Source: Rhizophagus irregularis (Eukaryota > Glomeromycota > Glomeromycetes > Glomerales > Glomeraceae). Taken from it: 64,000 nt of DNA. This document shows, in pieces, positions 1 to 64,000 of the stretch. The stretch covers positions 3,038,001-3,102,000 of the forward strand of contig NC_089435.1 in the NCBI RefSeq assembly GCF_026210795.1, given 5' to 3'. The position numbers were made by a program, and so were the translations under genes. The notes under the pieces were generated by a model. The model searched no databases, was not told the DNA's origin, and was given only the letters and a program-made list of their open reading frames with translations. How positions within the stretch are numbered: the stretch's first letter is position 1; the number at the start of each line of letters is the position of its first letter.

Positions 1-3000
1 AGAGTCGAAAATAGTCAAGATAAACTTACAAGAAAATATAATAGAAATATTTTCTCAGTTAGTAAGAATAAATTATATCTTTGCTTTACACGAGGAATTC
101 AATCTGTCAAGTAAGTAGTAATTCACATTCCACGTATTAAGTTTCACGTATTAAATTCCACGTATTAAATTTCACGTTGAAATATTCAATAAACTAAAAC
201 TTATTATGATTTACTTTCTTAAGGTTATACTTTTTGGAAAATGGTCTTGAATCCATCTCAAAAAAATTTGATGATATTGAAAAAATTTATTCATTAGAAT
301 TCATTGAAAATGATAGGAAATTACTTGTAATTGGTAGTGGCGCTGAAGATGAGGAAAATTTAAAGATTATAATTTGGGATATGTATAATGTTGGAGAAAC
401 TGAAATGATAGAATTAGATGATTTTCTTACGACGAAAAATATTAGTACTCGTTTAGCTAGAACTTCAGGAAATCTTTTACAAATTGATGATAAAGGAAAT
501 ATTACATCAATTCTTAAAAAGGTCGATAAATTATTAGAACAAAAACAATTGGAAGAGGTTGAAAAGTCTTTTCCTCTTCCTCAACCTCCTGATTTGAGCT
601 TCTTTAATGGTGAAAAACTTGATGGAGGACTGGATAAAAGGCATACTATATATTATGATAAAATTACAAATCCATATTTCAAACCAATAGTTGTTGAGAA
701 AGAACCATGGGTGTTAGGTGATTATGATAGACAATCTTATTGTCTTTACCAAAATAAAAATGGATCAGTGATAGAAACTATACAACTTATAATTGGTAGA
801 TCTACTGTCCAAATTTGGCATCAAATCAATTCTGATGATAAAAATATAGACAAAGACGAACTTCCTAATAGGGGTGAACCATTTCTTGAATATATATGGA
901 CAAATGGTATTCCCGTAATTCAAGAGAATCCTAGAAGAAAATTACGAATTGAAATGTTTGAATATGGACCAAATGATGGAAAAATGAGAGATTTTTATTT
1001 AAAAGTTTATTGGTACGAAAAAGTATCAAATGAATTTGAGAGTGATGTAGATGAAATAACGAAACAAGAGAATGAAGAAAATAAAATGATAGCAGAGGAT
1101 GAAAATAAAATGATAGCAGAGGATGAAAATAAAATGATAGCAGAGGATGAAAATAAAATGATAGCAGAGGATGAAAATAAAATGGTAGCAGAAGATAAAA
1201 AAATAAATGAAAAGAAATGGAATGAGGAAAGGAAAGAAAGAATAATTCGGCGGTATGAAGTTCTTGATAAAGCTAATGCAGTCAAATGCGCATGTAAAGC
1301 ATTGGAATATATCAATAGGCGCACAAAATTTCTTGTAAATTATGTAAAAGAACATCGCGTAAGTGTTTACTGTATATATAATAATTCTTAACGTAAAACA
1401 AGTATATTGATTTTTTTTTTCTTTTCTTCAATAAAGTGTGAGGAAATGGTTGCATATATTAATCGTATAATATGGAGATTTATCAAATACAGGCCTGATG
1501 ATTTTAAATTGCTAGATGTTAGACATAATGTTATGAAGAATTTGATTCTTGGTGATTGTGATCATTTGATAAAGTTTATATTATTTGGAAATGATGATGA
1601 TGATAAAAAAGCCAACAAGTTACACATACCAAGGAATACATTCTGGAAAAAGAGAAAGTATGTAGATGATGACACTGAAAGTGAAGAAATAACGAATGTT
1701 ATGGAATTGGCAATTTATCATTGCAAAGGTAAATTATTTTGTATTATATTATTGGGGAACATTGATTTATAATACCTTTTTTTATAAACTAGGTCGTGAA
1801 ATTAAAGACACCATTATTGTTGCCTATCTTTTGGAATATTATTCCATGCATGCAACAGATTATGCTGGTTGGATGAGTACCGTTTCTAAGGCGCTTCCTC
1901 TATTATTTAAATATCATTATGGTTCGTTATTTTAATTCTTTTTTTTGATATAATACAGAAAAGATTAAAGACTTATGCACAATTTTTATCTATAACAGAT
2001 GATTATGTTAAAAAATTATTTCGTAAAGAATGTTTTGCAAATCAAAATTACTTACAAGATCCATATAATATTATACCAGAAGAGTATCTAGAATTGCGTA
2101 ATCTTGGAGCTCAATTTAGAGCGTTTGAATTCAATTTGAAGTCAGATAAATGTAGATGGTACGATGTGACTTTTAAAATGCTAGATTATTTTAGAATTAA
2201 AATGTTTAAATTCCTTGGAGATCTTGATAACAAGGACGTTGAAAAGCAAACATTAGCTTTACGAGTGGTCCCACTTCCTGAATTTACTAGAAATTGTATT
2301 CCACAGCAGAACAAATCAAAGAAAACAATTTTCTTAAATGTTTTATTATTTTTATTTGTACCACGATGGTATAGAATTGGTCGGAATGAAAAGAATAAAT
2401 TGAGCCCTTTTTCTAGAGTAGTGCAATATGAGAACATTGGTGATATATATGACAATCCAGCAACCGAAGCAATTATAGACTTTCGTTGGCAAAGAGCAAG
2501 AACTTTCTTTTTTATCCTTTTTCTCCGATTTCTTCTCTATATCCTTTGTTTTGGATTAGTTAGTTGGGCATATTTGGATCATAGTACTGTTATAAATGTA
2601 GATTTTTTAATTGCATTAATTGTCGTATTCTACTATTTAGCAGTTTATTTATCCGCTACTGAAATTATACAATTAATTTTTCATGGACCCAGAAAATATT
2701 TTGAAAGCATATATAATATTTTTGATATATTTTCAATTATACTTCCTGTAATAGTTATGTCAATAATGATTGGAGATTTTCGTTATTCTGATGGCTTTGG
2801 AGGTGTTGAAAAAACTGATACTGGATTAATTGCGTTGATAGCTTTTGCAGTTTTTTTTCTTTGGATTGAAGGGGTTAGTCCTTGGTTTTGTAATTTTACA
2901 CTGAAGTTAATAAGTAAAATTTAATATTATTATTTTATTTTATTTTTTTAGATTTCGTATCTCCGCTTAATACCAAGTTAATATAAATTCTGAATGAATT

Positions 3001-4117
3001 ACAAAAATGATGAACAATTATTAATTATTGATCTTTATTATTTTTAATAGATATCGCCATTTACATTTACTATGTCATGATAATTACAAAAACTGTGCTT
3101 CCATTTATTTTATTTAACGTCATCGTAATACTTGCATTTGCACATACAATGTATTACATTTTAGTTTTTAATTGTTTTATATTTTATTTTAAATATAATC
3201 TAACAAAAAAAAAAAAATGTTTATTAAATATATAGGTTCATTTTACTTACAGAGTCAAAGAATATTAAAACTAAGGATTCAACATATAGTGGAACTGCTA
3301 CGAATCCTTTAAACGGTCAAGAATTTAATGTCGAAATGAAAGCTGATTTTGATCCTACAGATCGGAACGATAATCCATTTTCGTATTTTCCTATGGCAAT
3401 GGTAGCTACATATTTTTGGCTTAATGGGGATTTTGTTCAGAGAGACTCATTTGATTTTTGGGCCGTCGAAGTGTTTTCCTTGATCGCTAGCGTTCTTTTA
3501 GTAACTATTTTGCAAAATATGTTGATCGCTTTTATGGGGTAAGGCATTTTATCGAATTTTGTTTGCTGTGCATTAATATTTATTTATATATAGAATGTAA
3601 TATAATTTCATTAATTTTTTTTAGTGGTGTATACGAAGAAGCAGCTACTAAAGGTAGACAAGCTTTATTGAGGTTTCGAGCAAATCAAATAGCAAATTAT
3701 GAAGCATTATATCATATTCATTTTCCACCTATTGAACGTGATCCAAAATATATTTATTATATTGGACAATCAAAAAATTTTGAAAAATGGTGTGAAGATA
3801 GAAAAGATGATGGAGCTATTTATAAAGGTTTTGAAGAAAAATCAACTTTTACAAAATTTGTTTTTGAAGAAAAAGATTATGATAAATTTTCAATTTGGGT
3901 TTATGATGATGATGATGATATTGAAATTGAAATCAATAATATCAAAAAGATGAAAAAAGATTTAAATGATAATATTGATAATTTATTAAATAAACTTAAT
4001 GATCAAAAAAGGGATGATAATGCTGAAAAAATTGATAAGAAAATTAAAGAAATTGAAAATATTAATAATATTAATGGTACTATTGAACTTCTTATTAAGA
4101 AACTTAATAATTTATAG
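1..4117 (+). CDS. WD40-like / ion-transport-domain membrane protein, 5' end outside window
   Basis: Multi-exon gene entering from the left edge. Splice junctions that keep the frame give exons <1-110, 224-1358, 1437-1728, 1793-1921, 1999-2873, 2952-2976 (a 25-nt microexon), 3051-3150, 3236-3538 and 3625-4117. The N-terminal part reads like WD40 blades (for example NLKIIIWDMYN). The C-terminal half has several hydrophobic segments, from FFFILFLRFLLYILCFGLV to the pore-proximal LLVTILQNMLIAFMG, followed by a cytosolic Lys/Asp/Asn-rich coiled tail. This order is that of fungal ion-transport (TRP/voltage-gated-like) proteins that are expanded in Rhizophagus; the ion is not predictable. It probably sits in a membrane. 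Residues encoded at about 1075-1200 are an eight-residue tandem repeat. No frame break is seen in the part present. Exon edges are manual and may be off by a few bases. Confidence 0.72.
1075..1200 (+). repeat. In-frame 24-bp tandem repeat (five copies)
   Basis: Five near-identical 24-bp units encode the octapeptide NKMIAEDE or close variants inside exon 2 of the channel-like gene. Being a multiple of three, copy-number change keeps the frame. The segment lies between the WD40-like region and the membrane domain and is predicted to be a charged helix or linker. Confidence 0.85.
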
Positions 4118-5099
4118 TATGTACAGTATATTATAAATATTATAAATAATATTGTAGTTTTAGTATGTTTATGTTTAGTCATTTTTTTTTTCAATCTTGT
4201 GATTATATATGTTTATGCATTTATTATATTTATGTATTTTCTGTATTTATATGTACAGTATTTATATTTTATATTTAAATTTAAATTTAAATAAAAATTC
4301 ATTGTATTATTTTTTAATCCTTTATTTTTTTTTCTTTGATACATCTATTTTTTATAATAAGTCACGAGACAATTGGAAAAATTGGCTAGCTTTAGGACAT
4401 AATTCAGCCAAAAATTAATTTTGGCCGATAAAAATAAATTTAAAAAACTAACAAAAATTTGTAGATTTTTAAGTGTGCCACTCGTAAATACACCTAATAA
4501 TTCTGTTTTCCACAAGTACTTATATTAAAATTTAGAGAAATTTTAAGTACAAGAATAACCAAAATTCTATTTAGTAACCAGTTCTATCACCGCGTATAAT
4601 GGATCGTAAAAAAATTGAAAGGAGTTGTAAAAAGAAATATGAGATTTTCAAAGTTTGAGTTGGAAACTTAAAGATAATGGCATCACAGAACTTTTTTTTT
4701 TTTGAAAAAAAAGTTATAATATATAGTTTTAAGATGTAGATATTACTAAAAAAAGAAAATTATAAATTGTTTAATGAATATTTAACAAAAAGCTTTAATA
4801 TTGTAATACGCGAAAATAATTGAATTATACTTTAAAGAAATATAAATCTAATTATGCTTTCCAGGTTAACATTTGTAGTACATTCAGCACAATTATTGCT
4901 AATGACACATTCCTGGTAGATGATCTGAATTTTTGGGCCATGAGAAACCATCGAAGCTGCATATCGGGTGATTTACTGAAGGTGTCGCTAAGAACTTGGA
5001 GACAATATAATGAAACCTGTAAATTATAAGTTTTATAAACCTCCAAAGATCACATTCATATTATTATATAATTGCCTGTAATTACTTCTCATTTTAACT
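4118..5099. other. AT-rich spacer without a recognised gene
   Basis: Poly-T and poly-A tracts and stop codons in all frames. A short open stretch at 4820-5029 has no domain I recognise; it could be an upstream relic of the TLD pseudogene that follows, but nothing shows this directly. Confidence 0.5.
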
Positions 5100-5655
5100 A
5101 AAAAAGATTTTGTATATTTTAAAAATATTTTACCTGATGGTCTCGATGATGAAGTTACTCAATATTTTTCAAATTCAGCTTCCAGACTTTCCTCCAATGC
5201 TTTACCGCAAAGATATATATTTGACTCCAAGATTATTAATTGCTACAGATGTTGCATTAATAGCAAGTTGGATTGATAAGAAAAAAGGAACACCTTATCA
5301 TTTTAAAGATTTACCTTTTAAATTTAATCTTATTTCTCGTGCTAGTCGTGATGGTTTTGGGATTGATAAATTTCATAAACATTGCGATAATAAGGGACCA
5401 ACTTTTCTTATAATTAAGGTTCGCCACCCAAGAGAGCGAGATAATTGGTGGATATAATCCATTAGAATGGTGTCGTACCAAAATGGTAGCAGATGAAAGA
5501 TCTCGTAACCACAAAAAATTATCAATGTAAAACGTCAAATAGTTTTTATTTTCATTAACAAATCGATTTAATCCTATATTAAGTCGAGTCAATTTTGAAA
5601 AGGAAGCAATCATTTGGAGTAAAAATGAGGGACCATATTTTTTAACACCCAAGTA
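5100..5655 (+). pseudogene. TLD-domain protein relic with frameshifts
   Basis: Three successive frames together give the landmarks of a TLDc domain as found in the large Rhizophagus BTB/TLD family: KNILPDGLDDEV, then SWIDKK and SRASRDGFGIDKFHKHCDNKG, then IIGGYNPLEW, then ILSRVN and IWSKNEGPYF. The frame changes near 5190-5240, again near 5425-5440, and again near 5520-5560, so no continuous protein can be made without unsupported introns. TLD proteins are linked to oxidative-stress protection and V-ATPase binding, but this copy is probably dead. No start codon or upstream BTB domain could be placed. Confidence 0.65.
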
Positions 5656-5844
5656 GGATTTTTAGGCGATTTTTTACTCTAAAAGGCAAAAATTTTGGTT
5701 GATCATTTCATTTTGGTCAGATTTTCACCTAAATTTTCTATTCCGATTTTGAAAATCATCCACATGCATAGTTGCCATGGATACAAAAAAAATTGCCTTT
5801 TTCGTAAAAAACTCTCAATTTAATCTTAAGTATTAGTACAAGTA

Positions 5845-5910
5845 CTGTACATATACAAGTACAAGAGCAAGAACATGAACATGAACATGTACATGTACAT
5901 GTACAGAGAA
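5845..5910. repeat. Simple-sequence tract (GTACAA / GAACAT / GTACAT)
   Basis: Short imperfect hexamer repeats grade into each other over about 65 bp. This is ordinary microsatellite DNA between the TLD relic and the minisatellite. Confidence 0.7.
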
Positions 5911-6044
5911 AGTGAACATTCACTATGGAAACTTTTTGCGCAGAGTTTAACTGTGCTGCTCAAAAAGAATGTTAACTTGACAGATCATGAATAAATCAAC
6001 ATTTTTTAATAATATGTCGATCATTTTATTAAAATATAAAAAAA

Positions 6045-7040
6045 ATTAATTTTTTTAATTAAAAACGTCAAACTTGACGTTTTTGTAATTAAAAAATCAA
6101 AAAAAAATTAATTTTTTTAATTAAAAACGTCAAACTTGACATTTTCGTAATTAAAAAATCAAAAAAAATTATTTTTTTTAATTAAAAATGTCAAACTTGA
6201 CGTTTTTGTAGTTATAAAATCAAAAAAAAATAATTTTTTTAATTAAAAACGTCAAACTTGACGTTTTTGTAATTAAAAATCAAAAAAAAATTAATTTTTT
6301 TAATTAAAAACGTCAAACTTTGACGTTTTTGTAATTAAAAAATCAAAAAAAAATTAATTTTTTTAATTAAAAACGTCAAACTTTGACGTTTTTGTAATTA
6401 AAAAATCAAAAAAAAATTATTTTGTTTAATTAAAAACGTCAAACTTGACATTTTTGTAATTAAAAAATCAAAAAAAATTATTTTTTTTAATTAAAAACGT
6501 CAAACTTGACGTTTTTGTAATTAAAAAATCAAAAAAAAATTATTTTTTTTAATTAAAAACGTCAAAGACGTTTTTGTAGTTAAAAAATCAAAAAAAATAT
6601 TTTTTTTAATTAAAAACGTCAAACTTGACGTTTTTGTAGTTATAAAATCAAAAAAAAAAAATTTTTCTAATTAAAAACATACAAACTTGACGTTTTTGTA
6701 ATTAAAAAATCAAAAAAAATTATTTTTTTTTAATTAAAAATGCCAAACTTGACGTTGTTGTAATTAAAAAATCAAAAAAAATTAATTTTTCTAATTAAAA
6801 ACGTCAAACTTGACGTTTTTGTAATTAAAAAATCAAAAAAATTAATTTTTTTAATTAAAAACGTCAAACTTGACGTTTTTGTAATTAAAAAATCAAAAAA
6901 AATTAATTTTTTTAATTAAAAACGTCAAACTTGACGTTTTTGTAATTAAAAAATCAAAAAAATTAATTTTTCTAATTAAAAACGTCAAACTTGATGTTGT
7001 TGTAATTAAAAAATCAAAAAAATTAATTTTTCTAATTAAA
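6045..7040. repeat. Minisatellite, ~60-bp unit, about 16 copies, each with a central palindrome
   Basis: A unit of about 60 bp is repeated some 16 times. Each unit holds an inverted pair around AACGTCAA-AC-TTGACGTT, flanked by AATTAAAAA and its complement, so the single strand could form a stem with arms of about 11 bp or more. Copies differ by single bases and small indels (for example ACATT for ACGTT, or a missing AACTT near 6557). There is no unique spacer between copies and no coding capacity. The half-site TGACGT/ACGTCA is the core recognised by CREB/ATF-type bZIP factors. Confidence 0.9.
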
Positions 7041-7092
7041 ATAATCTTGATTAATAGTATTAAAATAAATATTTTTACGATACAGTAAAATT

Positions 7093-7515
7093 ACAGTTTT
7101 TCTGTATAAAACTCAAAATTGGTATTCTAAATCTAACTTTTAAGATTAATTAAAGTTGTAGACCTAATAAAGTTATACATAATTACAAATTTACAGACTT
7201 ATGTAATGAATGGATAAGTCTCACACCTTAATTTCGTACTTAATTTTAACGATTTTAACAGTTTATCTATGTATGACTCAAAAACGGCATTCTAAATCTA
7301 CTTTTTAAGATTAATTATATTTGTAGCCCTAATAAAGTTACATTTAATTGCAAATTTACAGACTTTACGTAATAAATGAATAAGTCTTCCGCCTTAATTT
7401 CGTGCTTAATTTTAACGATTTTAACAGTTTATCTATGTATAACTCAAAATTAGCATTCTAAATCAAACTTTTAAGATTAGTTAAATTTGTAGCCCCGATA
7501 AAATTACATATAATG
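7093..7515. repeat. ~166-bp tandem repeat, about 2.5 copies
   Basis: Starts with ACAGTTT at 7093, 7258 and 7424 are followed by the same order of landmarks (ACTCAAAA, ATTCTAAATC, TTTTAAGATTA, GTAG.CC, TTACAGACTT). The copies are clearly homologous but diverged. The repeat lies inside the foldback-like segment. Confidence 0.8.
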
Positions 7516-7900
7516 CTTGCATTTGAGATCTCTTTAATTAATAGCTCCAGAAATATTAAAAGTTCATAAAAGTCAAGAAAGTTTTGTGCTACGCAAAACA
7601 AATGTTTTACTTATAGATCGGCATAATGCATTTCTTCAATTTTAATACGTTTACACCACTTTTGATTATATGTTAACTACATGTTTTTACAATACAACAT
7701 CCCATAATTTTATCATGCAAGATACATTATGTTATATTCTTTTTATAAATCAATTTATTTTTACTGTTGCTATCATTTGCAACTTACCCAGGAATGAACG
7801 ATTTAAACCATCTAATATATCAACATTGGCATTAATCCCAGGACCAAATGATCCATCATTACATCGCATAAATTGCTCTGGTGCTATATTGGGAATTTTC

Positions 7901-8015
7901 TTATAACAATAGTTTTAAATAATCTTAATTATAAGTAAAAAGTGTGTAAAATTACTGCACCACAAAAATAATTAATTTTACTTATAATTAAGATTATTTA
8001 AAACTATTGTTATAA
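7901..8015. repeat. Perfect 40-bp inverted repeat with 35-bp loop
   Basis: Arms 7901-7940 and 7976-8015 are exact reverse complements (beginning TTATAACAATAG and ending CTATTGTTATAA). As a single strand it would form a long hairpin. Related sequence (TTTTAAATAATCTT) occurs at the outer end of the surrounding element near 8195-8212, so this may be a nested terminal repeat. Confidence 0.85.
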
Positions 8016-8689
8016 TAGTAAAAATAAATTGATTTATAAAAAGAATATAACCTAATGTATCTTGCATGATAAAATTATGAAATGTATTAATCTTAAAAAG
8101 TAGATTTAGAATGCTAATTTTGAGTTTTATATAGAAAAACTGTAATTTTACTATCATAAAAATATTTATTTTTAATACTATTAATCAAAGATTATTTAAA
8201 ACTGTTGTTGTGGCAATATTAATAAATTAATTTTTTTAAAAAATAAAATATTTGTTTATTATGGTATTAAAATATTTGAAAAATTATACCTGTTAGGATG
8301 TAATGTTGTATTATATATAAAATTAAATATTTTTTTTTTTATACATATATAAAAAATTTTAGAGCACATTATCTTACTATCTAGTGATCAGATTTTATTG
8401 ATCTTTGACTTATTAGATTCATCTTATTAAGTCAAATCAAATGTTATAATTTTATAATTATTAGATTAATATTTATTATAAGATATCAATTGAAGTACTG
8501 TTAATTTTATCTTATAATCTAATGATCAGAAACTGATAATTTATAGCTCATTAGATTTATCTTGTTTAGACAAATCTAATGGTTATTAGATCATAAAAAT
8601 TGGATTATTATTGGCTGAGATATTACGGTTTGAAATTTTAATAGCAATTCAAGGGACATGCTTGCTGACCGTAAAAAATTTAATAATAA

Positions 8690-8890
8690 ATAACAGGTTT
8701 GCACAGTTTTTAATTGATTTAATAATTAAATGGTGCAAATCTGTTTTTTATTATCTAACCATTTAACAAGAAATGGTTCATGCCATTTCTTTATTAAACC
8801 ATTAAAAAAATGGTGCATACCCATTATTTGTTATCAAATTACTAATTAAAAATAATGGGTTTACACCATATTTATTATCAAATTGCTAAT
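8690..8890. repeat. Cluster of short hairpins sharing GGTGCA / ACCATT words
   Basis: Several inverted pairs lie side by side: AATAACAGGTTTGCAC against GTGCAAATCTGTTTTTTATT, AAGAAATGG against CCATTTCTT, and TAATGGG against CCCATTA. All look like variants of one motif. No coding potential. Confidence 0.55.
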
Positions 8891-9654
8891 AATTTAATAA
8901 TGTAATAATGTGAACTCTTAAAACTTCATAGATTATATGAATTAGTTTTAACCCTTACAATTTAAGGGATAGTTAAATAAATTATAATGTTTAAAAGCTC
9001 ACTAACTTGTACTTAATTACCCTAGTTGGTTACAAGATTTGTATATCAAATCATCAGGATGTACATCTTGAAAGTAACGCAGTAATGGTTTTTCGGTTAG
9101 TGATGTAATGATTGATATACGCCCACAGAAATAGTATATAAAATTTGACGTCATATACAAGATTACGTGAGAAATTATTGCAAACACATGTCTATTTTCT
9201 ACGGAGTTTACATGTTTATAACATGACTCATCATGGTTAAGTAAAATATAGTATAAAATAGCCACTTTTTTCTCTTTATTCTCTTCAACTCCTCTCTCCT
9301 TTTTTATTACTTTTCGCTTTTCTTTTTCTTTTATTATTTTTTTCTTGTTAAGTATGGTAATAGGTAAGGTACAACCAACTCCACATCTCATTTTAAGCCG
9401 TAGGCACGACCAACTTCACGTTAAAAACTTTAAAAAAGTTAAAGCCATACTTAAACAAATTTTTTTAATAAAATTGAGTCGAGAAACCTGTGTTTATTGC
9501 TCGTTCGACTTTCCCACATTACGTATATATACGTACGTATTTTATGTATGTATGTACATAGTACGTATTGTGTATATATGTAAACCAAATAATTAGATGG
9601 GGGGATGAGAAAGCTTATTTTTGATTTTACAAAAATAATTTCTTTCTTGTTCTG

Positions 9655-9745
9655 ATGCACATGTGCATTTTTTTTATTTGTTTTGATTTTTATGTAAATA
9701 ATTTTCTTTTATAATTTTCTTTCTTGATTTGATGCACATGTGCAT
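9655..9745. repeat. Paired 14-bp palindrome ATGCACATGTGCAT
   Basis: The exact palindrome ATGCACATGTGCAT is at 9655-9668 and 9732-9745, each preceded by TTTCTTTCTTG-like sequence. The surrounding ~77 bp is therefore an imperfect direct duplication. Confidence 0.8.
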
Positions 9746-11439
9746 AAGTAGTCGTATCTGGGGCCAGAACATAACTAAAAAAACACAGTTTACATATAGA
9801 ATTGGTCAAGTTGTGAATGTTGTTATATTATATATATATCTATATGTCCGAACGTCTCTGCTCAATTTTTGTTCTTAACAATCCAAATATTATTATTTTT
9901 TTTTTAATCCTATTAATTATAAACTGGTTGTATAAGATTATAGGTAAGTGGTTTCTTTTTTACCCTGAACGAAGCTTGCCACCTCTACGTGGTGTTCAGG
10001 AGAAACAGTTGTATGTTAATAACTGGCCAAGAGCAAGCAATATTTGCAATATTTCATTTTACATATTTTTGGAATTTTTGCGCCATTTTGTATTGAATGT
10101 CACGTAAAAATGTTTATTCATAATATTAGCATCATGTTACAAAAGTTAAGGATTCTTGTTGAACTCATTAAAATAAGTTTTTTTTTATTAAAATCAAGTT
10201 TTTTGTATTTCCTGAATAACTACCATTACAGTATAACCTTAGAAAATCTTTTCCCATGTGAAATTACATCTATATTAGTTGCTAAAATTATGCTTTCGTT
10301 CCAACTTTTAAAAGGATATGAAAAGCTTGTTTTTTGTATGCATAATAAAATTTTATAAAAAAAAAGTGACCCTAATCACTTTTAGTAGAATTGTAGAGTT
10401 AAATGATTAATCAAGCCTCAACTTTCGTTGATTAAACTAGTGAAACAAAAAAATAAACAAGAATTATATAACAGGGTTCTATTATACTACTAGTTATTAT
10501 AATGATTTTTTTTATGGCCTTATTGCCTTCAGATCCGTTATCTGTCATCCGACGAATCCGTTTAGTTCATCTGATTATCCGGATATCTGTCAGTTTTTAT
10601 TTATTTCATTTTAACGTTTTCTTTATATTAATTACTAAAGTTTATTTTTTTTCTCACCTTTGTTTTACAGGAATGGACTGATAGATACATTTTTCAGCCC
10701 ATTTGATTTCTTTCTTCCTTTTTGCCTCTTGAACTTTATTATTCACGCTAACAGTTGGTAGACTTTTCTTTCTCCCATAAAACCGTATCTCTTTCCACTT
10801 CTAATTTTTTATTTCCTCTTTTAGATTAGCCGATAGCCAGGTGTGTTAGAGACGCTAATAGTTAGAAATCCCATTTAAGTATTTTGTTTCATTTGTTTGT
10901 TCGAGGGTTTCTTGTTCTTTTTGGCCATTAATAACAGTCTTTTTTGGATTGATGAACAAAAGATTCAAGACTTTAGGTCCATTTCGACGTTAAGGTTTGT
11001 ATTTCATTTCGTTTAAAAAATTTTTTTTGCTCCTTCAACTATTACTAATCTTCTTTTTATAGAGTGGTTTTATTTCCTGAGCGGGTTTACTTAAAAACTG
11101 AATAAAAAAAGAAAAAGAAATAAAAATTACGTTCCTAAAAGAAAGAAGAAAACTGGTTAACGATGATCGAGGAGCAAAAAAAACTCTTTCAAATAAATGA
11201 AATACCTACTTCAAAGTCAAAAGTTCTGAAAGAAACATAATCTGAACTGTTTCTGCAAAAAAAAAAGAAAGCAACGGTTGGCAATAACAGAAAAAAAAGT
11301 CTTAAAACACAGACATACTCTTTATTCTATTCAAAGTCCCAATATATTGCTATAAGAAACAAAATTGATAATAATAGCTAAAGGACAAAAAAAGCTCGAC
11401 CTAAATAAAAAATAAAAAAGACCAAACCATTCTTAAATA

Positions 11440-11636
11440 CAGTGACACCTCTATAAGTGCACCCTCTATAAGTGCACGCACTATATAAATTCTCTTTAAG
11501 TGCACGGTGGACCTGATCCCAACTTATAAGAGCTCTTAATATTTTACTCTCTATAAATGCACACCATCTCTAAGTGCACATTCTACTATTTTTTTACTAT
11601 GGTCCCAAGGGGGGTGCACTTAGAGAGGTGTCACTG
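11440..11636. mobile_element. MITE, pogo/Tc1-mariner type (197 bp)
   Basis: Terminal inverted repeats start CAGTGACACCTCTATAAGTG on the left and end in GTGCACTTAGAGAGGTGTCACTG on the reverse side, and TA flanks both ends (11438-11439 and 11637-11638). The TA duplication and CAGTG terminus fit the pogo branch of Tc1/mariner. The body has several further copies of CTCTATAAGTGCAC-like words. There is no transposase, so it is non-autonomous. Confidence 0.85.
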
Positions 11637-11851
11637 TACAAAAAAGAGAAAAAGGTTAGTAAGCAAAAAATCTTTCAACCGAAATGAAATATTTACTTCA
11701 GTGAGTTCAATTCAAACAGATTTTTGTGTTAATAGAGATCCTGGATCTTTCTGTAAAAAACAAGCAATCTCATGCGCCTTTTACTAACAAAGTTGTTAAA
11801 GTTGTGAAGGATAATTGCGCAGCTAAGAAAAAGGTCCAATTTGTTCCATCG

Positions 11852-11856
11852 TAAGA
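11852..11856. repeat. Left 5-bp target-site duplication TAAGA
   Basis: TAAGA directly precedes the left terminal repeat (first bases AGTAGTATG) and is matched by TAAGA at 23866-23870 directly after the right terminal repeat (last bases CATACTACT). Retroviral-type integrases leave 4-6 bp duplications, and Maverick/Polinton elements are reported with 5-6 bp. Confidence 0.85.
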
Positions 11857-12209
11857 AGTAGTATGAAAACCCCAATTCTGGCTCACCCCCACCATATAAT
11901 CTAAAATACTACCACTTTATATAATCTAGTTACCACCATCATATAATTTTAATTACCACCATATAATCCACCTACCACTTTTCATATAATCTAGTTACCA
12001 TCATATAGTTTTATTACCACCATACAATTCTATTACCACCACACAATCTGAAAAAATTAACCGAACAAGAAATAGGATTTCAAAGCCAACGGAGCCAAAA
12101 AAGGTAAGGAATATTAACCCATCCAGGAAACCAGCCATGGAGTCAATAGAGCGGAATAGCAAGGCAAGCAATTTCCCTTATACCGAGAAAAAATGTAATT
12201 GAATAAAAG
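11857..12209 (+). repeat. Left terminal inverted repeat (353 bp)
   Basis: Begins AGTAGTATGAAAACCCC and matches the reverse complement of 23428-23865. The outer ~200 bp contains short direct repeats of TACCACCATATAATC-like words. The inner ~150 bp is unique and almost identical in both copies. It ends with the AATGTAATTGAATAAAAG motif that sits ahead of several genes. Confidence 0.93.
12186..12209 (+). promoter_or_regulatory. Element promoter-like motif, copy 1
   Basis: The core AATGTAATTGAATAAAAG preceded by AGAAAA lies 39 bp before the ATG of the first F-box gene. The same 24 bp recurs at 12858-12881 and, inverted, at 23428-23451, with a two-mismatch variant inverted at 21845-21868. Each time it is 20-40 bp upstream of a start codon on the matching strand. 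A role as core promoter is inferred. Confidence 0.65.
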
Positions 12210-12248
12210 GTAGGTACCAAGTAACTATACAGATAAATAGTACATAAC

Positions 12249-12782
12249 ATGGTATATACCGCAGAAAAGTTAGCAACAATCTTTGGCTGCACAGTCTCTG
12301 ATCTTATGGCTATCAATAGAGAGATTCTAAAAAGCCACCAAACCCCGTACGCAGTATCAGTAATCCCCGAACTTGTGGGCCATATCCTGGAATACATTCC
12401 AAGTAGAAATTTCGGGACACATCTTCTAGAAGTCAGCCCAATCTGGAGAGCCGAAGCTGAACGAATACTCTGGAAGCGGCATAAAGAAGCCGAGGAGGCA
12501 TACGACAAAGCAGTAGAAAAGAAGGAAAAAGCAAATGATGCTCTTGGTCGATCAGAGGAGGAGGGTAATAGAAATCGTGACCTCCGTGAACTTGAATGGG
12601 AGGCATATCAAAAGGCTTGTAAAGAGAGAACAAATGCTGCAGTAGAGCATATTATGGTAAAAGAAGCTATTTGCCGTTGTAGCTTACAACTATAAGTTAC
12701 TTAAGGATAGAGTATACATCAGGACGAGGATGTGCTCAGTGACTCGGAGGACAATCCCGATGACTCAGATGGTGAGGAATAG
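12249..12782 (+). CDS. F-box-like protein of the transposon, one probable intron
   Basis: Unspliced, the frame runs to 12695 (148 residues). A 66-nt intron at 12657-12722 (GTAAAA donor, CAG acceptor) keeps the frame and joins it to an acidic tail (DEDVLSDSEDNPDDSDGEE) ending at 12782, which is otherwise an unexplained open stretch. Residues 39-78 (PELVGHILEYIPSR..., then LLEVSPIWRAEAERILW) resemble an F-box, the Skp1-binding part of SCF ubiquitin ligases. Residues 78-135 are a charged coiled coil. It is transcribed from just inside the left terminal repeat. No substrate-binding domain is seen. The F-box call is by pattern only, and the intron is inferred. Confidence 0.55.
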
Positions 12783-12857
12783 TTTAGGAAGACAGTACTA
12801 ATCTGTCTCCCTCTTTTTTTACCCTCATAGGGTAGGCGAACAATTAATTTTATTTTC

Positions 12858-12881
12858 AGAAAAAATGTAATTGAATAAAAG
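12858..12881 (+). promoter_or_regulatory. Element promoter-like motif, copy 2, before the polymerase
   Basis: An exact internal copy of the 24-bp terminal-repeat motif, 22 bp before the polymerase ATG at 12904 and followed by TATAAAAA. Sequence on either side is not terminal-repeat-like, so the motif itself has been conserved or copied. Confidence 0.7.
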
Positions 12882-12903
12882 AGGAGTATAAAAAGTTTAC
12901 AAG

Positions 12904-15900
12904 ATGTCAACACATCAAGCAAGAAGTGCCCAACACAGACAAGTCACCCGATCAGTTCTAGCTGAACTCAAGCAGGTACCTGTCAAGTCCATCCCATATC
13001 CCCGCTCAAATGCAAAATTGCAGGAATATGAGGATGAGATCCGCCAAATCCATGAAGCACAAGCGGCGGTAACCAATGAAGAGATAACCCGCATGATGCA
13101 AATTGATCCAGACCCACATTATGAGGTAGTCTTTGAACGTCGTGATCAGGTACGTATAGGAAAGGAGTTAACAGACTCAAACTTTACGGCTGATATTGCT
13201 ATAGGAACACCTGGAGAGCATGACTATGCTTCATTTCTTACAGCACACAGTCAAACAATCCAGAATATTCTTCAGGATGAAAGAAATCGATTGGGATCAA
13301 TAAAAGTAAGAATTGGAATATTTGCCACAATAAGACGTTTAGATTCTTACCTTGAGGGATTATTCGGAGATGGTAACTTTAGTGAAGATGATGGAGTAGA
13401 GTATATCTACAGATATAACATACCATTTAAAACTCGCAATATGCCAATCCTACCATCAACAGATATTAATGGTACATTTAACTTTGCATTAGCAAGAATC
13501 ATGCAGAAAGTAGAAGACTATGTAAATTACGGATCAGGTTGGGAATTCTATCGTGTAGAAAAAATATTTATAGAAATCTCGCAATTCCAACCACCCACAG
13601 GAGCAGGACATATACCACTCCCAAAAGATCTTGCCACGAAAAAGGGAGTAGTAAATCCAGCTAATGATGATGACAAATGCTTCCAGTGGGCAATCCTAGC
13701 AGCATTACATCCAGTAGAAAAGAACGCAGAAAGAATTTCCAAGTATAAGGAGTATGTAAATGAGTTAAACTTTGAAGGTATCGAATTTCCAGTACAAGCT
13801 GATGAGGTAATTCTAAGAAGATTTGAGCGACAGAATCCAACTATTGCCCTCTGCATCTGTGAATGGCGTGACCACCGCCTATGCCCAATATATGTTACTG
13901 ATAGGGATGATGCAGAGGGCCGTAAAATAATAGATTTAGTACTTATCAGTAACGGGGAAAAGCAGCACTATTGCTGGATTAAGAATATGAGCCGTTTAGT
14001 AAATAAACGTACAAAAGATGGACATGCAACATTTGTCTGCCGATGGTGTATCTCCCACTTCACACATCAACAAGAAATCCATGACAAACATGTAGCAATA
14101 TGTCGAGGATTAAAGAAAACCCCACAAGCAGACCGAATGCCATCAGTAAAGAAAGGAAATGATATATATGAATTCAAGAACTGGAAACGCCGCATGCAAG
14201 TCCCATATTACTTTGTTGCAGACTTTGAAGCCCTAGTAATGGACATACCACCCACAGATGAAGACAAAGATAAGAAAACCAAGAAAGTACAAGAGCAAAT
14301 CCCCTGCTCATACTCGTATATTAAGGTAAGATATGATGGTGTAAGTGAATCACAGAAGATATTTACAGGAGAAAATGCAGCACAAAAATTTGTAATCGAA
14401 ATGCTAAATGAGGCTAAAGCAATCCGTAATGAATTCAGAAACCCAATGGAAATGATGCCGTTAACAACCCAAGAGCAAGCAAGTTATGATAATGCAATAA
14501 ACTGCTGGATATGTCGTAACCCCTTAGATGGAAATAAAGTAAGAGACCACTGCCATATTACAGGAAGGTATCGAGGTGCAGCACATAGAGGATGTAATCT
14601 TGACTTATCCATAAAACCTCGTGAAATGCATATCCCAGTAATCTTTCACAATTTATCAGGATATGATGGACACATAATTATGCAAGGAATTGGTGCAATG
14701 GAATGTGAGGATGATATTGATCCTATCCCTTATAACATGGAAAAGTATATGGCATTCAAGTTAGGTTCCCTCCGATTTATAGACAGCTTACAATTCATGA
14801 AATCAAGTCTCGACAAATTAGCATCCAATCTAGGTGCAGAAAAATGTAGAGCACAAGAATGTAGTAATCCACAACACTTATGGCGAATTGATGCAGGTAG
14901 ATGCTTTGCACATCCCGAAAACTTTAAGATAACACGAAGTCAAATATCACCTGAATTACTCGAGATTTATCTTAAGAAAGGTGTCTACCCGTATGAATAC
15001 ATGGATGACTGGAAAAAGTTCGAGAAAACTAGTTTACCACCTAAAGGAGCATTTTATAGCAAACTTAATGAAACCCACATTAGTGATAAAGAATATGAAT
15101 ATGCACAGTATGTATGGGAAAAAGCAGGATGTAAAACAATGCAAGATTATCATGACATTTATCTCAAAACTGACGTCCTCCTACTAGCCGATATATTTCA
15201 GAATTTCCGAGAAATGGCCTTGAAAAAATATGGGTTAGATCCTCTCTGGTATTATTCAACACCAGGCTTCGCATGGGATGCACTATTCTTAATGACAGGG
15301 CAAAGATTGGATCTTATAACTGACCAGGACATGTACATGATGGTAGAACAAGGATTACGTGGTGGAATCTCTATGGTAAGTAAACGATATGCTCGTGCAA
15401 ATAATCCAGGTATGGGAGAAGGTAAATGGACCGCAGATAAGCCCAAGTCATCTATTCTATACTTAGACGCAAATAACCTATATGGATGGGCCATGTTGCA
15501 ATACTTACCTACAGGTAACTTCCACTGGATAAAGGAGGAAAACGAGTTATCTAACATTCAAAGGCAAATAGAAAGTAATGAAATACCAGACAATTCTTCT
15601 GAAGGATATATCCTTAAAGTTAAACTGGAGTACCCTCAAGTCCTCCATTCACAACACACAGATTACCCCCTTGCACCAGAACGAATGAAGGTTAAGAAGG
15701 AATGGCTTAGTAAAAAGCAGCAGGAAATAATAGCACGCTCAGGACAACGATACACACCCACAGATAAGCTCATCCCTAACCTATTTGATAAGGATGAATA
15801 TGTAGTTCATTATAGAAATCTCCAGTATTATGTTAGCCAGGGCTTAGTAATCAAGAAGGTCTATGAAGCTATAAAATTCGAGCAGGCTCCATGGATGAAA

Positions 15901-16801
15901 CCATATATAGAATTTAACACCGCCGAACGTGCTAAGGCTAAGAATGATTTTGAGAAGGACTTCTATAAACTCATGAATAATAGTGTATTTGGTAAAACTA
16001 TGGAAAATCTCAGGAAACGTGTACGTGTCTCAGTAGTACAACCCCAAACCCATCCCAAGAAATATAAAAAGCTTACCTCAGATCCTGCATTCAAGAGTCG
16101 TAAAATATTCTCAGAAAATCTTGTTGCAATCCACCGACGAAAAGTGGAGGTAATGCTTAACCGTCCAACATATGTGGGTATGAGTGTGCTTGACCTCTCG
16201 AAGCTCTGTATGTATCAATTCTACTATGATACTCTTAAAGTACGATATGGTGAAAAAAATCCAGTTATGTTATACAGACACAGACTCACTTCTTGTACAA
16301 ATCCAAACTGAGGATATCAATGCAGACCTCATAGATATGGCAGACCAATTTGACTTCAGTGATTATCCTAAAGATCATCCTGTACGAAAAGCATTAGGTG
16401 ATAAGACTGACATAAATATGAAAATCCCAGGGAAATTTAAGGATGAATGTAATGGAGCAGTTATAGCAGAATTTATTGGCCTCCGTCCCAAAATGTACTC
16501 CATTCTCAAGGTAGGGGATGAGACCACCAATCCAAAACATGGTATCCGTAAAGCTAAAGGTGTCCCCTCAAAGGTAGTTAAAAAAGAGTTCCACCATGAG
16601 CGGTATAATAAGGCACTCTTTGATCCTAAACATAATGATACAGTCACCTTTAGAGCAATCCGATCTGATAGACATGCCATAAATGTTATAGAAATGTCGA
16701 AGGTGGGGTTATCCCCTATGGATGATAAAAAATGGATTGCACAAGATAATATCACAATGTATGCACATGGAGATTATAGGATACCACAACTTGAAAATTA
16801 A
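12904..16801 (+). CDS. polB: Protein-primed family B DNA polymerase (PolB), one frame break
   Basis: DNA polymerase of the Polinton/viral-organellar type (DNA_pol_B_2), expected to copy the element. In order it has a conserved KCFQW block (Cys259), a CxxC/HxxxxH finger (Cys379, Cys382), Exo I (DFE, Asp440/Glu442), an endonuclease-VII-like Zn site (Cys534, Cys537, HCH 549-551), Exo II (Asn583, YD 587-588), Exo III (Tyr753, Asp757), motif A (DANNLYG, Asp855) and motif B (Lys1022, NNS 1025-1027). Motif C (YTDTDS) is at 16271-16288 but in the next frame. The first frame ends at 16311 and the second runs to 16801. The switch maps to an A7 run at 16253-16259, where one base too many is present. The residues on both sides are family-conserved, so an intron is unlikely. 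Either an assembly error, a disabling indel, or slippage. Confidence 0.92.
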
Positions 16802-17868
16802 TATAATATATGAGTAGGAGGCAGCATAGTATCAGATGGCACAACTAATAATTCTTCTCGAGTAAATATTTTTTTAGGTCCATCAGATAACCTATATATA
16901 ACCGGCTGCCCATCAACAACTGTGGAAGATTCAATTGTATAAACTTTAGTAGACCATATTGGATCAGTTGCACGTCTCCTACCTTGGTAATCTGAGTTAT
17001 CAAGTAAGTATCTCACAAGAGAACCAGCTGGTAAACGTATTTCTTCTGCACCTACAGGTCTATCCTTCCGAATTTTTGAAGGTAGTGCATACACTTGATC
17101 TTTCTGGATTGCCTCAACTGGAGACATACCTAGCAGACGAGTATTAGAATTATTTAGCTCATTCACAATATCAGAAAGGTTCTTAACCCAGGCAGTATTC
17201 ACATCTTCTGTAAGGAGTTCCTTTGCATCCTGTATTTTGAAAAGTCTCTCTGCTAAAGTTCGATTATACCGTTCAACAATAGCCTGACTCTTATGAGTAG
17301 TACCCACCCGAATACGCACACCTTTTTCATCCATTAATCGGATAACTTCATCCTTAAATTCTGATCCCCCATCTACTTGTAAAACTCTTGGCCAAATAAG
17401 CGGGCAGTCTGCTTTACCATAGATCTTTTTAAATGCCTTAGCAACACGTGCAGAGCTGCGATCTTCTAAAGGTACTGAAGCTTTATATCGGCTAGCAACA
17501 TCTACAATATTCAGACAGTATTTATACAGCTTTCTATCTACAGTATCATAGGGCATATATAAGATATCTGCTTGATGATACATATTTGGTCGAGTAATCT
17601 TATTAAAAGAAACCTGTGGAACATACTTGGGTATAGGTGAGTGTATTTGCCATATAGCCTGTTTATGCAACCACTCTGTAATATCAGATATGTTAAAATC
17701 ATGGCCTTCAGCTTGCACTTTAGCCCAAAGTTTTTCAGGAGTACGATAATATCCACATGGATGGTAATAGATTTGTTGAAGGATATAATTTTGTTCGATT
17801 TGTTTATTAAATGTAGGGTCTATAAAAATCTGTGGAACTGGCAATGGAAGATACATCGTTAAAGACAC
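16798..17868 (-). CDS. int: Retroviral-type DDE integrase (Polinton c-integrase)
   Basis: 356 residues. The catalytic triad can be read as Asp101 (HQADILYMP), Asp166 (LQVDGGSEF) and Glu199 (SQAIVERYNRTL), the last two separated by 32 residues. An N-terminal helical region (HPCGYYRTPEKLW) precedes the core. The C-terminal region (GSLVRYLLDN to FTREELLVVP) looks like an SH3/chromo-like DNA-binding tail. It would cut and join the element ends and make the 5-bp duplication. It converges on the polymerase gene: the palindromic TTAA at 16798-16801 supplies both stop codons. Its start overlaps the Gag start by 37 bp on the other strand. A later Met at residue 5 is an alternative start. The frame is intact. 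Confidence 0.93.
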   Translation of the reverse strand: MSLTMYLPLPVPQIFIDPTFNKQIEQNYILQQIYYHPCGYYRTPEKLWAKVQAEGHDFNISDITEWLHKQAIWQIHSPIPKYVPQVSFNKITRPNMYHQADILYMPYDTVDRKLYKYCLNIVDVASRYKASVPLEDRSSARVAKAFKKIYGKADCPLIWPRVLQVDGGSEFKDEVIRLMDEKGVRIRVGTTHKSQAIVERYNRTLAERLFKIQDAKELLTEDVNTAWVKNLSDIVNELNNSNTRLLGMSPVEAIQKDQVYALPSKIRKDRPVGAEEIRLPAGSLVRYLLDNSDYQGRRRATDPIWSTKVYTIESSTVVDGQPVIYRLSDGPKKIFTREELLVVPSDTMLPPTHILY

Positions 17869-20180
17869 AGATTACAAAGCTTGCACATACATTGCAATCA
17901 CAAGAGCAATATATAAAATACCTGTATGGTGTAATCGAGGGTCATGAATCTGAGATAGAAGAACTTAGGCAAAAAAATGCTGAGTTGCGTGCAAAGCTTA
18001 AGAAAGCATTAGAAACGGCATCACTAAAGGAGGAAGGGCTTCAAGCATTAGAACGTCAGCTGATTGAAGTTGATACTCTAAATATTCAACTTAAAGATCG
18101 AATAAAAGAACTTGCTAATAGACAACGGAAAAACATGGCAGCAATTCCTCCTGACCCTATTACAGAAATCTTAAATAATCGGACAACTATAGCAAATAGT
18201 GTAGCTGGTATTCGTATTCACCTTGATCGTACAACTATAGCAGCACACCCTCATATAAATCATTTATTTAACACTGCAAATGATAGTCTTGATGCCATTA
18301 TCCGATATGCTAATGAGTTGCGAAATATTATAGAAGATCAAGATAATATGGAGGATAGACTTGAAGGTTTGTTAGATGATGCACATAACCGTGAAGAATA
18401 TCTTAGACATGAACTTAATAATACACGTGCTACTATACTGAGAACAAGACGTACCTATGAGGATGCATATGCAAATGAAGTGCGTCATCGCCAACATTGG
18501 GAAGTCCTTGCACAAAATACTCAGATCCAATTGGCTAACATCCAGGCTCAATATGCTAACAGTCAAATTCAACTAGCTAATGTCCAGAGAGAACGTGATG
18601 AGAGTAGAAGAAATGCTCATAGATTATTACAGCGCTATAATACTGAAACAGAACGAAGTAGAAGGCGGGCTAATGGTATCATTCAGCAAGCTCGAGCATG
18701 GAGAGGGCAATTTTTAAACTGTCGTAATCATGGTCAAAATTTGCAAAATCAGGTCAATAATTTGAATCAACAGATTCTAGCATTACAAAATAACCCTCCG
18801 GTAATACAACAACCGATAATGGCAGGATATGCACCTAAAAAATTTAGAGGAGCATCTGGTGAAGATCCAGAACTTTGGCTTCAAGAATTCAGGCAATGGT
18901 GTGAGTCTGCTGGACTTGATCCTGCTGCTAATGCTAGAACTCGTGTTAGGATTCATGGGGTCTTTGAGACTTTACTTGAAGATGATGCTAGAGATTGGTA
19001 TGAAACACATATCAAAGGAAAAAATTGGGAATGTGTAAATCTTCTGGATAATACTGGTGTGGCCAATCTTGCTGCTTTTAATGCTTTGAATAATGGCGCT
19101 ATACAGGCTGTAGCGGCGAATCAATTTCGTGGAGGGGCTAATGTATTACATGGACAAGCAGCTGCAGTTAATACTATTACTGGTGCTAATTTTATACCTG
19201 ATCATACTGTATGGGATGAAGATTGGTCAATAGTCGAGGGTCGTCCTACTGATATAGCTGTTAATAATCCTAATGCTAATAATGGAGGTACAATTGTGGC
19301 TCCTGGAATACGTATTGGACAATTAATATATCGTTTTAAGCATTACTTCCCTACTATAACATCTGAAAAGTCTAAGCTTGCATTTAATGCTATTGTTCAG
19401 GGTAGTGATACTGTAAGCCGATTCTATTCTAAATTACGAAGAATGGTTAGACTTGCATATCCAACTCTTCCAGAGGTAAATCAGAATGAATTAGTACGGC
19501 AACAGTTCTTAAATGGTCTTTCCAGTGAAAATAAGTTGGATGCGCGACGTATTGGTTTAGAAAATTCAGTTGCATCTATTCTGAATAAATTGGAAGAAGT
19601 TGAGAAATACAGGACAGATATGCCACCTACTCCTATAGTTACATATCAGGGTCCAACTTTAGCGGATATTGAGAATCTTATAAATTCTAAAATTCCTATG
19701 ACTACGGCTAGATCATCTGCAGTACCAGTACCATCTTCTAGTCCATTTTCAAGTCCTCAAAATGATACATCATTTCAGAGATTACTTGCTTTAGCATATA
19801 AATTAGGTCTTCCAAGAGATATCGATATAAGTAAAGTAACCCTTAGTGATCTTGAAATATTTATTGATACAGAACTTAATAAAAATTTACCATCTGACCA
19901 TATTTACCGTGGTAATCAGGTATTTGGTATAAGTTCAGGTACACGCAAACCAAAGAAATCAAAGAAATGCTCAAGTTGTGGAAAATCTGGTCATACTAAG
20001 AGTTCCTGTCCAAAATCTAAGAAGGGAAAGAGGAAAACAAATTATGCACATGACTCCTCTGATTCCTCTAACTCTTCTGATGCCTCTGACTCCTCTGACT
20101 CCTTTGATAGTGATTCAGACTCTGGACATGCCTGCTATGGATTAAAAAAAAAAGCCTACAGAAAGGAAACGTGTAGATAA
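17832..20180 (+). CDS. gag: Retrotransposon-like Gag protein with CCHC zinc knuckle
   Basis: 782 residues. Residues 1-110 and about 150-325 are long coiled coils rich in Glu, Arg and Gln. About 330-610 resembles the Ty3/Pao-type retrotransposon Gag capsid region (FRGASGEDPELWLQEF, then ARDWYETHI, then VSRFYSKLRRM and QFLNGLS). At Cys713, Cys716, His721 and Cys726 is a CX2CX4HX4C zinc knuckle within a Lys-rich stretch, as in nucleocapsid. A Ser/Asp-rich tail follows and the frame ends at 20180. Retroviral Gag assembles capsids and binds nucleic acid through the knuckle; the same is inferred here. It starts divergently with the integrase, and TATAAAAA lies just before the ATG. The next frame carries the protease. 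Confidence 0.85.
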   Translation: MELAMEDTSLKTQITKLAHTLQSQEQYIKYLYGVIEGHESEIEELRQKNAELRAKLKKALETASLKEEGLQALERQLIEVDTLNIQLKDRIKELANRQRKNMAAIPPDPITEILNNRTTIANSVAGIRIHLDRTTIAAHPHINHLFNTANDSLDAIIRYANELRNIIEDQDNMEDRLEGLLDDAHNREEYLRHELNNTRATILRTRRTYEDAYANEVRHRQHWEVLAQNTQIQLANIQAQYANSQIQLANVQRERDESRRNAHRLLQRYNTETERSRRRANGIIQQARAWRGQFLNCRNHGQNLQNQVNNLNQQILALQNNPPVIQQPIMAGYAPKKFRGASGEDPELWLQEFRQWCESAGLDPAANARTRVRIHGVFETLLEDDARDWYETHIKGKNWECVNLLDNTGVANLAAFNALNNGAIQAVAANQFRGGANVLHGQAAAVNTITGANFIPDHTVWDEDWSIVEGRPTDIAVNNPNANNGGTIVAPGIRIGQLIYRFKHYFPTITSEKSKLAFNAIVQGSDTVSRFYSKLRRMVRLAYPTLPEVNQNELVRQQFLNGLSSENKLDARRIGLENSVASILNKLEEVEKYRTDMPPTPIVTYQGPTLADIENLINSKIPMTTARSSAVPVPSSSPFSSPQNDTSFQRLLALAYKLGLPRDIDISKVTLSDLEIFIDTELNKNLPSDHIYRGNQVFGISSGTRKPKKSKKCSSCGKSGHTKSSCPKSKKGKRKTNYAHDSSDSSNSSDASDSSDSFDSDSDSGHACYGLKKKAYRKETCR

Positions 20181-21054
20181 AAAGCCTACTGATAAGAAAA
20201 AATCACAACTTGAAAGGCAGCGTATTATCTTTGAGGTTTTTATACAACTCTTAAAGCTTCTGGTTCAATCTTTCGTTAATGCTGTACCAAAAGAGACTGT
20301 TATATCTGCTTACAATGCTCTGAATGCTGAATTCATTAATTATAAAGAACCAGTACTCAGTCAGCTTAAAGGAGAACCCTCGATAAAAACACGTGAAAAA
20401 GTTTGGGATAATGTTAAGGACCTTTTCACATCTATCCTTCATCCTATGATTTCGGTTGTAACTAATAGTATGGCTGCAAATTTAATCCGTAAAAATGATG
20501 ATGTTATATGTAATAATGACTTATGGTCTTCTATAGCAGGTATTGGAATTGTTAATCGCAAGTCTGCTAGTGATGTAGTCACTATTAAGACCAAAGTAGT
20601 CGCACCTGAGAGTGAAAAATCTTTAGTTATTCCTACGACAATTTTCGATACTGGTTCTGATAGTTCTCTGATATCTAACAATATTGTAAAGCGCCTAAAT
20701 CTTGACGTTGATAGAAGTAATGCTCCTGACCTTAGTGGTGTTGCAACAAAATCTGATACTATTGGGACAGTATATGGTCTTGGTATTCTTGTATATGATG
20801 GGGAGAACTCTAAAAAAATTGAAGATGACTTCATGGTTGTTAAGAGTGATAAGGACTTTTTATTGCTAGGTGTACCTTGGATTGATCGTGCTAATGTCAT
20901 TCTAGATTTCCAAAATCGGCAACTGACCATTCCTCTATCATCACGTAAAAAAATTACCATTCCAATTTCTCTACATAAACGGAAAACTAACGTGATTTCC
21001 TTGCAGATGGATACTATCGACTTAAAAAAAATTCACACTCTCGAGGAAGATTAA
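20146..21054 (+). CDS. pro: Retropepsin-type aspartic protease, fused in trans-frame to Gag
   Basis: The +1 frame is open from 20146, within the A10 run, to 21054; the first ATG is only at 20446. It begins with a basic stretch (KKPTERKRVDKK) and a helical region. The active site FDTGSDSSLI is at about 20644, and the flap-distal LLLGVPWI at about 20861 matches the second retropepsin signature. The lack of an early ATG argues for expression as a Gag-Pro fusion, as in retroelements. The join could be a +1 shift or slippage at A10 (20144-20153), a 52-nt intron at 20110-20161 (weak GTGATT donor), or repair of an assembly error. It would mature Gag. It is distinct from the Ulp1-like cysteine protease of ordinary Polintons. 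Confidence 0.8.
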   Translation, partial: KKKPTERKRVDKKPTDKKKSQLERQRIIFEVFIQLLKLLVQSFVNAVPKETVISAYNALNAEFINYKEPVLSQLKGEPSIKTREKVWDNVKDLFTSILHPMISVVTNSMAANLIRKNDDVICNNDLWSSIAGIGIVNRKSASDVVTIKTKVVAPESEKSLVIPTTIFDTGSDSSLISNNIVKRLNLDVDRSNAPDLSGVATKSDTIGTVYGLGILVYDGENSKKIEDDFMVVKSDKDFLLLGVPWIDRANVILDFQNRQLTIPLSSRKKITIPISLHKRKTNVISLQMDTIDLKKIHTLEED

Positions 21055-21173
21055 CCTGTCATCTATGTGGAGCAAGTTTTGACTTTCCCTCTAAGTTAAA
21101 GCGTCATCTTGCTAGGAAAAATCCATGTGTTTCCCAAACTTCTGCGGCAATGATGGGCAGTGGCGGGCAGTGA
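20945..21173 (+). CDS. Candidate spliced C2H2-finger exon of the Gag-Pro gene
   Basis: A 62-nt intron at 20945-21006 (donor GTAAAA, branch-like CTAAC, acceptor TTGCAG) would leave the protease frame after PLSS and enter a frame reading GYYRLKKNSHSRGRLTC and then CHLCGASFDFPSKLKRHL. This is a C2H2-type finger with a trailing NPC, ending in a stop at about 21173. Phase is conserved exactly. The GTAAAA donor is the same as in the candidate intron at 12657. Without splicing the protease ends at 21054. The exon is 21007-21173. A finger after protease would add DNA or RNA binding to the fusion. Confidence 0.5.
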
Positions 21174-21279
21174 CAGGGCAGTGCCCAAATTTTTTCAGCA
21201 GTGACGGGCAGTAACAGGGTAGTGCCCAAATTTTTTCGGCAGTGACGGGCAGTAACAGAGCAGTGCCCAAATTTTTTGG
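21157..21279. repeat. 41-bp tandem repeat with GGGCAGT words, three copies
   Basis: Three units beginning near 21157, 21198 and 21239 share GCAGTGACGGGCAGTAACAG followed by GGCAGTGCCCAAATTTTTT. They are GC-rich in an AT-rich genome, and each unit has the inner palindrome GGGCA..TGCCC. They lie between the Gag-Pro stop and the convergent F-box gene, a plausible termination or 3' end region. Confidence 0.8.
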
Positions 21280-21301
21280 CGGTGATTAGCCTTTACAAAT
21301 A

Positions 21302-21814
21302 TTACATTTGCCATGTTACTCTGATTTCTAGGTCTTTACGGGTTTCTATGAGTTTTTCAATGGCATTTCTATTTTTAAAATATCGACTACATCTGATATC
21401 TAGCTTTTGAAGGTTTGGTAATATATGCAGGATTTCACTTAGCAAATCTCTAACGTCACCTTTTCCACCATAGTATTGATAATCTATTATGCTAAGTTCC
21501 TGAATATTGGGACAAGCTTGTAGCATTTTTACAATACAAATGGGCCATAATTTTACCCCATCCATATTAAGCTTTCTGATATATTTTCCACATACTGTTC
21601 CTGGTTTTGTAAGATGTTTATACATTTGGAACTCCTTCACATTATAGCGGTTATAAAGGTCTACTTCACCCCATAGGAGAGAGTTTGCTACTACAGCCCA
21701 TTTTCGACACACTAATGCATAATTGCAAAGATAATGCCAACGGGAGTAAGTACCTTCATATGAAGTTTTGAATATCTTTTCTAAAAGTTCAAAAGATAAG
21801 CTATTGTTTGTCAT
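21302..21814 (-). CDS. F-box protein with leucine-rich region
   Basis: 170 residues. Residues 5-50 fit an F-box (SFELLEKIFKT, then NYALVCRKWAVVANSLLW), followed by LRR-like strands (YIRKLNMDGVKLW, NIQELSIIDYQYY, NLQKLDIRCSRYF). This is the layout of FBXL-type substrate receptors of SCF ubiquitin ligases, which are strongly expanded in Glomeromycota, so it may have been captured from the host. A variant of the element promoter motif lies 30 bp upstream on the matching strand. It diverges from the next gene. The frame is intact. Confidence 0.75.
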   Translation of the reverse strand: MTNNSLSFELLEKIFKTSYEGTYSRWHYLCNYALVCRKWAVVANSLLWGEVDLYNRYNVKEFQMYKHLTKPGTVCGKYIRKLNMDGVKLWPICIVKMLQACPNIQELSIIDYQYYGGKGDVRDLLSEILHILPNLQKLDIRCSRYFKNRNAIEKLIETRKDLEIRVTWQM

Positions 21815-21844
21815 GGTATCTCATATGAGATATTGATGGTGAAG

Positions 21845-21868
21845 TTTTATTTAATTAGATTTTTTCTT
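21845..21868 (-). promoter_or_regulatory. Element promoter-like motif, copy 3 (two mismatches)
   Basis: On the minus strand, about 22 of 24 positions follow the terminal-repeat motif, with CTAATTAAATAAAA in place of GTAATTGAATAAAA. It sits in the 104-bp gap between the F-box/LRR gene (-) and the next gene (+), oriented towards the F-box gene. Confidence 0.55.
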
Positions 21869-21918
21869 AGGATAAAATAATTTGAACATTTCTTTTCTAT
21901 CAATAGAAAAAACCAAAC

Positions 21919-22710
21919 ATGCTTACTTTTAGTGAACTTACTCCATCTCTTACTGTTACTGAATTTAAGATCAATGTTGAAGGGCTTGATTACACCGTGC
22001 TTGGTCATAAGCTTGAACCTACTAAGGATGTTATTGCCATTAATAGCAACTTTATTCATAAAGCTTTTGAGGGTTATGAACAGTACTTGTCTAAACCAAA
22101 AGGTGAGAGGCGATGCAGACGAAGTACACCTGACAATCCATTAAATAGACGGCGACGTACAGGGGATGGTAGCACTTTTAATGCATGCATTGAGTTTGTT
22201 ATCATCTTAGCTGATACTGTACATACTATTCGTTATTTTCCTAAATCTGGTAGTATACAAGTTTTCGGGTCTTTTGATCCTGTTGCTATCTTCTTACGTT
22301 ACCTTTCTGAATGTTCCCTACCTGAATTTTCTTCTGTAGAACTTGTGGGTGAAAATAAGGCTCTCCTGCGCAATTATAAATTTGTGATTAATATTGGGGG
22401 TGATAAGTTTATTAATCTTTCTACCTTAGCATATGCTTTAGAATCTATAGATGGTATTCGTGAGATTCTTCCCTTTCCGATAAAGTATATTAAGAATGAT
22501 GCAGGTGATATTCATTCTAAAATTGCTATAATCTTTACTTCAAAGATTCGGGTACATATCTGGCCTAAATCTGGTAAGGTTAATATATTTGGCACTAAGA
22601 CTGAATTGGATGCTGATATGGTTTATAAGTTCTTACAGAAGTTGTTTTCTAATCCGAATGATTTTGGGGATTTTATTTGTGATGCACCTATTCCAGATTG
22701 TGAGAGGTAA
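21919..22710 (+). CDS. Two-repeat protein, possible TBP-like fold
   Basis: 263 residues, intact, not identified by any signature I know well. It has an internal duplication: FKINVEGLDYTV (16-27) and later FPKSGSIQVFG (107-117) are matched by FVINIGGDKFIN (154-165) and WPKSGKVNIFG (215-225). Each half has an N-terminal beta strand pair, a helix, a strand ending in hydrophobic residues, a (F/W)PKSG-(S/K)-(I/V) hairpin and a final helix (PVAIFLRYL; DADMVYKFLQKLF). TATA-binding protein has the same two-repeat plan, with a comparable SGK.V.TGAKS hairpin before a helix. TBP homology is an inference. A basic patch (RRCRRS, RRRR) sits in the first half. Alternatives are another helix-grip fold or a minor structural protein. 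Confidence 0.45.
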   Translation: MLTFSELTPSLTVTEFKINVEGLDYTVLGHKLEPTKDVIAINSNFIHKAFEGYEQYLSKPKGERRCRRSTPDNPLNRRRRTGDGSTFNACIEFVIILADTVHTIRYFPKSGSIQVFGSFDPVAIFLRYLSECSLPEFSSVELVGENKALLRNYKFVINIGGDKFINLSTLAYALESIDGIREILPFPIKYIKNDAGDIHSKIAIIFTSKIRVHIWPKSGKVNIFGTKTELDADMVYKFLQKLFSNPNDFGDFICDAPIPDCER

Positions 22711-22731
22711 AAAAAATGGTTTCACTGAGAA

Positions 22732-23403
22732 CTAAAAACCCTCTATTTGTAAAATCCAGCAATCGCATTCCTGACTTCTTGTTGGCATAAGACATTCGTC
22801 ACATAGAGTTATAGCCAACTCATTTTTTAGTCTATCCAGCTGACTCTCGGTGGTCGGTGCAAGATTCTGATAGTATTCATTGAATTCATTCTGCTCTACT
22901 TCATCTATGTCTTCATCTGTGTCTTCGTCCATATCTTCATCTCCTTTAATATGGTAGATGCTGAATTCATTTCTATATTCATCATTAGGATTCGTGAATA
23001 TTCTTTGTATATTGTAATCTATAATGTTGAATGTTGTAGGTTTCTTTTTTGATAATATTTCTACTAAGTCTAATAATGCATATGCTAATTCTTTATCCTC
23101 TGAGAAGTTCTTAATGATATCTGAAAATCTTTCATATATTGCCATCTCATCTGGTAGAATAGAATATCTTATTCGTGATAAAAGTGATGGATGTATCCAT
23201 ATATCATCACCTTCTAACATCTCATCAAATATTTCTACTAGCTCTTCTAATCCAGATACTAACATACTTTCTTTGCTAAATTCAGAATCTAAAGCTTTTA
23301 AATATGCTATATCTAAATACCACATTATTTCCTTTACCCATTCTTCTATGTTGAGTTCAAACTGGCCTAGTATACGTCTTAGTAATGGTCTGTATTGTGA
23401 CAT
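22732..23403 (-). CDS. Acidic orphan protein of the transposon
   Basis: 223 residues, no recognised domain. Residues 1-140 are predicted helical (RRILGQFELNIEEWVKEIMW; LAYALLDLVEIL). A run of Asp/Glu at about 153-170 follows, and the C-terminus has four cysteines (CDEC, then CDCW) that could bind zinc. It is transcribed inward from the right terminal repeat, with the promoter-like motif 24 bp upstream, mirroring the F-box gene at the left end. It converges with the TBP-like gene, leaving 21 bp between stops. Function unknown. Confidence 0.6.
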   Translation of the reverse strand: MSQYRPLLRRILGQFELNIEEWVKEIMWYLDIAYLKALDSEFSKESMLVSGLEELVEIFDEMLEGDDIWIHPSLLSRIRYSILPDEMAIYERFSDIIKNFSEDKELAYALLDLVEILSKKKPTTFNIIDYNIQRIFTNPNDEYRNEFSIYHIKGDEDMDEDTDEDIDEVEQNEFNEYYQNLAPTTESQLDRLKNELAITLCDECLMPTRSQECDCWILQIEGF

Positions 23404-23427
23404 CTTGTAAGTCTTTTATATGTGAAT

Positions 23428-23451
23428 CTTTTATTCAATTACATTTTTTCT
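23428..23451 (-). promoter_or_regulatory. Element promoter-like motif, copy 4, in right terminal repeat
   Basis: The same 24 bp as in the left terminal repeat, on the minus strand, 24 bp before the start of the acidic orphan gene. Its presence at the inner edge of both terminal repeats means each end can fire a gene inward. Confidence 0.65.
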
Positions 23452-23865
23452 CGGTATAAGGGAAATTGCTTGCCTTGCTATTCCGCTCTATTGACTCCAT
23501 GGCTGGTTTCCTGGATGGGTTAATATTCCTTACCTTTTTTGGCTCCGTTGGCTTTGAAATCCTATTTCTTGTTCGGTTAATTTTTTCAGATTGTGTGGTG
23601 GTAATAGAATTGTATGGTGGTAATAAAACTATATGATGGTAACTAGATTATATGAAAAGTGGTAGGTGGATTATATGGTGGTAATTAAAATTATATGATG
23701 GTGGTAACTAGATTATATAAAGTGGTAGTTAAATTATAGTAAAAGTGGTAGGTGGATTATATGGTGGTAATTATATTATATGATGGTGGTAACTAGATTA
23801 TATAAAGTGGTAGTATTTTAGATTATATGGTGGGGGTGAGCCAGAATTGGGGTTTTCATACTACT
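23428..23865 (-). repeat. Right terminal inverted repeat (438 bp)
   Basis: Reverse complement of the left repeat, ending CATACTACT. It is about 85 bp longer than the left copy because the GGTGGTAA/ATATAAAGTGGTAG block is present once more. The unique inner part is nearly identical to the left copy, which points to recent transposition or gene conversion. Confidence 0.92.
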
Positions 23866-23870
23866 TAAGA
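23866..23870. repeat. Right 5-bp target-site duplication TAAGA
   Basis: An exact partner of 11852-11856, directly after the terminal CT of the right repeat. Confidence 0.85.
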
Positions 23871-26640
23871 TCACTCTTAATGGTAGATTGCGTGATGAAT
23901 CAAGTGACACCTGAAAAAGTAATTTCTGATAACAACAAGCGCACAAAAGATACTGAAAGTACGAATAGTAGGGCAAGGAGATTGGTTAAAGGATAGATGT
24001 CTAGTTTAGGGTTTTTTTATTGTTCCTCATGTATGTAGATAGGTATCGCCTTTAACAGGCATTTCATTATATATATATATTTTTTCATATGTATAGTATG
24101 TTTTCTTTACAAAGCTCTAATAAAATAAAATTGGGTTAGCAAAGAAAAATCCTGAACGAGACTTACCATAAGAAGTAAGATTTTCCATTATTTTTTTTTT
24201 TTTTTTATAACAAAGGAAAAATTTTATTAAAAAAAAATTTGAAAACTCAAATTATACATCATGATTACTCTAGCTATTAAACAAGATCGAATAAAAACTA
24301 GTGAAAAGTTGGTGACTTAAGATTTTATGTTCAAAGGAACTATCTACCATCATGCCTGCCCAAATAGGTTCTTAAAATTTGCTAATAACAAAGCTAAAAG
24401 CAACAATACTACTATTCGTACATCCTTTGGTGAATAACCATGAGAGACTTTTCCACCACAACACCTTGAAATACTCCACAACTACATAGAAATAATAAAA
24501 TTTTTCTATGCATAAGTAACAAACTATATAAAATAAAACACAATACAACACCAATTTCTAAATGTTACTATAATTTGTTATAAAAAAAAAAGTCATATGA
24601 TAAATAACAACACATAACATTTAAATTTTTCAAAAGCTACCAATAATTTTCTTAAAAAATAACCGCATACATATAAAAAAAAGGTATACAAAAACAGTAA
24701 ATACGGCTGAAAACTATAAATAAAGTTTTCAAATTAAAATTTCTAAAAATAAAAATCAAAAATCATTTTTCAAAAATAAAACTGAAAATACATGCGAGTG
24801 AAAAAATACAGGACCATTGTCAAAAAATAATTTTTCAAAAAACTGAGAGCCTACGGGATCAGCAAAATATCCGATAAAAGCTTACTGTGAACTTACGGGA
24901 ACAGAGCCTATTGAGAGCCAACGGGATCAACTATCAAATATATAATTTTCCATAAAGACGTAATAAAAATATGATCCAAAACTTAAAACAAACACATGAT
25001 AAAATTTCATATTTGACTACTAATAAATCTCGATCAACAAAAACTATTGGTTGATCTTCAATTTTCGATCTACTAATAAATCTCGATCGGCAAACAATAT
25101 TGCTTTGATTTTCAATTTTTCAATGAAATACACGACAGGAAATTGCCTAAAATATTTATTGATCATCAAGGTCACGTGTATACTCCAGAAAATTTTCCCA
25201 TGAAAGAAAGACAATATTCTTTAACAAAGAAAAAAAAAAGGGAAAATATAAAAAATTTCAAATGTAAAATATAAAATATTAAACATTTCAATAAATACAT
25301 AAAGTTTTAAAAGAAAAAAAATCTAATAAAACTAAAATGCCTCTTTCTAAATAAACTTGTAAAATTGTTTTTTGTAATTTTCGAACTAAGCGTCAAAATA
25401 AATTAACTAGTATAACACACTAGTATTCTTAAGCCAAGTAAAAGGGCCCACTGCATATTTGTGGAAATTATTTTTCGTATATTATCAAAATACTATAAAG
25501 TTTTTTCTTTTACAAAAAAACTATTGCTACCAACAACTGGCTTAAAAACTGCGCTATCATAAAAAACAAGAAATAAAAGAAAGAGTTTAGGTTTACAAAA
25601 AAGGGACAACTCTTAACAGAATACTTTACAACCATATAAAACACAAGAACAAGTAAAAAGAATGTAAAAAAATAAATTTATATTTTTCTAAAAAATTTTT
25701 ATAAAATTTCGAGTCATTTTAATCCCCAGCAAAGGCATATGTGTTCTTCAAAAATTTTTGGTATGTAAAGGAAGGAGAAAGAGTTTTTTCCCGATCAAGA
25801 TTTTCCATTATTTGGCGATAGTATGATTTTGAAGTGGTGATCATCCTGCATGACCTTCCTTATTCATTCACTTTTTCGCTTAATTTGTAGTTTGTCCTCT
25901 GATCTTCATGCAGATTTTCATCTTTTTGGGAATGCACCATGTGAACTTCGTAGTTGAATCTTATACTATAGCTATATAGCTATATAGCTATAGCTATAGC
26001 TATTGCTATTGCTATTGCTATTGCTATAGCTATATAGCTATATAGCTATTGCTATTGCTATAGACGTTGTTATTGCAATATTGCAATATTGCAATATTGC
26101 TTCTTTGATATCATTAGAATAAAATTACAAAATATTCATTTTTGTGCCACTTTTACTACATATTAACTTGCGGCATCAAGCAATAAGTTTTATATTTGTA
26201 TTTAATTTTGTTGATCGTTATTGATTTTCAAAGAAATAAAATATTCAAATATATTTCTTTTTTTCGTTAAAAAAATTAAAACGTGTAGATGATCATGCAG
26301 ATCTTGTGATAATCAATTAAAAAGTGTTAGACGAAATTTTTTTTCAAAAATTTAAAATTTTTTCTTTTTTTATAAAACATCATAAATTTTTTTTACATTT
26401 TTTTCTATTTGTAAGATTAAATATTTGGATATTACATAATTACAAATTAAATTTATAAGACTTTCTTTTAGAAAATAATGTGATATTTCATAAAAAATAT
26501 TTTTTCTTACTATTTTTATTTTAAACTACTTGAATTTATAATTAATGAAAGAATTAATTTAAAATTCATGTTATTTCAAATTTTTGTCAACTCAGTTCTT
26601 AATTTTCATATTACATTTTTTTTATATAAAATTTTTTTAA
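23871..26640. other. Gene-free AT-rich spacer
   Basis: No supported gene. The only long frame (24372-24554 minus) is hydrophobic low-complexity sequence. Long A and T runs are common. The microsatellite at 25965-26095 is listed separately. Confidence 0.5.
25965..26095. repeat. CTATAG/CTATTG microsatellite
   Basis: Hexamer repeats of GCTATA, TAGCTA and GCTATT interleave over about 130 bp and end in three copies of ATTGCA. Many sub-blocks are self-complementary (TATAGCTATA). Confidence 0.85.
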
Positions 26641-26649
26641 ATTAAACTT

Positions 26650-27630
26650 CTTTTCCAAATACATTATAATCTTCACTTTGGACAAATGAAATTAACTTTA
26701 TTTATTAATTAAAAGTTGTTCAGGCAGGTTGAAACCACTTGAATATTAATTTTCATGAATGTAGGTGTAGTGCTTAAAGAAGATTGCATTTTTCTTGATA
26801 ATATTAACTCTCTTTTCTATTTTTTTTTAATTTAGAGCGTAATATCTCCACTTTGGACAAATGAAATCAACTTCATTTATTAATTGAAAGTTGTTCAGGC
26901 AGGTTGAAACCACTTGAATATTAATTTTCATGAATGTAGGTGTAGTTCTTAGAGAAAATTGCATTTTTGTTGATGATATTAACTCTCTTTTCTATTTTTT
27001 AATTTAGAGCGTAATATCTCCACTTTGGACAAATGAAATCAACTTTATTTATTAATTGAAAGTTGTTCAGGCAGGTTGAAACCACTTGAATATTAATTTT
27101 CATGAATGTAGGTGTAGTGCTTAGAGAAGATTGCATTTTTGTTAATGATATTAACTCTCTTTTCTATTTTTTTAATTTAGAGCGTAATATCTCCACTTTG
27201 AACAAATGAAATCAACTTCATTTATTAATTGAAAGTTGTTCAGGCAGATTAAAAGCACTTGAATATTAATTTTCATGAATGTAGGTGTAGTGCTTAAAGA
27301 AGATTGCATTTTTCTTGATGATATTAACTCTCTTTTCTATTTTTTTTTAATTTAGAGCGTAATATCTCCACTTTGGACAAATGAAATCAACTTCATTTAT
27401 TAATTGAAAGTTGTTCAGGCAGGTTGAAACCACTTGAATATTAATTTTCATGAATGTAGGTGTAGTGCTTATAGAAGATTGCATTTTTGTTGATGATATT
27501 AACTCTCTTTTCTTTTTCTTTAATTTAGAGCGTAATATCTCCACTTTGGACAAATGAAATCAACTTTATTTATTAATTAAAAGTTGTTCAGGCAGGTTAA
27601 AAGCACTTGAATATTAATTTTCATAAAATT
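26650..27630. repeat. Tandem repeat, ~174-bp unit, six copies
   Basis: CACTTTGGACAAATGAAAT begins copies at about 26674, 26849, 27021, 27194, 27369 and 27542 (period 172-175 bp; copy 4 reads TTTGAAC). Each copy holds GTTGTTCAGGCAGGTTGAAA, TTCATGAATGTAGGTGTAG, a T-rich tract and TTTAATTTAGAGCG. Identity is high, so amplification was recent. The last copy is truncated after TTTTCAT. No conserved reading frame crosses the copies. Confidence 0.92.
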
Positions 27631-29465
27631 TTATTTTTTTGTAGCTGTATTAACTTTAAAACACTTATTACAACTTACGTCATTATTTTATTTATTTATT
27701 TTATTTTATTTTATTACTAGAAGATACGTCATTATTTTAAATAATAAGAATTAATTTATATTATTGGCTAATTATAATCACATGATACTAAGGATTTTTT
27801 TTTATTTTTATATTTGATTTAATAATTTAGTAAAATATTATTAAAATCAAATTCATATAAATGCAACTAATATTAATAATTGTAATTTAAGCAGTAAATT
27901 CATTAACCAAATCGTGTAAATTCTATGCTTAAATTATGTAATTTCTGTGATCAAATCAATATAAATTCGGCATAAATTATGGTCAAATCATGCAAAATGA
28001 TACATTTTTGTGATATGGAATTGTGCATTTTTCCGTATCCCTATATAGATTAGAAACATTATTTTTAAGAAAAAATTGTATAAAACCTTATTAAAAACAT
28101 GATTTTTTATAGGTTTAATTATAATAAAATTTTATTATTTGGTAATATTTTACATACAATTCAATTTATTTATATCAAAAAATTTTTTTAATTATAAATG
28201 TTATGTTTGGGGGACGAAGTCCCCTGGCAAATCGCATATTCTAGTTATTGGTTAAATTTCAAAAAAAGTAGACATTCCGATTTCTGATGTTTTACGATAA
28301 TCCGTTAAACTAACTGTTTATCCATCTATCCGATTCTTTTAAAAAAATTTTATCTGGATAACGGATATCCGATAATTATCCGGATAAACGCTTATCAGAT
28401 TGACACACTAGAGATGATATGTGTCATGAACATATTGATGATATTACAGTAAAGAAGACTTTACATTGCGTTTGAAAAAATTAAAGAAATCAGATAATAT
28501 TCTTGACTTATTTTTATTCATGTAATTTTATTTTCACGTTCAGATAATAATAATATTATTTATCTTATATCTAGATTAAAAGAACACTACTATTATTATT
28601 GTAATTTTTTTTTAAAAAAAAGTCAAAAATATGAATTCATCATTTATAATTGACTTGAAATAAATAAATTTAATGTTTGAACCATTAATCATTATGCACT
28701 GATACACATTTATGTAAAATGATTTTCAAGTGTTAAAACTACTACACGCTAGACATGTTTTACGATGCAATGTCTTTAAAGGCTTTTAACCAATAACGTC
28801 ATAGAACATTAGAATATGCAAATATTTTGTATAGTATTTTGGAAACTTATGGTTTTAATAGGACTAAATTACTTTGTTCTAGAAAGATAATCGTTCTTGC
28901 ATAATTTACATAATTTTGGAATATTAATAATATGCGAATATAATTGTTTAGAATAGTTTTACAATTAACTTCACGTAGGAACAAATAGAAGAAAAAACCA
29001 ATGAGATGTAGTACAATATCTTGTTATTATTCAATCTACTTTTTTTTAATGAAATTACTATATTTGGTGTTCATTGTGAGGTTTAGAATGATTATACTAC
29101 AAAAGTAATTATACATCTCAATTTGTCGTACACGGTTAATTTTTTGACCGTTTCCTTTCTTGTTAATTTGTACTTTCCATCATTATCTTCTATGCTGAAA
29201 GATTTATTTTTATTACGCCAATTACTTAGATATTTCCACTAGTTAGTCATATGAATTACAAACTAAATAAATAAACGGACTTTTCCGTAGTACTATGGTA
29301 AATCCTTAAGATTCCATGAGAAAATCTAGAAATACTTTCCGTATTACCAACAAAAGGTTCAAACTCCTGGTAATTCAGATATAAATAAAAATACGTATTT
29401 CAAATTTTCCAAATTCATTGTCTTATCGATACTTGTTTATAACATATATTAATTAACTTAATAAA
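27631..29465. other. Gene-free spacer upstream of the kinase gene
   Basis: No gene recognised. Near 28208-28230 is a small GC-rich word (GGGGGACGAAGTCCCC, an inverted repeat), and at 28340-28385 there are several ATCCG/CGGAT words. Similar ATCCGGATA words occur at 10540-10595 and 58675-58690, so these may be degraded repeats. Confidence 0.45.
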
Positions 29466-32400
29466 ATGGAAATTGTAAATACAAATGATGAAAATTCTTT
29501 CGATCCAACACCAAGATTAAAATCTAGTCCTATACAAATTAAATTTATTTCTTTTAATGTGAATGATGAAAATTGTGTTTATTGTGGAGAAAAATATATT
29601 AAAGCGCTTTTAAGTTACCAATATTATTGCCAAAAATGTTTATCACGTTATATTAATGATATAACCGAAAATGATATTTATTTGGATGTACACTATACAA
29701 TGGACTTGGAATGTAGTGAACATGAAATAAGTAGGACAAAAATACCACAAAGTATTCAAGAATGCTGTGGAAATTGTGTGAGAATTTTATGTTTTAAACA
29801 AACAAATGGATATATTATTGATTTTTACCTTGATGAAAACGATCGCACTCTAAACAATAAGGTGATTGAAAGTGAACAAAATTGTAAATTATGTGGAAAG
29901 TCAATATATCAAGGAATATATGAATGGTATACTGACGCTAAATTATGCTCAGATTGTTATTTAATTTCTTCTGGATTGATAGAATCAACCTTGGATAAAA
30001 AGCAAATTTCAATTCTTTACTTACCATGGTGGCATAATAATCATAAGTGCAATATTTGTAATTCAGAGTTAACATTTACATCAGACTGTCAAAAGTATTG
30101 TGCATATTGTATTATATTTTATGTTGGATGCAGATATTGTTTAACAACAAACATTCTTTTTGGACCTACGGATCAATCTCAATGTAAAAAATGCAAAAGA
30201 AAATCGCCCATAAATAGTGTTATCGATGATTTTCTTTTTAATAATAATCTTATAACATGCGATAGTTTAGATTATTTGAAGTCAGCTGAATTTGAAAATA
30301 TTGTAAAAAACATTAATAAATATTTTACACCAGATAATATATTACGGTCTATATTTAAAGAAAAAAAACAAGCAAAACAAAATGATAAGTGGATACCATA
30401 TTCTCAATTTAAAGATGTAAAAGAAATGACAAAGGGAGGATATGGTATTATATATACAGCAACTTGGTCAAATAAAAATAATAAAAATGAAATTGTCATT
30501 TTAAAAAGATTTGAAAATTCTAAAAATAATGGCAAATATTTCTTAAATGAGGTAAAATATTTTAAATATTTCTTATATAATTTATATTAAATAAACTAAA
30601 TTTTTAATTTAATTTATCTTTAAATTTAAATAGTTAAAATCATATTATCATTGTTTTAAAGACGAAAAGGGTCATATCATTGAAACTTATGGCTTTACAA
30701 AAGTTCCTGAATTAGAAGATTACATATTAGTTATGAAATATGCATCAGGAGGGGATTTACATAAGCATTTGCAGAAGGATTTTGAACGTATTACATGGAA
30801 TAGAGAAAAATTACGTATTTTACATCAAATTTCAATGGGGTATTTATATTTTATATACAGTATTTATTAATTTTTTAAATTTAAGTTATTAATTTTTTTT
30901 ATATCTTTTAGACTTGAAACTATTCATAATAAAGAATTTATGCATCGAGATTTCCATAGTGGAAACATATTATTTGATCCAAAAGGTAAAAGAACATTAA
31001 ATGAAAATTGGAGATCTAGGATTATCACAAGCTGTAAATAGTGAATCATCAAATAATGAAGTATATGGAGTAATACCTTACATTGCACCGGAAATATTTA
31101 GAGGGTCTATATTTTCTAAAGAAGCTGATATTTATAGTTTGGGTATGATTATGTGGGAACTTACAACAGGTTGTAAACCCTTTGATAATGTTAAACATGA
31201 TCATCATCTCATTTATAAAATTCTTGACGGAGAACGACCTAAAATTACAGAAGATACACCAGAATGTTATGCTAATTTAATGAAAAGTTGTTGGGATGCT
31301 GATCCTAAAAAAAGACCTTCTATAAAAGACATTCGTTTGACTTTTGGTAGGTGGACATTTAAAAGGGTTAATGATGAAGAATTTAGACAAGGTGAAGCAA
31401 AAAGAGCGAAATTAATAAAATCAAAGAAGATTGGGCCGGAATTTGCTGAAAAACGTCATTTAGAAGCTATTTATACAAGCAGGCCATTAAGTGCTTTAAT
31501 TTCTAAATGTTCATCCATATATTCATTTTCAACAATTTCATTTGGTAAGCGGTGTATTTCAAAAAAAAAAAACTTAAAAATGTCATCTATAAACTGTAAT
31601 TTATAAGAAATATGTTATACTCCTTAGATTCCAATTATATCTCAGAATTAGAGAATAATAAAGACATTGAAAGGTATTTAAAATAAAAAAATTTATTTTG
31701 AATTATGTAATTAATTATTCGAATTTATTAATTTCCGTTTAGTTTATCAGGACCGGGAAAACCTATAATGGAGGTCACTGTAGTACCCGGCACACTAGTA
31801 AAATCCATTGAATTTTTTATATATACAATTTTTAATGAAGCCAAAATGTGTGGATTAAACTTATCTGTTTAAGTTTAGAGTTGAATGCATGATTTATACA
31901 CTCAATTTAGATTTTTATATATTCTGTGTAACACAAAAAGGTGGTTCGCATAATTAGTAAATTTTTTAAAAAGTGGTTCGCGTTATTATAAAATTTTTTT
32001 CGGAAAATTTAATGATCTCAGTTAATATTGATATTAAAAGAATAATTTATGATTCATTTTATTTTTCAGACATTTCTGTATGATTTGTTAGATTTTTAGT
32101 TTAATTAAGAAAAATTTTTATTAATTTGGGCAAAACCATCATTTTACTATTGTCCGGTGACCTTTATTATAAGTTTTCCCGGTCCTAGTTTATCGCTACA
32201 AAATTTAAATTCTAATTACATCTCAGAAGAATTAGAGCTTGATATAGACATTGAAAGGTATTTCAAATAACAAAAAGAAAAAAAAAATTCTTAAATGATA
32301 CAACTAATTATTTGGATTTATTAATTTTTAATTAGTTTATCATCTCAAAATTTAAGTTCTACAATTCAAAATTTAGATTCTAGATATATCTCAGCAGAAT

Positions 32401-32751
32401 TAGAGCTTGATATAAACACTGAAAGGTATTTAAAATAATGATAAAAAAATGCTTTTAAATGACACAATTAATTATTATTTAATTTACCGTATAATTTTTT
32501 ACTTAGTTTCAAATCACAAAATTTAAGTTCTACAATTCAAAAATTTTCAACCTTTTTAAAAAAAGAAGAAATGAAGAATTTTTAAATGTAGAACCTCATG
32601 ACAATAGTGGTAAATATTCATTTGGCTCGATGTTATTTTATTCTACTTTCATTTTAATCAATTACATTAATATTTAATTTTTTTCATTTAAATCAAATAT
32701 AAAATATTATTTATAGGAAAACGTATTAAAACTAATTTTAATTATCCATAG
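29466..32751 (+). CDS. Tyrosine-kinase-like (TKL) protein kinase with Cys-pair N-terminus, two frame breaks
   Basis: Exons 29466-30551, 30634-30839 and 30912-about 31545, then short tail exons to a stop at 32749-32751. Residues 1-270 have four Cys-pair zinc-ribbon-like units (CVYCGEK, CKLCGK, CNICNSE, CRYCLTT). The kinase domain has a G-loop (TKGGYGIIYTATW), VILKRF lysine, HRDFHSGN catalytic loop, GDLG in place of DFG, and APE (YIAPEIF). The frame shifts by one base at about 30990-31001, between HRDFHSGN and GDLG, and again in an A7 run at about 32547-32553. The C-terminal tail comes from repeated small exons and ends in GKRIKTNFNYP. The family is hugely expanded in Rhizophagus, presumably in signalling. 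Either a recent pseudogene or consensus errors; ATG at 29466 is the first in frame. Confidence 0.72.
31628..32609 (+). repeat. Tandemly duplicated tail exons of the kinase gene
   Basis: Four related small exons at about 31628-31673, 32189-32256, 32339-32428 and 32507-32609. The first three encode variants of YISAELELDINTE and end with GAAAG before a GTATTT donor. Copies 2-4 begin after an AG with TTT(A/C). The unit duplicates exon plus intron, so copy number can change without breaking the frame. Confidence 0.65.
31741..32194. mobile_element. hAT-type MITE (31749-32186) with 8-bp duplication AGTTTATC
   Basis: Inverted ends start AGGACCGGGAAAACCTATAA and, read inward from the right, AGGACCGGGAAAACTTATAA (27 of about 30 positions match). 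AGTTTATC flanks both sides (31741-31748 and 32187-32194). An 8-bp duplication is the hAT signature. The 438-bp body has no transposase. It sits at the intron/exon border of a kinase tail exon. Confidence 0.9.
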
Positions 32752-33443
32752 AACTATAGAAGTAAAATATTTCATTATCCTGCAGATACAGAGTGTATAG
32801 AAATATTTAATAATTTTTTATTGGACTTTCTCACTATAATAATTTAAAAAATTATTGATTTATTATTATTTTTTTTTGGCTGTATTATTTTTATTATAAA
32901 ATATATTTAAATAAAAAAAAGGAATATTTATTTTTACTACATCGCAGACTGGCCTGATCCAAACCTAAAAGGCGAAAGAACAAAAAAAAAAGTTAGGACT
33001 GATCGAAAAAAAATAATTAGGAAAAGAATATTACTATATAGTTTATAGAGAGAAAAAAAATTAAAAAAAATCCGGTTAAAGAAACAAAATCAGTTAGTCA
33101 GTTAAAAGAAAAAACCAAAAGAAAAAAAAATATATATATATTGAAAAAAAAATTTTCGGTTTATGCTGCGGCTAATCGCATCTCAAGCCATAAATTCACA
33201 AAGGAATAATATCTATTCAAGAACGTTTTAGTTAGTATATATATAATACAACGCATCTCAACAAAAGGAATACAAATTTGAAAATGGGAGTCATACTCTT
33301 CAAAGTAATCATTGAACCTGCCTCTTGATCTTGAGGATCTTACGAGGACCCCTCATTATTGACAGGACTTGTAGACATATTCGGAATCGGGTTTTCTTCT
33401 AGTGCTGATGGAAGATTTTGGTTTTGCGATTGACTCATTTGGG
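32752..33443. other. AT-rich spacer
   Basis: Contains poly-A and TA runs. The part at 33290-33443 has more balanced composition and could be a non-coding or degraded continuation of the frame that follows. No domain seen. Confidence 0.4.
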
Positions 33444-33848
33444 CTAAGTACTGGTCCTACTCCTTTCACCGGTTGATTGAGCATTCATCCATGGCAAATT
33501 TAACGATTGACCATTAGTATTATTACGGTTGGTAGACACCAATGATATGTCCTCCAATTTAACTACGTGCTTTCCAGCGGTTATTTCTTCTTGGGTCGTA
33601 TCATCAATTACCGGAGGTTCATATTGAATCAAACCCACGATAATGGCCGTTGTGGACTTCATGTTTTGATTGATGGAATTGGTTTTATTCGAAAGATATC
33701 TAATGTTTGGATCGTGATTAACTTTAACCCAAAACTCCCGGGTTCTCAGTCTCCAAGGTTTTCCTCGACATAAAATTCCAATACAGAGCTTCCATTGACA
33801 TTTCTGACAGTTTTGGTAGTGATACCTACCAACATAACACTCAAGCAT
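33444..33848 (-). CDS. Hypothetical protein, weak call
   Basis: 134-residue open frame with mixed composition, beginning with a Cys-rich segment (YHYQNCQKCQWKLCIGILC) and later EPPVIDDTTQEEITAGKHVVKLEDISL, which resembles a beta-rich domain. No recognised family. A host single-strand-binding-like or TE-derived origin is possible but unsupported. The start may be on another exon. Confidence 0.35.
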   Translation of the reverse strand: MLECYVGRYHYQNCQKCQWKLCIGILCRGKPWRLRTREFWVKVNHDPNIRYLSNKTNSINQNMKSTTAIIVGLIQYEPPVIDDTTQEEITAGKHVVKLEDISLVSTNRNNTNGQSLNLPWMNAQSTGERSRTST

Positions 33849-34024
33849 TGTATCCCATCGATCACCTTAATAGAGGTCGCGTTGATCTTATTATTTTATC
33901 AAATAATAAAGATAATGTTTAGCAATTTAGTAATAGAAAAATAATATTAATTTTATAAAAACTCATCGTATACCATCTTCCGCAGGCTACAAATTTCCTC
34001 CTTAAACATATCACGTCCCCCCTT

Positions 34025-34853
34025 TTCAAAATTAGGGTTCCGATCGGTTTCGGTAATTACCGAACCGAACCGATCGGTTTTCGGTTTTCGGTCGGTAATT
34101 GCATCAAAAATTACCGACCTAACACTTCGGTAATTTACCGATCGGTTCGGTAATTTCGGTTTTCGGTATCGGTTTTATCATTTATCGAACTGATTTACCG
34201 ATCTGACTTTATATTTTGTGATTGGCAAACTGATAATCTTTTTTAGTCCATATATATATAGTTTTTTTTTAATTTTTCTTTTTTTTACAGCAAATTTCAA
34301 AATATACGGGACACTTGAGAAATTTGATTGTCGGGTTGTCGGGTAGCCGGGTTACTCGGCAGTAGGTTGTTTATTAGAAAAGTATAAATAACACGTGACG
34401 AGTATAATGAATAGTAGTATATCAGATTATATAATAACCTACTGCCGAGTAACCCGGCTACCCGACAACCCGACAATCAAATTTCTCAAGTGTCCCGTAT
34501 ATTTTGAAATTTGCTGTAAATAGTAACGCGTTTATTATTAATTGATAACAATCATACAATAGATTACAATTTTATATAAACACCTAGCGTATACTAAATC
34601 CAAGGATCTCAATCTTAAATTTGTTTATTGATAGGATTTATTTTTTATATAGGTTTTGTAATAAATACATCGAGGAGTAGTAAATTCGGTAAATCGGTAT
34701 CGGTAATCGGTAATTACCGGCCGGTTTCGGTTATACAGTTTACCGATATCGAAAATTCGGTAAATTATCGATTACCGATACCGAAATTCGGTTTCGGTTT
34801 CGGTATGACTCAAACCGAAACCGAACCGTACCGATCGGAACCCTATTCAAAAT
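34025..34853. mobile_element. hAT-type MITE (34033-34845) with 8-bp duplication TTCAAAAT
   Basis: Ends are TAGGGTTCCGATCGGT on the left and its inverse ACCGATCGGAACCCTA on the right, flanked by TTCAAAAT at 34025-34032 and 34846-34853. The sub-terminal regions are dense in CGGTTTCGGT/ACCGAAACCG words on both sides, so the whole molecule can fold. The 813-bp length includes a second nested element. Confidence 0.88.
34286..34518. mobile_element. Nested foldback MITE (34288-34516) with 81-bp arms and TA duplication
   Basis: Arms 34288-34368 and 34436-34516 are essentially perfect reverse complements, starting CAGCAAATTTCAAAATATAC and ending GTATATTTTGAAATTTGCTG. TA flanks both ends. The central loop is about 67 bp. 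The TA target and CAG terminus fit a Tc1/mariner/pogo-type MITE. It inserted inside the hAT MITE and is therefore younger. Confidence 0.88.
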
Positions 34854-35067
34854 CTTCAATCTGAGTCTCAATATTCTTGTCTGAAGGAATAAATGCTTTT
34901 ATCCTTTTTATCTTCAAATAAATTATTTTCGTCGTCCAACCTTGACACAGCCGTAATCTCTTTAACCGTATATTCTTGTGTAAGTCTTTCGTTGGAATCA
35001 TGTATGTAACAATTGTAGAAATCTTAGATGGCATTTTTTTTTGTATAATATTTTCGTTAATAAACAC

Positions 35068-37396
35068 TGAAAATAATACCTATTTTACGATGTTAACCAT
35101 ATTATTTTTTTTTCAAATTAATTCAAATTAAAAAAATTCTTTCTCAAAAAAAATTTTCGTGAGGCTTCAATCAATATTATCAAAAAAAAAAAAATTTCAC
35201 GAGGCTTCAACAATTTTTCCATAATTTATACTTTCTTATACGGACATACAATACAGTTTTTTTCGCAGGAATCATCAATTAACTATCATTTTTTGCTATA
35301 GCTCTACTTAAAATAGAAAAAAATCATATATTTTGCAAGTTAAAAAGCCAGTTTTAAAAAAAAAATTTTTTTTTTTGACACGTAATATTGTTTCAGATCA
35401 AACATTTTTTTCTCAAGTGTTTGATTATGCAAAAAAAAAATCTTAATATTTCTTAATATGGAACGAAATGATAAAATTTACAAGATAAAAGCTAGTATTT
35501 GAAATAAAATGACTTTTTTTTTCCGAGAGTTGCCATAATCGTATGGGACAATAGGTTAATATAATAGTTCATTCAATAAATCATATACAAGCCCACTTAA
35601 TTTTCACATTCACAAGGGGTATAACAAATTAAATCTACTGTATCACACGTTACACGTAACATATTTATTTTATTATTACAAAAAAAATAATATGCGTTCT
35701 ATGGAGGGAGAGTGAGGTGAAATAATATATAATCCACACAGAATCGAAAGGAAATACGATTACATAAATAACACTTGCGTTACAAGGTAGTGTAGGACTT
35801 GTTCTATATCCTACGATAACTTAATCGTTATTTTTCTTTTTTTTAATTTTTTTATAATTATGGTTTTAACTTTGATTTAATTCTGAATAATAATAAAATG
35901 TTAAAGAAATATCTTTATAATAAATGTTAAATACACATTTTATTAGTCCGAGGTGTAACGAAGAACTATATACTTCTACGAAACTAAAAAGGATAAATTA
36001 TATTTATAAATTACGTATATACGTAATTATTATAAGCATAGAGAAAAAAAGTAGAGCTTGGTGCAAAAATTAAACTCGGAAAAGTTATTAAGTTTATACT
36101 GATTTACTTAAAACTTAAATATGTTAAACTCGGTTTTATTATTTTCTTTAAATTTTGCATCAAAAAACACATTTAAGTGACACGTTCTAGAATAAAGTTC
36201 TCTGGACATGTAACTATTAAAAAATAACTATAAATTAAATTGTAAAATAAACTATTTTTAATGAAATTGTTAATTCTCATTAAATTATTTAAACCCTCTT
36301 GTTAATTGACATTTATTTTATTATTGCTATTTATTGAATTTCATTATTACTTCTTCATATAAAATACTATTATGAGTTGGCATGAAATACTTTTTCTTAA
36401 CATTATTAAGCAACACCATTTTTCATTGTACAATCATTGTTCAAGCATCACTTATTATATCACTTAAATGAATTCCCGAAATTTTTTCATACAAAAAAAT
36501 TATAATTCAAGAAGGTTTTATAGATATACTTTTTTATTCAAGTTATACGCAGACGAAAAATAAGTTCATTTTTACACATAGCAGCTTCATTTAAAGCCAA
36601 TAAAAAAAAAAGTTAATTTTGCTGTTGTTTAGCGAAATAAATGTACATAAAATAATTGTAAGAGTGAAATTAAAAACTGGGTTAGGTTCAGGAAGCTTTA
36701 ATGAATAATTTATTAGAATTTTTGATATTGGTGAGAAGGCAAAGGGTATAGAATTATAATCTTAAAATCCGTTATATTTATTAATCGTAAAAATAAAAAG
36801 TATTCTCAAGCTTTTAAAATTCTTAATTTGTTATTGATTGTGTTGCTTTCTATGACATCATTATCCAATCATATTGTGAGAATTTCTAAACCAATATTGG
36901 CCAATTCTTTCTACATATAGCGCCAATAAAATATAATTTTCTCATTAAATTAAAGAATTACAAAATGATAAATCGAAATTTTATAACCTTTTTATAGATT
37001 AGGCTTTTTATTACAAAGATTTATTAATCAGATTTTTTAACATAAAATATAGTTTATTTTATTGTGATAAACTTAATTATATAAATAATAAATCGAGATA
37101 CAAAAATTCTATCAAAAAAAAAAGATATTAATTGTTCATAGATGCAAGCCTATTTATATTGGCAGCTACTCTAATCTTTTCATTCATCAAGATCGATTCG
37201 AACTCATAATATATTGTGCATCAATAAATAAAAGCTTGAAACCAGTTTATATAGCACAATTAACAGTCATTCTCTGTATCTTATAGTACTAAAAATTCAT
37301 TGATTAAAACTTACACTTAATTCCTTTACCACTCGAAGTTTGCTACTATAATACATTTTATTTACACACTTTCCAAATTCCTAGTATCCATCATAG
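35068..37396. other. Gene-free AT-rich spacer
   Basis: No gene or RNA recognised. Homopolymer runs and stops in all frames. The part just after the Sel1 gene stop (about 37100-37396) is its likely 3' flank. Confidence 0.5.
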
Positions 37397-38788
37397 TCAC
37401 TTTTTATTAAAATCTAAATCTTTATCTAAATATTTAAAATACTCTAAAGTTAATTTTGCAATCTGATGTCCTCTTTTAGCTGCCATTTTATATAATTTTA
37501 TTGCTCTTGTCTTATTAATTTCGGTTCCGATTCCTTTATGATAACAAAGCCCAAGTAGAAATTGAGCATTTAAATACCCTTGATAAGCTGATTTTTTATA
37601 ATATTTAAAAGCTTTTATTTCATCTTTTTCTACACCTTCACCATCGTCGTAACAATTTCCTAAATTATATTGTGCAAATTTATTTCCATTTTCTGCCGCT
37701 TTTTTATACCAATAAACCGCTTTTTCTAAATCATTTTCTGTTCCAATTTCATCTTGATAACAATTACCTAACATATTTTGTGCTGGTGAATATTCTTCTT
37801 TTGCAGATTTATAATACCATATAAATGCTTTCTTACTATCTTCATCTACTCCTATTCCATATTGATAACATATACCTAAATTAAATTGTGCTTCTAAATT
37901 TATACCTCCATTAGCAGCTTTTAAATACCATTCAATTGCTTTCTTTTCATCTTTAATAATTCCTATCCCATTTTGATAACAATAACCCAAATTATTTTGT
38001 GCTCCTAAATTTCCTCCTTCTGCTGATTGTAAATAAAATTCAAATGCTTTAAAGTCATCTTTAACTTTACCCATACCATATTGATAACAGAATCCTAAAT
38101 TATTTAATTCTACCAATTTTTCTTTCTCTTTAGTTAAATCTATTTGATTATTATTAGAACTTTTATCAAATGATTCAAAATATTTTTCTATAGTATTTAT
38201 CTCATCATTACATATACAAATTTTTAACCCATTAAAATTTTCATACTGATTATGTGACATCACTTGTACATTTTCTAAATTATTAAATTCTTTAGAAATC
38301 AACTTTCTTTTATTTAAGATAATATCTTTATAATAATATAAAGATAATAAATATTTTCCAATAATAATATTAATTAATTGATACATACTTGTTTTATTTT
38401 CATCCTCCTCCTCCTCCTCATCATTATTTATATTATCTTTATTATTATTGTTTTTATTATTATTAATTGATATCATGTATAATTCTAATGATTTATTTTT
38501 ATTAATATAAATATTAGAATCATTTATATCATATTCATAAAAGAATCCAATTAAACTTGAAAACCAATTTTTATTCTCTTTATGATTTTCCATTAATTTT
38601 AAAACTATTTCAGGATTTTTATTTTCTTGATTATCAAAAAATTCTTTCATCCAATCCTTTAAAATATTTTCATAATTACTATAATTATTAATTGTTATTA
38701 ATTGATGATAAAATTCTTTTAATAATTCTCTTAAGAAAATTTCTTCTTCTTCATCAATTTTTGAAATATCATTATTATTTGAATACAT
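37397..38788 (-). CDS. Sel1-repeat (SLR) protein
   Basis: 463 residues, single exon, intact. The N-terminal third (1-220) is helical and carries an Asn/Asp/Glu low-complexity loop (about 115-145). Residues 225-460 are six or so 36-residue Sel1-like repeats with the pattern A-x2-x-L-G-x-C-Y-x2-G-x-G-x5-A-x2-Y-K-x-A-A-x-x-G. Sel1 repeats form alpha-solenoid scaffolds, for example Hrd3/SEL1L. In Glomeromycota they are very abundant, often on kinases like the one further right. ATG at 38788 is the first Met. Binding partner unknown. Confidence 0.88.
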   Translation of the reverse strand: MYSNNNDISKIDEEEEIFLRELLKEFYHQLITINNYSNYENILKDWMKEFFDNQENKNPEIVLKLMENHKENKNWFSSLIGFFYEYDINDSNIYINKNKSLELYMISINNNKNNNNKDNINNDEEEEEDENKTSMYQLINIIIGKYLLSLYYYKDIILNKRKLISKEFNNLENVQVMSHNQYENFNGLKICICNDEINTIEKYFESFDKSSNNNQIDLTKEKEKLVELNNLGFCYQYGMGKVKDDFKAFEFYLQSAEGGNLGAQNNLGYCYQNGIGIIKDEKKAIEWYLKAANGGINLEAQFNLGICYQYGIGVDEDSKKAFIWYYKSAKEEYSPAQNMLGNCYQDEIGTENDLEKAVYWYKKAAENGNKFAQYNLGNCYDDGEGVEKDEIKAFKYYKKSAYQGYLNAQFLLGLCYHKGIGTEINKTRAIKLYKMAAKRGHQIAKLTLEYFKYLDKDLDFNKK

Positions 38789-41369
38789 TTGTTTGCGTTA
38801 TTTTTTCTTTTTTTTTTAGGAAAAAACTTTAAAAAACTTTTTTTTTACGTCATTTTACAGGTCGTACGGTTACACTGCATCATGCTTTTTTTGTATTACG
38901 TGTTGTACTTTGATTAGTTTTTGTTTTCGCAGTCAATTTAGGTATGATTTGCGATATATTGTAAAAGAAATATAATTGTAACTGCTAATTTCTAGTTATA
39001 GTTATTAGGCAGGGCGTTCCAATATCAGTCTCCAGGCCCCATAGCCTATGGTCAGTCCGTCAGGGATTGAAAATGTGCTATGTATTATATATTGATCGAC
39101 ATGATCAATATAATAAGCTAAAAAAAAAAAAATTTACATTTCACGAAATTTCTTATTTGCCCACCTATCTTTGATCTGACCGCAAAACATCTCATCCAAT
39201 CCAGCAGTATTAAATGCCATTCAATCATTACAACACAATGAATTTATACAGAAATCAGTTCATACATCTAGCGATGTAAGAGATAAACCTAGAAAAGAAT
39301 ATACTGTGAATTACACATTTTATATCAATATTCATATTATGCCAACATGTGGAACAACCAAACTTGTAACATACAGTATTTACGTAAAAATGAAAACGGC
39401 GACTTTTAATGTATTATCGATAAATAAAAGCAAGCATATGTCATGCTAAATGATTTTTTAGATAATTTTGAAACTATATAAATCAGCCTTTTATTTATTT
39501 TTTTCTTTTTGCAAGGTAGTGGCAATTTGTAAGTTTATTAGATGATTGTACAAAAATCTACCTATTAAATAAAACGCTCCGTATATACAGTATATATACA
39601 ACTGATACGACTTATTTAATATATTTATTGATTTTACTTAACTTTTCTTACTTTAAGAATCGAACCCAAAAAAATAAATACTTATTTTTTCGTGATTTAA
39701 TCACCTACCATTTTACAGATTGCTCCTGTACCCTACCCTCACCATCCATATTATTTGAAGTAGCTTCGCAGCAATATGAGTCCTGTAATCTATGGTTTTA
39801 AAATCAGACTTTAATAATAAGAATAAAATTTAAGATTGTATTATATTATTATATATTAAAAGATAAAATAATAAAAAACTTTTTTATATTAACAACTTAT
39901 TTCAAAAAAAAAACTCATTCATTCCATTGGTTTTCATTCTTTTATAACATGTTTGTATCAGGCGGGTTGCCAAAAATATCTAGAACGAATGGCCTGAATT
40001 TCATGCACTGAATTATAAAAGGTGGTAGAGATTATAAATATACGAAATAACAAAATAATATTGTACGGTATGAAAATACAGTATATAAGGTGGTACTTTA
40101 TTAGAAGATGGAAGATAAAAAAATAAAAAAATAAAGAAAAACCGGAATTACAATCATGCTAAAACTTTAAATACAAATTATTGTTAACTTTACGTTATTT
40201 CGGCTATTTTCGATAGATTATCAGATTATCGTAAATTTTATTGAGTCGTACAAAATGCCATTTTTTGCTGGCCAGAATTAAAATTAAATACGCCTCTATA
40301 TGTGATTAAGCGTATTTTGATTTTTGGTTGACGTGGAATTTTCTACACTAATCTTTTCATATTTGTTATAGTGAATGAAAATTTAGTTAATTTGAGTTTA
40401 ATGTATTAAAAAATTAAATCACAGAAATAAATAAAGAAAACAAGTTGTAAACGAAGCCAATTCTGAAAGTTAAGATAACTGAACTCCAAAAACAAAAAAA
40501 ATCAACTAAAAATGAATTGGTTTATTAAACTTATTCTGCAACATAAAAATTAGTTATAGATAAAAGTTGTAAGTTATATCCGTCAATCCAGAAAATTATT
40601 AATTGTAAATATTCATTAAATTTTATTTGCTTTTGTTATGTAGGTATTTATTTATTCCTGCTAAACCATTTAACTTTCACAGCAGTTATCCAGCTAGTAT
40701 TTTTGTAGTGGTTGAAATCGCCAGATTTTGCACAAAATAATAAAGATAATCATTATGGCAGTTCTTATCAATGACTTTTTGCTAAAAAGAATTCAAAAAT
40801 TAAAATTCTTTTGTGAGAAGAAAATTTTGTCAATAATGTTTATTTTTCATCACATTACGAACCTATGCATACGAATATCTCAAAGATGAAAATAATAAAA
40901 TATCGTAATAGTTCATAGTCTGTACCAAAATATAGAATGAGTTATGCCAGCTCATATATTACGTTTAAATAACAGTATTGTTACCTGATTTAGTTACCTT
41001 TTCAGGATGTGAATTACAAAAAAAAAAAAAATTCTTTTTTAAATTCTGCTTTAACGAATTTTAAAAAGTTTGATTGTTACAATGCGATGAATTGTTCTGT
41101 TTAGATACTACATTTTTAGAATTATAATAAATAAAAGCAAGCTGACGAGACTTACATTATTTATGATTTTTATAATTATATTTTTATTTTATTAATACGA
41201 AATGAAATAATTATTACTATAAGCTAAATTTCTACCAGAAACATGTAATCATTCATCGTTCTTTATTTACATACTAGTTATAAATATTTATAGAAGCAAA
41301 GCTATTAAACATTTTCTGCCTTTATTGACAACCTTATGGAGCAGTATAAAAATAGTAGTTTATTAAATA
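38789..41369. other. Gene-free AT-rich spacer between two Sel1 genes
   Basis: Nothing recognised over about 2.6 kb on either strand. A somewhat more GC-rich patch at 39005-39075 has no coding frame of note. Confidence 0.5.
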
Positions 41370-41758
41370 TGGTTGTCTCCACTTTCATATAAAAGTTCAA
41401 AGTTATATTGTGCAATAATGTGCCCTCTTTTAGCTGCTATATTATATAATTCGAATGCTTTTGTTTTATCAACTTCAGTACCAATTCCAAATTCATAACA
41501 ATATCCAAGTTCAAATTGTGCATCTAGATTGCCTCTATCAGATGTTATTTTATATAATTTAAATGCAATTTCAGTTCCAATCCCTTTATTATAACAATAT
41601 CCAAGTTGTTATTGAGCATATAAATATCCTTGTACTGCTGATTTTTCATAACATTCAAATGCTGTAACTTCATCTTTTTCAGTTCCTTCTTCACTATTTA
41701 TTTTATCTAGATTATATTGTACTACTTTTTTATTTCCATTTTCTGCTAATTTATTATA
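41370..41758 (-). pseudogene. Decayed continuation of the Sel1 array
   Basis: Past the stop at 41759-41761 the same frame goes on with recognisable Sel1 repeats ([34 protein letters not shown]) and one more stop (TAA at a position where repeats carry Tyr) before running out near 41370. The first stop is TAG where sister repeats have TGG ([11 protein letters not shown]). The tail is therefore lost by a point mutation. Confidence 0.8.
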
Positions 41759-44700
41759 CTAGTAAATAGCTTTGTTTAAATCCTTTTCTGTACCTTCACC
41801 ATTTTGATATAAATATCCAAGATTACTTTGTGCATCAGTATTTCCATTCTCAGCTGCTATTTTGTATAATTCAAATGCTTTTGTTTTATTAACTTCAGTT
41901 CCAATTCCAAAATCATAACAATATCCAAGTTGATATTGAGCATCCAAATGTCCTTGCTCTGATGATTTTTCATAATATTTAAAAGCTTTAATTACATCTT
42001 TTTCTACACCTATACCACTTTTATAACAATTTCCCAATTTATATTGTGCTAATTTATTTCCATTTTCTGCTGCTTTTTTATACCAGTAAACAGATTTATT
42101 TAAATCTCTTTCTGTGCCTTTACCATTTTCATAGCAAGCTCCAAGATTATTTTGTGCAAAATTATGTCCTTTTTCAGCTGCCTCTTTATATAATTCAAGT
42201 GCATTTGTTTCATTAACTTCAGTTCCAATTCCAAAATTATAACAATATCCAAGTTGATATTGAGCATTCAAATATCCTTGCTCTGCTGATTTTTCATAAT
42301 ATTTGAAAGCTTTAATTTCATCTTTTTCTACACCTATACCACTTTTATAACAAATTCCTAAATTAAATTGTGCTAATTTATTTCCATTTTCTGCTGCAAT
42401 TTTATATAATTCAAATGCTTTTATTTTATTTACTTCAACTCCAATTCCTTTATAATAACAATATCCAAGTTTACATTGAGCATTCAAATATCCTTGCTCT
42501 GCTGATTTTTCATAATATTTGAATGCTTTAATTTCATCTTTTTCTACACCTATACCACTTATATAACAATTTCCCAAATTAAATTGTGCTGTTTTATATC
42601 CATTTTCTGCTGTAATTTTATATAATTCAAATGCTTTTATTTTATTAACTTCAACTCCAATTCCTTTATCATAACAATATCCAAGTTGAAATTGAGCATC
42701 CAAATATCCTTGCTCTGCTGATTTTTCATAATATTTGAAAGCTTTAATTACATCTTTTTCTACACCTATACCACTTTTATAACAATTTCCCAAATTATAT
42801 TGTGCTGTTTTATTTCCATTTTCTGCTGTAATTTTATATAGTTCAAATGCTTTTACTTTATTAACTTCAGTTCCAATTCCAAAATCATAACAATATCCAA
42901 GTTGAAATTGAGCATCCAAATATCCTTGCTCTACTAATTTTTCATAATATTTGAAAGCTTTAATTACATTTTTTTCTACACCTATACCATTTTTATAACA
43001 ATTTCCCAAATTATATTGTGCTGTTTTATTTCCATTTTCTGCTGTGATTTTAAATAATTCAAATGCTTTTATTTTATTAACTTCAATTCCAATTCCAAAA
43101 TTATAACAATATCCAAGATTACATTGAGCATTCAAATATCCTTGCTCTGCTGATTTTTCATAATATTTGAAAGCTTTAATTTCATCTTTTTCTACACCTA
43201 TACCACTTCTATAACAATTTCCCAAATTAAATTGTGCTAATTTATTTCCATTTTCTTCTGTGATTTTATATAATTCAAATGCTTTTACTTTATTAACTTC
43301 AGTTCCAATTCCAAGATCATAACAATATCCAAGTTGAAATTGTGCATTTAAAAATTCTTGTTCAGCTGATTTTTGATATAATTGAAATGCTTTTCTATTA
43401 TTTTTTTTCACACCTTTACCATTTCTATAACATAAACCTAAATTAAACTGTGCAGCCCTATTTCCACTTTTTGCTGCCTTTTGAAAATAATAAAATGCTT
43501 TACTATAATTTTGTTTTGTTCTAATACCATTATAATTATTAAATCCAATTTGATTTAATCTATTAAAATAGATTGTTTTATGAATTTTAATTTCTATACT
43601 TCTGTTTTTTTTAGCATTAGTTTTCTTATTATAATTTTGTTTAAGAATATATTTTGCAATAATACTTCCATTATTTGCCGCTTTTTTGTACCAATTAAAA
43701 GCTTGAACTTTATCAATTTCTATTCCAACTCCATAATAATAACAATTTCCAAGTTGATATTGAGCATCTATGAAATTTTTTTCTGCTGATATTTTATAAT
43801 ATTCAAATGCTTTAGATTCATTTTTATCTATTCCTTTACCTAACCTGTAACAATTTGCAAGATATAACTTTGCAGTTGTATTTCCATTATTGGCTGCATT
43901 TTTATACAATTCAATAAATTTATTATCATTATTTTTAGTTCCAATATTAAATTCATAGCAATATCCTAAATAAAATTGTCCAACAATACTTTTATTTTTT
44001 GCAGCTTTTTGATACCAATTGAATGCTAGATTTTTATCTTCTTCAGTTCCATATCCGTATTCATAACATTTAGCAAGATAAATTTGTGCTATTGAACAGT
44101 TATTTTCTGCTGCATTTGAAAATGATTCAAATGCTTTATTGTCATTTTCTTCTATTCCAATGCCATAATAATAAAATAATCCAAAAAGCCAAATATAAGC
44201 TGATTTATTTTGATTTTTCGTTAGCCAATTAATAAGATCATTTATAATTTGATTACATTTCAATGTTATTTCAATTATTTGTTGAATTTGATCAAAATTA
44301 TAACCTTTATCATGTTTATTAATGATAAATGCAATTAATTTGTCAACTAATGAATCATTAATAATATCAAATGACGAATCTTTTGACGAATTCGTCTGAA
44401 ATGATGTGCTAGATTGATTACTTTTAAGACTCATTATCCCTGATCGAATAGATGCCTGACCTTGTAAACTGCTAATATTATTTAGTATATCTGAAAAATC
44501 ATTTATATCTAATTCATCATTCATATCTGAATTAACACTTATATTTGATTCATCATTTATATCTTGATTATCATAATTAATATCTGAATCATCATTTATA
44601 TTTGAACTACCATTTATACCTAAAATTTCAAGATGTTTGTCGGGAAAAACTATTGATTTAAGAATTAAAACAACTTCTTGCATATTTGGACGCTCATCTG

Positions 44701-45860
44701 GTTCATATTTCCAGCATTCTAGTTATTAATATAAATAGTATCATTAATATTTAATACACTCTCCATTGAAACCAAATATTGTGTATAATCATTACCTGTG
44801 TATAAGTTACTATAATTAATAAGTGTGTCATCAATAATTTCTTCTCGTTTACCATTTATTATAGATAACATTAAACCTTCGTCATAGTTTAAATCGGAAA
44901 ATGGTTGATTGCCACTTGATATCTGCCACATTAATATTCCAACACTATATACATCAGATTTTTCGTTTAACTTGTAATCTTGATCATTTAAACTTTTTGG
45001 ATCAACAAAGGGTATTATACCACAAATTTTCGATGTACTGTTACTTGACGCTTCAGCAATTTTTTTTGACAACCCGAAGTCTGCCAGCTTGATCTTTTTT
45101 TGATGAACAAGTACGTTATCTGCATGCTATAAATGGGTGAAGAAAACTTATTAAGCATATTTTATTAAAAAAGAAAAAGTTTATTTTAAAAGTTAACTAT
45201 ACCAGATCACGATGAATAATATCATTTTCATGTAAAAATGCTACTGCACTAGCTAATTGAAATGATAACTGATATTTATCATTCCAATTGAGTTCATTAA
45301 ATTTCTCTTTTAAGTAAGTTTTTAATGTATCATTATCAGCATATTCTAAAACTAACACATATTTTTTTTCTAAATATAATACATAAAGAAAATAAGTAAT
45401 TATATACTGTATATACTGTAACAATAATAATATACTGTATATGTTAATACTTGCCGTTTTCTATTTTTGTAATGCCATAGAATCGTAAAATATTCTCATG
45501 AACGTCGACTTTTTTTTGTGATTTTATCTGTAAAGAATTTAGTAAAATAAATAAATAAATAAATAAAAATTATAAAGTTTTAAAATTAATAAAAATAAGA
45601 ATATTAAGATTCAATACCTCATTAACAACTTCTTTTAGCGTTATTTTATCACTGTTGAAAGTTTTTAAAGCGAAAAAAGTATCAGAATTTCTCCATTTAG
45701 CACGAACGACACTCCCATATGAACCATTTCCTAACGGTTCTAAATTTTTAAATTCTGAATAATCGTAATAGTTAATGTATTCGTCAACAATTGATTTTTC
45801 TAACCAATCAATATAAATATTTGAATCTTTAGGGTCGGTTTCTTTCGTTTCTTTTGACAT
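41759..45860 (-). CDS. TKL kinase fused to a long Sel1-repeat array
   Basis: Exons 45860-45618, 45527-45455, 45369-45203, 45126-44796 and 44718-41759. The kinase shows the G-loop [20 protein letters not shown] lysine, IIHRDL-HADN catalytic loop split by an intron, and [12 protein letters not shown] stands where APE is normally found. [10 protein letters not shown] closes the domain. The intron after 45455 has a GC donor (GCAAGT). A low-complexity Asp/Asn/Ile linker follows, and then about 24 Sel1 repeats. Many of these pair into a 72-residue (216-bp) super-repeat. Sel1-kinase fusions are a hallmark of Rhizophagus; a role in signal scaffolding is inferred. The last repeat is cut by a nonsense codon, but the kinase and most repeats remain. 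ATG at 45860 is preferred over the upstream non-ATG codon. Confidence 0.85.
41800..43400 (-). repeat. 216-bp super-repeat within the Sel1 array
   Basis: Alternating 108-bp units encode [18 protein letters not shown]-type and [18 protein letters not shown]-type repeats; the pair is repeated about seven times with few changes. Adjacent pairs are more alike than repeats nearer the linker (43500-44200), which are diverged. This suggests recent unequal crossing-over at the 3' end. Confidence 0.8.
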
Positions 45861-46369
45861 TTTTTGCAACAGTTTATATCAGAGTATTTTGTAAATTAGC
45901 TTTTTTTAATGCATGAAAAAAAGCATGTGACTTGTCTTGTACTACTGTAAAATATATGATTTTAAACTTTTATGGTATAACCGGCTAATACCGGCTAATT
46001 AGCCGGTTAACATTAACCGGTTCCAACCGCTATTTTTTAACGCCAGAAGTAAATGAATGTAAAATTTACTTCATATAGTTAAAATAAACAACCGGTGTAA
46101 CTGAAAAAGGATTGTGCTACAATAATGAATAAGAAATGAGACTATAATTTTTAAAGTAATAAAAAAAATGACAAATGAAAATAGTTAGTATGGCGCAAAT
46201 TTCATTACGAATTAAGCATTCCCAAAAAAATATGAATATTAAAGTGAATACCGCAATTTTAAATTTGATTTTTTGAAATCTTTATTATAACATTTATTTA
46301 TACCTATCAAAGAAGTTAATAAGGAAAATAAAGAAAATTGATTATAAAGCTGCGGAAGATGACAATAAT
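45861..46369. other. Spacer with CCGGCTAAT/ATTAGCCGG hairpin words
   Basis: Near 45975-46030, ACCGGCTAATACCGGCTAAT, TTAGCCGGTTAA and TTAACCGGTT form overlapping inverted repeats. No gene seen. Confidence 0.5.
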
Positions 46370-46985
46370 TCTTCAAGTGGATTATATTTTTTTATTAATA
46401 AATTAGATCTTAAATTTCCTCCATTCATCATGTACTTCGATGTTTCTGGATCTTAGGTTATTCCAAATATGCGTATTGCTGAAAAAGTACTCGAACTCAT
46501 AATTGTAAATAAATGATAAGTTATTTTATCAAAATAAATACTGCATATATTTTTTTAAAAAAAAAAAATACTTCATTTAAGAAATCATCACCAATATTTG
46601 AAGAATTTTTTAAGCTTTTTAATGCAACGTGAACTCCCTCTTTTTTCATTTTTATTAAGTGGCGACGAGACATCTTTTTCTTTTGCAATTTCATAATCCT
46701 CATAATCAAGAAAATAGCGATTTCTTTATACGCCATCATCCAAATTTGTATTAATATACCCATCTAAATAAAATAATAAATCGCCTTATAAATAAACAGT
46801 ACTGAAATCGCCATCAGCTAAATATTTAATATTTCTTAATCTATTATAACTTGATTATAATTCAGTTGAGCTTCTTGTCAACAGATAAATTTCCGCTAGT
46901 CCAATTCGGTTGTAATAATTTACTAATGCAAGTCAGACAATTAATACCGGTTTTTGGTCGTTTACAATCGAAACATGCTACGTAT
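46370..46985 (-). pseudogene. Degenerate duplicate of the neighbouring kinase gene
   Basis: Colinear, diverged match to 48790-49425. It holds the GGNLRSNLLIKKYNP block, the HVALKSLKNSSN block, the intron and the N-terminal zinc-ribbon start, with several stops, small deletions and frame changes. It is a tandem duplicate about 2.4 kb from its intact relative. It covers only the N-terminal half of the kinase domain; the catalytic loop is missing. Confidence 0.85.
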
Positions 46986-48008
46986 TTATGTATGTTGGTT
47001 TTCAATAAATAACCTATATAAGGTCATCTGGCTTATCTTGTATTACATTAACGGAGTTGATTAATTCCGAAGAATTACACAAGAGAAATTCTTTTATTCT
47101 ACATCCCTATAAAAAATGTTTGTCCGATAAATATTCGGAATATTCGGAATGGGGTTTCCGGACACTCGCACGCTATTATACAATATTTGTTACAATTTAT
47201 TACAAGATGCGGAGATTGAGAATTTTTAACCATATAAAAAACGTCAATATCATGATGAATGTCCAATAAATGTCAAGTAAATGTTCGGAACGGGGTCGAT
47301 TTTCTAAACAAAAAACCGAACAGTGTTTGGACAATATTTTTTATTGGGCATAGAATATTTTTTTTACATATAATTAAATAGATATTCTCAACATATTATG
47401 TCACATATATCAAATGTGGTTTCTACTTTATGCACGATGCCGATCCTACTGTAAACCGTATAAATAATCTTCACGTGATCATATAAAACCGCGCCTGGGG
47501 TGTTCAAGTTCGGATTTTATTTATTTTTATTATTAATATTCAAAAAAATAAACTAAGATTTTTATTGTTTATTAACAAAAAAAGTTTATAAGGAATTTAG
47601 AATTATATATATAATAAATGATTACAAATTTTATATCTACCTATGCGAAATACACCATATTTTTAAAATGTATTATCAAAAAAAAAAAAAAATTCGAAAT
47701 TTTTATATATAAAGTAAGTAATCTAGAATAAAAAATTTCCAAACTTCCACTAGCCCTGATTTGGTTGATTCTTCGCAATAAATTAAGAAAAAGTTTTTGC
47801 AAAAATTAATGGTACAAAAAATAATAAATAATTACAAATACATTATAATCTCAATTGACTACTCTTTAAAATTTCTTTAAGTCGGGAATTCTAAAGTTTT
47901 CTAAGTTGAAAATTTTTTTTTAAAAAAAAGTATAAAATTAAAATTTTTGAAAAATAAGAAATATTATAATAAAACATGTTAAAAAATTTGATATAATTTT
48001 TTTTTTAC
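46986..48008. other. Spacer with a possible small inverted-end element (47105-47350)
   Basis: CCTATAAAAAATGTTTGTCC at about 47106 and the reverse complement of TTGGACAATATTTTTTATTGGG at about 47350 are loosely similar, and both are followed inward by TTCGGA words. A MITE is possible, but no duplication is clear. The remainder is AT-rich and gene-free. Confidence 0.35.
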
Positions 48009-49427
48009 CTAAATTTTCACTTAATAATGTTATTTCATTAATGATTCCTTTTTTTTCATCTATTATGAATTTAGTGCTTAGTTCTTCCTGAGATAAAATT
48101 TCATTTATTTTTGCGGAGTACTCGATTTTTCTGCTTGTGTAACAAGATAATGGATGATTCTTTGTAATTTGTTCATTACCTAAATAAAATGTTTTAATAA
48201 ACTTTTTGTAATAATATGATTCGAATAATTAAATGAAATAAAAAATTTATAACTTACTAGGAATATCTATACTTTTATTGCCGTAGTCTTTCGGATAATA
48301 ATCATACCAAAAAAGAACAATTTGATGTAATTCTTCAGTTGTTAGTCTTTTATTAGGATCAGAATCCCAACACCTCTTCATTAATCTTGCATAAACTGGC
48401 AATGTACCTTTAACAATTTCTGGTCTCAAACCTTTACAAATATCTAAAGAAAGATTAAAATCATGAGGTCTATTGTTGAAAGCAGGAATACCAGATGTAA
48501 ATTCCCACATAATAATTCCAAAAGAATAAATATCAGCTGCTTTAGTATATGGTTTCCCACGTAATATCTCTGGTGCCATATAAGGAATTACTCCATAAAT
48601 TTCATTCGAATTAATAGTTTGATTTACTGGTCTACTTAATCCAAAATCGCTTATATAATTTGAACTATAGGCATCAATACTATATAAAAGAACATTTCCA
48701 CTATGGAAATCACCATGAACTAAATTACATTTATGTAAATTTAGAAGTGCATGCGCTATTTTCGTTAAATTATAGTATTTTTCAATCGGATTATATTTTT
48801 TTATTAATAAATTAGATCTTAAATTTCCTCCATTCATTAAATCCATTACTACCATGTAATTCAATGTTTCTGGATCTTGAGTTATTCCAAATATGCGTAC
48901 TGCTGCACATGAACTCAAACATGGTAAATGATTTTTCAACTGAATATTAATTAAATATAAATAAATAATAAAGTTGTTTTATCAAAATAAATATTACATA
49001 TATATATATATATATTAAAAAAAAAACTTACTTCATTTAAGAAATCATCACTAATATTTGAAGAATTTTTTAAGCTTTTTAATGCAACGTGAATTCCCTT
49101 TTTTTCATTTTCATTAAGTGATGGCTTGACATCATAATCAATAATATAACGATACCTTTGGACATTATCAACAAACCCATCTAACCAAATTGCCTTATAA
49201 ATCGTACTGAAACCGCCATGAGCTAAATATTCAATATTTCTTAATCTATTAAAAGGAATCCATTCTATAAATTCACGATAACTGTTTACTTTCAATTGAG
49301 ACTCTTGGATAAACTTGTCGATGTATTTATTTCCGCTAGTCCAATTCAGTAGTAATAATTTACTAATGCATTTTTGGCATACGTCACTGGTTTTTGGTCG
49401 TTTACAATAGAAACATATGTCAACCAT
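48009..49427 (-). CDS. TKL protein kinase with N-terminal zinc ribbon
   Basis: Exons 49427-49032, 48939-about 48252 and 48179-48009. It starts MVDICFYCKRPKTSDVCQKC, a Cys-pair ribbon. Then come the G-loop (AHGGFSTIYKAIW), VALKSL lysine, catalytic loop VHGDFHSGN (HGD, Arg replaced by Gly), SDFGLSRP, YMAPEIL, and CWDSDPNKR. The last exon (SNEQITKNHP...) is the usual helical tail with Ser and Glu. The change of HRD to HGD occurs in many such Rhizophagus kinases and makes RD-type activation unlikely; activity is still possible. The 3' end beyond 48009 is not certain: a further exon may exist. Confidence 0.82.
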
Positions 49428-49755
49428 GTTTAAAGAAACACTGAAACTACAAAATAAATTATTAAGTAGTGTGTCGGTGGAAGTTTTAGGACGCGGTTAG
49501 CCTTTTCTGGTGGTTGATTTGGTTTGATGCCCTTTAATACGTTTTAGGCAAGATTTTTCAAGCAGAAAGTACCAATCAAAATTGAATTTTGTGGATATGC
49601 CGATCAACATTGGGGGCCAATCACACCAAGTCACGTGCTAGTAAGGACCAGAGCTGTCTATCGCACGGTACATTGGAAGTCGTAGATACATTATTTGATG
49701 GCGGGCGGTACTGACATGCGAGCAACTTAACTGAAGATGGCAAGGAAGGTTTTAT
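49428..49755. other. Spacer left of the transposon, no gene seen
   Basis: More balanced composition than usual, with a short minus-strand frame (49621-49824) that crosses the element boundary and has no domain. Probably upstream region of the kinase gene. Confidence 0.4.
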
Positions 49756-52700
49756 CAGGGCCCCTGAATGCCACTGTGGCGCATATATGAAACCTCGTCC
49801 TTGACAGTTATAATAAGTGTACATAAAAATTTTAATAAAGAGTGTACATATATTTTAAAATTTATTATTAAATGTACTACATAAATTTATATATAATTTT
49901 TGCGTTCTAATAGAGTGTACAGACAAAGTTGAATCAAAAGCAAATACAATGTACGACAAAAGTTTATTGATAAATCACATGTACACTAAAGGTTATAGAA
50001 GGAAAAAAAACTATTTTAAAACTATTCATCGTTAGAATTAGCATTATTTTTTCTCATCCGCATTATTTTTTCTGCTTCTTTAATGGATTGTTCAAGTTCG
50101 CAGGACTTTCCAACAAAATGGAAATATGTCGCATATTGAAGATCTCCTAATTTTAGTGTTTTTCCTAACCAGTGAGAAGTACCATGATATTCTTCTAATA
50201 CAGAACCCAAATGTGCAATGAAACGAAATGGATTAGACTCACATGTGAATTGTGTACGGTCTTTGCTTATAATCGGAATAAATTTACATGCTGAATCCGG
50301 CTTGAGATCATACAAGCGTGCATGAATTTTTCCTTCGTTTAAACCAGATAATAAATCTACACGAACATAGCTTGATCCAATTTTCTTAAATTTGTAAAAA
50401 ACCCATAAATTTTGAAGAATAATAAAAAAATTTAGTAAAAATAATAAAAATTTAAAATAATTTACCTCAAATACTGCAATAATTTCAGCAATGACAATAG
50501 AATGACTATTTTCGCAATAATAATAAAAATCTCCTCTTTTGAATTTAGATGATTGTGGATTTATTTTTGTGGAATCAAAGACCTTTTTGCATGCAGTTTT
50601 CCATCGTGTAATTCGTCCTTTTGTTCTTGCTTGATGTTCAGTATTACTTAATCGGTCCTGACGAACGGCAGCCATAATATCCATTGTGCCTAGTTCAGTG
50701 ACTACTGTGAGATTATTTTTATTGAGTGTAGCTTTATTTCCAACTTTTTTCTTTTCCTTTTGAGTAAAGTAATCATATTTTTCTAAAGTATCAAATAATT
50801 TATTAAAACATTGAAAATAAAGAATAATAAAAAATTAAATTCAAATTACCTCGATAATATGACATTGCTTGCATTATTGCTAATGGACTCAATTCATGAG
50901 TTTTTCCAAATGCCTTATTTATCTTTTCAAAAAAATTATCCTCAAAATCCAGTTCCAAAGTTGATTGAGTATTTTCATTATCCATTTCATCTAAATCATT
51001 ATTAGGAACGTCAAGATGTTCAGGAAATTTGGATCTATTCAATATGCGTTGTTGATGTCGTGTGAGCAATTTGCCAATATCACATTCATTATCCAATTCA
51101 TCCTCTGATTCACCCTCAAGTTCATCAGTTTCACTTGTGTTCTCCATAGGTATATTATGATTATTTATTTTTTTAAGTGAATGTAAGGATTGTTGAATTA
51201 ATTCTGAAAAAATTTCCTTATTTACTACTATGCCAAGACTGCGAAGTATAATTTTCATAGCATACGAAGTCTAAAATTTCAGTAACATACAATTAATAAT
51301 AATAAATGATGGATAAATATAAGATAATAATGTAATATATACCTTTTCTATCATATTATCAATATCAAAAATTGATGGAAAATCCGTCAAATTTTTTGGC
51401 AATTTTTCTTTAACTGTGGATAATTTGATATTATAACCATCATTATTATCTGTTCTGATTAAATCACCTAAGATTATATATATAATTAATTTAATTATTT
51501 TTAAAATAACTAATAAGTTTTAGTTAAATTACTAATCTTTCATTTCAATCATAATATTTTTTAAAATTTTTTCATTCATTGATAAGAAATCTAGTACGGT
51601 AAAATCTTCAATAATCCGTCATGCACAGCCAAATATATGCTCAAGAAAGGCAGTAGAAATCATCCACGGACATAAAGGATAATTTGAATAAAAATTTGGC
51701 CATTGTTGAATTAATAATATCAAGGTTAATCCCAGATAGATAAAATCATCGCATGATTGCAAAGATATTCCAAATTTATTTCCATTACACGTGGCTTGAT
51801 TTGCTTTTAAAAAATGTTGTACTCCTGCAAAAAAAATGCATGCGCCCCAAGCAAATCCTACACGATCTATATGGGCCATGCTATGTGATTTCCATGATTC
51901 GAACAAAATTCCACAAAAAAAATGGTAACAAGCGTCACCATACATTTCGTCATCATTATTTTTCACAGAATAATCTGTAAAGCCTATGAATAATAAATAA
52001 ATTATTAATTGTATTTTTTAACTAAAATTACTTCACATTTTACTTGCCTTTTAAAACAGATGATGAAAAAAATCTCTCAGCTGATTCATCTGCCTGCTTA
52101 TCTTTAGGATTAAGAATATTACTTGTTAAACCTGAATAAATTTCAGAATTTTCTTTTAAAATCCACAAATGTTCAGTAGACATAATGTAATATCCAATTG
52201 GACACACTCTTGTCCACTATTATGCATATTTCGTCCTTAATAATCAAATAAAAATTTATTTATATAAAATCAAAATATAATTTCAGCATATATTTACAAT
52301 ATTTTACCCTTTTTCACACAATGATAAATATCCGTTCCACAAATAAATGGTAATGAATTATCCATCAAATGTAAGGCTATAGGATATTTCATTTTACTGA
52401 ATATAGAAGTATTCTAATAAAAAAAAGTCCATTTTAATTATTGCTATTTAAAATCTTTTATTAAAGATCTTACCTTTTTAAGTGCAAGTTCACGAGTAAA
52501 AGTTGGATCTTCGCTATAAACTTCACCTAACCAATTCCGATCAAGAGTAGCACCATCAAAATATAAACCAATTGTCATAGCTCCTGCACGATTTAATTCT
52601 CTCATAATTAAATTGTTATCATGTGTATTAATTTCTGCTTTTTCCGTTTGGTCTGACGGATTGACAGCAATCACAATTGGCGGTATTCCAGGAATACAAG

Positions 52701-54631
52701 CTGAAAGAGCATAAACTGTAATATATGTTGCTTTTTTAAAATTGCTAATTTTATTATGAAGTTCCTCTATTGTCATTGTTGTTGGAATTATAGTATCTTC
52801 AATAGGCACACATCCAATCCATTTTTGCCGCTGTTTACAAACTTCAATCAATTCTGCAACTTTTGTTTGATCTTTTGCGCATATTGTAGGACCAGCATAA
52901 TCATATGCTTTACGCCACATTGTAATAATATCTGGAAAACTTGATGTATTTATTCCATATATATTATAATAAATATCTGATTCATTTCTTTTATGCCGTA
53001 AAAATCGAATTGTTGGTCCAGCCAAATTTGCTGTGAGCCAACGTGTTGCTAAAGTGCTAATAGACATAAGCACAACTAAAAAATCAATAAAACTTTCATG
53101 ATACTCTCCAATTCCTCTCATAGAAGTTACACCACGTTGCAATTTATCAATAACTTTCGTTACAGCTTGTGCCATTCCAACAAATATAGGTCGATTTTCT
53201 TCCAATGTTTTGTCAATTAAAAAGGTTATACATTGGCTAACCCAATTCTCAAGCCCATGGGTCTCAACTGCTTCAATAATACGTCCAAGTGCTGGATATT
53301 TGTTAACTATTACATAATAGGAATGATCTGATACTTCTTTTTCAACATATGTGCATAATTGTTGTAATTCTGTTGATTTTGTATGTCCAGGTCGATGTTT
53401 AAGTGAAGTAATTATTGTTTCATGCAGCTTTTTGATATAGTATTGAGCCCAACTATCTCCAAATTGAGAAATAATACTTGCAGGTATTGGTTGACCTTCT
53501 TTCAGGAGAAACAAACAATCAATTTGTGCAATAAGTTCTTGATAACGTCGATTCCTTTTTTGTACAGCATCCATTTGTGCTAAAATACCACATTTGGAAC
53601 AATATTTGGATGTTGTATAACCTTCACATTCGTTGCTTTTGATATATCCATGTGCCTTAACATTTTTATCAAAAAGATTATCATCACGTAAAATTTTGTA
53701 TTTATCTGTTGATGTTCCATATCGTGCTAATGCTGCAAATGATTTAGAATAAAAACCATGGCACACTAAAAATAGAGAATTTGGATAAGATTCTTTACTT
53801 TTATTCTTTGAACATTATTAAATAATTAAATAATTACCTTTTCCTGATGATTCTAAATGCATTCCTGTATTTAAAGTTTCTTTTCGTTTACTTTCAAAAT
53901 TCAGGAAAGTGGTACGAAGTTTTTTGGAAGGATTTGATTCAGTATTCATTATGTTATCTTTATGCATATTTGTTTCAAGATGCTGCCATAATCGATAGCC
54001 ATCATTAATCCGATGTAAAGTAATAGGCGTTCCAGTATCACAATAATGACAATAAACTTGATTATTACTAAGTTTTTCTAATTTTGGATCTTTTAAGAAT
54101 TCACCAAGTATCGGTATCTTTCGATTACTTTGAGTTTTAGTTTGGGCTTTTGGTTTTATTGCCTGTTTAGCATTTATAAAGAGTGTAGAATTGTCTTTTT
54201 GTATCTTTCTCTCTGTGGAAGGACTATCATTTACTTTTACAGGAAAATTCAATTTTGTTTGTACATAAGCTTTACGTTTCACTGTTGCTGTTTTTTCTTC
54301 CATTTAAAACATTTAAAACAAAGAACGTTGAAAAAAAAAATTATAATTGCTAACCATAAAAATATTATATAACGCGTACATCATATGTATTACAAATCTA
54401 TATTCAATTGTACATCATATACATCTGTTCTTTATGTCATGTACTACGAATTGATCTTAGATTAATATAAACCGTACAACAAAAAATTTTTGATAATCAT
54501 ATTAAGTGTACTTCGAACGTCAAGCCACAATACCATCAAAAAAGGCAAATTGTGTAACTGTACGATGAACACACAAAAAAATCTAGCCTGAGTGTACGAC
54601 AAGGTCATTATATATGTATTCAGAGGCCCTG
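49756..54631. mobile_element. DNA transposon of uncertain superfamily (~4.9 kb)
   Basis: Left end CAGGGCCCCTGAATGC (49756) and right end, read inward, CAGGGCCTCTGAATAC (from 54631) match at 14 of 16 positions. TTTTAT lies directly outside both ends (49750-49755 and 54632-54637), giving a 6-bp duplication, or 7 bp with asymmetric ends. One large multi-exon gene fills the interior. CAGGG termini plus a zinc finger at the protein N-terminus recall hAT, but hAT makes 8-bp duplications, and the hAT C-terminal dimerisation motif is not evident. Superfamily left open. Confidence 0.6.
50022..54303 (-). pseudogene. Intron-rich transposase-like protein, decayed
   Basis: Exons by eye: 54303-53838, 53765-52474, 52413-52308, 52235-52048, 51983-51533, about 51467-51356, 51270-50850, 50770-50463 and about 50395-50022. 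The N-terminus has a CxxC..H-type finger (VYCHYCDTG ... HLETNMH) like BED or C2H2 DNA-binding domains. A second Cys cluster (YCSKCG) follows. The central region has conserved-looking acidic blocks (GLYFDGATLDRNWLGEVYSE; FICGTDIYHC) that could hold a DDE-type active site, not proven. Further on is FAWGACIFFAGVQHF; the C-terminus (SIVIAEIIAVFE, YVRVDLLSGL) looks beta-rich. A frame break near 52190 and an in-frame TGA at about 51618-51620 suggest it is inactive. One intron may use a GC donor (GCAAGT near 52047). Similar ORFs are expected elsewhere in the genome. Confidence 0.6.
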
Positions 54632-54637
54632 TTTTAT

Positions 54638-56371
54638 CTTGGTTTACTGGGGTATAGTACGGAGGGTATTAATCTGTCTTTAGTTAGATAATTTTCTTAG
54701 ATATGTTGCAAATATCATAAGGTTTTTTTTAGCGATCTTGCTTTTCCTTCCCGAATTTGTAATATAAGTAGTTGTATAGATTTATTTTTTTTCTTTAATT
54801 TATTGGTTGCAGCGGTAGTTCAAGGGGGATGAGTTTTAGGATGATCAAGTAAATTAAGAATTTTAAAAATTCCTTTTTCAAGATAATTCTAATAAATGAA
54901 TCTCATTCATCATCAAGAAACACGTTATTGTAAAATTTTCTTTAAAGTGCAACAAATAAAATATTTATGATCAATTAATTTTATTTAAAATTTATGGATT
55001 TGGTAAAGTATGATAGGCGAATATTTAAATTTAACGAAAAACTTACTAGTATTTAAGAATCATGATTCAGATATTCAAATTTTTAAAGTGCATCTTTGAT
55101 ATAATTTTTTAAGATCAAAATGCTCAAAAGTCATGCACCATTACACCACATGAACGGTTGTTGTTTAAAAGTGGAATGGTTTATATTAAAAAAGGGAAGG
55201 CTAAAATTTAGATCGTTAAATTGATACTAAATTGAGGTAAGGGTGCGCCACTTGACCCAAAGTTTATAAGTACAATTTCACAGACGTGTTCGGTAACAAG
55301 TGAAAAAAAATCTTTCACCACTAAAAAATAAGGGCGTGAGTGGCGTGACATAAGGTGACAAATTATTAAGTCATGTGGATTTTTATAACTATTTTTACGA
55401 AGTAATACGAAAACTGAAAACCAAAACGCTACAGGGGCGATGTCATCTTTGGTGGTAAAAAGTAAAAACCAGCCCCTATATATTATTATTATATCTTCTA
55501 TAACGAACAGTCATGTGACTATATACTAATCCAGGCCAAATTTATAGTGCCGGCCAGGATTATCTAATTTTTTCGAAAATTTTATGTCAAACGAATTATA
55601 ATTCTGGCAAGACTACAAGTTTGGCCTAAATTATCCAGAAGTTCGGTATATTATATAACGAATTCACTATATACCGAACTAAACCTCAGGGTTCGCTATA
55701 TCCGGTGGCAACTGTATACAGTGTTTTTTTGTTTTAATTTTATAATAATAAGTAAAAAAAGCCCCTTTCGGCTAGAAGTGGGATTCTATAAGAATAATTA
55801 GAAAAATAAATTAACATTTTTAAACAAATTTTCTGATTTTGACCAAAATTATGATGACTTAACTAGGATGTGAAGTTTTTATCTCGTAATTACTAATTAC
55901 ATGACAAGAGAATCATAATTCTCGGTTTATTAACAAAATTGAAATTATAAATACAGTATTACAAGAATTGTGAATAATATTATTAAACTAAAAATTCTAT
56001 TAATATTGTACTGTATAAAGACGAATCTACGATATTATGCGTATTAAAGATTTATCGTTAAAATAAAATTATGTAATTAAGAATCTCCCATCTTACCAAC
56101 ATATTACAAAGCTTGATTGCCCGAAACAGGAAAAAATACTTCGATGTATCTGAAAAAAATTTTTTTACTTTTGTCTTATGATCGTAAAAATATAAAAAGT
56201 CATTTATGTAATTAGTAAGCGTTAAATTTCAAATTGTATTTATTTATTTAGAATAGGAATATAATTTATCAGATATTGTTATTACTTGCACTGTTTCCAT
56301 TGCTTATGCTGTTATTAACTTACAATTTAATACTTACACATTTAATATGTACTAGTTATAACCATTCATTG
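54638..56371. other. Gene-free AT-rich spacer
   Basis: No gene found. At 55630-55700, TTCGGTATA..TATACCGAA forms a hairpin, followed by CTATATCCGGTGGCAACTG, which resembles the ends of mariner-like MITEs, but no matching partner was located. Confidence 0.45.
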
Positions 56372-58591
56372 TCACAAACATTTAGCGATCGAGTTCATAA
56401 CTGGAAAAATTTTTTCTGTTAAATGAAATGCATCTTTTTTCCATTTAATTTCATCATCCTTAAATTTGCCTAATATAGGTTCCGCTAACTTTTTCAACAA
56501 TATATCAAACCATTTTCTGGCTTCTTCCATCTGCTTGAGATCAATATATAATAATACGATATCAAAGATGATACAATCAACGATTTGCAGATGAACATTT
56601 TTATATATATTGTATACCTCTTTCAGGATAGAAAGAGCCTCTGCTAAGTTTCCATTTTTGCGATGAGCAAATGCTAGAATTTTACTAAGTTCTAATGTAT
56701 CAAATTCTAGATCTGGTTGTTCTTTTCTAAGATTATGTAATTCGGAAACTATCTTTTCTGATCTTTTAATGAGAGAAGGATTAGCGACATTCAATATTCT
56801 AGGTTTAATTAATTTTTCAAAAGTATTAAGAAGTCGAATTCTTCTATCATTAACCTCTGGTGATTCAGAATCATCCAACTTACAAAGTCGACAATGACAA
56901 TCTATTCCAACTGATTTAAGATACCTTAATCGTATCTCTTCGCTGCTGTCAGCACTTCTGTAACTAATAATTAGCTCCTCTCCTTTTGAAATAGGTCTTA
57001 GAGATCGAATAAACATTAAATCCCCAATAAAAAATTGTGCTACATTTTTATCAATACATGAATGATTAAAATAAGATGGCAAAATCCATAATCCCAAACC
57101 ACTCAACTCAACATTTTCAATGATAATTTTATTATCCAACGCAAAAGAATTATATTTGACAATACTTCCAATTAAATCAACATTCACTAGATGCTCGTTA
57201 ATTTTATCAGTTTTGTTTAAATTTAAGCCATTGTAAAGTTGGTACACTTCCTGACAATGATAAGGTTCTGTCAGAAGTTTCTGTGTAATACGAGTTATTA
57301 ATTCTTCATTACACAAAGATGATGCAATACATGTAGTCTGATTATTTTGAATATTACTTTTCATAAAACGTCCAAGGACTTCATGACTATATACTACACT
57401 AAATGCCTTCGAGACCATCAACAAAGTATTTTCAGGAATATCACATTTTGCAATCCATCCCCTTCCTTTTCCTTCTACAGGACGAATCTCAATATCTTCA
57501 AATAAGAAATCAGCATGATCTAATCTTGGACCTTTTCTAATTTTAGCACTTTCACAAAACTCATTGATAATATGTGTATAATCATATTGTCCATTCTTGT
57601 TTTCAGAAGCTAAGATTTTCACATGTTTTAACAACTGTTCCGTACTCTGTCTAATTGGAGCAATCCTATGATCTGTAATGATTTTCATTCTTTGATGTAA
57701 ATCTTGAAGTGTAGTAATGGATTCTTGATAACGCTTAAGGTCACAAAGAGCTTTACCCCTGTGAAAAGCTGCTTTCAGATGACCAGGTTCATATTTAAGA
57801 ACTATATCTACATCATCGAGAGCATTGCGAAATTGAGACAATCGCAGAAATGCTTCTGCTCGGTCAGCGTACAATGTGACATTTTGTGGTTCCAGTTTGA
57901 TACCATTTGAATACTCATCAACAGCCGCAGTGTAATCGTTTGAAACAAAATCATCATCCCCATAACAGTAGAAATCATCAGCAGTTTTCTCTTTAATTTC
58001 CTTATCATTCAATAGATCTGTAGACCATTTTAAATCGTCAAATAGCTTATCATTATGATCGTAAATGACAACATCTTCAGGATTATTCGAATAAATTATG
58101 GTGTTATTATCAGCAGCAACTTTATAAGATAGATTTTTGATGATAAGTTGAGTACCTATGGGCAGAAATGACTTGTCGATAGATAAACAATCAATTTGAT
58201 TTTCTTTATCTTTGAGTAGACTTGTCCAATTGTACAATGCAAGTCGTTCTACATTACCCTCTGGATCTTCTACAAGGGTTAAAAGAGCGTTCATTTTTGT
58301 GAATCTGGTTATCACTCGACACAACAAAAATTTTTCGATGGGTAGCATACGATCGATTTGTAAATTTGCTATGGATACCCGAAGTTGTTGATTTAAATTT
58401 AAATCAGGTTGACTGCAGGTGTTATGAATAACATATTCATTTTTATCACCAAAATATTCTAGTTTTTTGTGTTCTTCAATTAATCGTTCCCTGCTTTTCT
58501 TTTTCGAAATATTACCAGTAGTTATACGTAAAACAGCATTTTGGAATATTTCTTCTGATAGTACTGCAGTATTTAAAAATTGAAATTTCAT
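56372..58591 (-). CDS. TPR-SET protein (SMYD/SET5-like lysine methyltransferase)
   Basis: 739 residues, single uninterrupted frame. Residues about 205-300 hold TPR units (YTAAVDEYSNGIKLEPQN; FHRGKALCDLKRYQESI). The SET domain spans about 366-545: GKGRGWIAKCDIPENTLL at the start, the NHSC motif at 509-512, then GEELIISY (537-544). CHCRLC (565-570) is a post-SET-like zinc-binding cluster. A helical region follows. SET enzymes transfer methyl from S-adenosylmethionine to lysine; NHSC and the ELxxSY motif form the cofactor and active site and are intact. SMYD proteins have a MYND finger inside SET; here the insert (about 395-480) lacks the full MYND Cys pattern. The substrate is unknown; histone and non-histone targets are both possible. 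The start ATG at 58591 is the first in frame. Confidence 0.85.
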   Translation of the reverse strand: MKFQFLNTAVLSEEIFQNAVLRITTGNISKKKSRERLIEEHKKLEYFGDKNEYVIHNTCSQPDLNLNQQLRVSIANLQIDRMLPIEKFLLCRVITRFTKMNALLTLVEDPEGNVERLALYNWTSLLKDKENQIDCLSIDKSFLPIGTQLIIKNLSYKVAADNNTIIYSNNPEDVVIYDHNDKLFDDLKWSTDLLNDKEIKEKTADDFYCYGDDDFVSNDYTAAVDEYSNGIKLEPQNVTLYADRAEAFLRLSQFRNALDDVDIVLKYEPGHLKAAFHRGKALCDLKRYQESITTLQDLHQRMKIITDHRIAPIRQSTEQLLKHVKILASENKNGQYDYTHIINEFCESAKIRKGPRLDHADFLFEDIEIRPVEGKGRGWIAKCDIPENTLLMVSKAFSVVYSHEVLGRFMKSNIQNNQTTCIASSLCNEELITRITQKLLTEPYHCQEVYQLYNGLNLNKTDKINEHLVNVDLIGSIVKYNSFALDNKIIIENVELSGLGLWILPSYFNHSCIDKNVAQFFIGDLMFIRSLRPISKGEELIISYRSADSSEEIRLRYLKSVGIDCHCRLCKLDDSESPEVNDRRIRLLNTFEKLIKPRILNVANPSLIKRSEKIVSELHNLRKEQPDLEFDTLELSKILAFAHRKNGNLAEALSILKEVYNIYKNVHLQIVDCIIFDIVLLYIDLKQMEEARKWFDILLKKLAEPILGKFKDDEIKWKKDAFHLTEKIFPVMNSIAKCL

Positions 58592-59393
58592 GTTCGTTAT
58601 TTTACGACTAAGAGCAATTTATTTTAATTTCATATTTAACTCTTTTATATCTTTGTTAACTAGTAATTTAATATAACTATCCGGATAATTACTATTTAAG
58701 GTTGTTAATATAACAATCTAAAATTCTAGTCAGAATTAAATGTTCATGAGTCATTGAGAGTAATCCGTATAATTATTGGATAAAAGTAAAGGAATTTATA
58801 TTACTTTAAATGAATTGACCGAAATGACTATGAATTAGATTATTTCTTTAAATGGTCAAGGTAATTTCCGAACCCCATTTGCTTTATTATACTATCATTG
58901 ACCATGAATAAAATATTTGTAACCAGCTGAATCGCATCCTTCCTTGCGAAAATAAAATTCAAGTCACTACCGAGTAATAGGTCAGTTATTGCAAGCCTTC
59001 TTTCTCATAAAAAAAAAAATCCAATTGTTTTTAATTAGAAACTTATATAGATTAACTGTTTTTAGAACATTCAGAATATGCGACTTACCGCTCAAAAACA
59101 TCCCCTTTGCTGGAATAAATAAGATAACCGTGAATTTATACTGCATTTTATTTTAGAAAGAAACGATCTTTCATCGAAAGAAATAAATGAGAGTTGGTAT
59201 AGAGAGCTGGACAGCTGGTATAGAGAGTTGATTATGACAATATGATTTCAAAGTTCAATATTTTAGTATAGAGATGGAAAAAATCAAGCGAAAACAATTA
59301 ACTTACATTAATTGTTCATAGGTATTGCTGCATTTGAATATATTAATTGTTATAGTGTATAAATATAAAAGAGCTTTATTATTAAAAAAATTA
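58592..59393. other. Spacer, probable promoter region of the SET gene, no further feature
   Basis: AT-rich. Includes ATCCGGATAAT at about 58679 and no open frame of note. Confidence 0.45.
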
Positions 59394-62300
59394 TTACATA
59401 ATATATTTTGAATACTCTAAATAACTTGTCCGCTTTTCAAAAATATTCTCAGTTATGTGAGTAACTGTTTCTTCACCTAGTTCATGTCCAACGTGCTTCC
59501 ATGAAAACTGTCTAGCTTCACCACGGATAAATACTTCCGTATTATATGCAGTAAATTTATCTTCTTTATTGGGAATAATTGCATATGCCAATACAAAAAA
59601 TCTAACAAACCCATATGGGAAATTTTCTCCGTTCTCTTCATCATATTCTTCTTCCTCTTCTTTATCCTCTTCCTCCTCTTTATTGTCCTCTTGATCCTCT
59701 TTTTTATCCTCTTGAACCTCCTTTTTGTTCTCTTGATCCTTCTTTTTATCCTTTTGAACGTCCTCTTGAACCTCCTTTTTGTCCTCTTTATCCTCATTTT
59801 TATCCTCTTTATAATCTTTATTATCCTCTTTATCCTCTTTTTTTTCCTCATCTTTTTCATCTTCATCCTTTTTTTCATCCATATCCTCTTCATCATCTTC
59901 ATTCTCATCTTTCTTATCTTCATCATCATCACCACTCATCTCTATTTCTTCGTGTTCTTTGTGTGCTTTGGTTTTGGCAGAAGTATCAACGACTAAATGA
60001 TTAATAATTTCCAAATCAATTCTTTTCCCAGACCTATGTAAGAGGTTGAAATATTAAATTAGCGCTTTTAATTTTACGTACTTTTTAAAAGGATCAATAT
60101 CAATTATACATTTTTTAAACTTAAATGTTCAAACATACCAAGATGTTACGACCACATCAAGAATTGAACCACCATGGAGAGCATAATCGATAAAAGTTAC
60201 AATGATAGTTCCTGGAGTTAATTCTTCTTTAAAATAGATTGGAGGAATTGGATAGGTAGCTTTTTCTTTTGGTAATCTAATAAGTCTTGATTGTGCACTA
60301 AGTACTTTGATATCTCTGTTATCTTTACCAAAGTATCCAACGTTCTTCGGTTTACCGATTATTTGCCAAACGACATCGAAATCACTATATGTACGTTATT
60401 GAATAAATGAATTGACAATAGTTAATAATTAATAACTATATTTCGAACAACTAAATTATTTATACTTTTTTAAAGCTTACGTTTTGATTTCTTCACTATC
60501 TTCATCGTCTTCCAAAAATATCGAAAATCCAGAACGGCTCATATACTTAAATTTTGCACGTAAATTTTTTAATTTTTCGTCATTCACAACAACAGATCCT
60601 GCAACTAAATAATCATCACTCTTCAGTTCCTCTTCAAATTGAACATCATAGCAGTAAGTTTTATTGGTATTAAATTTTGTAAACCCTTTCATTAAAATCT
60701 TATCTGTTGATAAGTCTTGAATTCGACTCTTAATATCATCATCAAGAATATCATATAATGGAATTAATTTTTGTTTGTCTGACAACGACCATTGATTTGG
60801 TCCCTCATCATACGATAAGTCCCTAGAAAAACTGACCTCTGTACGAATCAAATGACCATATTCCGAAAAGACCTTAATCAAAGATTCATAAGGTTTTGCG
60901 TTATCTAAAGCATCATTAATATCTTTTATCAAATTTTTGGATGGTTTGCTTATTTGCTTTTCCCATACAATTTTCTCATGAAAAATCTTGCATTGATTAA
61001 CAAAGGTATTACGTAGATATAAATCATATATTCTACTTTTTGATAGCTTTAAAAATGGAATTTGAGATTGAGTTTCTTTCAAAGTAGTTTCGCAAATGTA
61101 ATCAATATAATCTTTGGAATTTAATAAAATGGAAACTTTTAGCTCTGTACTATCTATATTATCCCCAATTCAATTAGTGGTACGGATAAAAATTCCAAAG
61201 CGGGCTTTTTTCCAGTTTCAAGTTTAAAGTGAGTCACTACCTTGGCATATTCCAATTTATATTCTTTAATCCAGAATGGTAAATTCAGGTGTATATTACC
61301 ATGTGTCCAACTTTTCATGGTGATTTCTTTATGAAATTTTGTGATTCCTGGAATTAAACGAATATCAAAGTAGTTGTAAGGGTTCTCTATTTGATTAGCA
61401 GGGATCACTTTTTCATATGCAATAATAGCAGTATGTTCATTCTTGAATATTTGAGTCAGATAAGTGATCTAGAGTACAAGTTTAAAACGGTTTATTATGT
61501 TACTTTGCATAAAAAATAAAAAAATATACAGAAACTCTCAAACATACATACCAAATCCTTCATATCATGTATAGGGTTGCCATCTAAATCTTCGACGTTT
61601 TTTACGATCGCTGAATTGAATAAACTTCTGCCTGAACAACTAGCTTCTTTAATGGCCCATACTATTTGTGCCTTCAGCTTATCAAGGTCTAAATTTTTAA
61701 CGTCTCTAATGATCAAAGATCCTCCAACTAGTGCTTCTCTTGTAAGAAATTCAGACTGGTCTTTGTCTTCAGAATGCTTGACAAAAAATTCACCAAAATA
61801 AGAAACTTTAAAAATTGGAATAATAAGTTTGATGTCTGACATTGCAACATGAGATAGGCGACCTCCGATTTGTTTCAACTTCAACAAATCACTACCACAA
61901 CAAATTGAAAATTTTTGTTCAAATAAGTCCCACGAATTTAATAAATTATCTTTAATTAACTCATCTTGAATTAACTCATATACAAATTGATCGTTATATC
62001 TTTTTACTTTCAATTGCCCCCCTTCAATAATTGGTCTGAAAGGAATAAGGTTTCTATCAATATAAAAGAGACCATAATTCAATTTTAGGAGCCGCAGACA
62101 TTCTATTTCATCTTTGTGCAATGAAAAATCCATTTGAGCTATTTGATCTTTAATATCATTAATGAAATGTGTTGGTAGAGAAGTAGCAGTATTAAAAGCA
62201 TCATCAGGATCACAATACTTAATTGTATTTTCTATTATAATTTTTAATATTGCAATAATTTTACTAATTTTTTCATCATGGTATCCTGATAAACGTGATA

Positions 62301-62541
62301 AACGCAAAAGTAACGTATGAATAGAAAATAATAAATTTAGCCCACATCTATTTTCATTAATAATTTTACGAAGTTGATTAAAAATAATGGGGTGATTAGC
62401 GAAAATTTCATTACAATCAAAAAGTAAAAAATAAATCTCTTTCTCCAATCTGAAAATATCTATTAATGCACCATATTCTTTGTGTTTGTTTCTAATAATG
62501 ATGGATGATGGATTATAAGTTTGAAGTTGAATTAAACTCAT
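59394..62541 (-). CDS. Large lineage-type protein of unknown function with acidic region, one frame break
   Basis: Exons 62541-61552, 61468-60481, 60384-60139 and 60033-59394; the junctions keep the phase, giving about 950 residues. Exon 2 needs a one-base correction in a G4 run at 61163-61166 (VPLIELG to DNIDSTELKV). Two similar beta-rich blocks occur: REALVGGSLIIRD in exon 1 and DYLVAGSVVVNDEKL in exon 2, suggesting an internal duplication. Exon 4 has about 110 residues of Lys/Glu/Asp repeats (KEDKEDKKEVQEDKK) followed by a folded-looking end (YGFVRFFVLAYAIIPNKED). No catalytic motif recognised. It resembles proteins expanded in Rhizophagus that lack assigned functions. The acidic block suggests a flexible linker. 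Confidence 0.65.
59625..59935 (-). repeat. Purine-rich GAAGAGGA/AAAGAGGA tract coding for the acidic block
   Basis: About 300 bp on the minus strand are almost pure purine, mainly AAAGAGGAT/AAGGAGGTT-like units of 12-18 bp. Open frames on all strands here (for example at 59477-59935 and 59615-60004) are by-products of the composition. Confidence 0.85.
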
Positions 62542-64000
62542 TCTTCATTGAGCAATAAACTCGTGAGTAAATTACAAGAAAAAAAATTAATTATAATATA
62601 TATTTTTATTTATTTTTATATACTCCTTAAATCAATAAATCAGCTCAATATTTATTAAACAAGAATCTAATGATATCACAATATTAAATCCAGGTAATTA
62701 TAACTATTGATTACTTGATGTGATTAATAACGAAAAACTCCTACGCAACACGAAAAAAACGAAACGACATAAATAGATGATTTCACGTGCGATTGCACAA
62801 TATTTGTTCATTAATTTCTAAGTAGGACAATAAGTTTTGGTACGACGTGAGGCAAGAGGTTGTCTAAAAAAAACCATTTATATAAATACTAAACTGAACC
62901 AAATTAAAATTTATATTTCATTATTTTGTATTGAAATTCAAGCATGATTTAAATTGATTATCAATGTTAATTTTTATTATTATCAGTTAAATATGTAATA
63001 CAGTATCTACTGTACATCTCGCCCTTTTTGAACTATTATTACTAATATTGATAGGTTATTTATAGGCTTTTATATCTATCTCATTAATAAATACTAATTA
63101 TTATTAGGAACCGTGGGATAAAAATACAAACATACTTAAGCTCCTTTAATATCATTACTTTATATCATTAATTCATTATATAAAGTTATGGCAAATAAGA
63201 GCGACTTAAAGAGTTTGCCTTGATTGAAATTGTTTGGGTACGATGTGAAATTTCAGGAACGTAAAATAGATCCAAACTTTAAAATCGAACACTGGTAATT
63301 AATGTTTATTTTGTAAATGAATTTATTATATGTCAAATTCTTAAATTTACTAACTTAAAAGTTCTTGTTAATTAATTATTATAGCTTAATTCAACTTACA
63401 TCGGACCCATAGCTGGATTAAAAGTTAAAAAAGATTCCCTTTTTAATTTTAAAAAATTCGCAAGTTCCAGGCATATTATCAAATATGAAAACCCTCTATA
63501 GGTAATAAAAACATAAAATTTTATAGTCTATTTATAGATGAAAGGCAGTTGGGGTTTGCAACCCATAATTCAAAATCTATGGTTTTTAGGTGTATATATG
63601 GAAATAGAAATGTTGGGGAAAAAGTACAAATTTCATATTTTCATATAAGCCCTAAATCAAGCAAATCATATAAATTTTTTGACAAAGCTTGAAGATTTCG
63701 AAGATTGAAAAATATAAACACATTTCGCTTCTTTCCTCCTACTAATTAGTAAGCCTTATTTCAGTTATTTGACATATAGCACTAAACTTATTTCATTTCT
63801 GGTTTATATATATATTTAATTTTCATTTTTAGTTGTATATTAACTGTTGGATTCCTTTTGGTCAGGATTATATTTTATTAGTTTTATTATTTTCGAGTTT
63901 CTTCATACTGCATATTCATCGTTTCGATCGTATTTTTTCGGTTATATTTTATTTTCATTTTCGTTCGTTATATTATCGGCTTCGATTATTTTTTTTCGGG
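62542..64000. other. AT-rich right end of the window, no gene recognised
   Basis: Holds the promoter region of the preceding gene and about 1.4 kb with no open frame of substance. No tRNA-like or terminator-like structure seen. Confidence 0.5.

Follow-up and report, generated by a model that had tools for sequence, protein, structure and literature searches.

How does a transposon that encodes its own DNA polymerase come to carry the Gag and protease of a retroelement? The great virus lineages are defined by their capsid genes: Gag is known from reverse-transcribing elements, and double-jelly-roll (DJR) capsids are those of Polintons and related viruses. Polintons/Mavericks carry, besides their DJR capsid genes, an FtsK/HerA ATPase and a Ulp1-like cysteine protease. 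The DNA analysed here, called the window, is a 64,000 nt stretch of Rhizophagus irregularis (GCF_026210795.1, NC_089435.1, positions 3,038,001–3,102,000, forward strand). Repeat scanning and ORF reading reveal one complete element at window positions 11857–23865, with the following features:

11852..11856, no strand: left target-site duplication, TAAGA (direct reading)
11857..12209, no strand: left terminal inverted repeat (TIR), 353 bp, beginning AGTAGTATG (repeat comparison and direct reading)
12249..12695, + strand: ORF1, 148 aa, without family (ORF list, Pfam)
12904..16311, + strand: first part of PolB, with exonuclease and polymerase motifs until the break, and an endonuclease-VII-like zinc motif
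16184..16801, + strand: last part of PolB, in another frame, with YTDTDS
16798..17868, − strand: c-integrase (rve), INT; first in-frame ATG at 17856
17832..20180, + strand: Gag, with a helical N-terminal part, a CA region at about residues 321–610 and a CCHC at 713; first in-frame ATG at 17844
20146..21054, + strand: retropepsin (PRO) frame, DTGS (Pfam and motif reading)
21302..21814, − strand: F-box-like ORF, 170 aa (Pfam 1.6e-4, below cut-off)
21919..22710, + strand: ORF7, 263 aa, without clear family (ORF list, Pfam)
22732..23403, − strand: ORF8, 223 aa, without clear family (ORF list, Pfam)
23428..23865, no strand: right TIR, 438 bp, with one additional subrepeat, terminating CATACTACT (repeat comparison and direct reading)
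23866..23870, no strand: right target-site duplication, TAAGA (direct reading)

The two TIR arms, aligned over 11856–12209 and 23428–23866, are 100% identical across two blocks, with the additional subrepeat of ~85 bp in the right arm, and the same TIR recurs at many other sites. The TIRs and target-site duplications (TSDs) demonstrate that the element is mobile. Its repeats consist only of the TIRs and short tandem repeats; repeat comparison found no direct repeats of LTR type around gag-pro. The 5 bp duplication reported in the initial annotation stands for the window copy, but not as a constant of its family (family A): among 10 further copies, the TSD measures 5 bp in two, 6 bp in five and 7 bp in two, and is absent from one. 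A constant 5 bp TSD is thus ruled out, the other copies ranging over 5–7 bp with 6 bp commonest. The canonical Polinton target duplication is 6 bp.

A Pfam scan of the element's nine ORFs, with matches reported down to E≤1, returned no reverse transcriptase (RT), capsid, packaging-ATPase or Ulp1 family; the annotated lack of both RT and LTRs therefore holds. The YTDTDS motif occurs only in the next frame (16184–16801), and so polB of the window copy is broken. PolB itself gave no match to PF03175 at E≤1, and many of its 120 listed relatives (~43–51% identity to the query) bear this domain. The window polymerase appears to belong to the PF03175 group, of Polinton type, and is predicted to be protein-primed. 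INT matches rve above the cut-off (E=8.1e-9), with 32 residues separating the second D of the catalytic D/D/E from the E; PolB and a c-integrase do share a single TIR-bounded unit, as first annotated. Likewise, a CCHC-knuckle Gag and a DTGS protease do lie between the integrase and the right end. The Pfam matches of Gag all fall below the cut-off (zf-CCHC 0.023, Retrotrans_gag 0.043), and its knuckle, CSSCGKSGHTKSSC, starts at residue 713. PRO contains the motif IFDTGSDSS and matches Asp_protease_2 below the cut-off (4.3e-4); in some other copies, its frame runs on unbroken from Gag. The region of the F-box-like ORF is also found again in other copies. A PHROGs search led to endonuclease VII, polymerase and transposase, together with weaker, unrelated matches, while PDB sequence searches yielded no match for PolB, weak matches only for Gag, and weak integrase matches for INT (E 0.41–0.78).

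The claim that gag-pro is integral was checked against the possibility of a separate, nested element. Gag is present in 15 of 16 TIR-bounded copies. A diverged family, B, is 11.8 kb long, with 912 bp TIRs enclosing int, gag, pro and polB (all other ORFs are ~135 aa or less) and a polymerase 37% identical to that of the window element. Its polB is relocated and inverted, and the head-to-head arrangement of int and gag is unchanged. The family-B PRO has DTGS and matches Asp_protease_2 above the cut-off (6e-7); its PDB sequence matches are weak (best, Ddi1 retropepsin-like, 0.038). Across the R. irregularis genome, a head-to-head PRO accompanies 81 of 107 INT loci and a same-strand PRO none. Chance adjacency is ruled out, with 1000 random rotations giving a mean of 0.86 pairings and a maximum of 5. 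No PRO match was obtained in the two family-D loci read, and the nearest PRO read outside the int/gag/pro elements is followed by RT, as an ordinary Ty3 Pol. A nested retroelement is rejected on the frequency of gag among the copies, the absence of LTRs, and the int/gag/pro arrangement kept in families with other gene orders. Gag-pro, conserved over diverged families, almost certainly belongs to the element as an integral component under selection. Viral-contig searches (with INT, GAG, PolB, the large-element PolB, the ATPase, and gag and INT alignments) confirmed no relative, nor did a genome-contig search with the INT alignment.

Larger related elements, mostly 36–41 kb, have TIRs, 5 bp duplications and the int/gag/pro set of family A. 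Their ends were located by DNA search, having been missed by inverted-repeat scans. All five with ends retrieved have 5 bp TSDs, INT, a head-to-head PRO and a same-strand Pox_A32-type ATPase, which adjoins int/gag/pro in the large elements and is absent from families A and B. Their PolB, where read, is of DNA-virus type; its best PDB chain is 8ywg_A (1206 aa, E=1.6e-264), titled just 'DNA polymerase', which we take to be that of African swine fever virus. Of the six large copies read, five have an altered retropepsin motif (DPGA in C3–C5, DSRA in C1, DSCA in E4), and motif reading found no CCHC in C4, in C5 or in the pieces of E4.

Searching the PDB with a model of the CA region, Foldseek listed 50 matches, all 50 of them Gag capsid proteins (best E 0.019, none <0.001); the model is of modest confidence (mean pLDDT 56.5, one 96-residue stretch <50). 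Among predicted viral structures, Gag makes up most of the better matches, and the top rank goes to a herpesvirus ICP4c model (E=0.06). The family-B Gag model was too poor for use. The gag gene is under purifying selection (dN/dS mostly 0.12–0.44), as is polB (0.16–0.46).

The sequence read, related copies included, showed no DJR capsid gene, and families A and B, both read end to end, contain no capsid-size ORF without an assignment. Polintons of Glomus intraradices (= R. irregularis) are reported to lack a major capsid protein (MCP) in the portion of PMC7805220 available to us, and the accessible text of Zhao et al. (PMC10640383) describes tBLASTn and HMM searches of five R. irregularis strains that gave no MCP; some Polintons also lack the DJR MCP according to the literature. 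What is new here is the Gag of R. irregularis Polintons, their absent capsid gene being already known. We found nothing in print on Gag in these Polintons and no published description of a Polinton-like element mixing a DNA polymerase with Gag and retropepsin, in agreement with the suggestion of an undescribed group. Since the nested-element and DJR-capsid checks both came back without a refutation, the annotated hybrid of DNA-virus and retroelement parts, with Gag in the place where Polintons carry the DJR capsid, is supported.

The explanation that we favour, and regard as reasonably probable, sees in the element a Polinton-like DNA transposon with a proposed Gag shell or core, its Ty3/retrovirus-type gag-pro occupying the position that Polintons give to the DJR capsid, FtsK-type ATPase and Ulp1-like protease. 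Judging by the enzymes encoded, PolB would produce linear DNA copies of the element, which the integrase would insert with a 5–7 bp stagger. More speculatively, Gag may assemble a shell or core round the DNA copy, with the knuckle or a basic tail contacting nucleic acid, and the retropepsin may mature it wherever its motif is intact; in the large relatives, the A32-type ATPase could drive DNA into the shell. That Gag forms a DNA-containing particle or core seems somewhat probable from sequence. Counting against this explanation are the weak CA model, the Pfam Gag matches below the cut-off, the lack of an ATPase in families A and B, the altered retropepsin motifs, the copies without a CCHC and the two family-D loci without a PRO match.

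Gag-Pro could instead be integral and yet not a capsid, serving the element as a chaperone of nucleic acids, in trafficking or against silencing. Such a role would suit the degenerate protease motifs of five of six large copies, the knuckle lost in some copies and the small elements without an ATPase; we nevertheless doubt it, given that CA lobes predicted to match capsid folds are kept besides the nucleic-acid-binding tail, that gag dN/dS is 0.12–0.27 in long C comparisons, and that the large relatives have a linked ATPase of packaging type. It is improbable that a DJR capsid is still in use (encoded by a gene that escaped reading or recognition, or contributed by a different element) with Gag added on. 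About 14.4 kb of the 36.3 kb C23 element lies outside the sequence read, several ORFs have no family, and a search with PF04451 carries no information, since its controls gave no signal either; against this stand the five strains without an MCP in the available text of PMC10640383, and the assignment of every capsid-size ORF in families A and B.

Two further explanations take the retroelement parts at face value. Movement through RNA, with Gag packaging RNA and RT acting in trans, draws on the fact that Gag, PRO and INT are a retroelement set minus RT, and on the RT-bearing Ty3 elements of the same genome. We consider it very improbable in view of the purifying selection on polB and the long TIRs without LTRs; moreover, the element's genes lie on both strands, so that a single RNA would not hold all of them in sense. 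That gag-pro is a retroelement fragment that landed in a Polinton as a passenger is scarcely credible: Gag and retropepsin are indeed retroelement families, and Ty3 elements are present, but this explanation is already contradicted by the absence of LTRs, the selection on gag, and an int/gag/pro arrangement kept over families that differ in the position and kind of polB.

A conserved, selected gag-pro in transposons with a DNA polymerase would mean that a module for morphogenesis has moved across the RT/DJR border. It would alter the reading of 'capsid-less' fungal Polintons, held to have dropped the capsid for transposon life, and may re-explain the asfarvirus-like polB genes of arbuscular mycorrhizal fungi. 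Tentatively, and at a little under an even chance, we propose a distinct lineage in these fungi: DNA-replicating, virus-like elements of ~12 to ~40 kb with a Gag-type shell around DNA, the larger ones equipped with a motor of A32 type and a polymerase of DNA-virus type, and the scattered 'asfarvirus' polB genes being members rather than past giant-virus infections. In the accessible text of PMC10640383, the R. irregularis loci are interpreted as infection traces and A32 is not reported; they are probably the polB of our large elements. In contrast to that account, the loci that we read place such a polB within elements that also encode INT, Gag and an A32-type ATPase.

Like Polintons/Mavericks, the elements have a PF03175-type PolB, a c-integrase, long TIRs and 5–7 bp TSDs (mostly 6 bp in the copies checked); unlike them, families A and B have Gag and retropepsin, and no DJR MCP, penton, FtsK ATPase or Ulp1-like protease was found in either. 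With Ty3/gypsy (Metaviridae) they share the CCHC, aspartic protease, rve-type integrase and, as modelled, the Gag CA fold. The window element differs from Ty3/gypsy in having no RT or LTR, in having its own DNA polymerase and TIRs, and in an int divergent from gag rather than at the end of pol. The domesticated Gag genes Arc, PEG10 and PNMA2 would have the CA fold in common with the element Gag, but they are host genes and lie outside any DNA transposon.

The initial annotation had read positions 11857–23865 as a Polinton-like transposon with a capsid module replaced by Gag and retropepsin, enclosed by long inverted repeats and a 5-bp duplication. These boundaries were confirmed: the terminal inverted repeats (TIRs) are identical in two blocks, and the target site duplications (TSDs) read TAAGA. 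The GC content of 2-kb bins is 0.34–0.40 inside the element, versus 0.20–0.30 outside, and a frame change immediately 5' of the YTDTDS motif breaks polB. Features of the central region are as follows.

17856, minus strand: first in-frame ATG of the integrase gene (int), overlapping head-to-head with that of gag
17844, plus strand: first in-frame ATG of gag
20146–20180: Gag and retropepsin (PRO) frames, offset from each other at a ten-A run
21057–21128: C2H2-like motif CHLCGASF...HLARKNPC, immediately 3' of PRO in a different frame
21156–21277: GC-richer unit of ~41 bp in three tandem copies, just 3' of PRO

Gag and PRO form one frame of ~1075 aa in some other copies, and meet a stop at ~784 aa in others; the offset may reflect real variation, a programmed shift or an assembly error.

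A search of the 146.7-Mb assembly (32 contigs; window at C7:3038001–3102000) with the window proteins gave at least 115 matches for integrase (INT), at least 65 for Gag, at least 135 for PRO and at least 50 for PolB. Among 16 TIR-bounded copies of the window family (family A), paired by eye from a TIR search with seven partnerless ends excluded, 15 carry a gag match, 14 int and 13 polB; the sole gag-less copy is 5.6 kb long and also has neither int nor polB. TSDs at the ends of ten further family-A copies measure 5 bp (two), 6 bp (five) or 7 bp (two), with one copy showing none. Of 45 matches to the accessory region on the right-hand side (F-box, ORF7 and ORF8), window copy included, 31 show 90–100% identity over essentially the full query.

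After fragments were joined, 81 of 107 INT loci have a head-to-head PRO on the INT 5' side within 13 kb (76 within 6 kb), while a same-strand PRO occurs there in 0 of 107; 1000 random rotations gave a mean of 0.86 head-to-head pairs (maximum 5). By INT identity to the window, the arrangement is found in 36 of 39 loci at 75% or more, 22 of 25 at 48–52%, 15 of 18 at 45–47% and 8 of 25 at 36–43%.

Diverged families were read from ten loci of 20 kb each, with more stretches added afterwards. Family B matches the window proteins by tblastn at ~50% (INT), 33% (Gag), 34% (PRO) and 35% (PolB) identity. Its element is 11.8 kb long, with termini AGTAGGAC; one locus, B1, is bounded by 912-bp TIRs of 99.8% identity, and TSDs are TCAGC (B1) and CCTGG (B2). 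The gene order is INT(−) GAG(+) PRO(+) PolB(−): PolB lies on the opposite side and strand compared with the window element, while both gag-pro and the head-to-head placement of int and gag persist. The retropepsin exceeds the Pfam cut-off (Asp_protease_2, 6e-7). Family-B PolB is headed by a C2H2 finger.

The family-C and family-E loci read share the INT/GAG/PRO core of the window element, and add an ATPase with Pox_A32 similarity 3' of INT on the same strand (above the Pfam cut-off in locus C3, 1.2e-6; by tblastn in locus E4). Their polymerase is a family-B polymerase of another kind than the window PolB (PF00136 at 1.5e-42 in locus C5; best PDB chain 8ywg_A, 1.6e-264; polymerase delta, 1.3e-26). 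In each of the six loci read (C1–C5 and E4), it is located on the side of gag, as judged from ORF alignments, tblastn matches or similarity at the DNA level. In the family-D loci read, gag pieces share a strand with INT, a search for PRO gave no match, and locus D5 has an ATPase (Pox_A32, 7.1e-12). The E4 and D5 integrases (L029:6616–8292 and L032:6661–7893, stretches outside the window) have a non-Glu residue aligned to the catalytic Glu; that of E4 also carries a C-terminal extension that weakly matches DUF4379 (treble clef).

When the left flank of locus C2 was used for a DNA search, inverted pairs of a common end sequence emerged. In the five large elements with both ends read, termini are AGCCGTTTATGA(C/T)TAAATAA and all TSDs are 5 bp (AATCT, ATATC, GCTTT, CTCTT and AGTGT); these elements lie on contigs C23, C21, C6, C9 and C3. 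Four are ~36–41 kb long and that on contig C3 is ~86 kb; all five contain INT, head-to-head PRO and same-strand ATPase. The contig-C23 element (424325–460610, 36.3 kb) was read except for ~14.4 kb. Inside its TIRs (L020:5202–7284), an ORF with a Crinkler N-terminal domain (1.1e-17) stands beside a kinase-like ORF, both possibly cargo.

Same-strand ATPases within 3 kb of INT number 22 on the 3' side and 7 on the 5' side, with 0 of 39 in family A (54 of 147 ATPase places entered). Genome-wide, a query with L021:8126–8905 (−) gave at least 147 A32-like places; most fall into a group at 41–43% identity, many with ~411-aa frames, that does not adjoin INT loci matched by the window INT. This group would represent a separate high-copy element bearing a packaging-type ATPase.

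For the Gag protein, the Pfam Gag hits all lie below cut-off. An AlphaFold2 model of the capsid (CA) region of the window Gag (residues 321–610, 17 sequences) has two helical lobes (mean pLDDT 56.5, with blocks mostly at 55–88 and 96 consecutive residues below 50; pTM 0.41). Of 446 PDB hits returned by Foldseek at E≤10, the best 50 consist entirely of capsid proteins, retroviral or Ty3-derived; the PEG10 CTD and Arc C-lobe match with probability 1.00 and target TM 0.63–0.72, but the best E among PDB hits is 0.019. Against predicted viral structures, the CA model has its top match, above Gag proteins, in Chelonid alphaherpesvirus 5 ICP4c (probability 1.00, E=0.06); this DNA virus may thus encode a CA-like domain. 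Relatives from two sequence searches (8000 candidates scored each; 29 and 36 hits) are either unnamed proteins or come from Rhizophagus, Paraglomus and Diversispora only. The nearest named database proteins belong to R. irregularis, with the best in DAOM 181602 (= DAOM 197198), and this fungus is the probable host. The family-B CA region aligns poorly with those of A and C, as probably does that of E.

Nei-Gojobori dN/dS was calculated from copies that are not independent. Values for gag are 0.23–0.44 in family A (seven comparisons of 477–499 codons, with just 8–12 synonymous differences each), 0.28–0.42 in family B (three comparisons), 0.12, 0.15 and 0.27 in long family-C comparisons, and 0.26–0.49 in three short overlaps (42–78 codons). 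Values for other genes are 0.08–0.27 (INT, where defined), 0.16–0.46 (PolB), 0.14–0.20 (ATPase) and 0.12–0.51 (PRO, with one exception of 1.24 from five differences). The PRO active-site motif reads DTGS in families A and B and DSGA in both C2 and Paraglomus P0024, but is altered to DPGA in C3–C5, DSRA in C1 and DSCA in E4; judging by these motifs, part of the large elements may have lost proteolysis.

Window PolB (region 420–1120) matches 7999 of 8000 scored candidates. Among the 120 matches listed, many carry PF03175, identity outside the fungal group is ~43–51%, and the named sources include molluscs, snakes and a sea anemone. A tree of 29 hand-chosen sequences places the family-A and family-B polymerases together (support 0.96), with B on a long branch.

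In Polintons, PolB copies the element and INT inserts it. Given these roles and the TIR/TSD structure, PolB would copy the present element and INT would insert it. Gag would form a shell, a role we infer from its fold, knuckle, linked protease and conservation, together with the linked A32-type ATPase of the large relatives.

The titles and abstract openings searched, which leave out most subscription papers and Repbase, hold no description of Gag in Polintons or Mavericks. According to published reports, intact or split major capsid protein (MCP) genes occur in >80% of 72 Polintons (PMC4028283), and MCP is not detectable in R. irregularis Polintons, read as a loss in favour of transposon life (PMC7805220). 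Mavericks are described as among recent expansions, with numerous low-methylation copies (PMC8647823). A study of five R. irregularis strains gives 15–33 polB copies per genome, taken as suggesting widespread infection, and neither MCP nor A32 (PMC10640383); contrary to the A32 absence stated there, A32 matches above the Pfam cut-off are present here.
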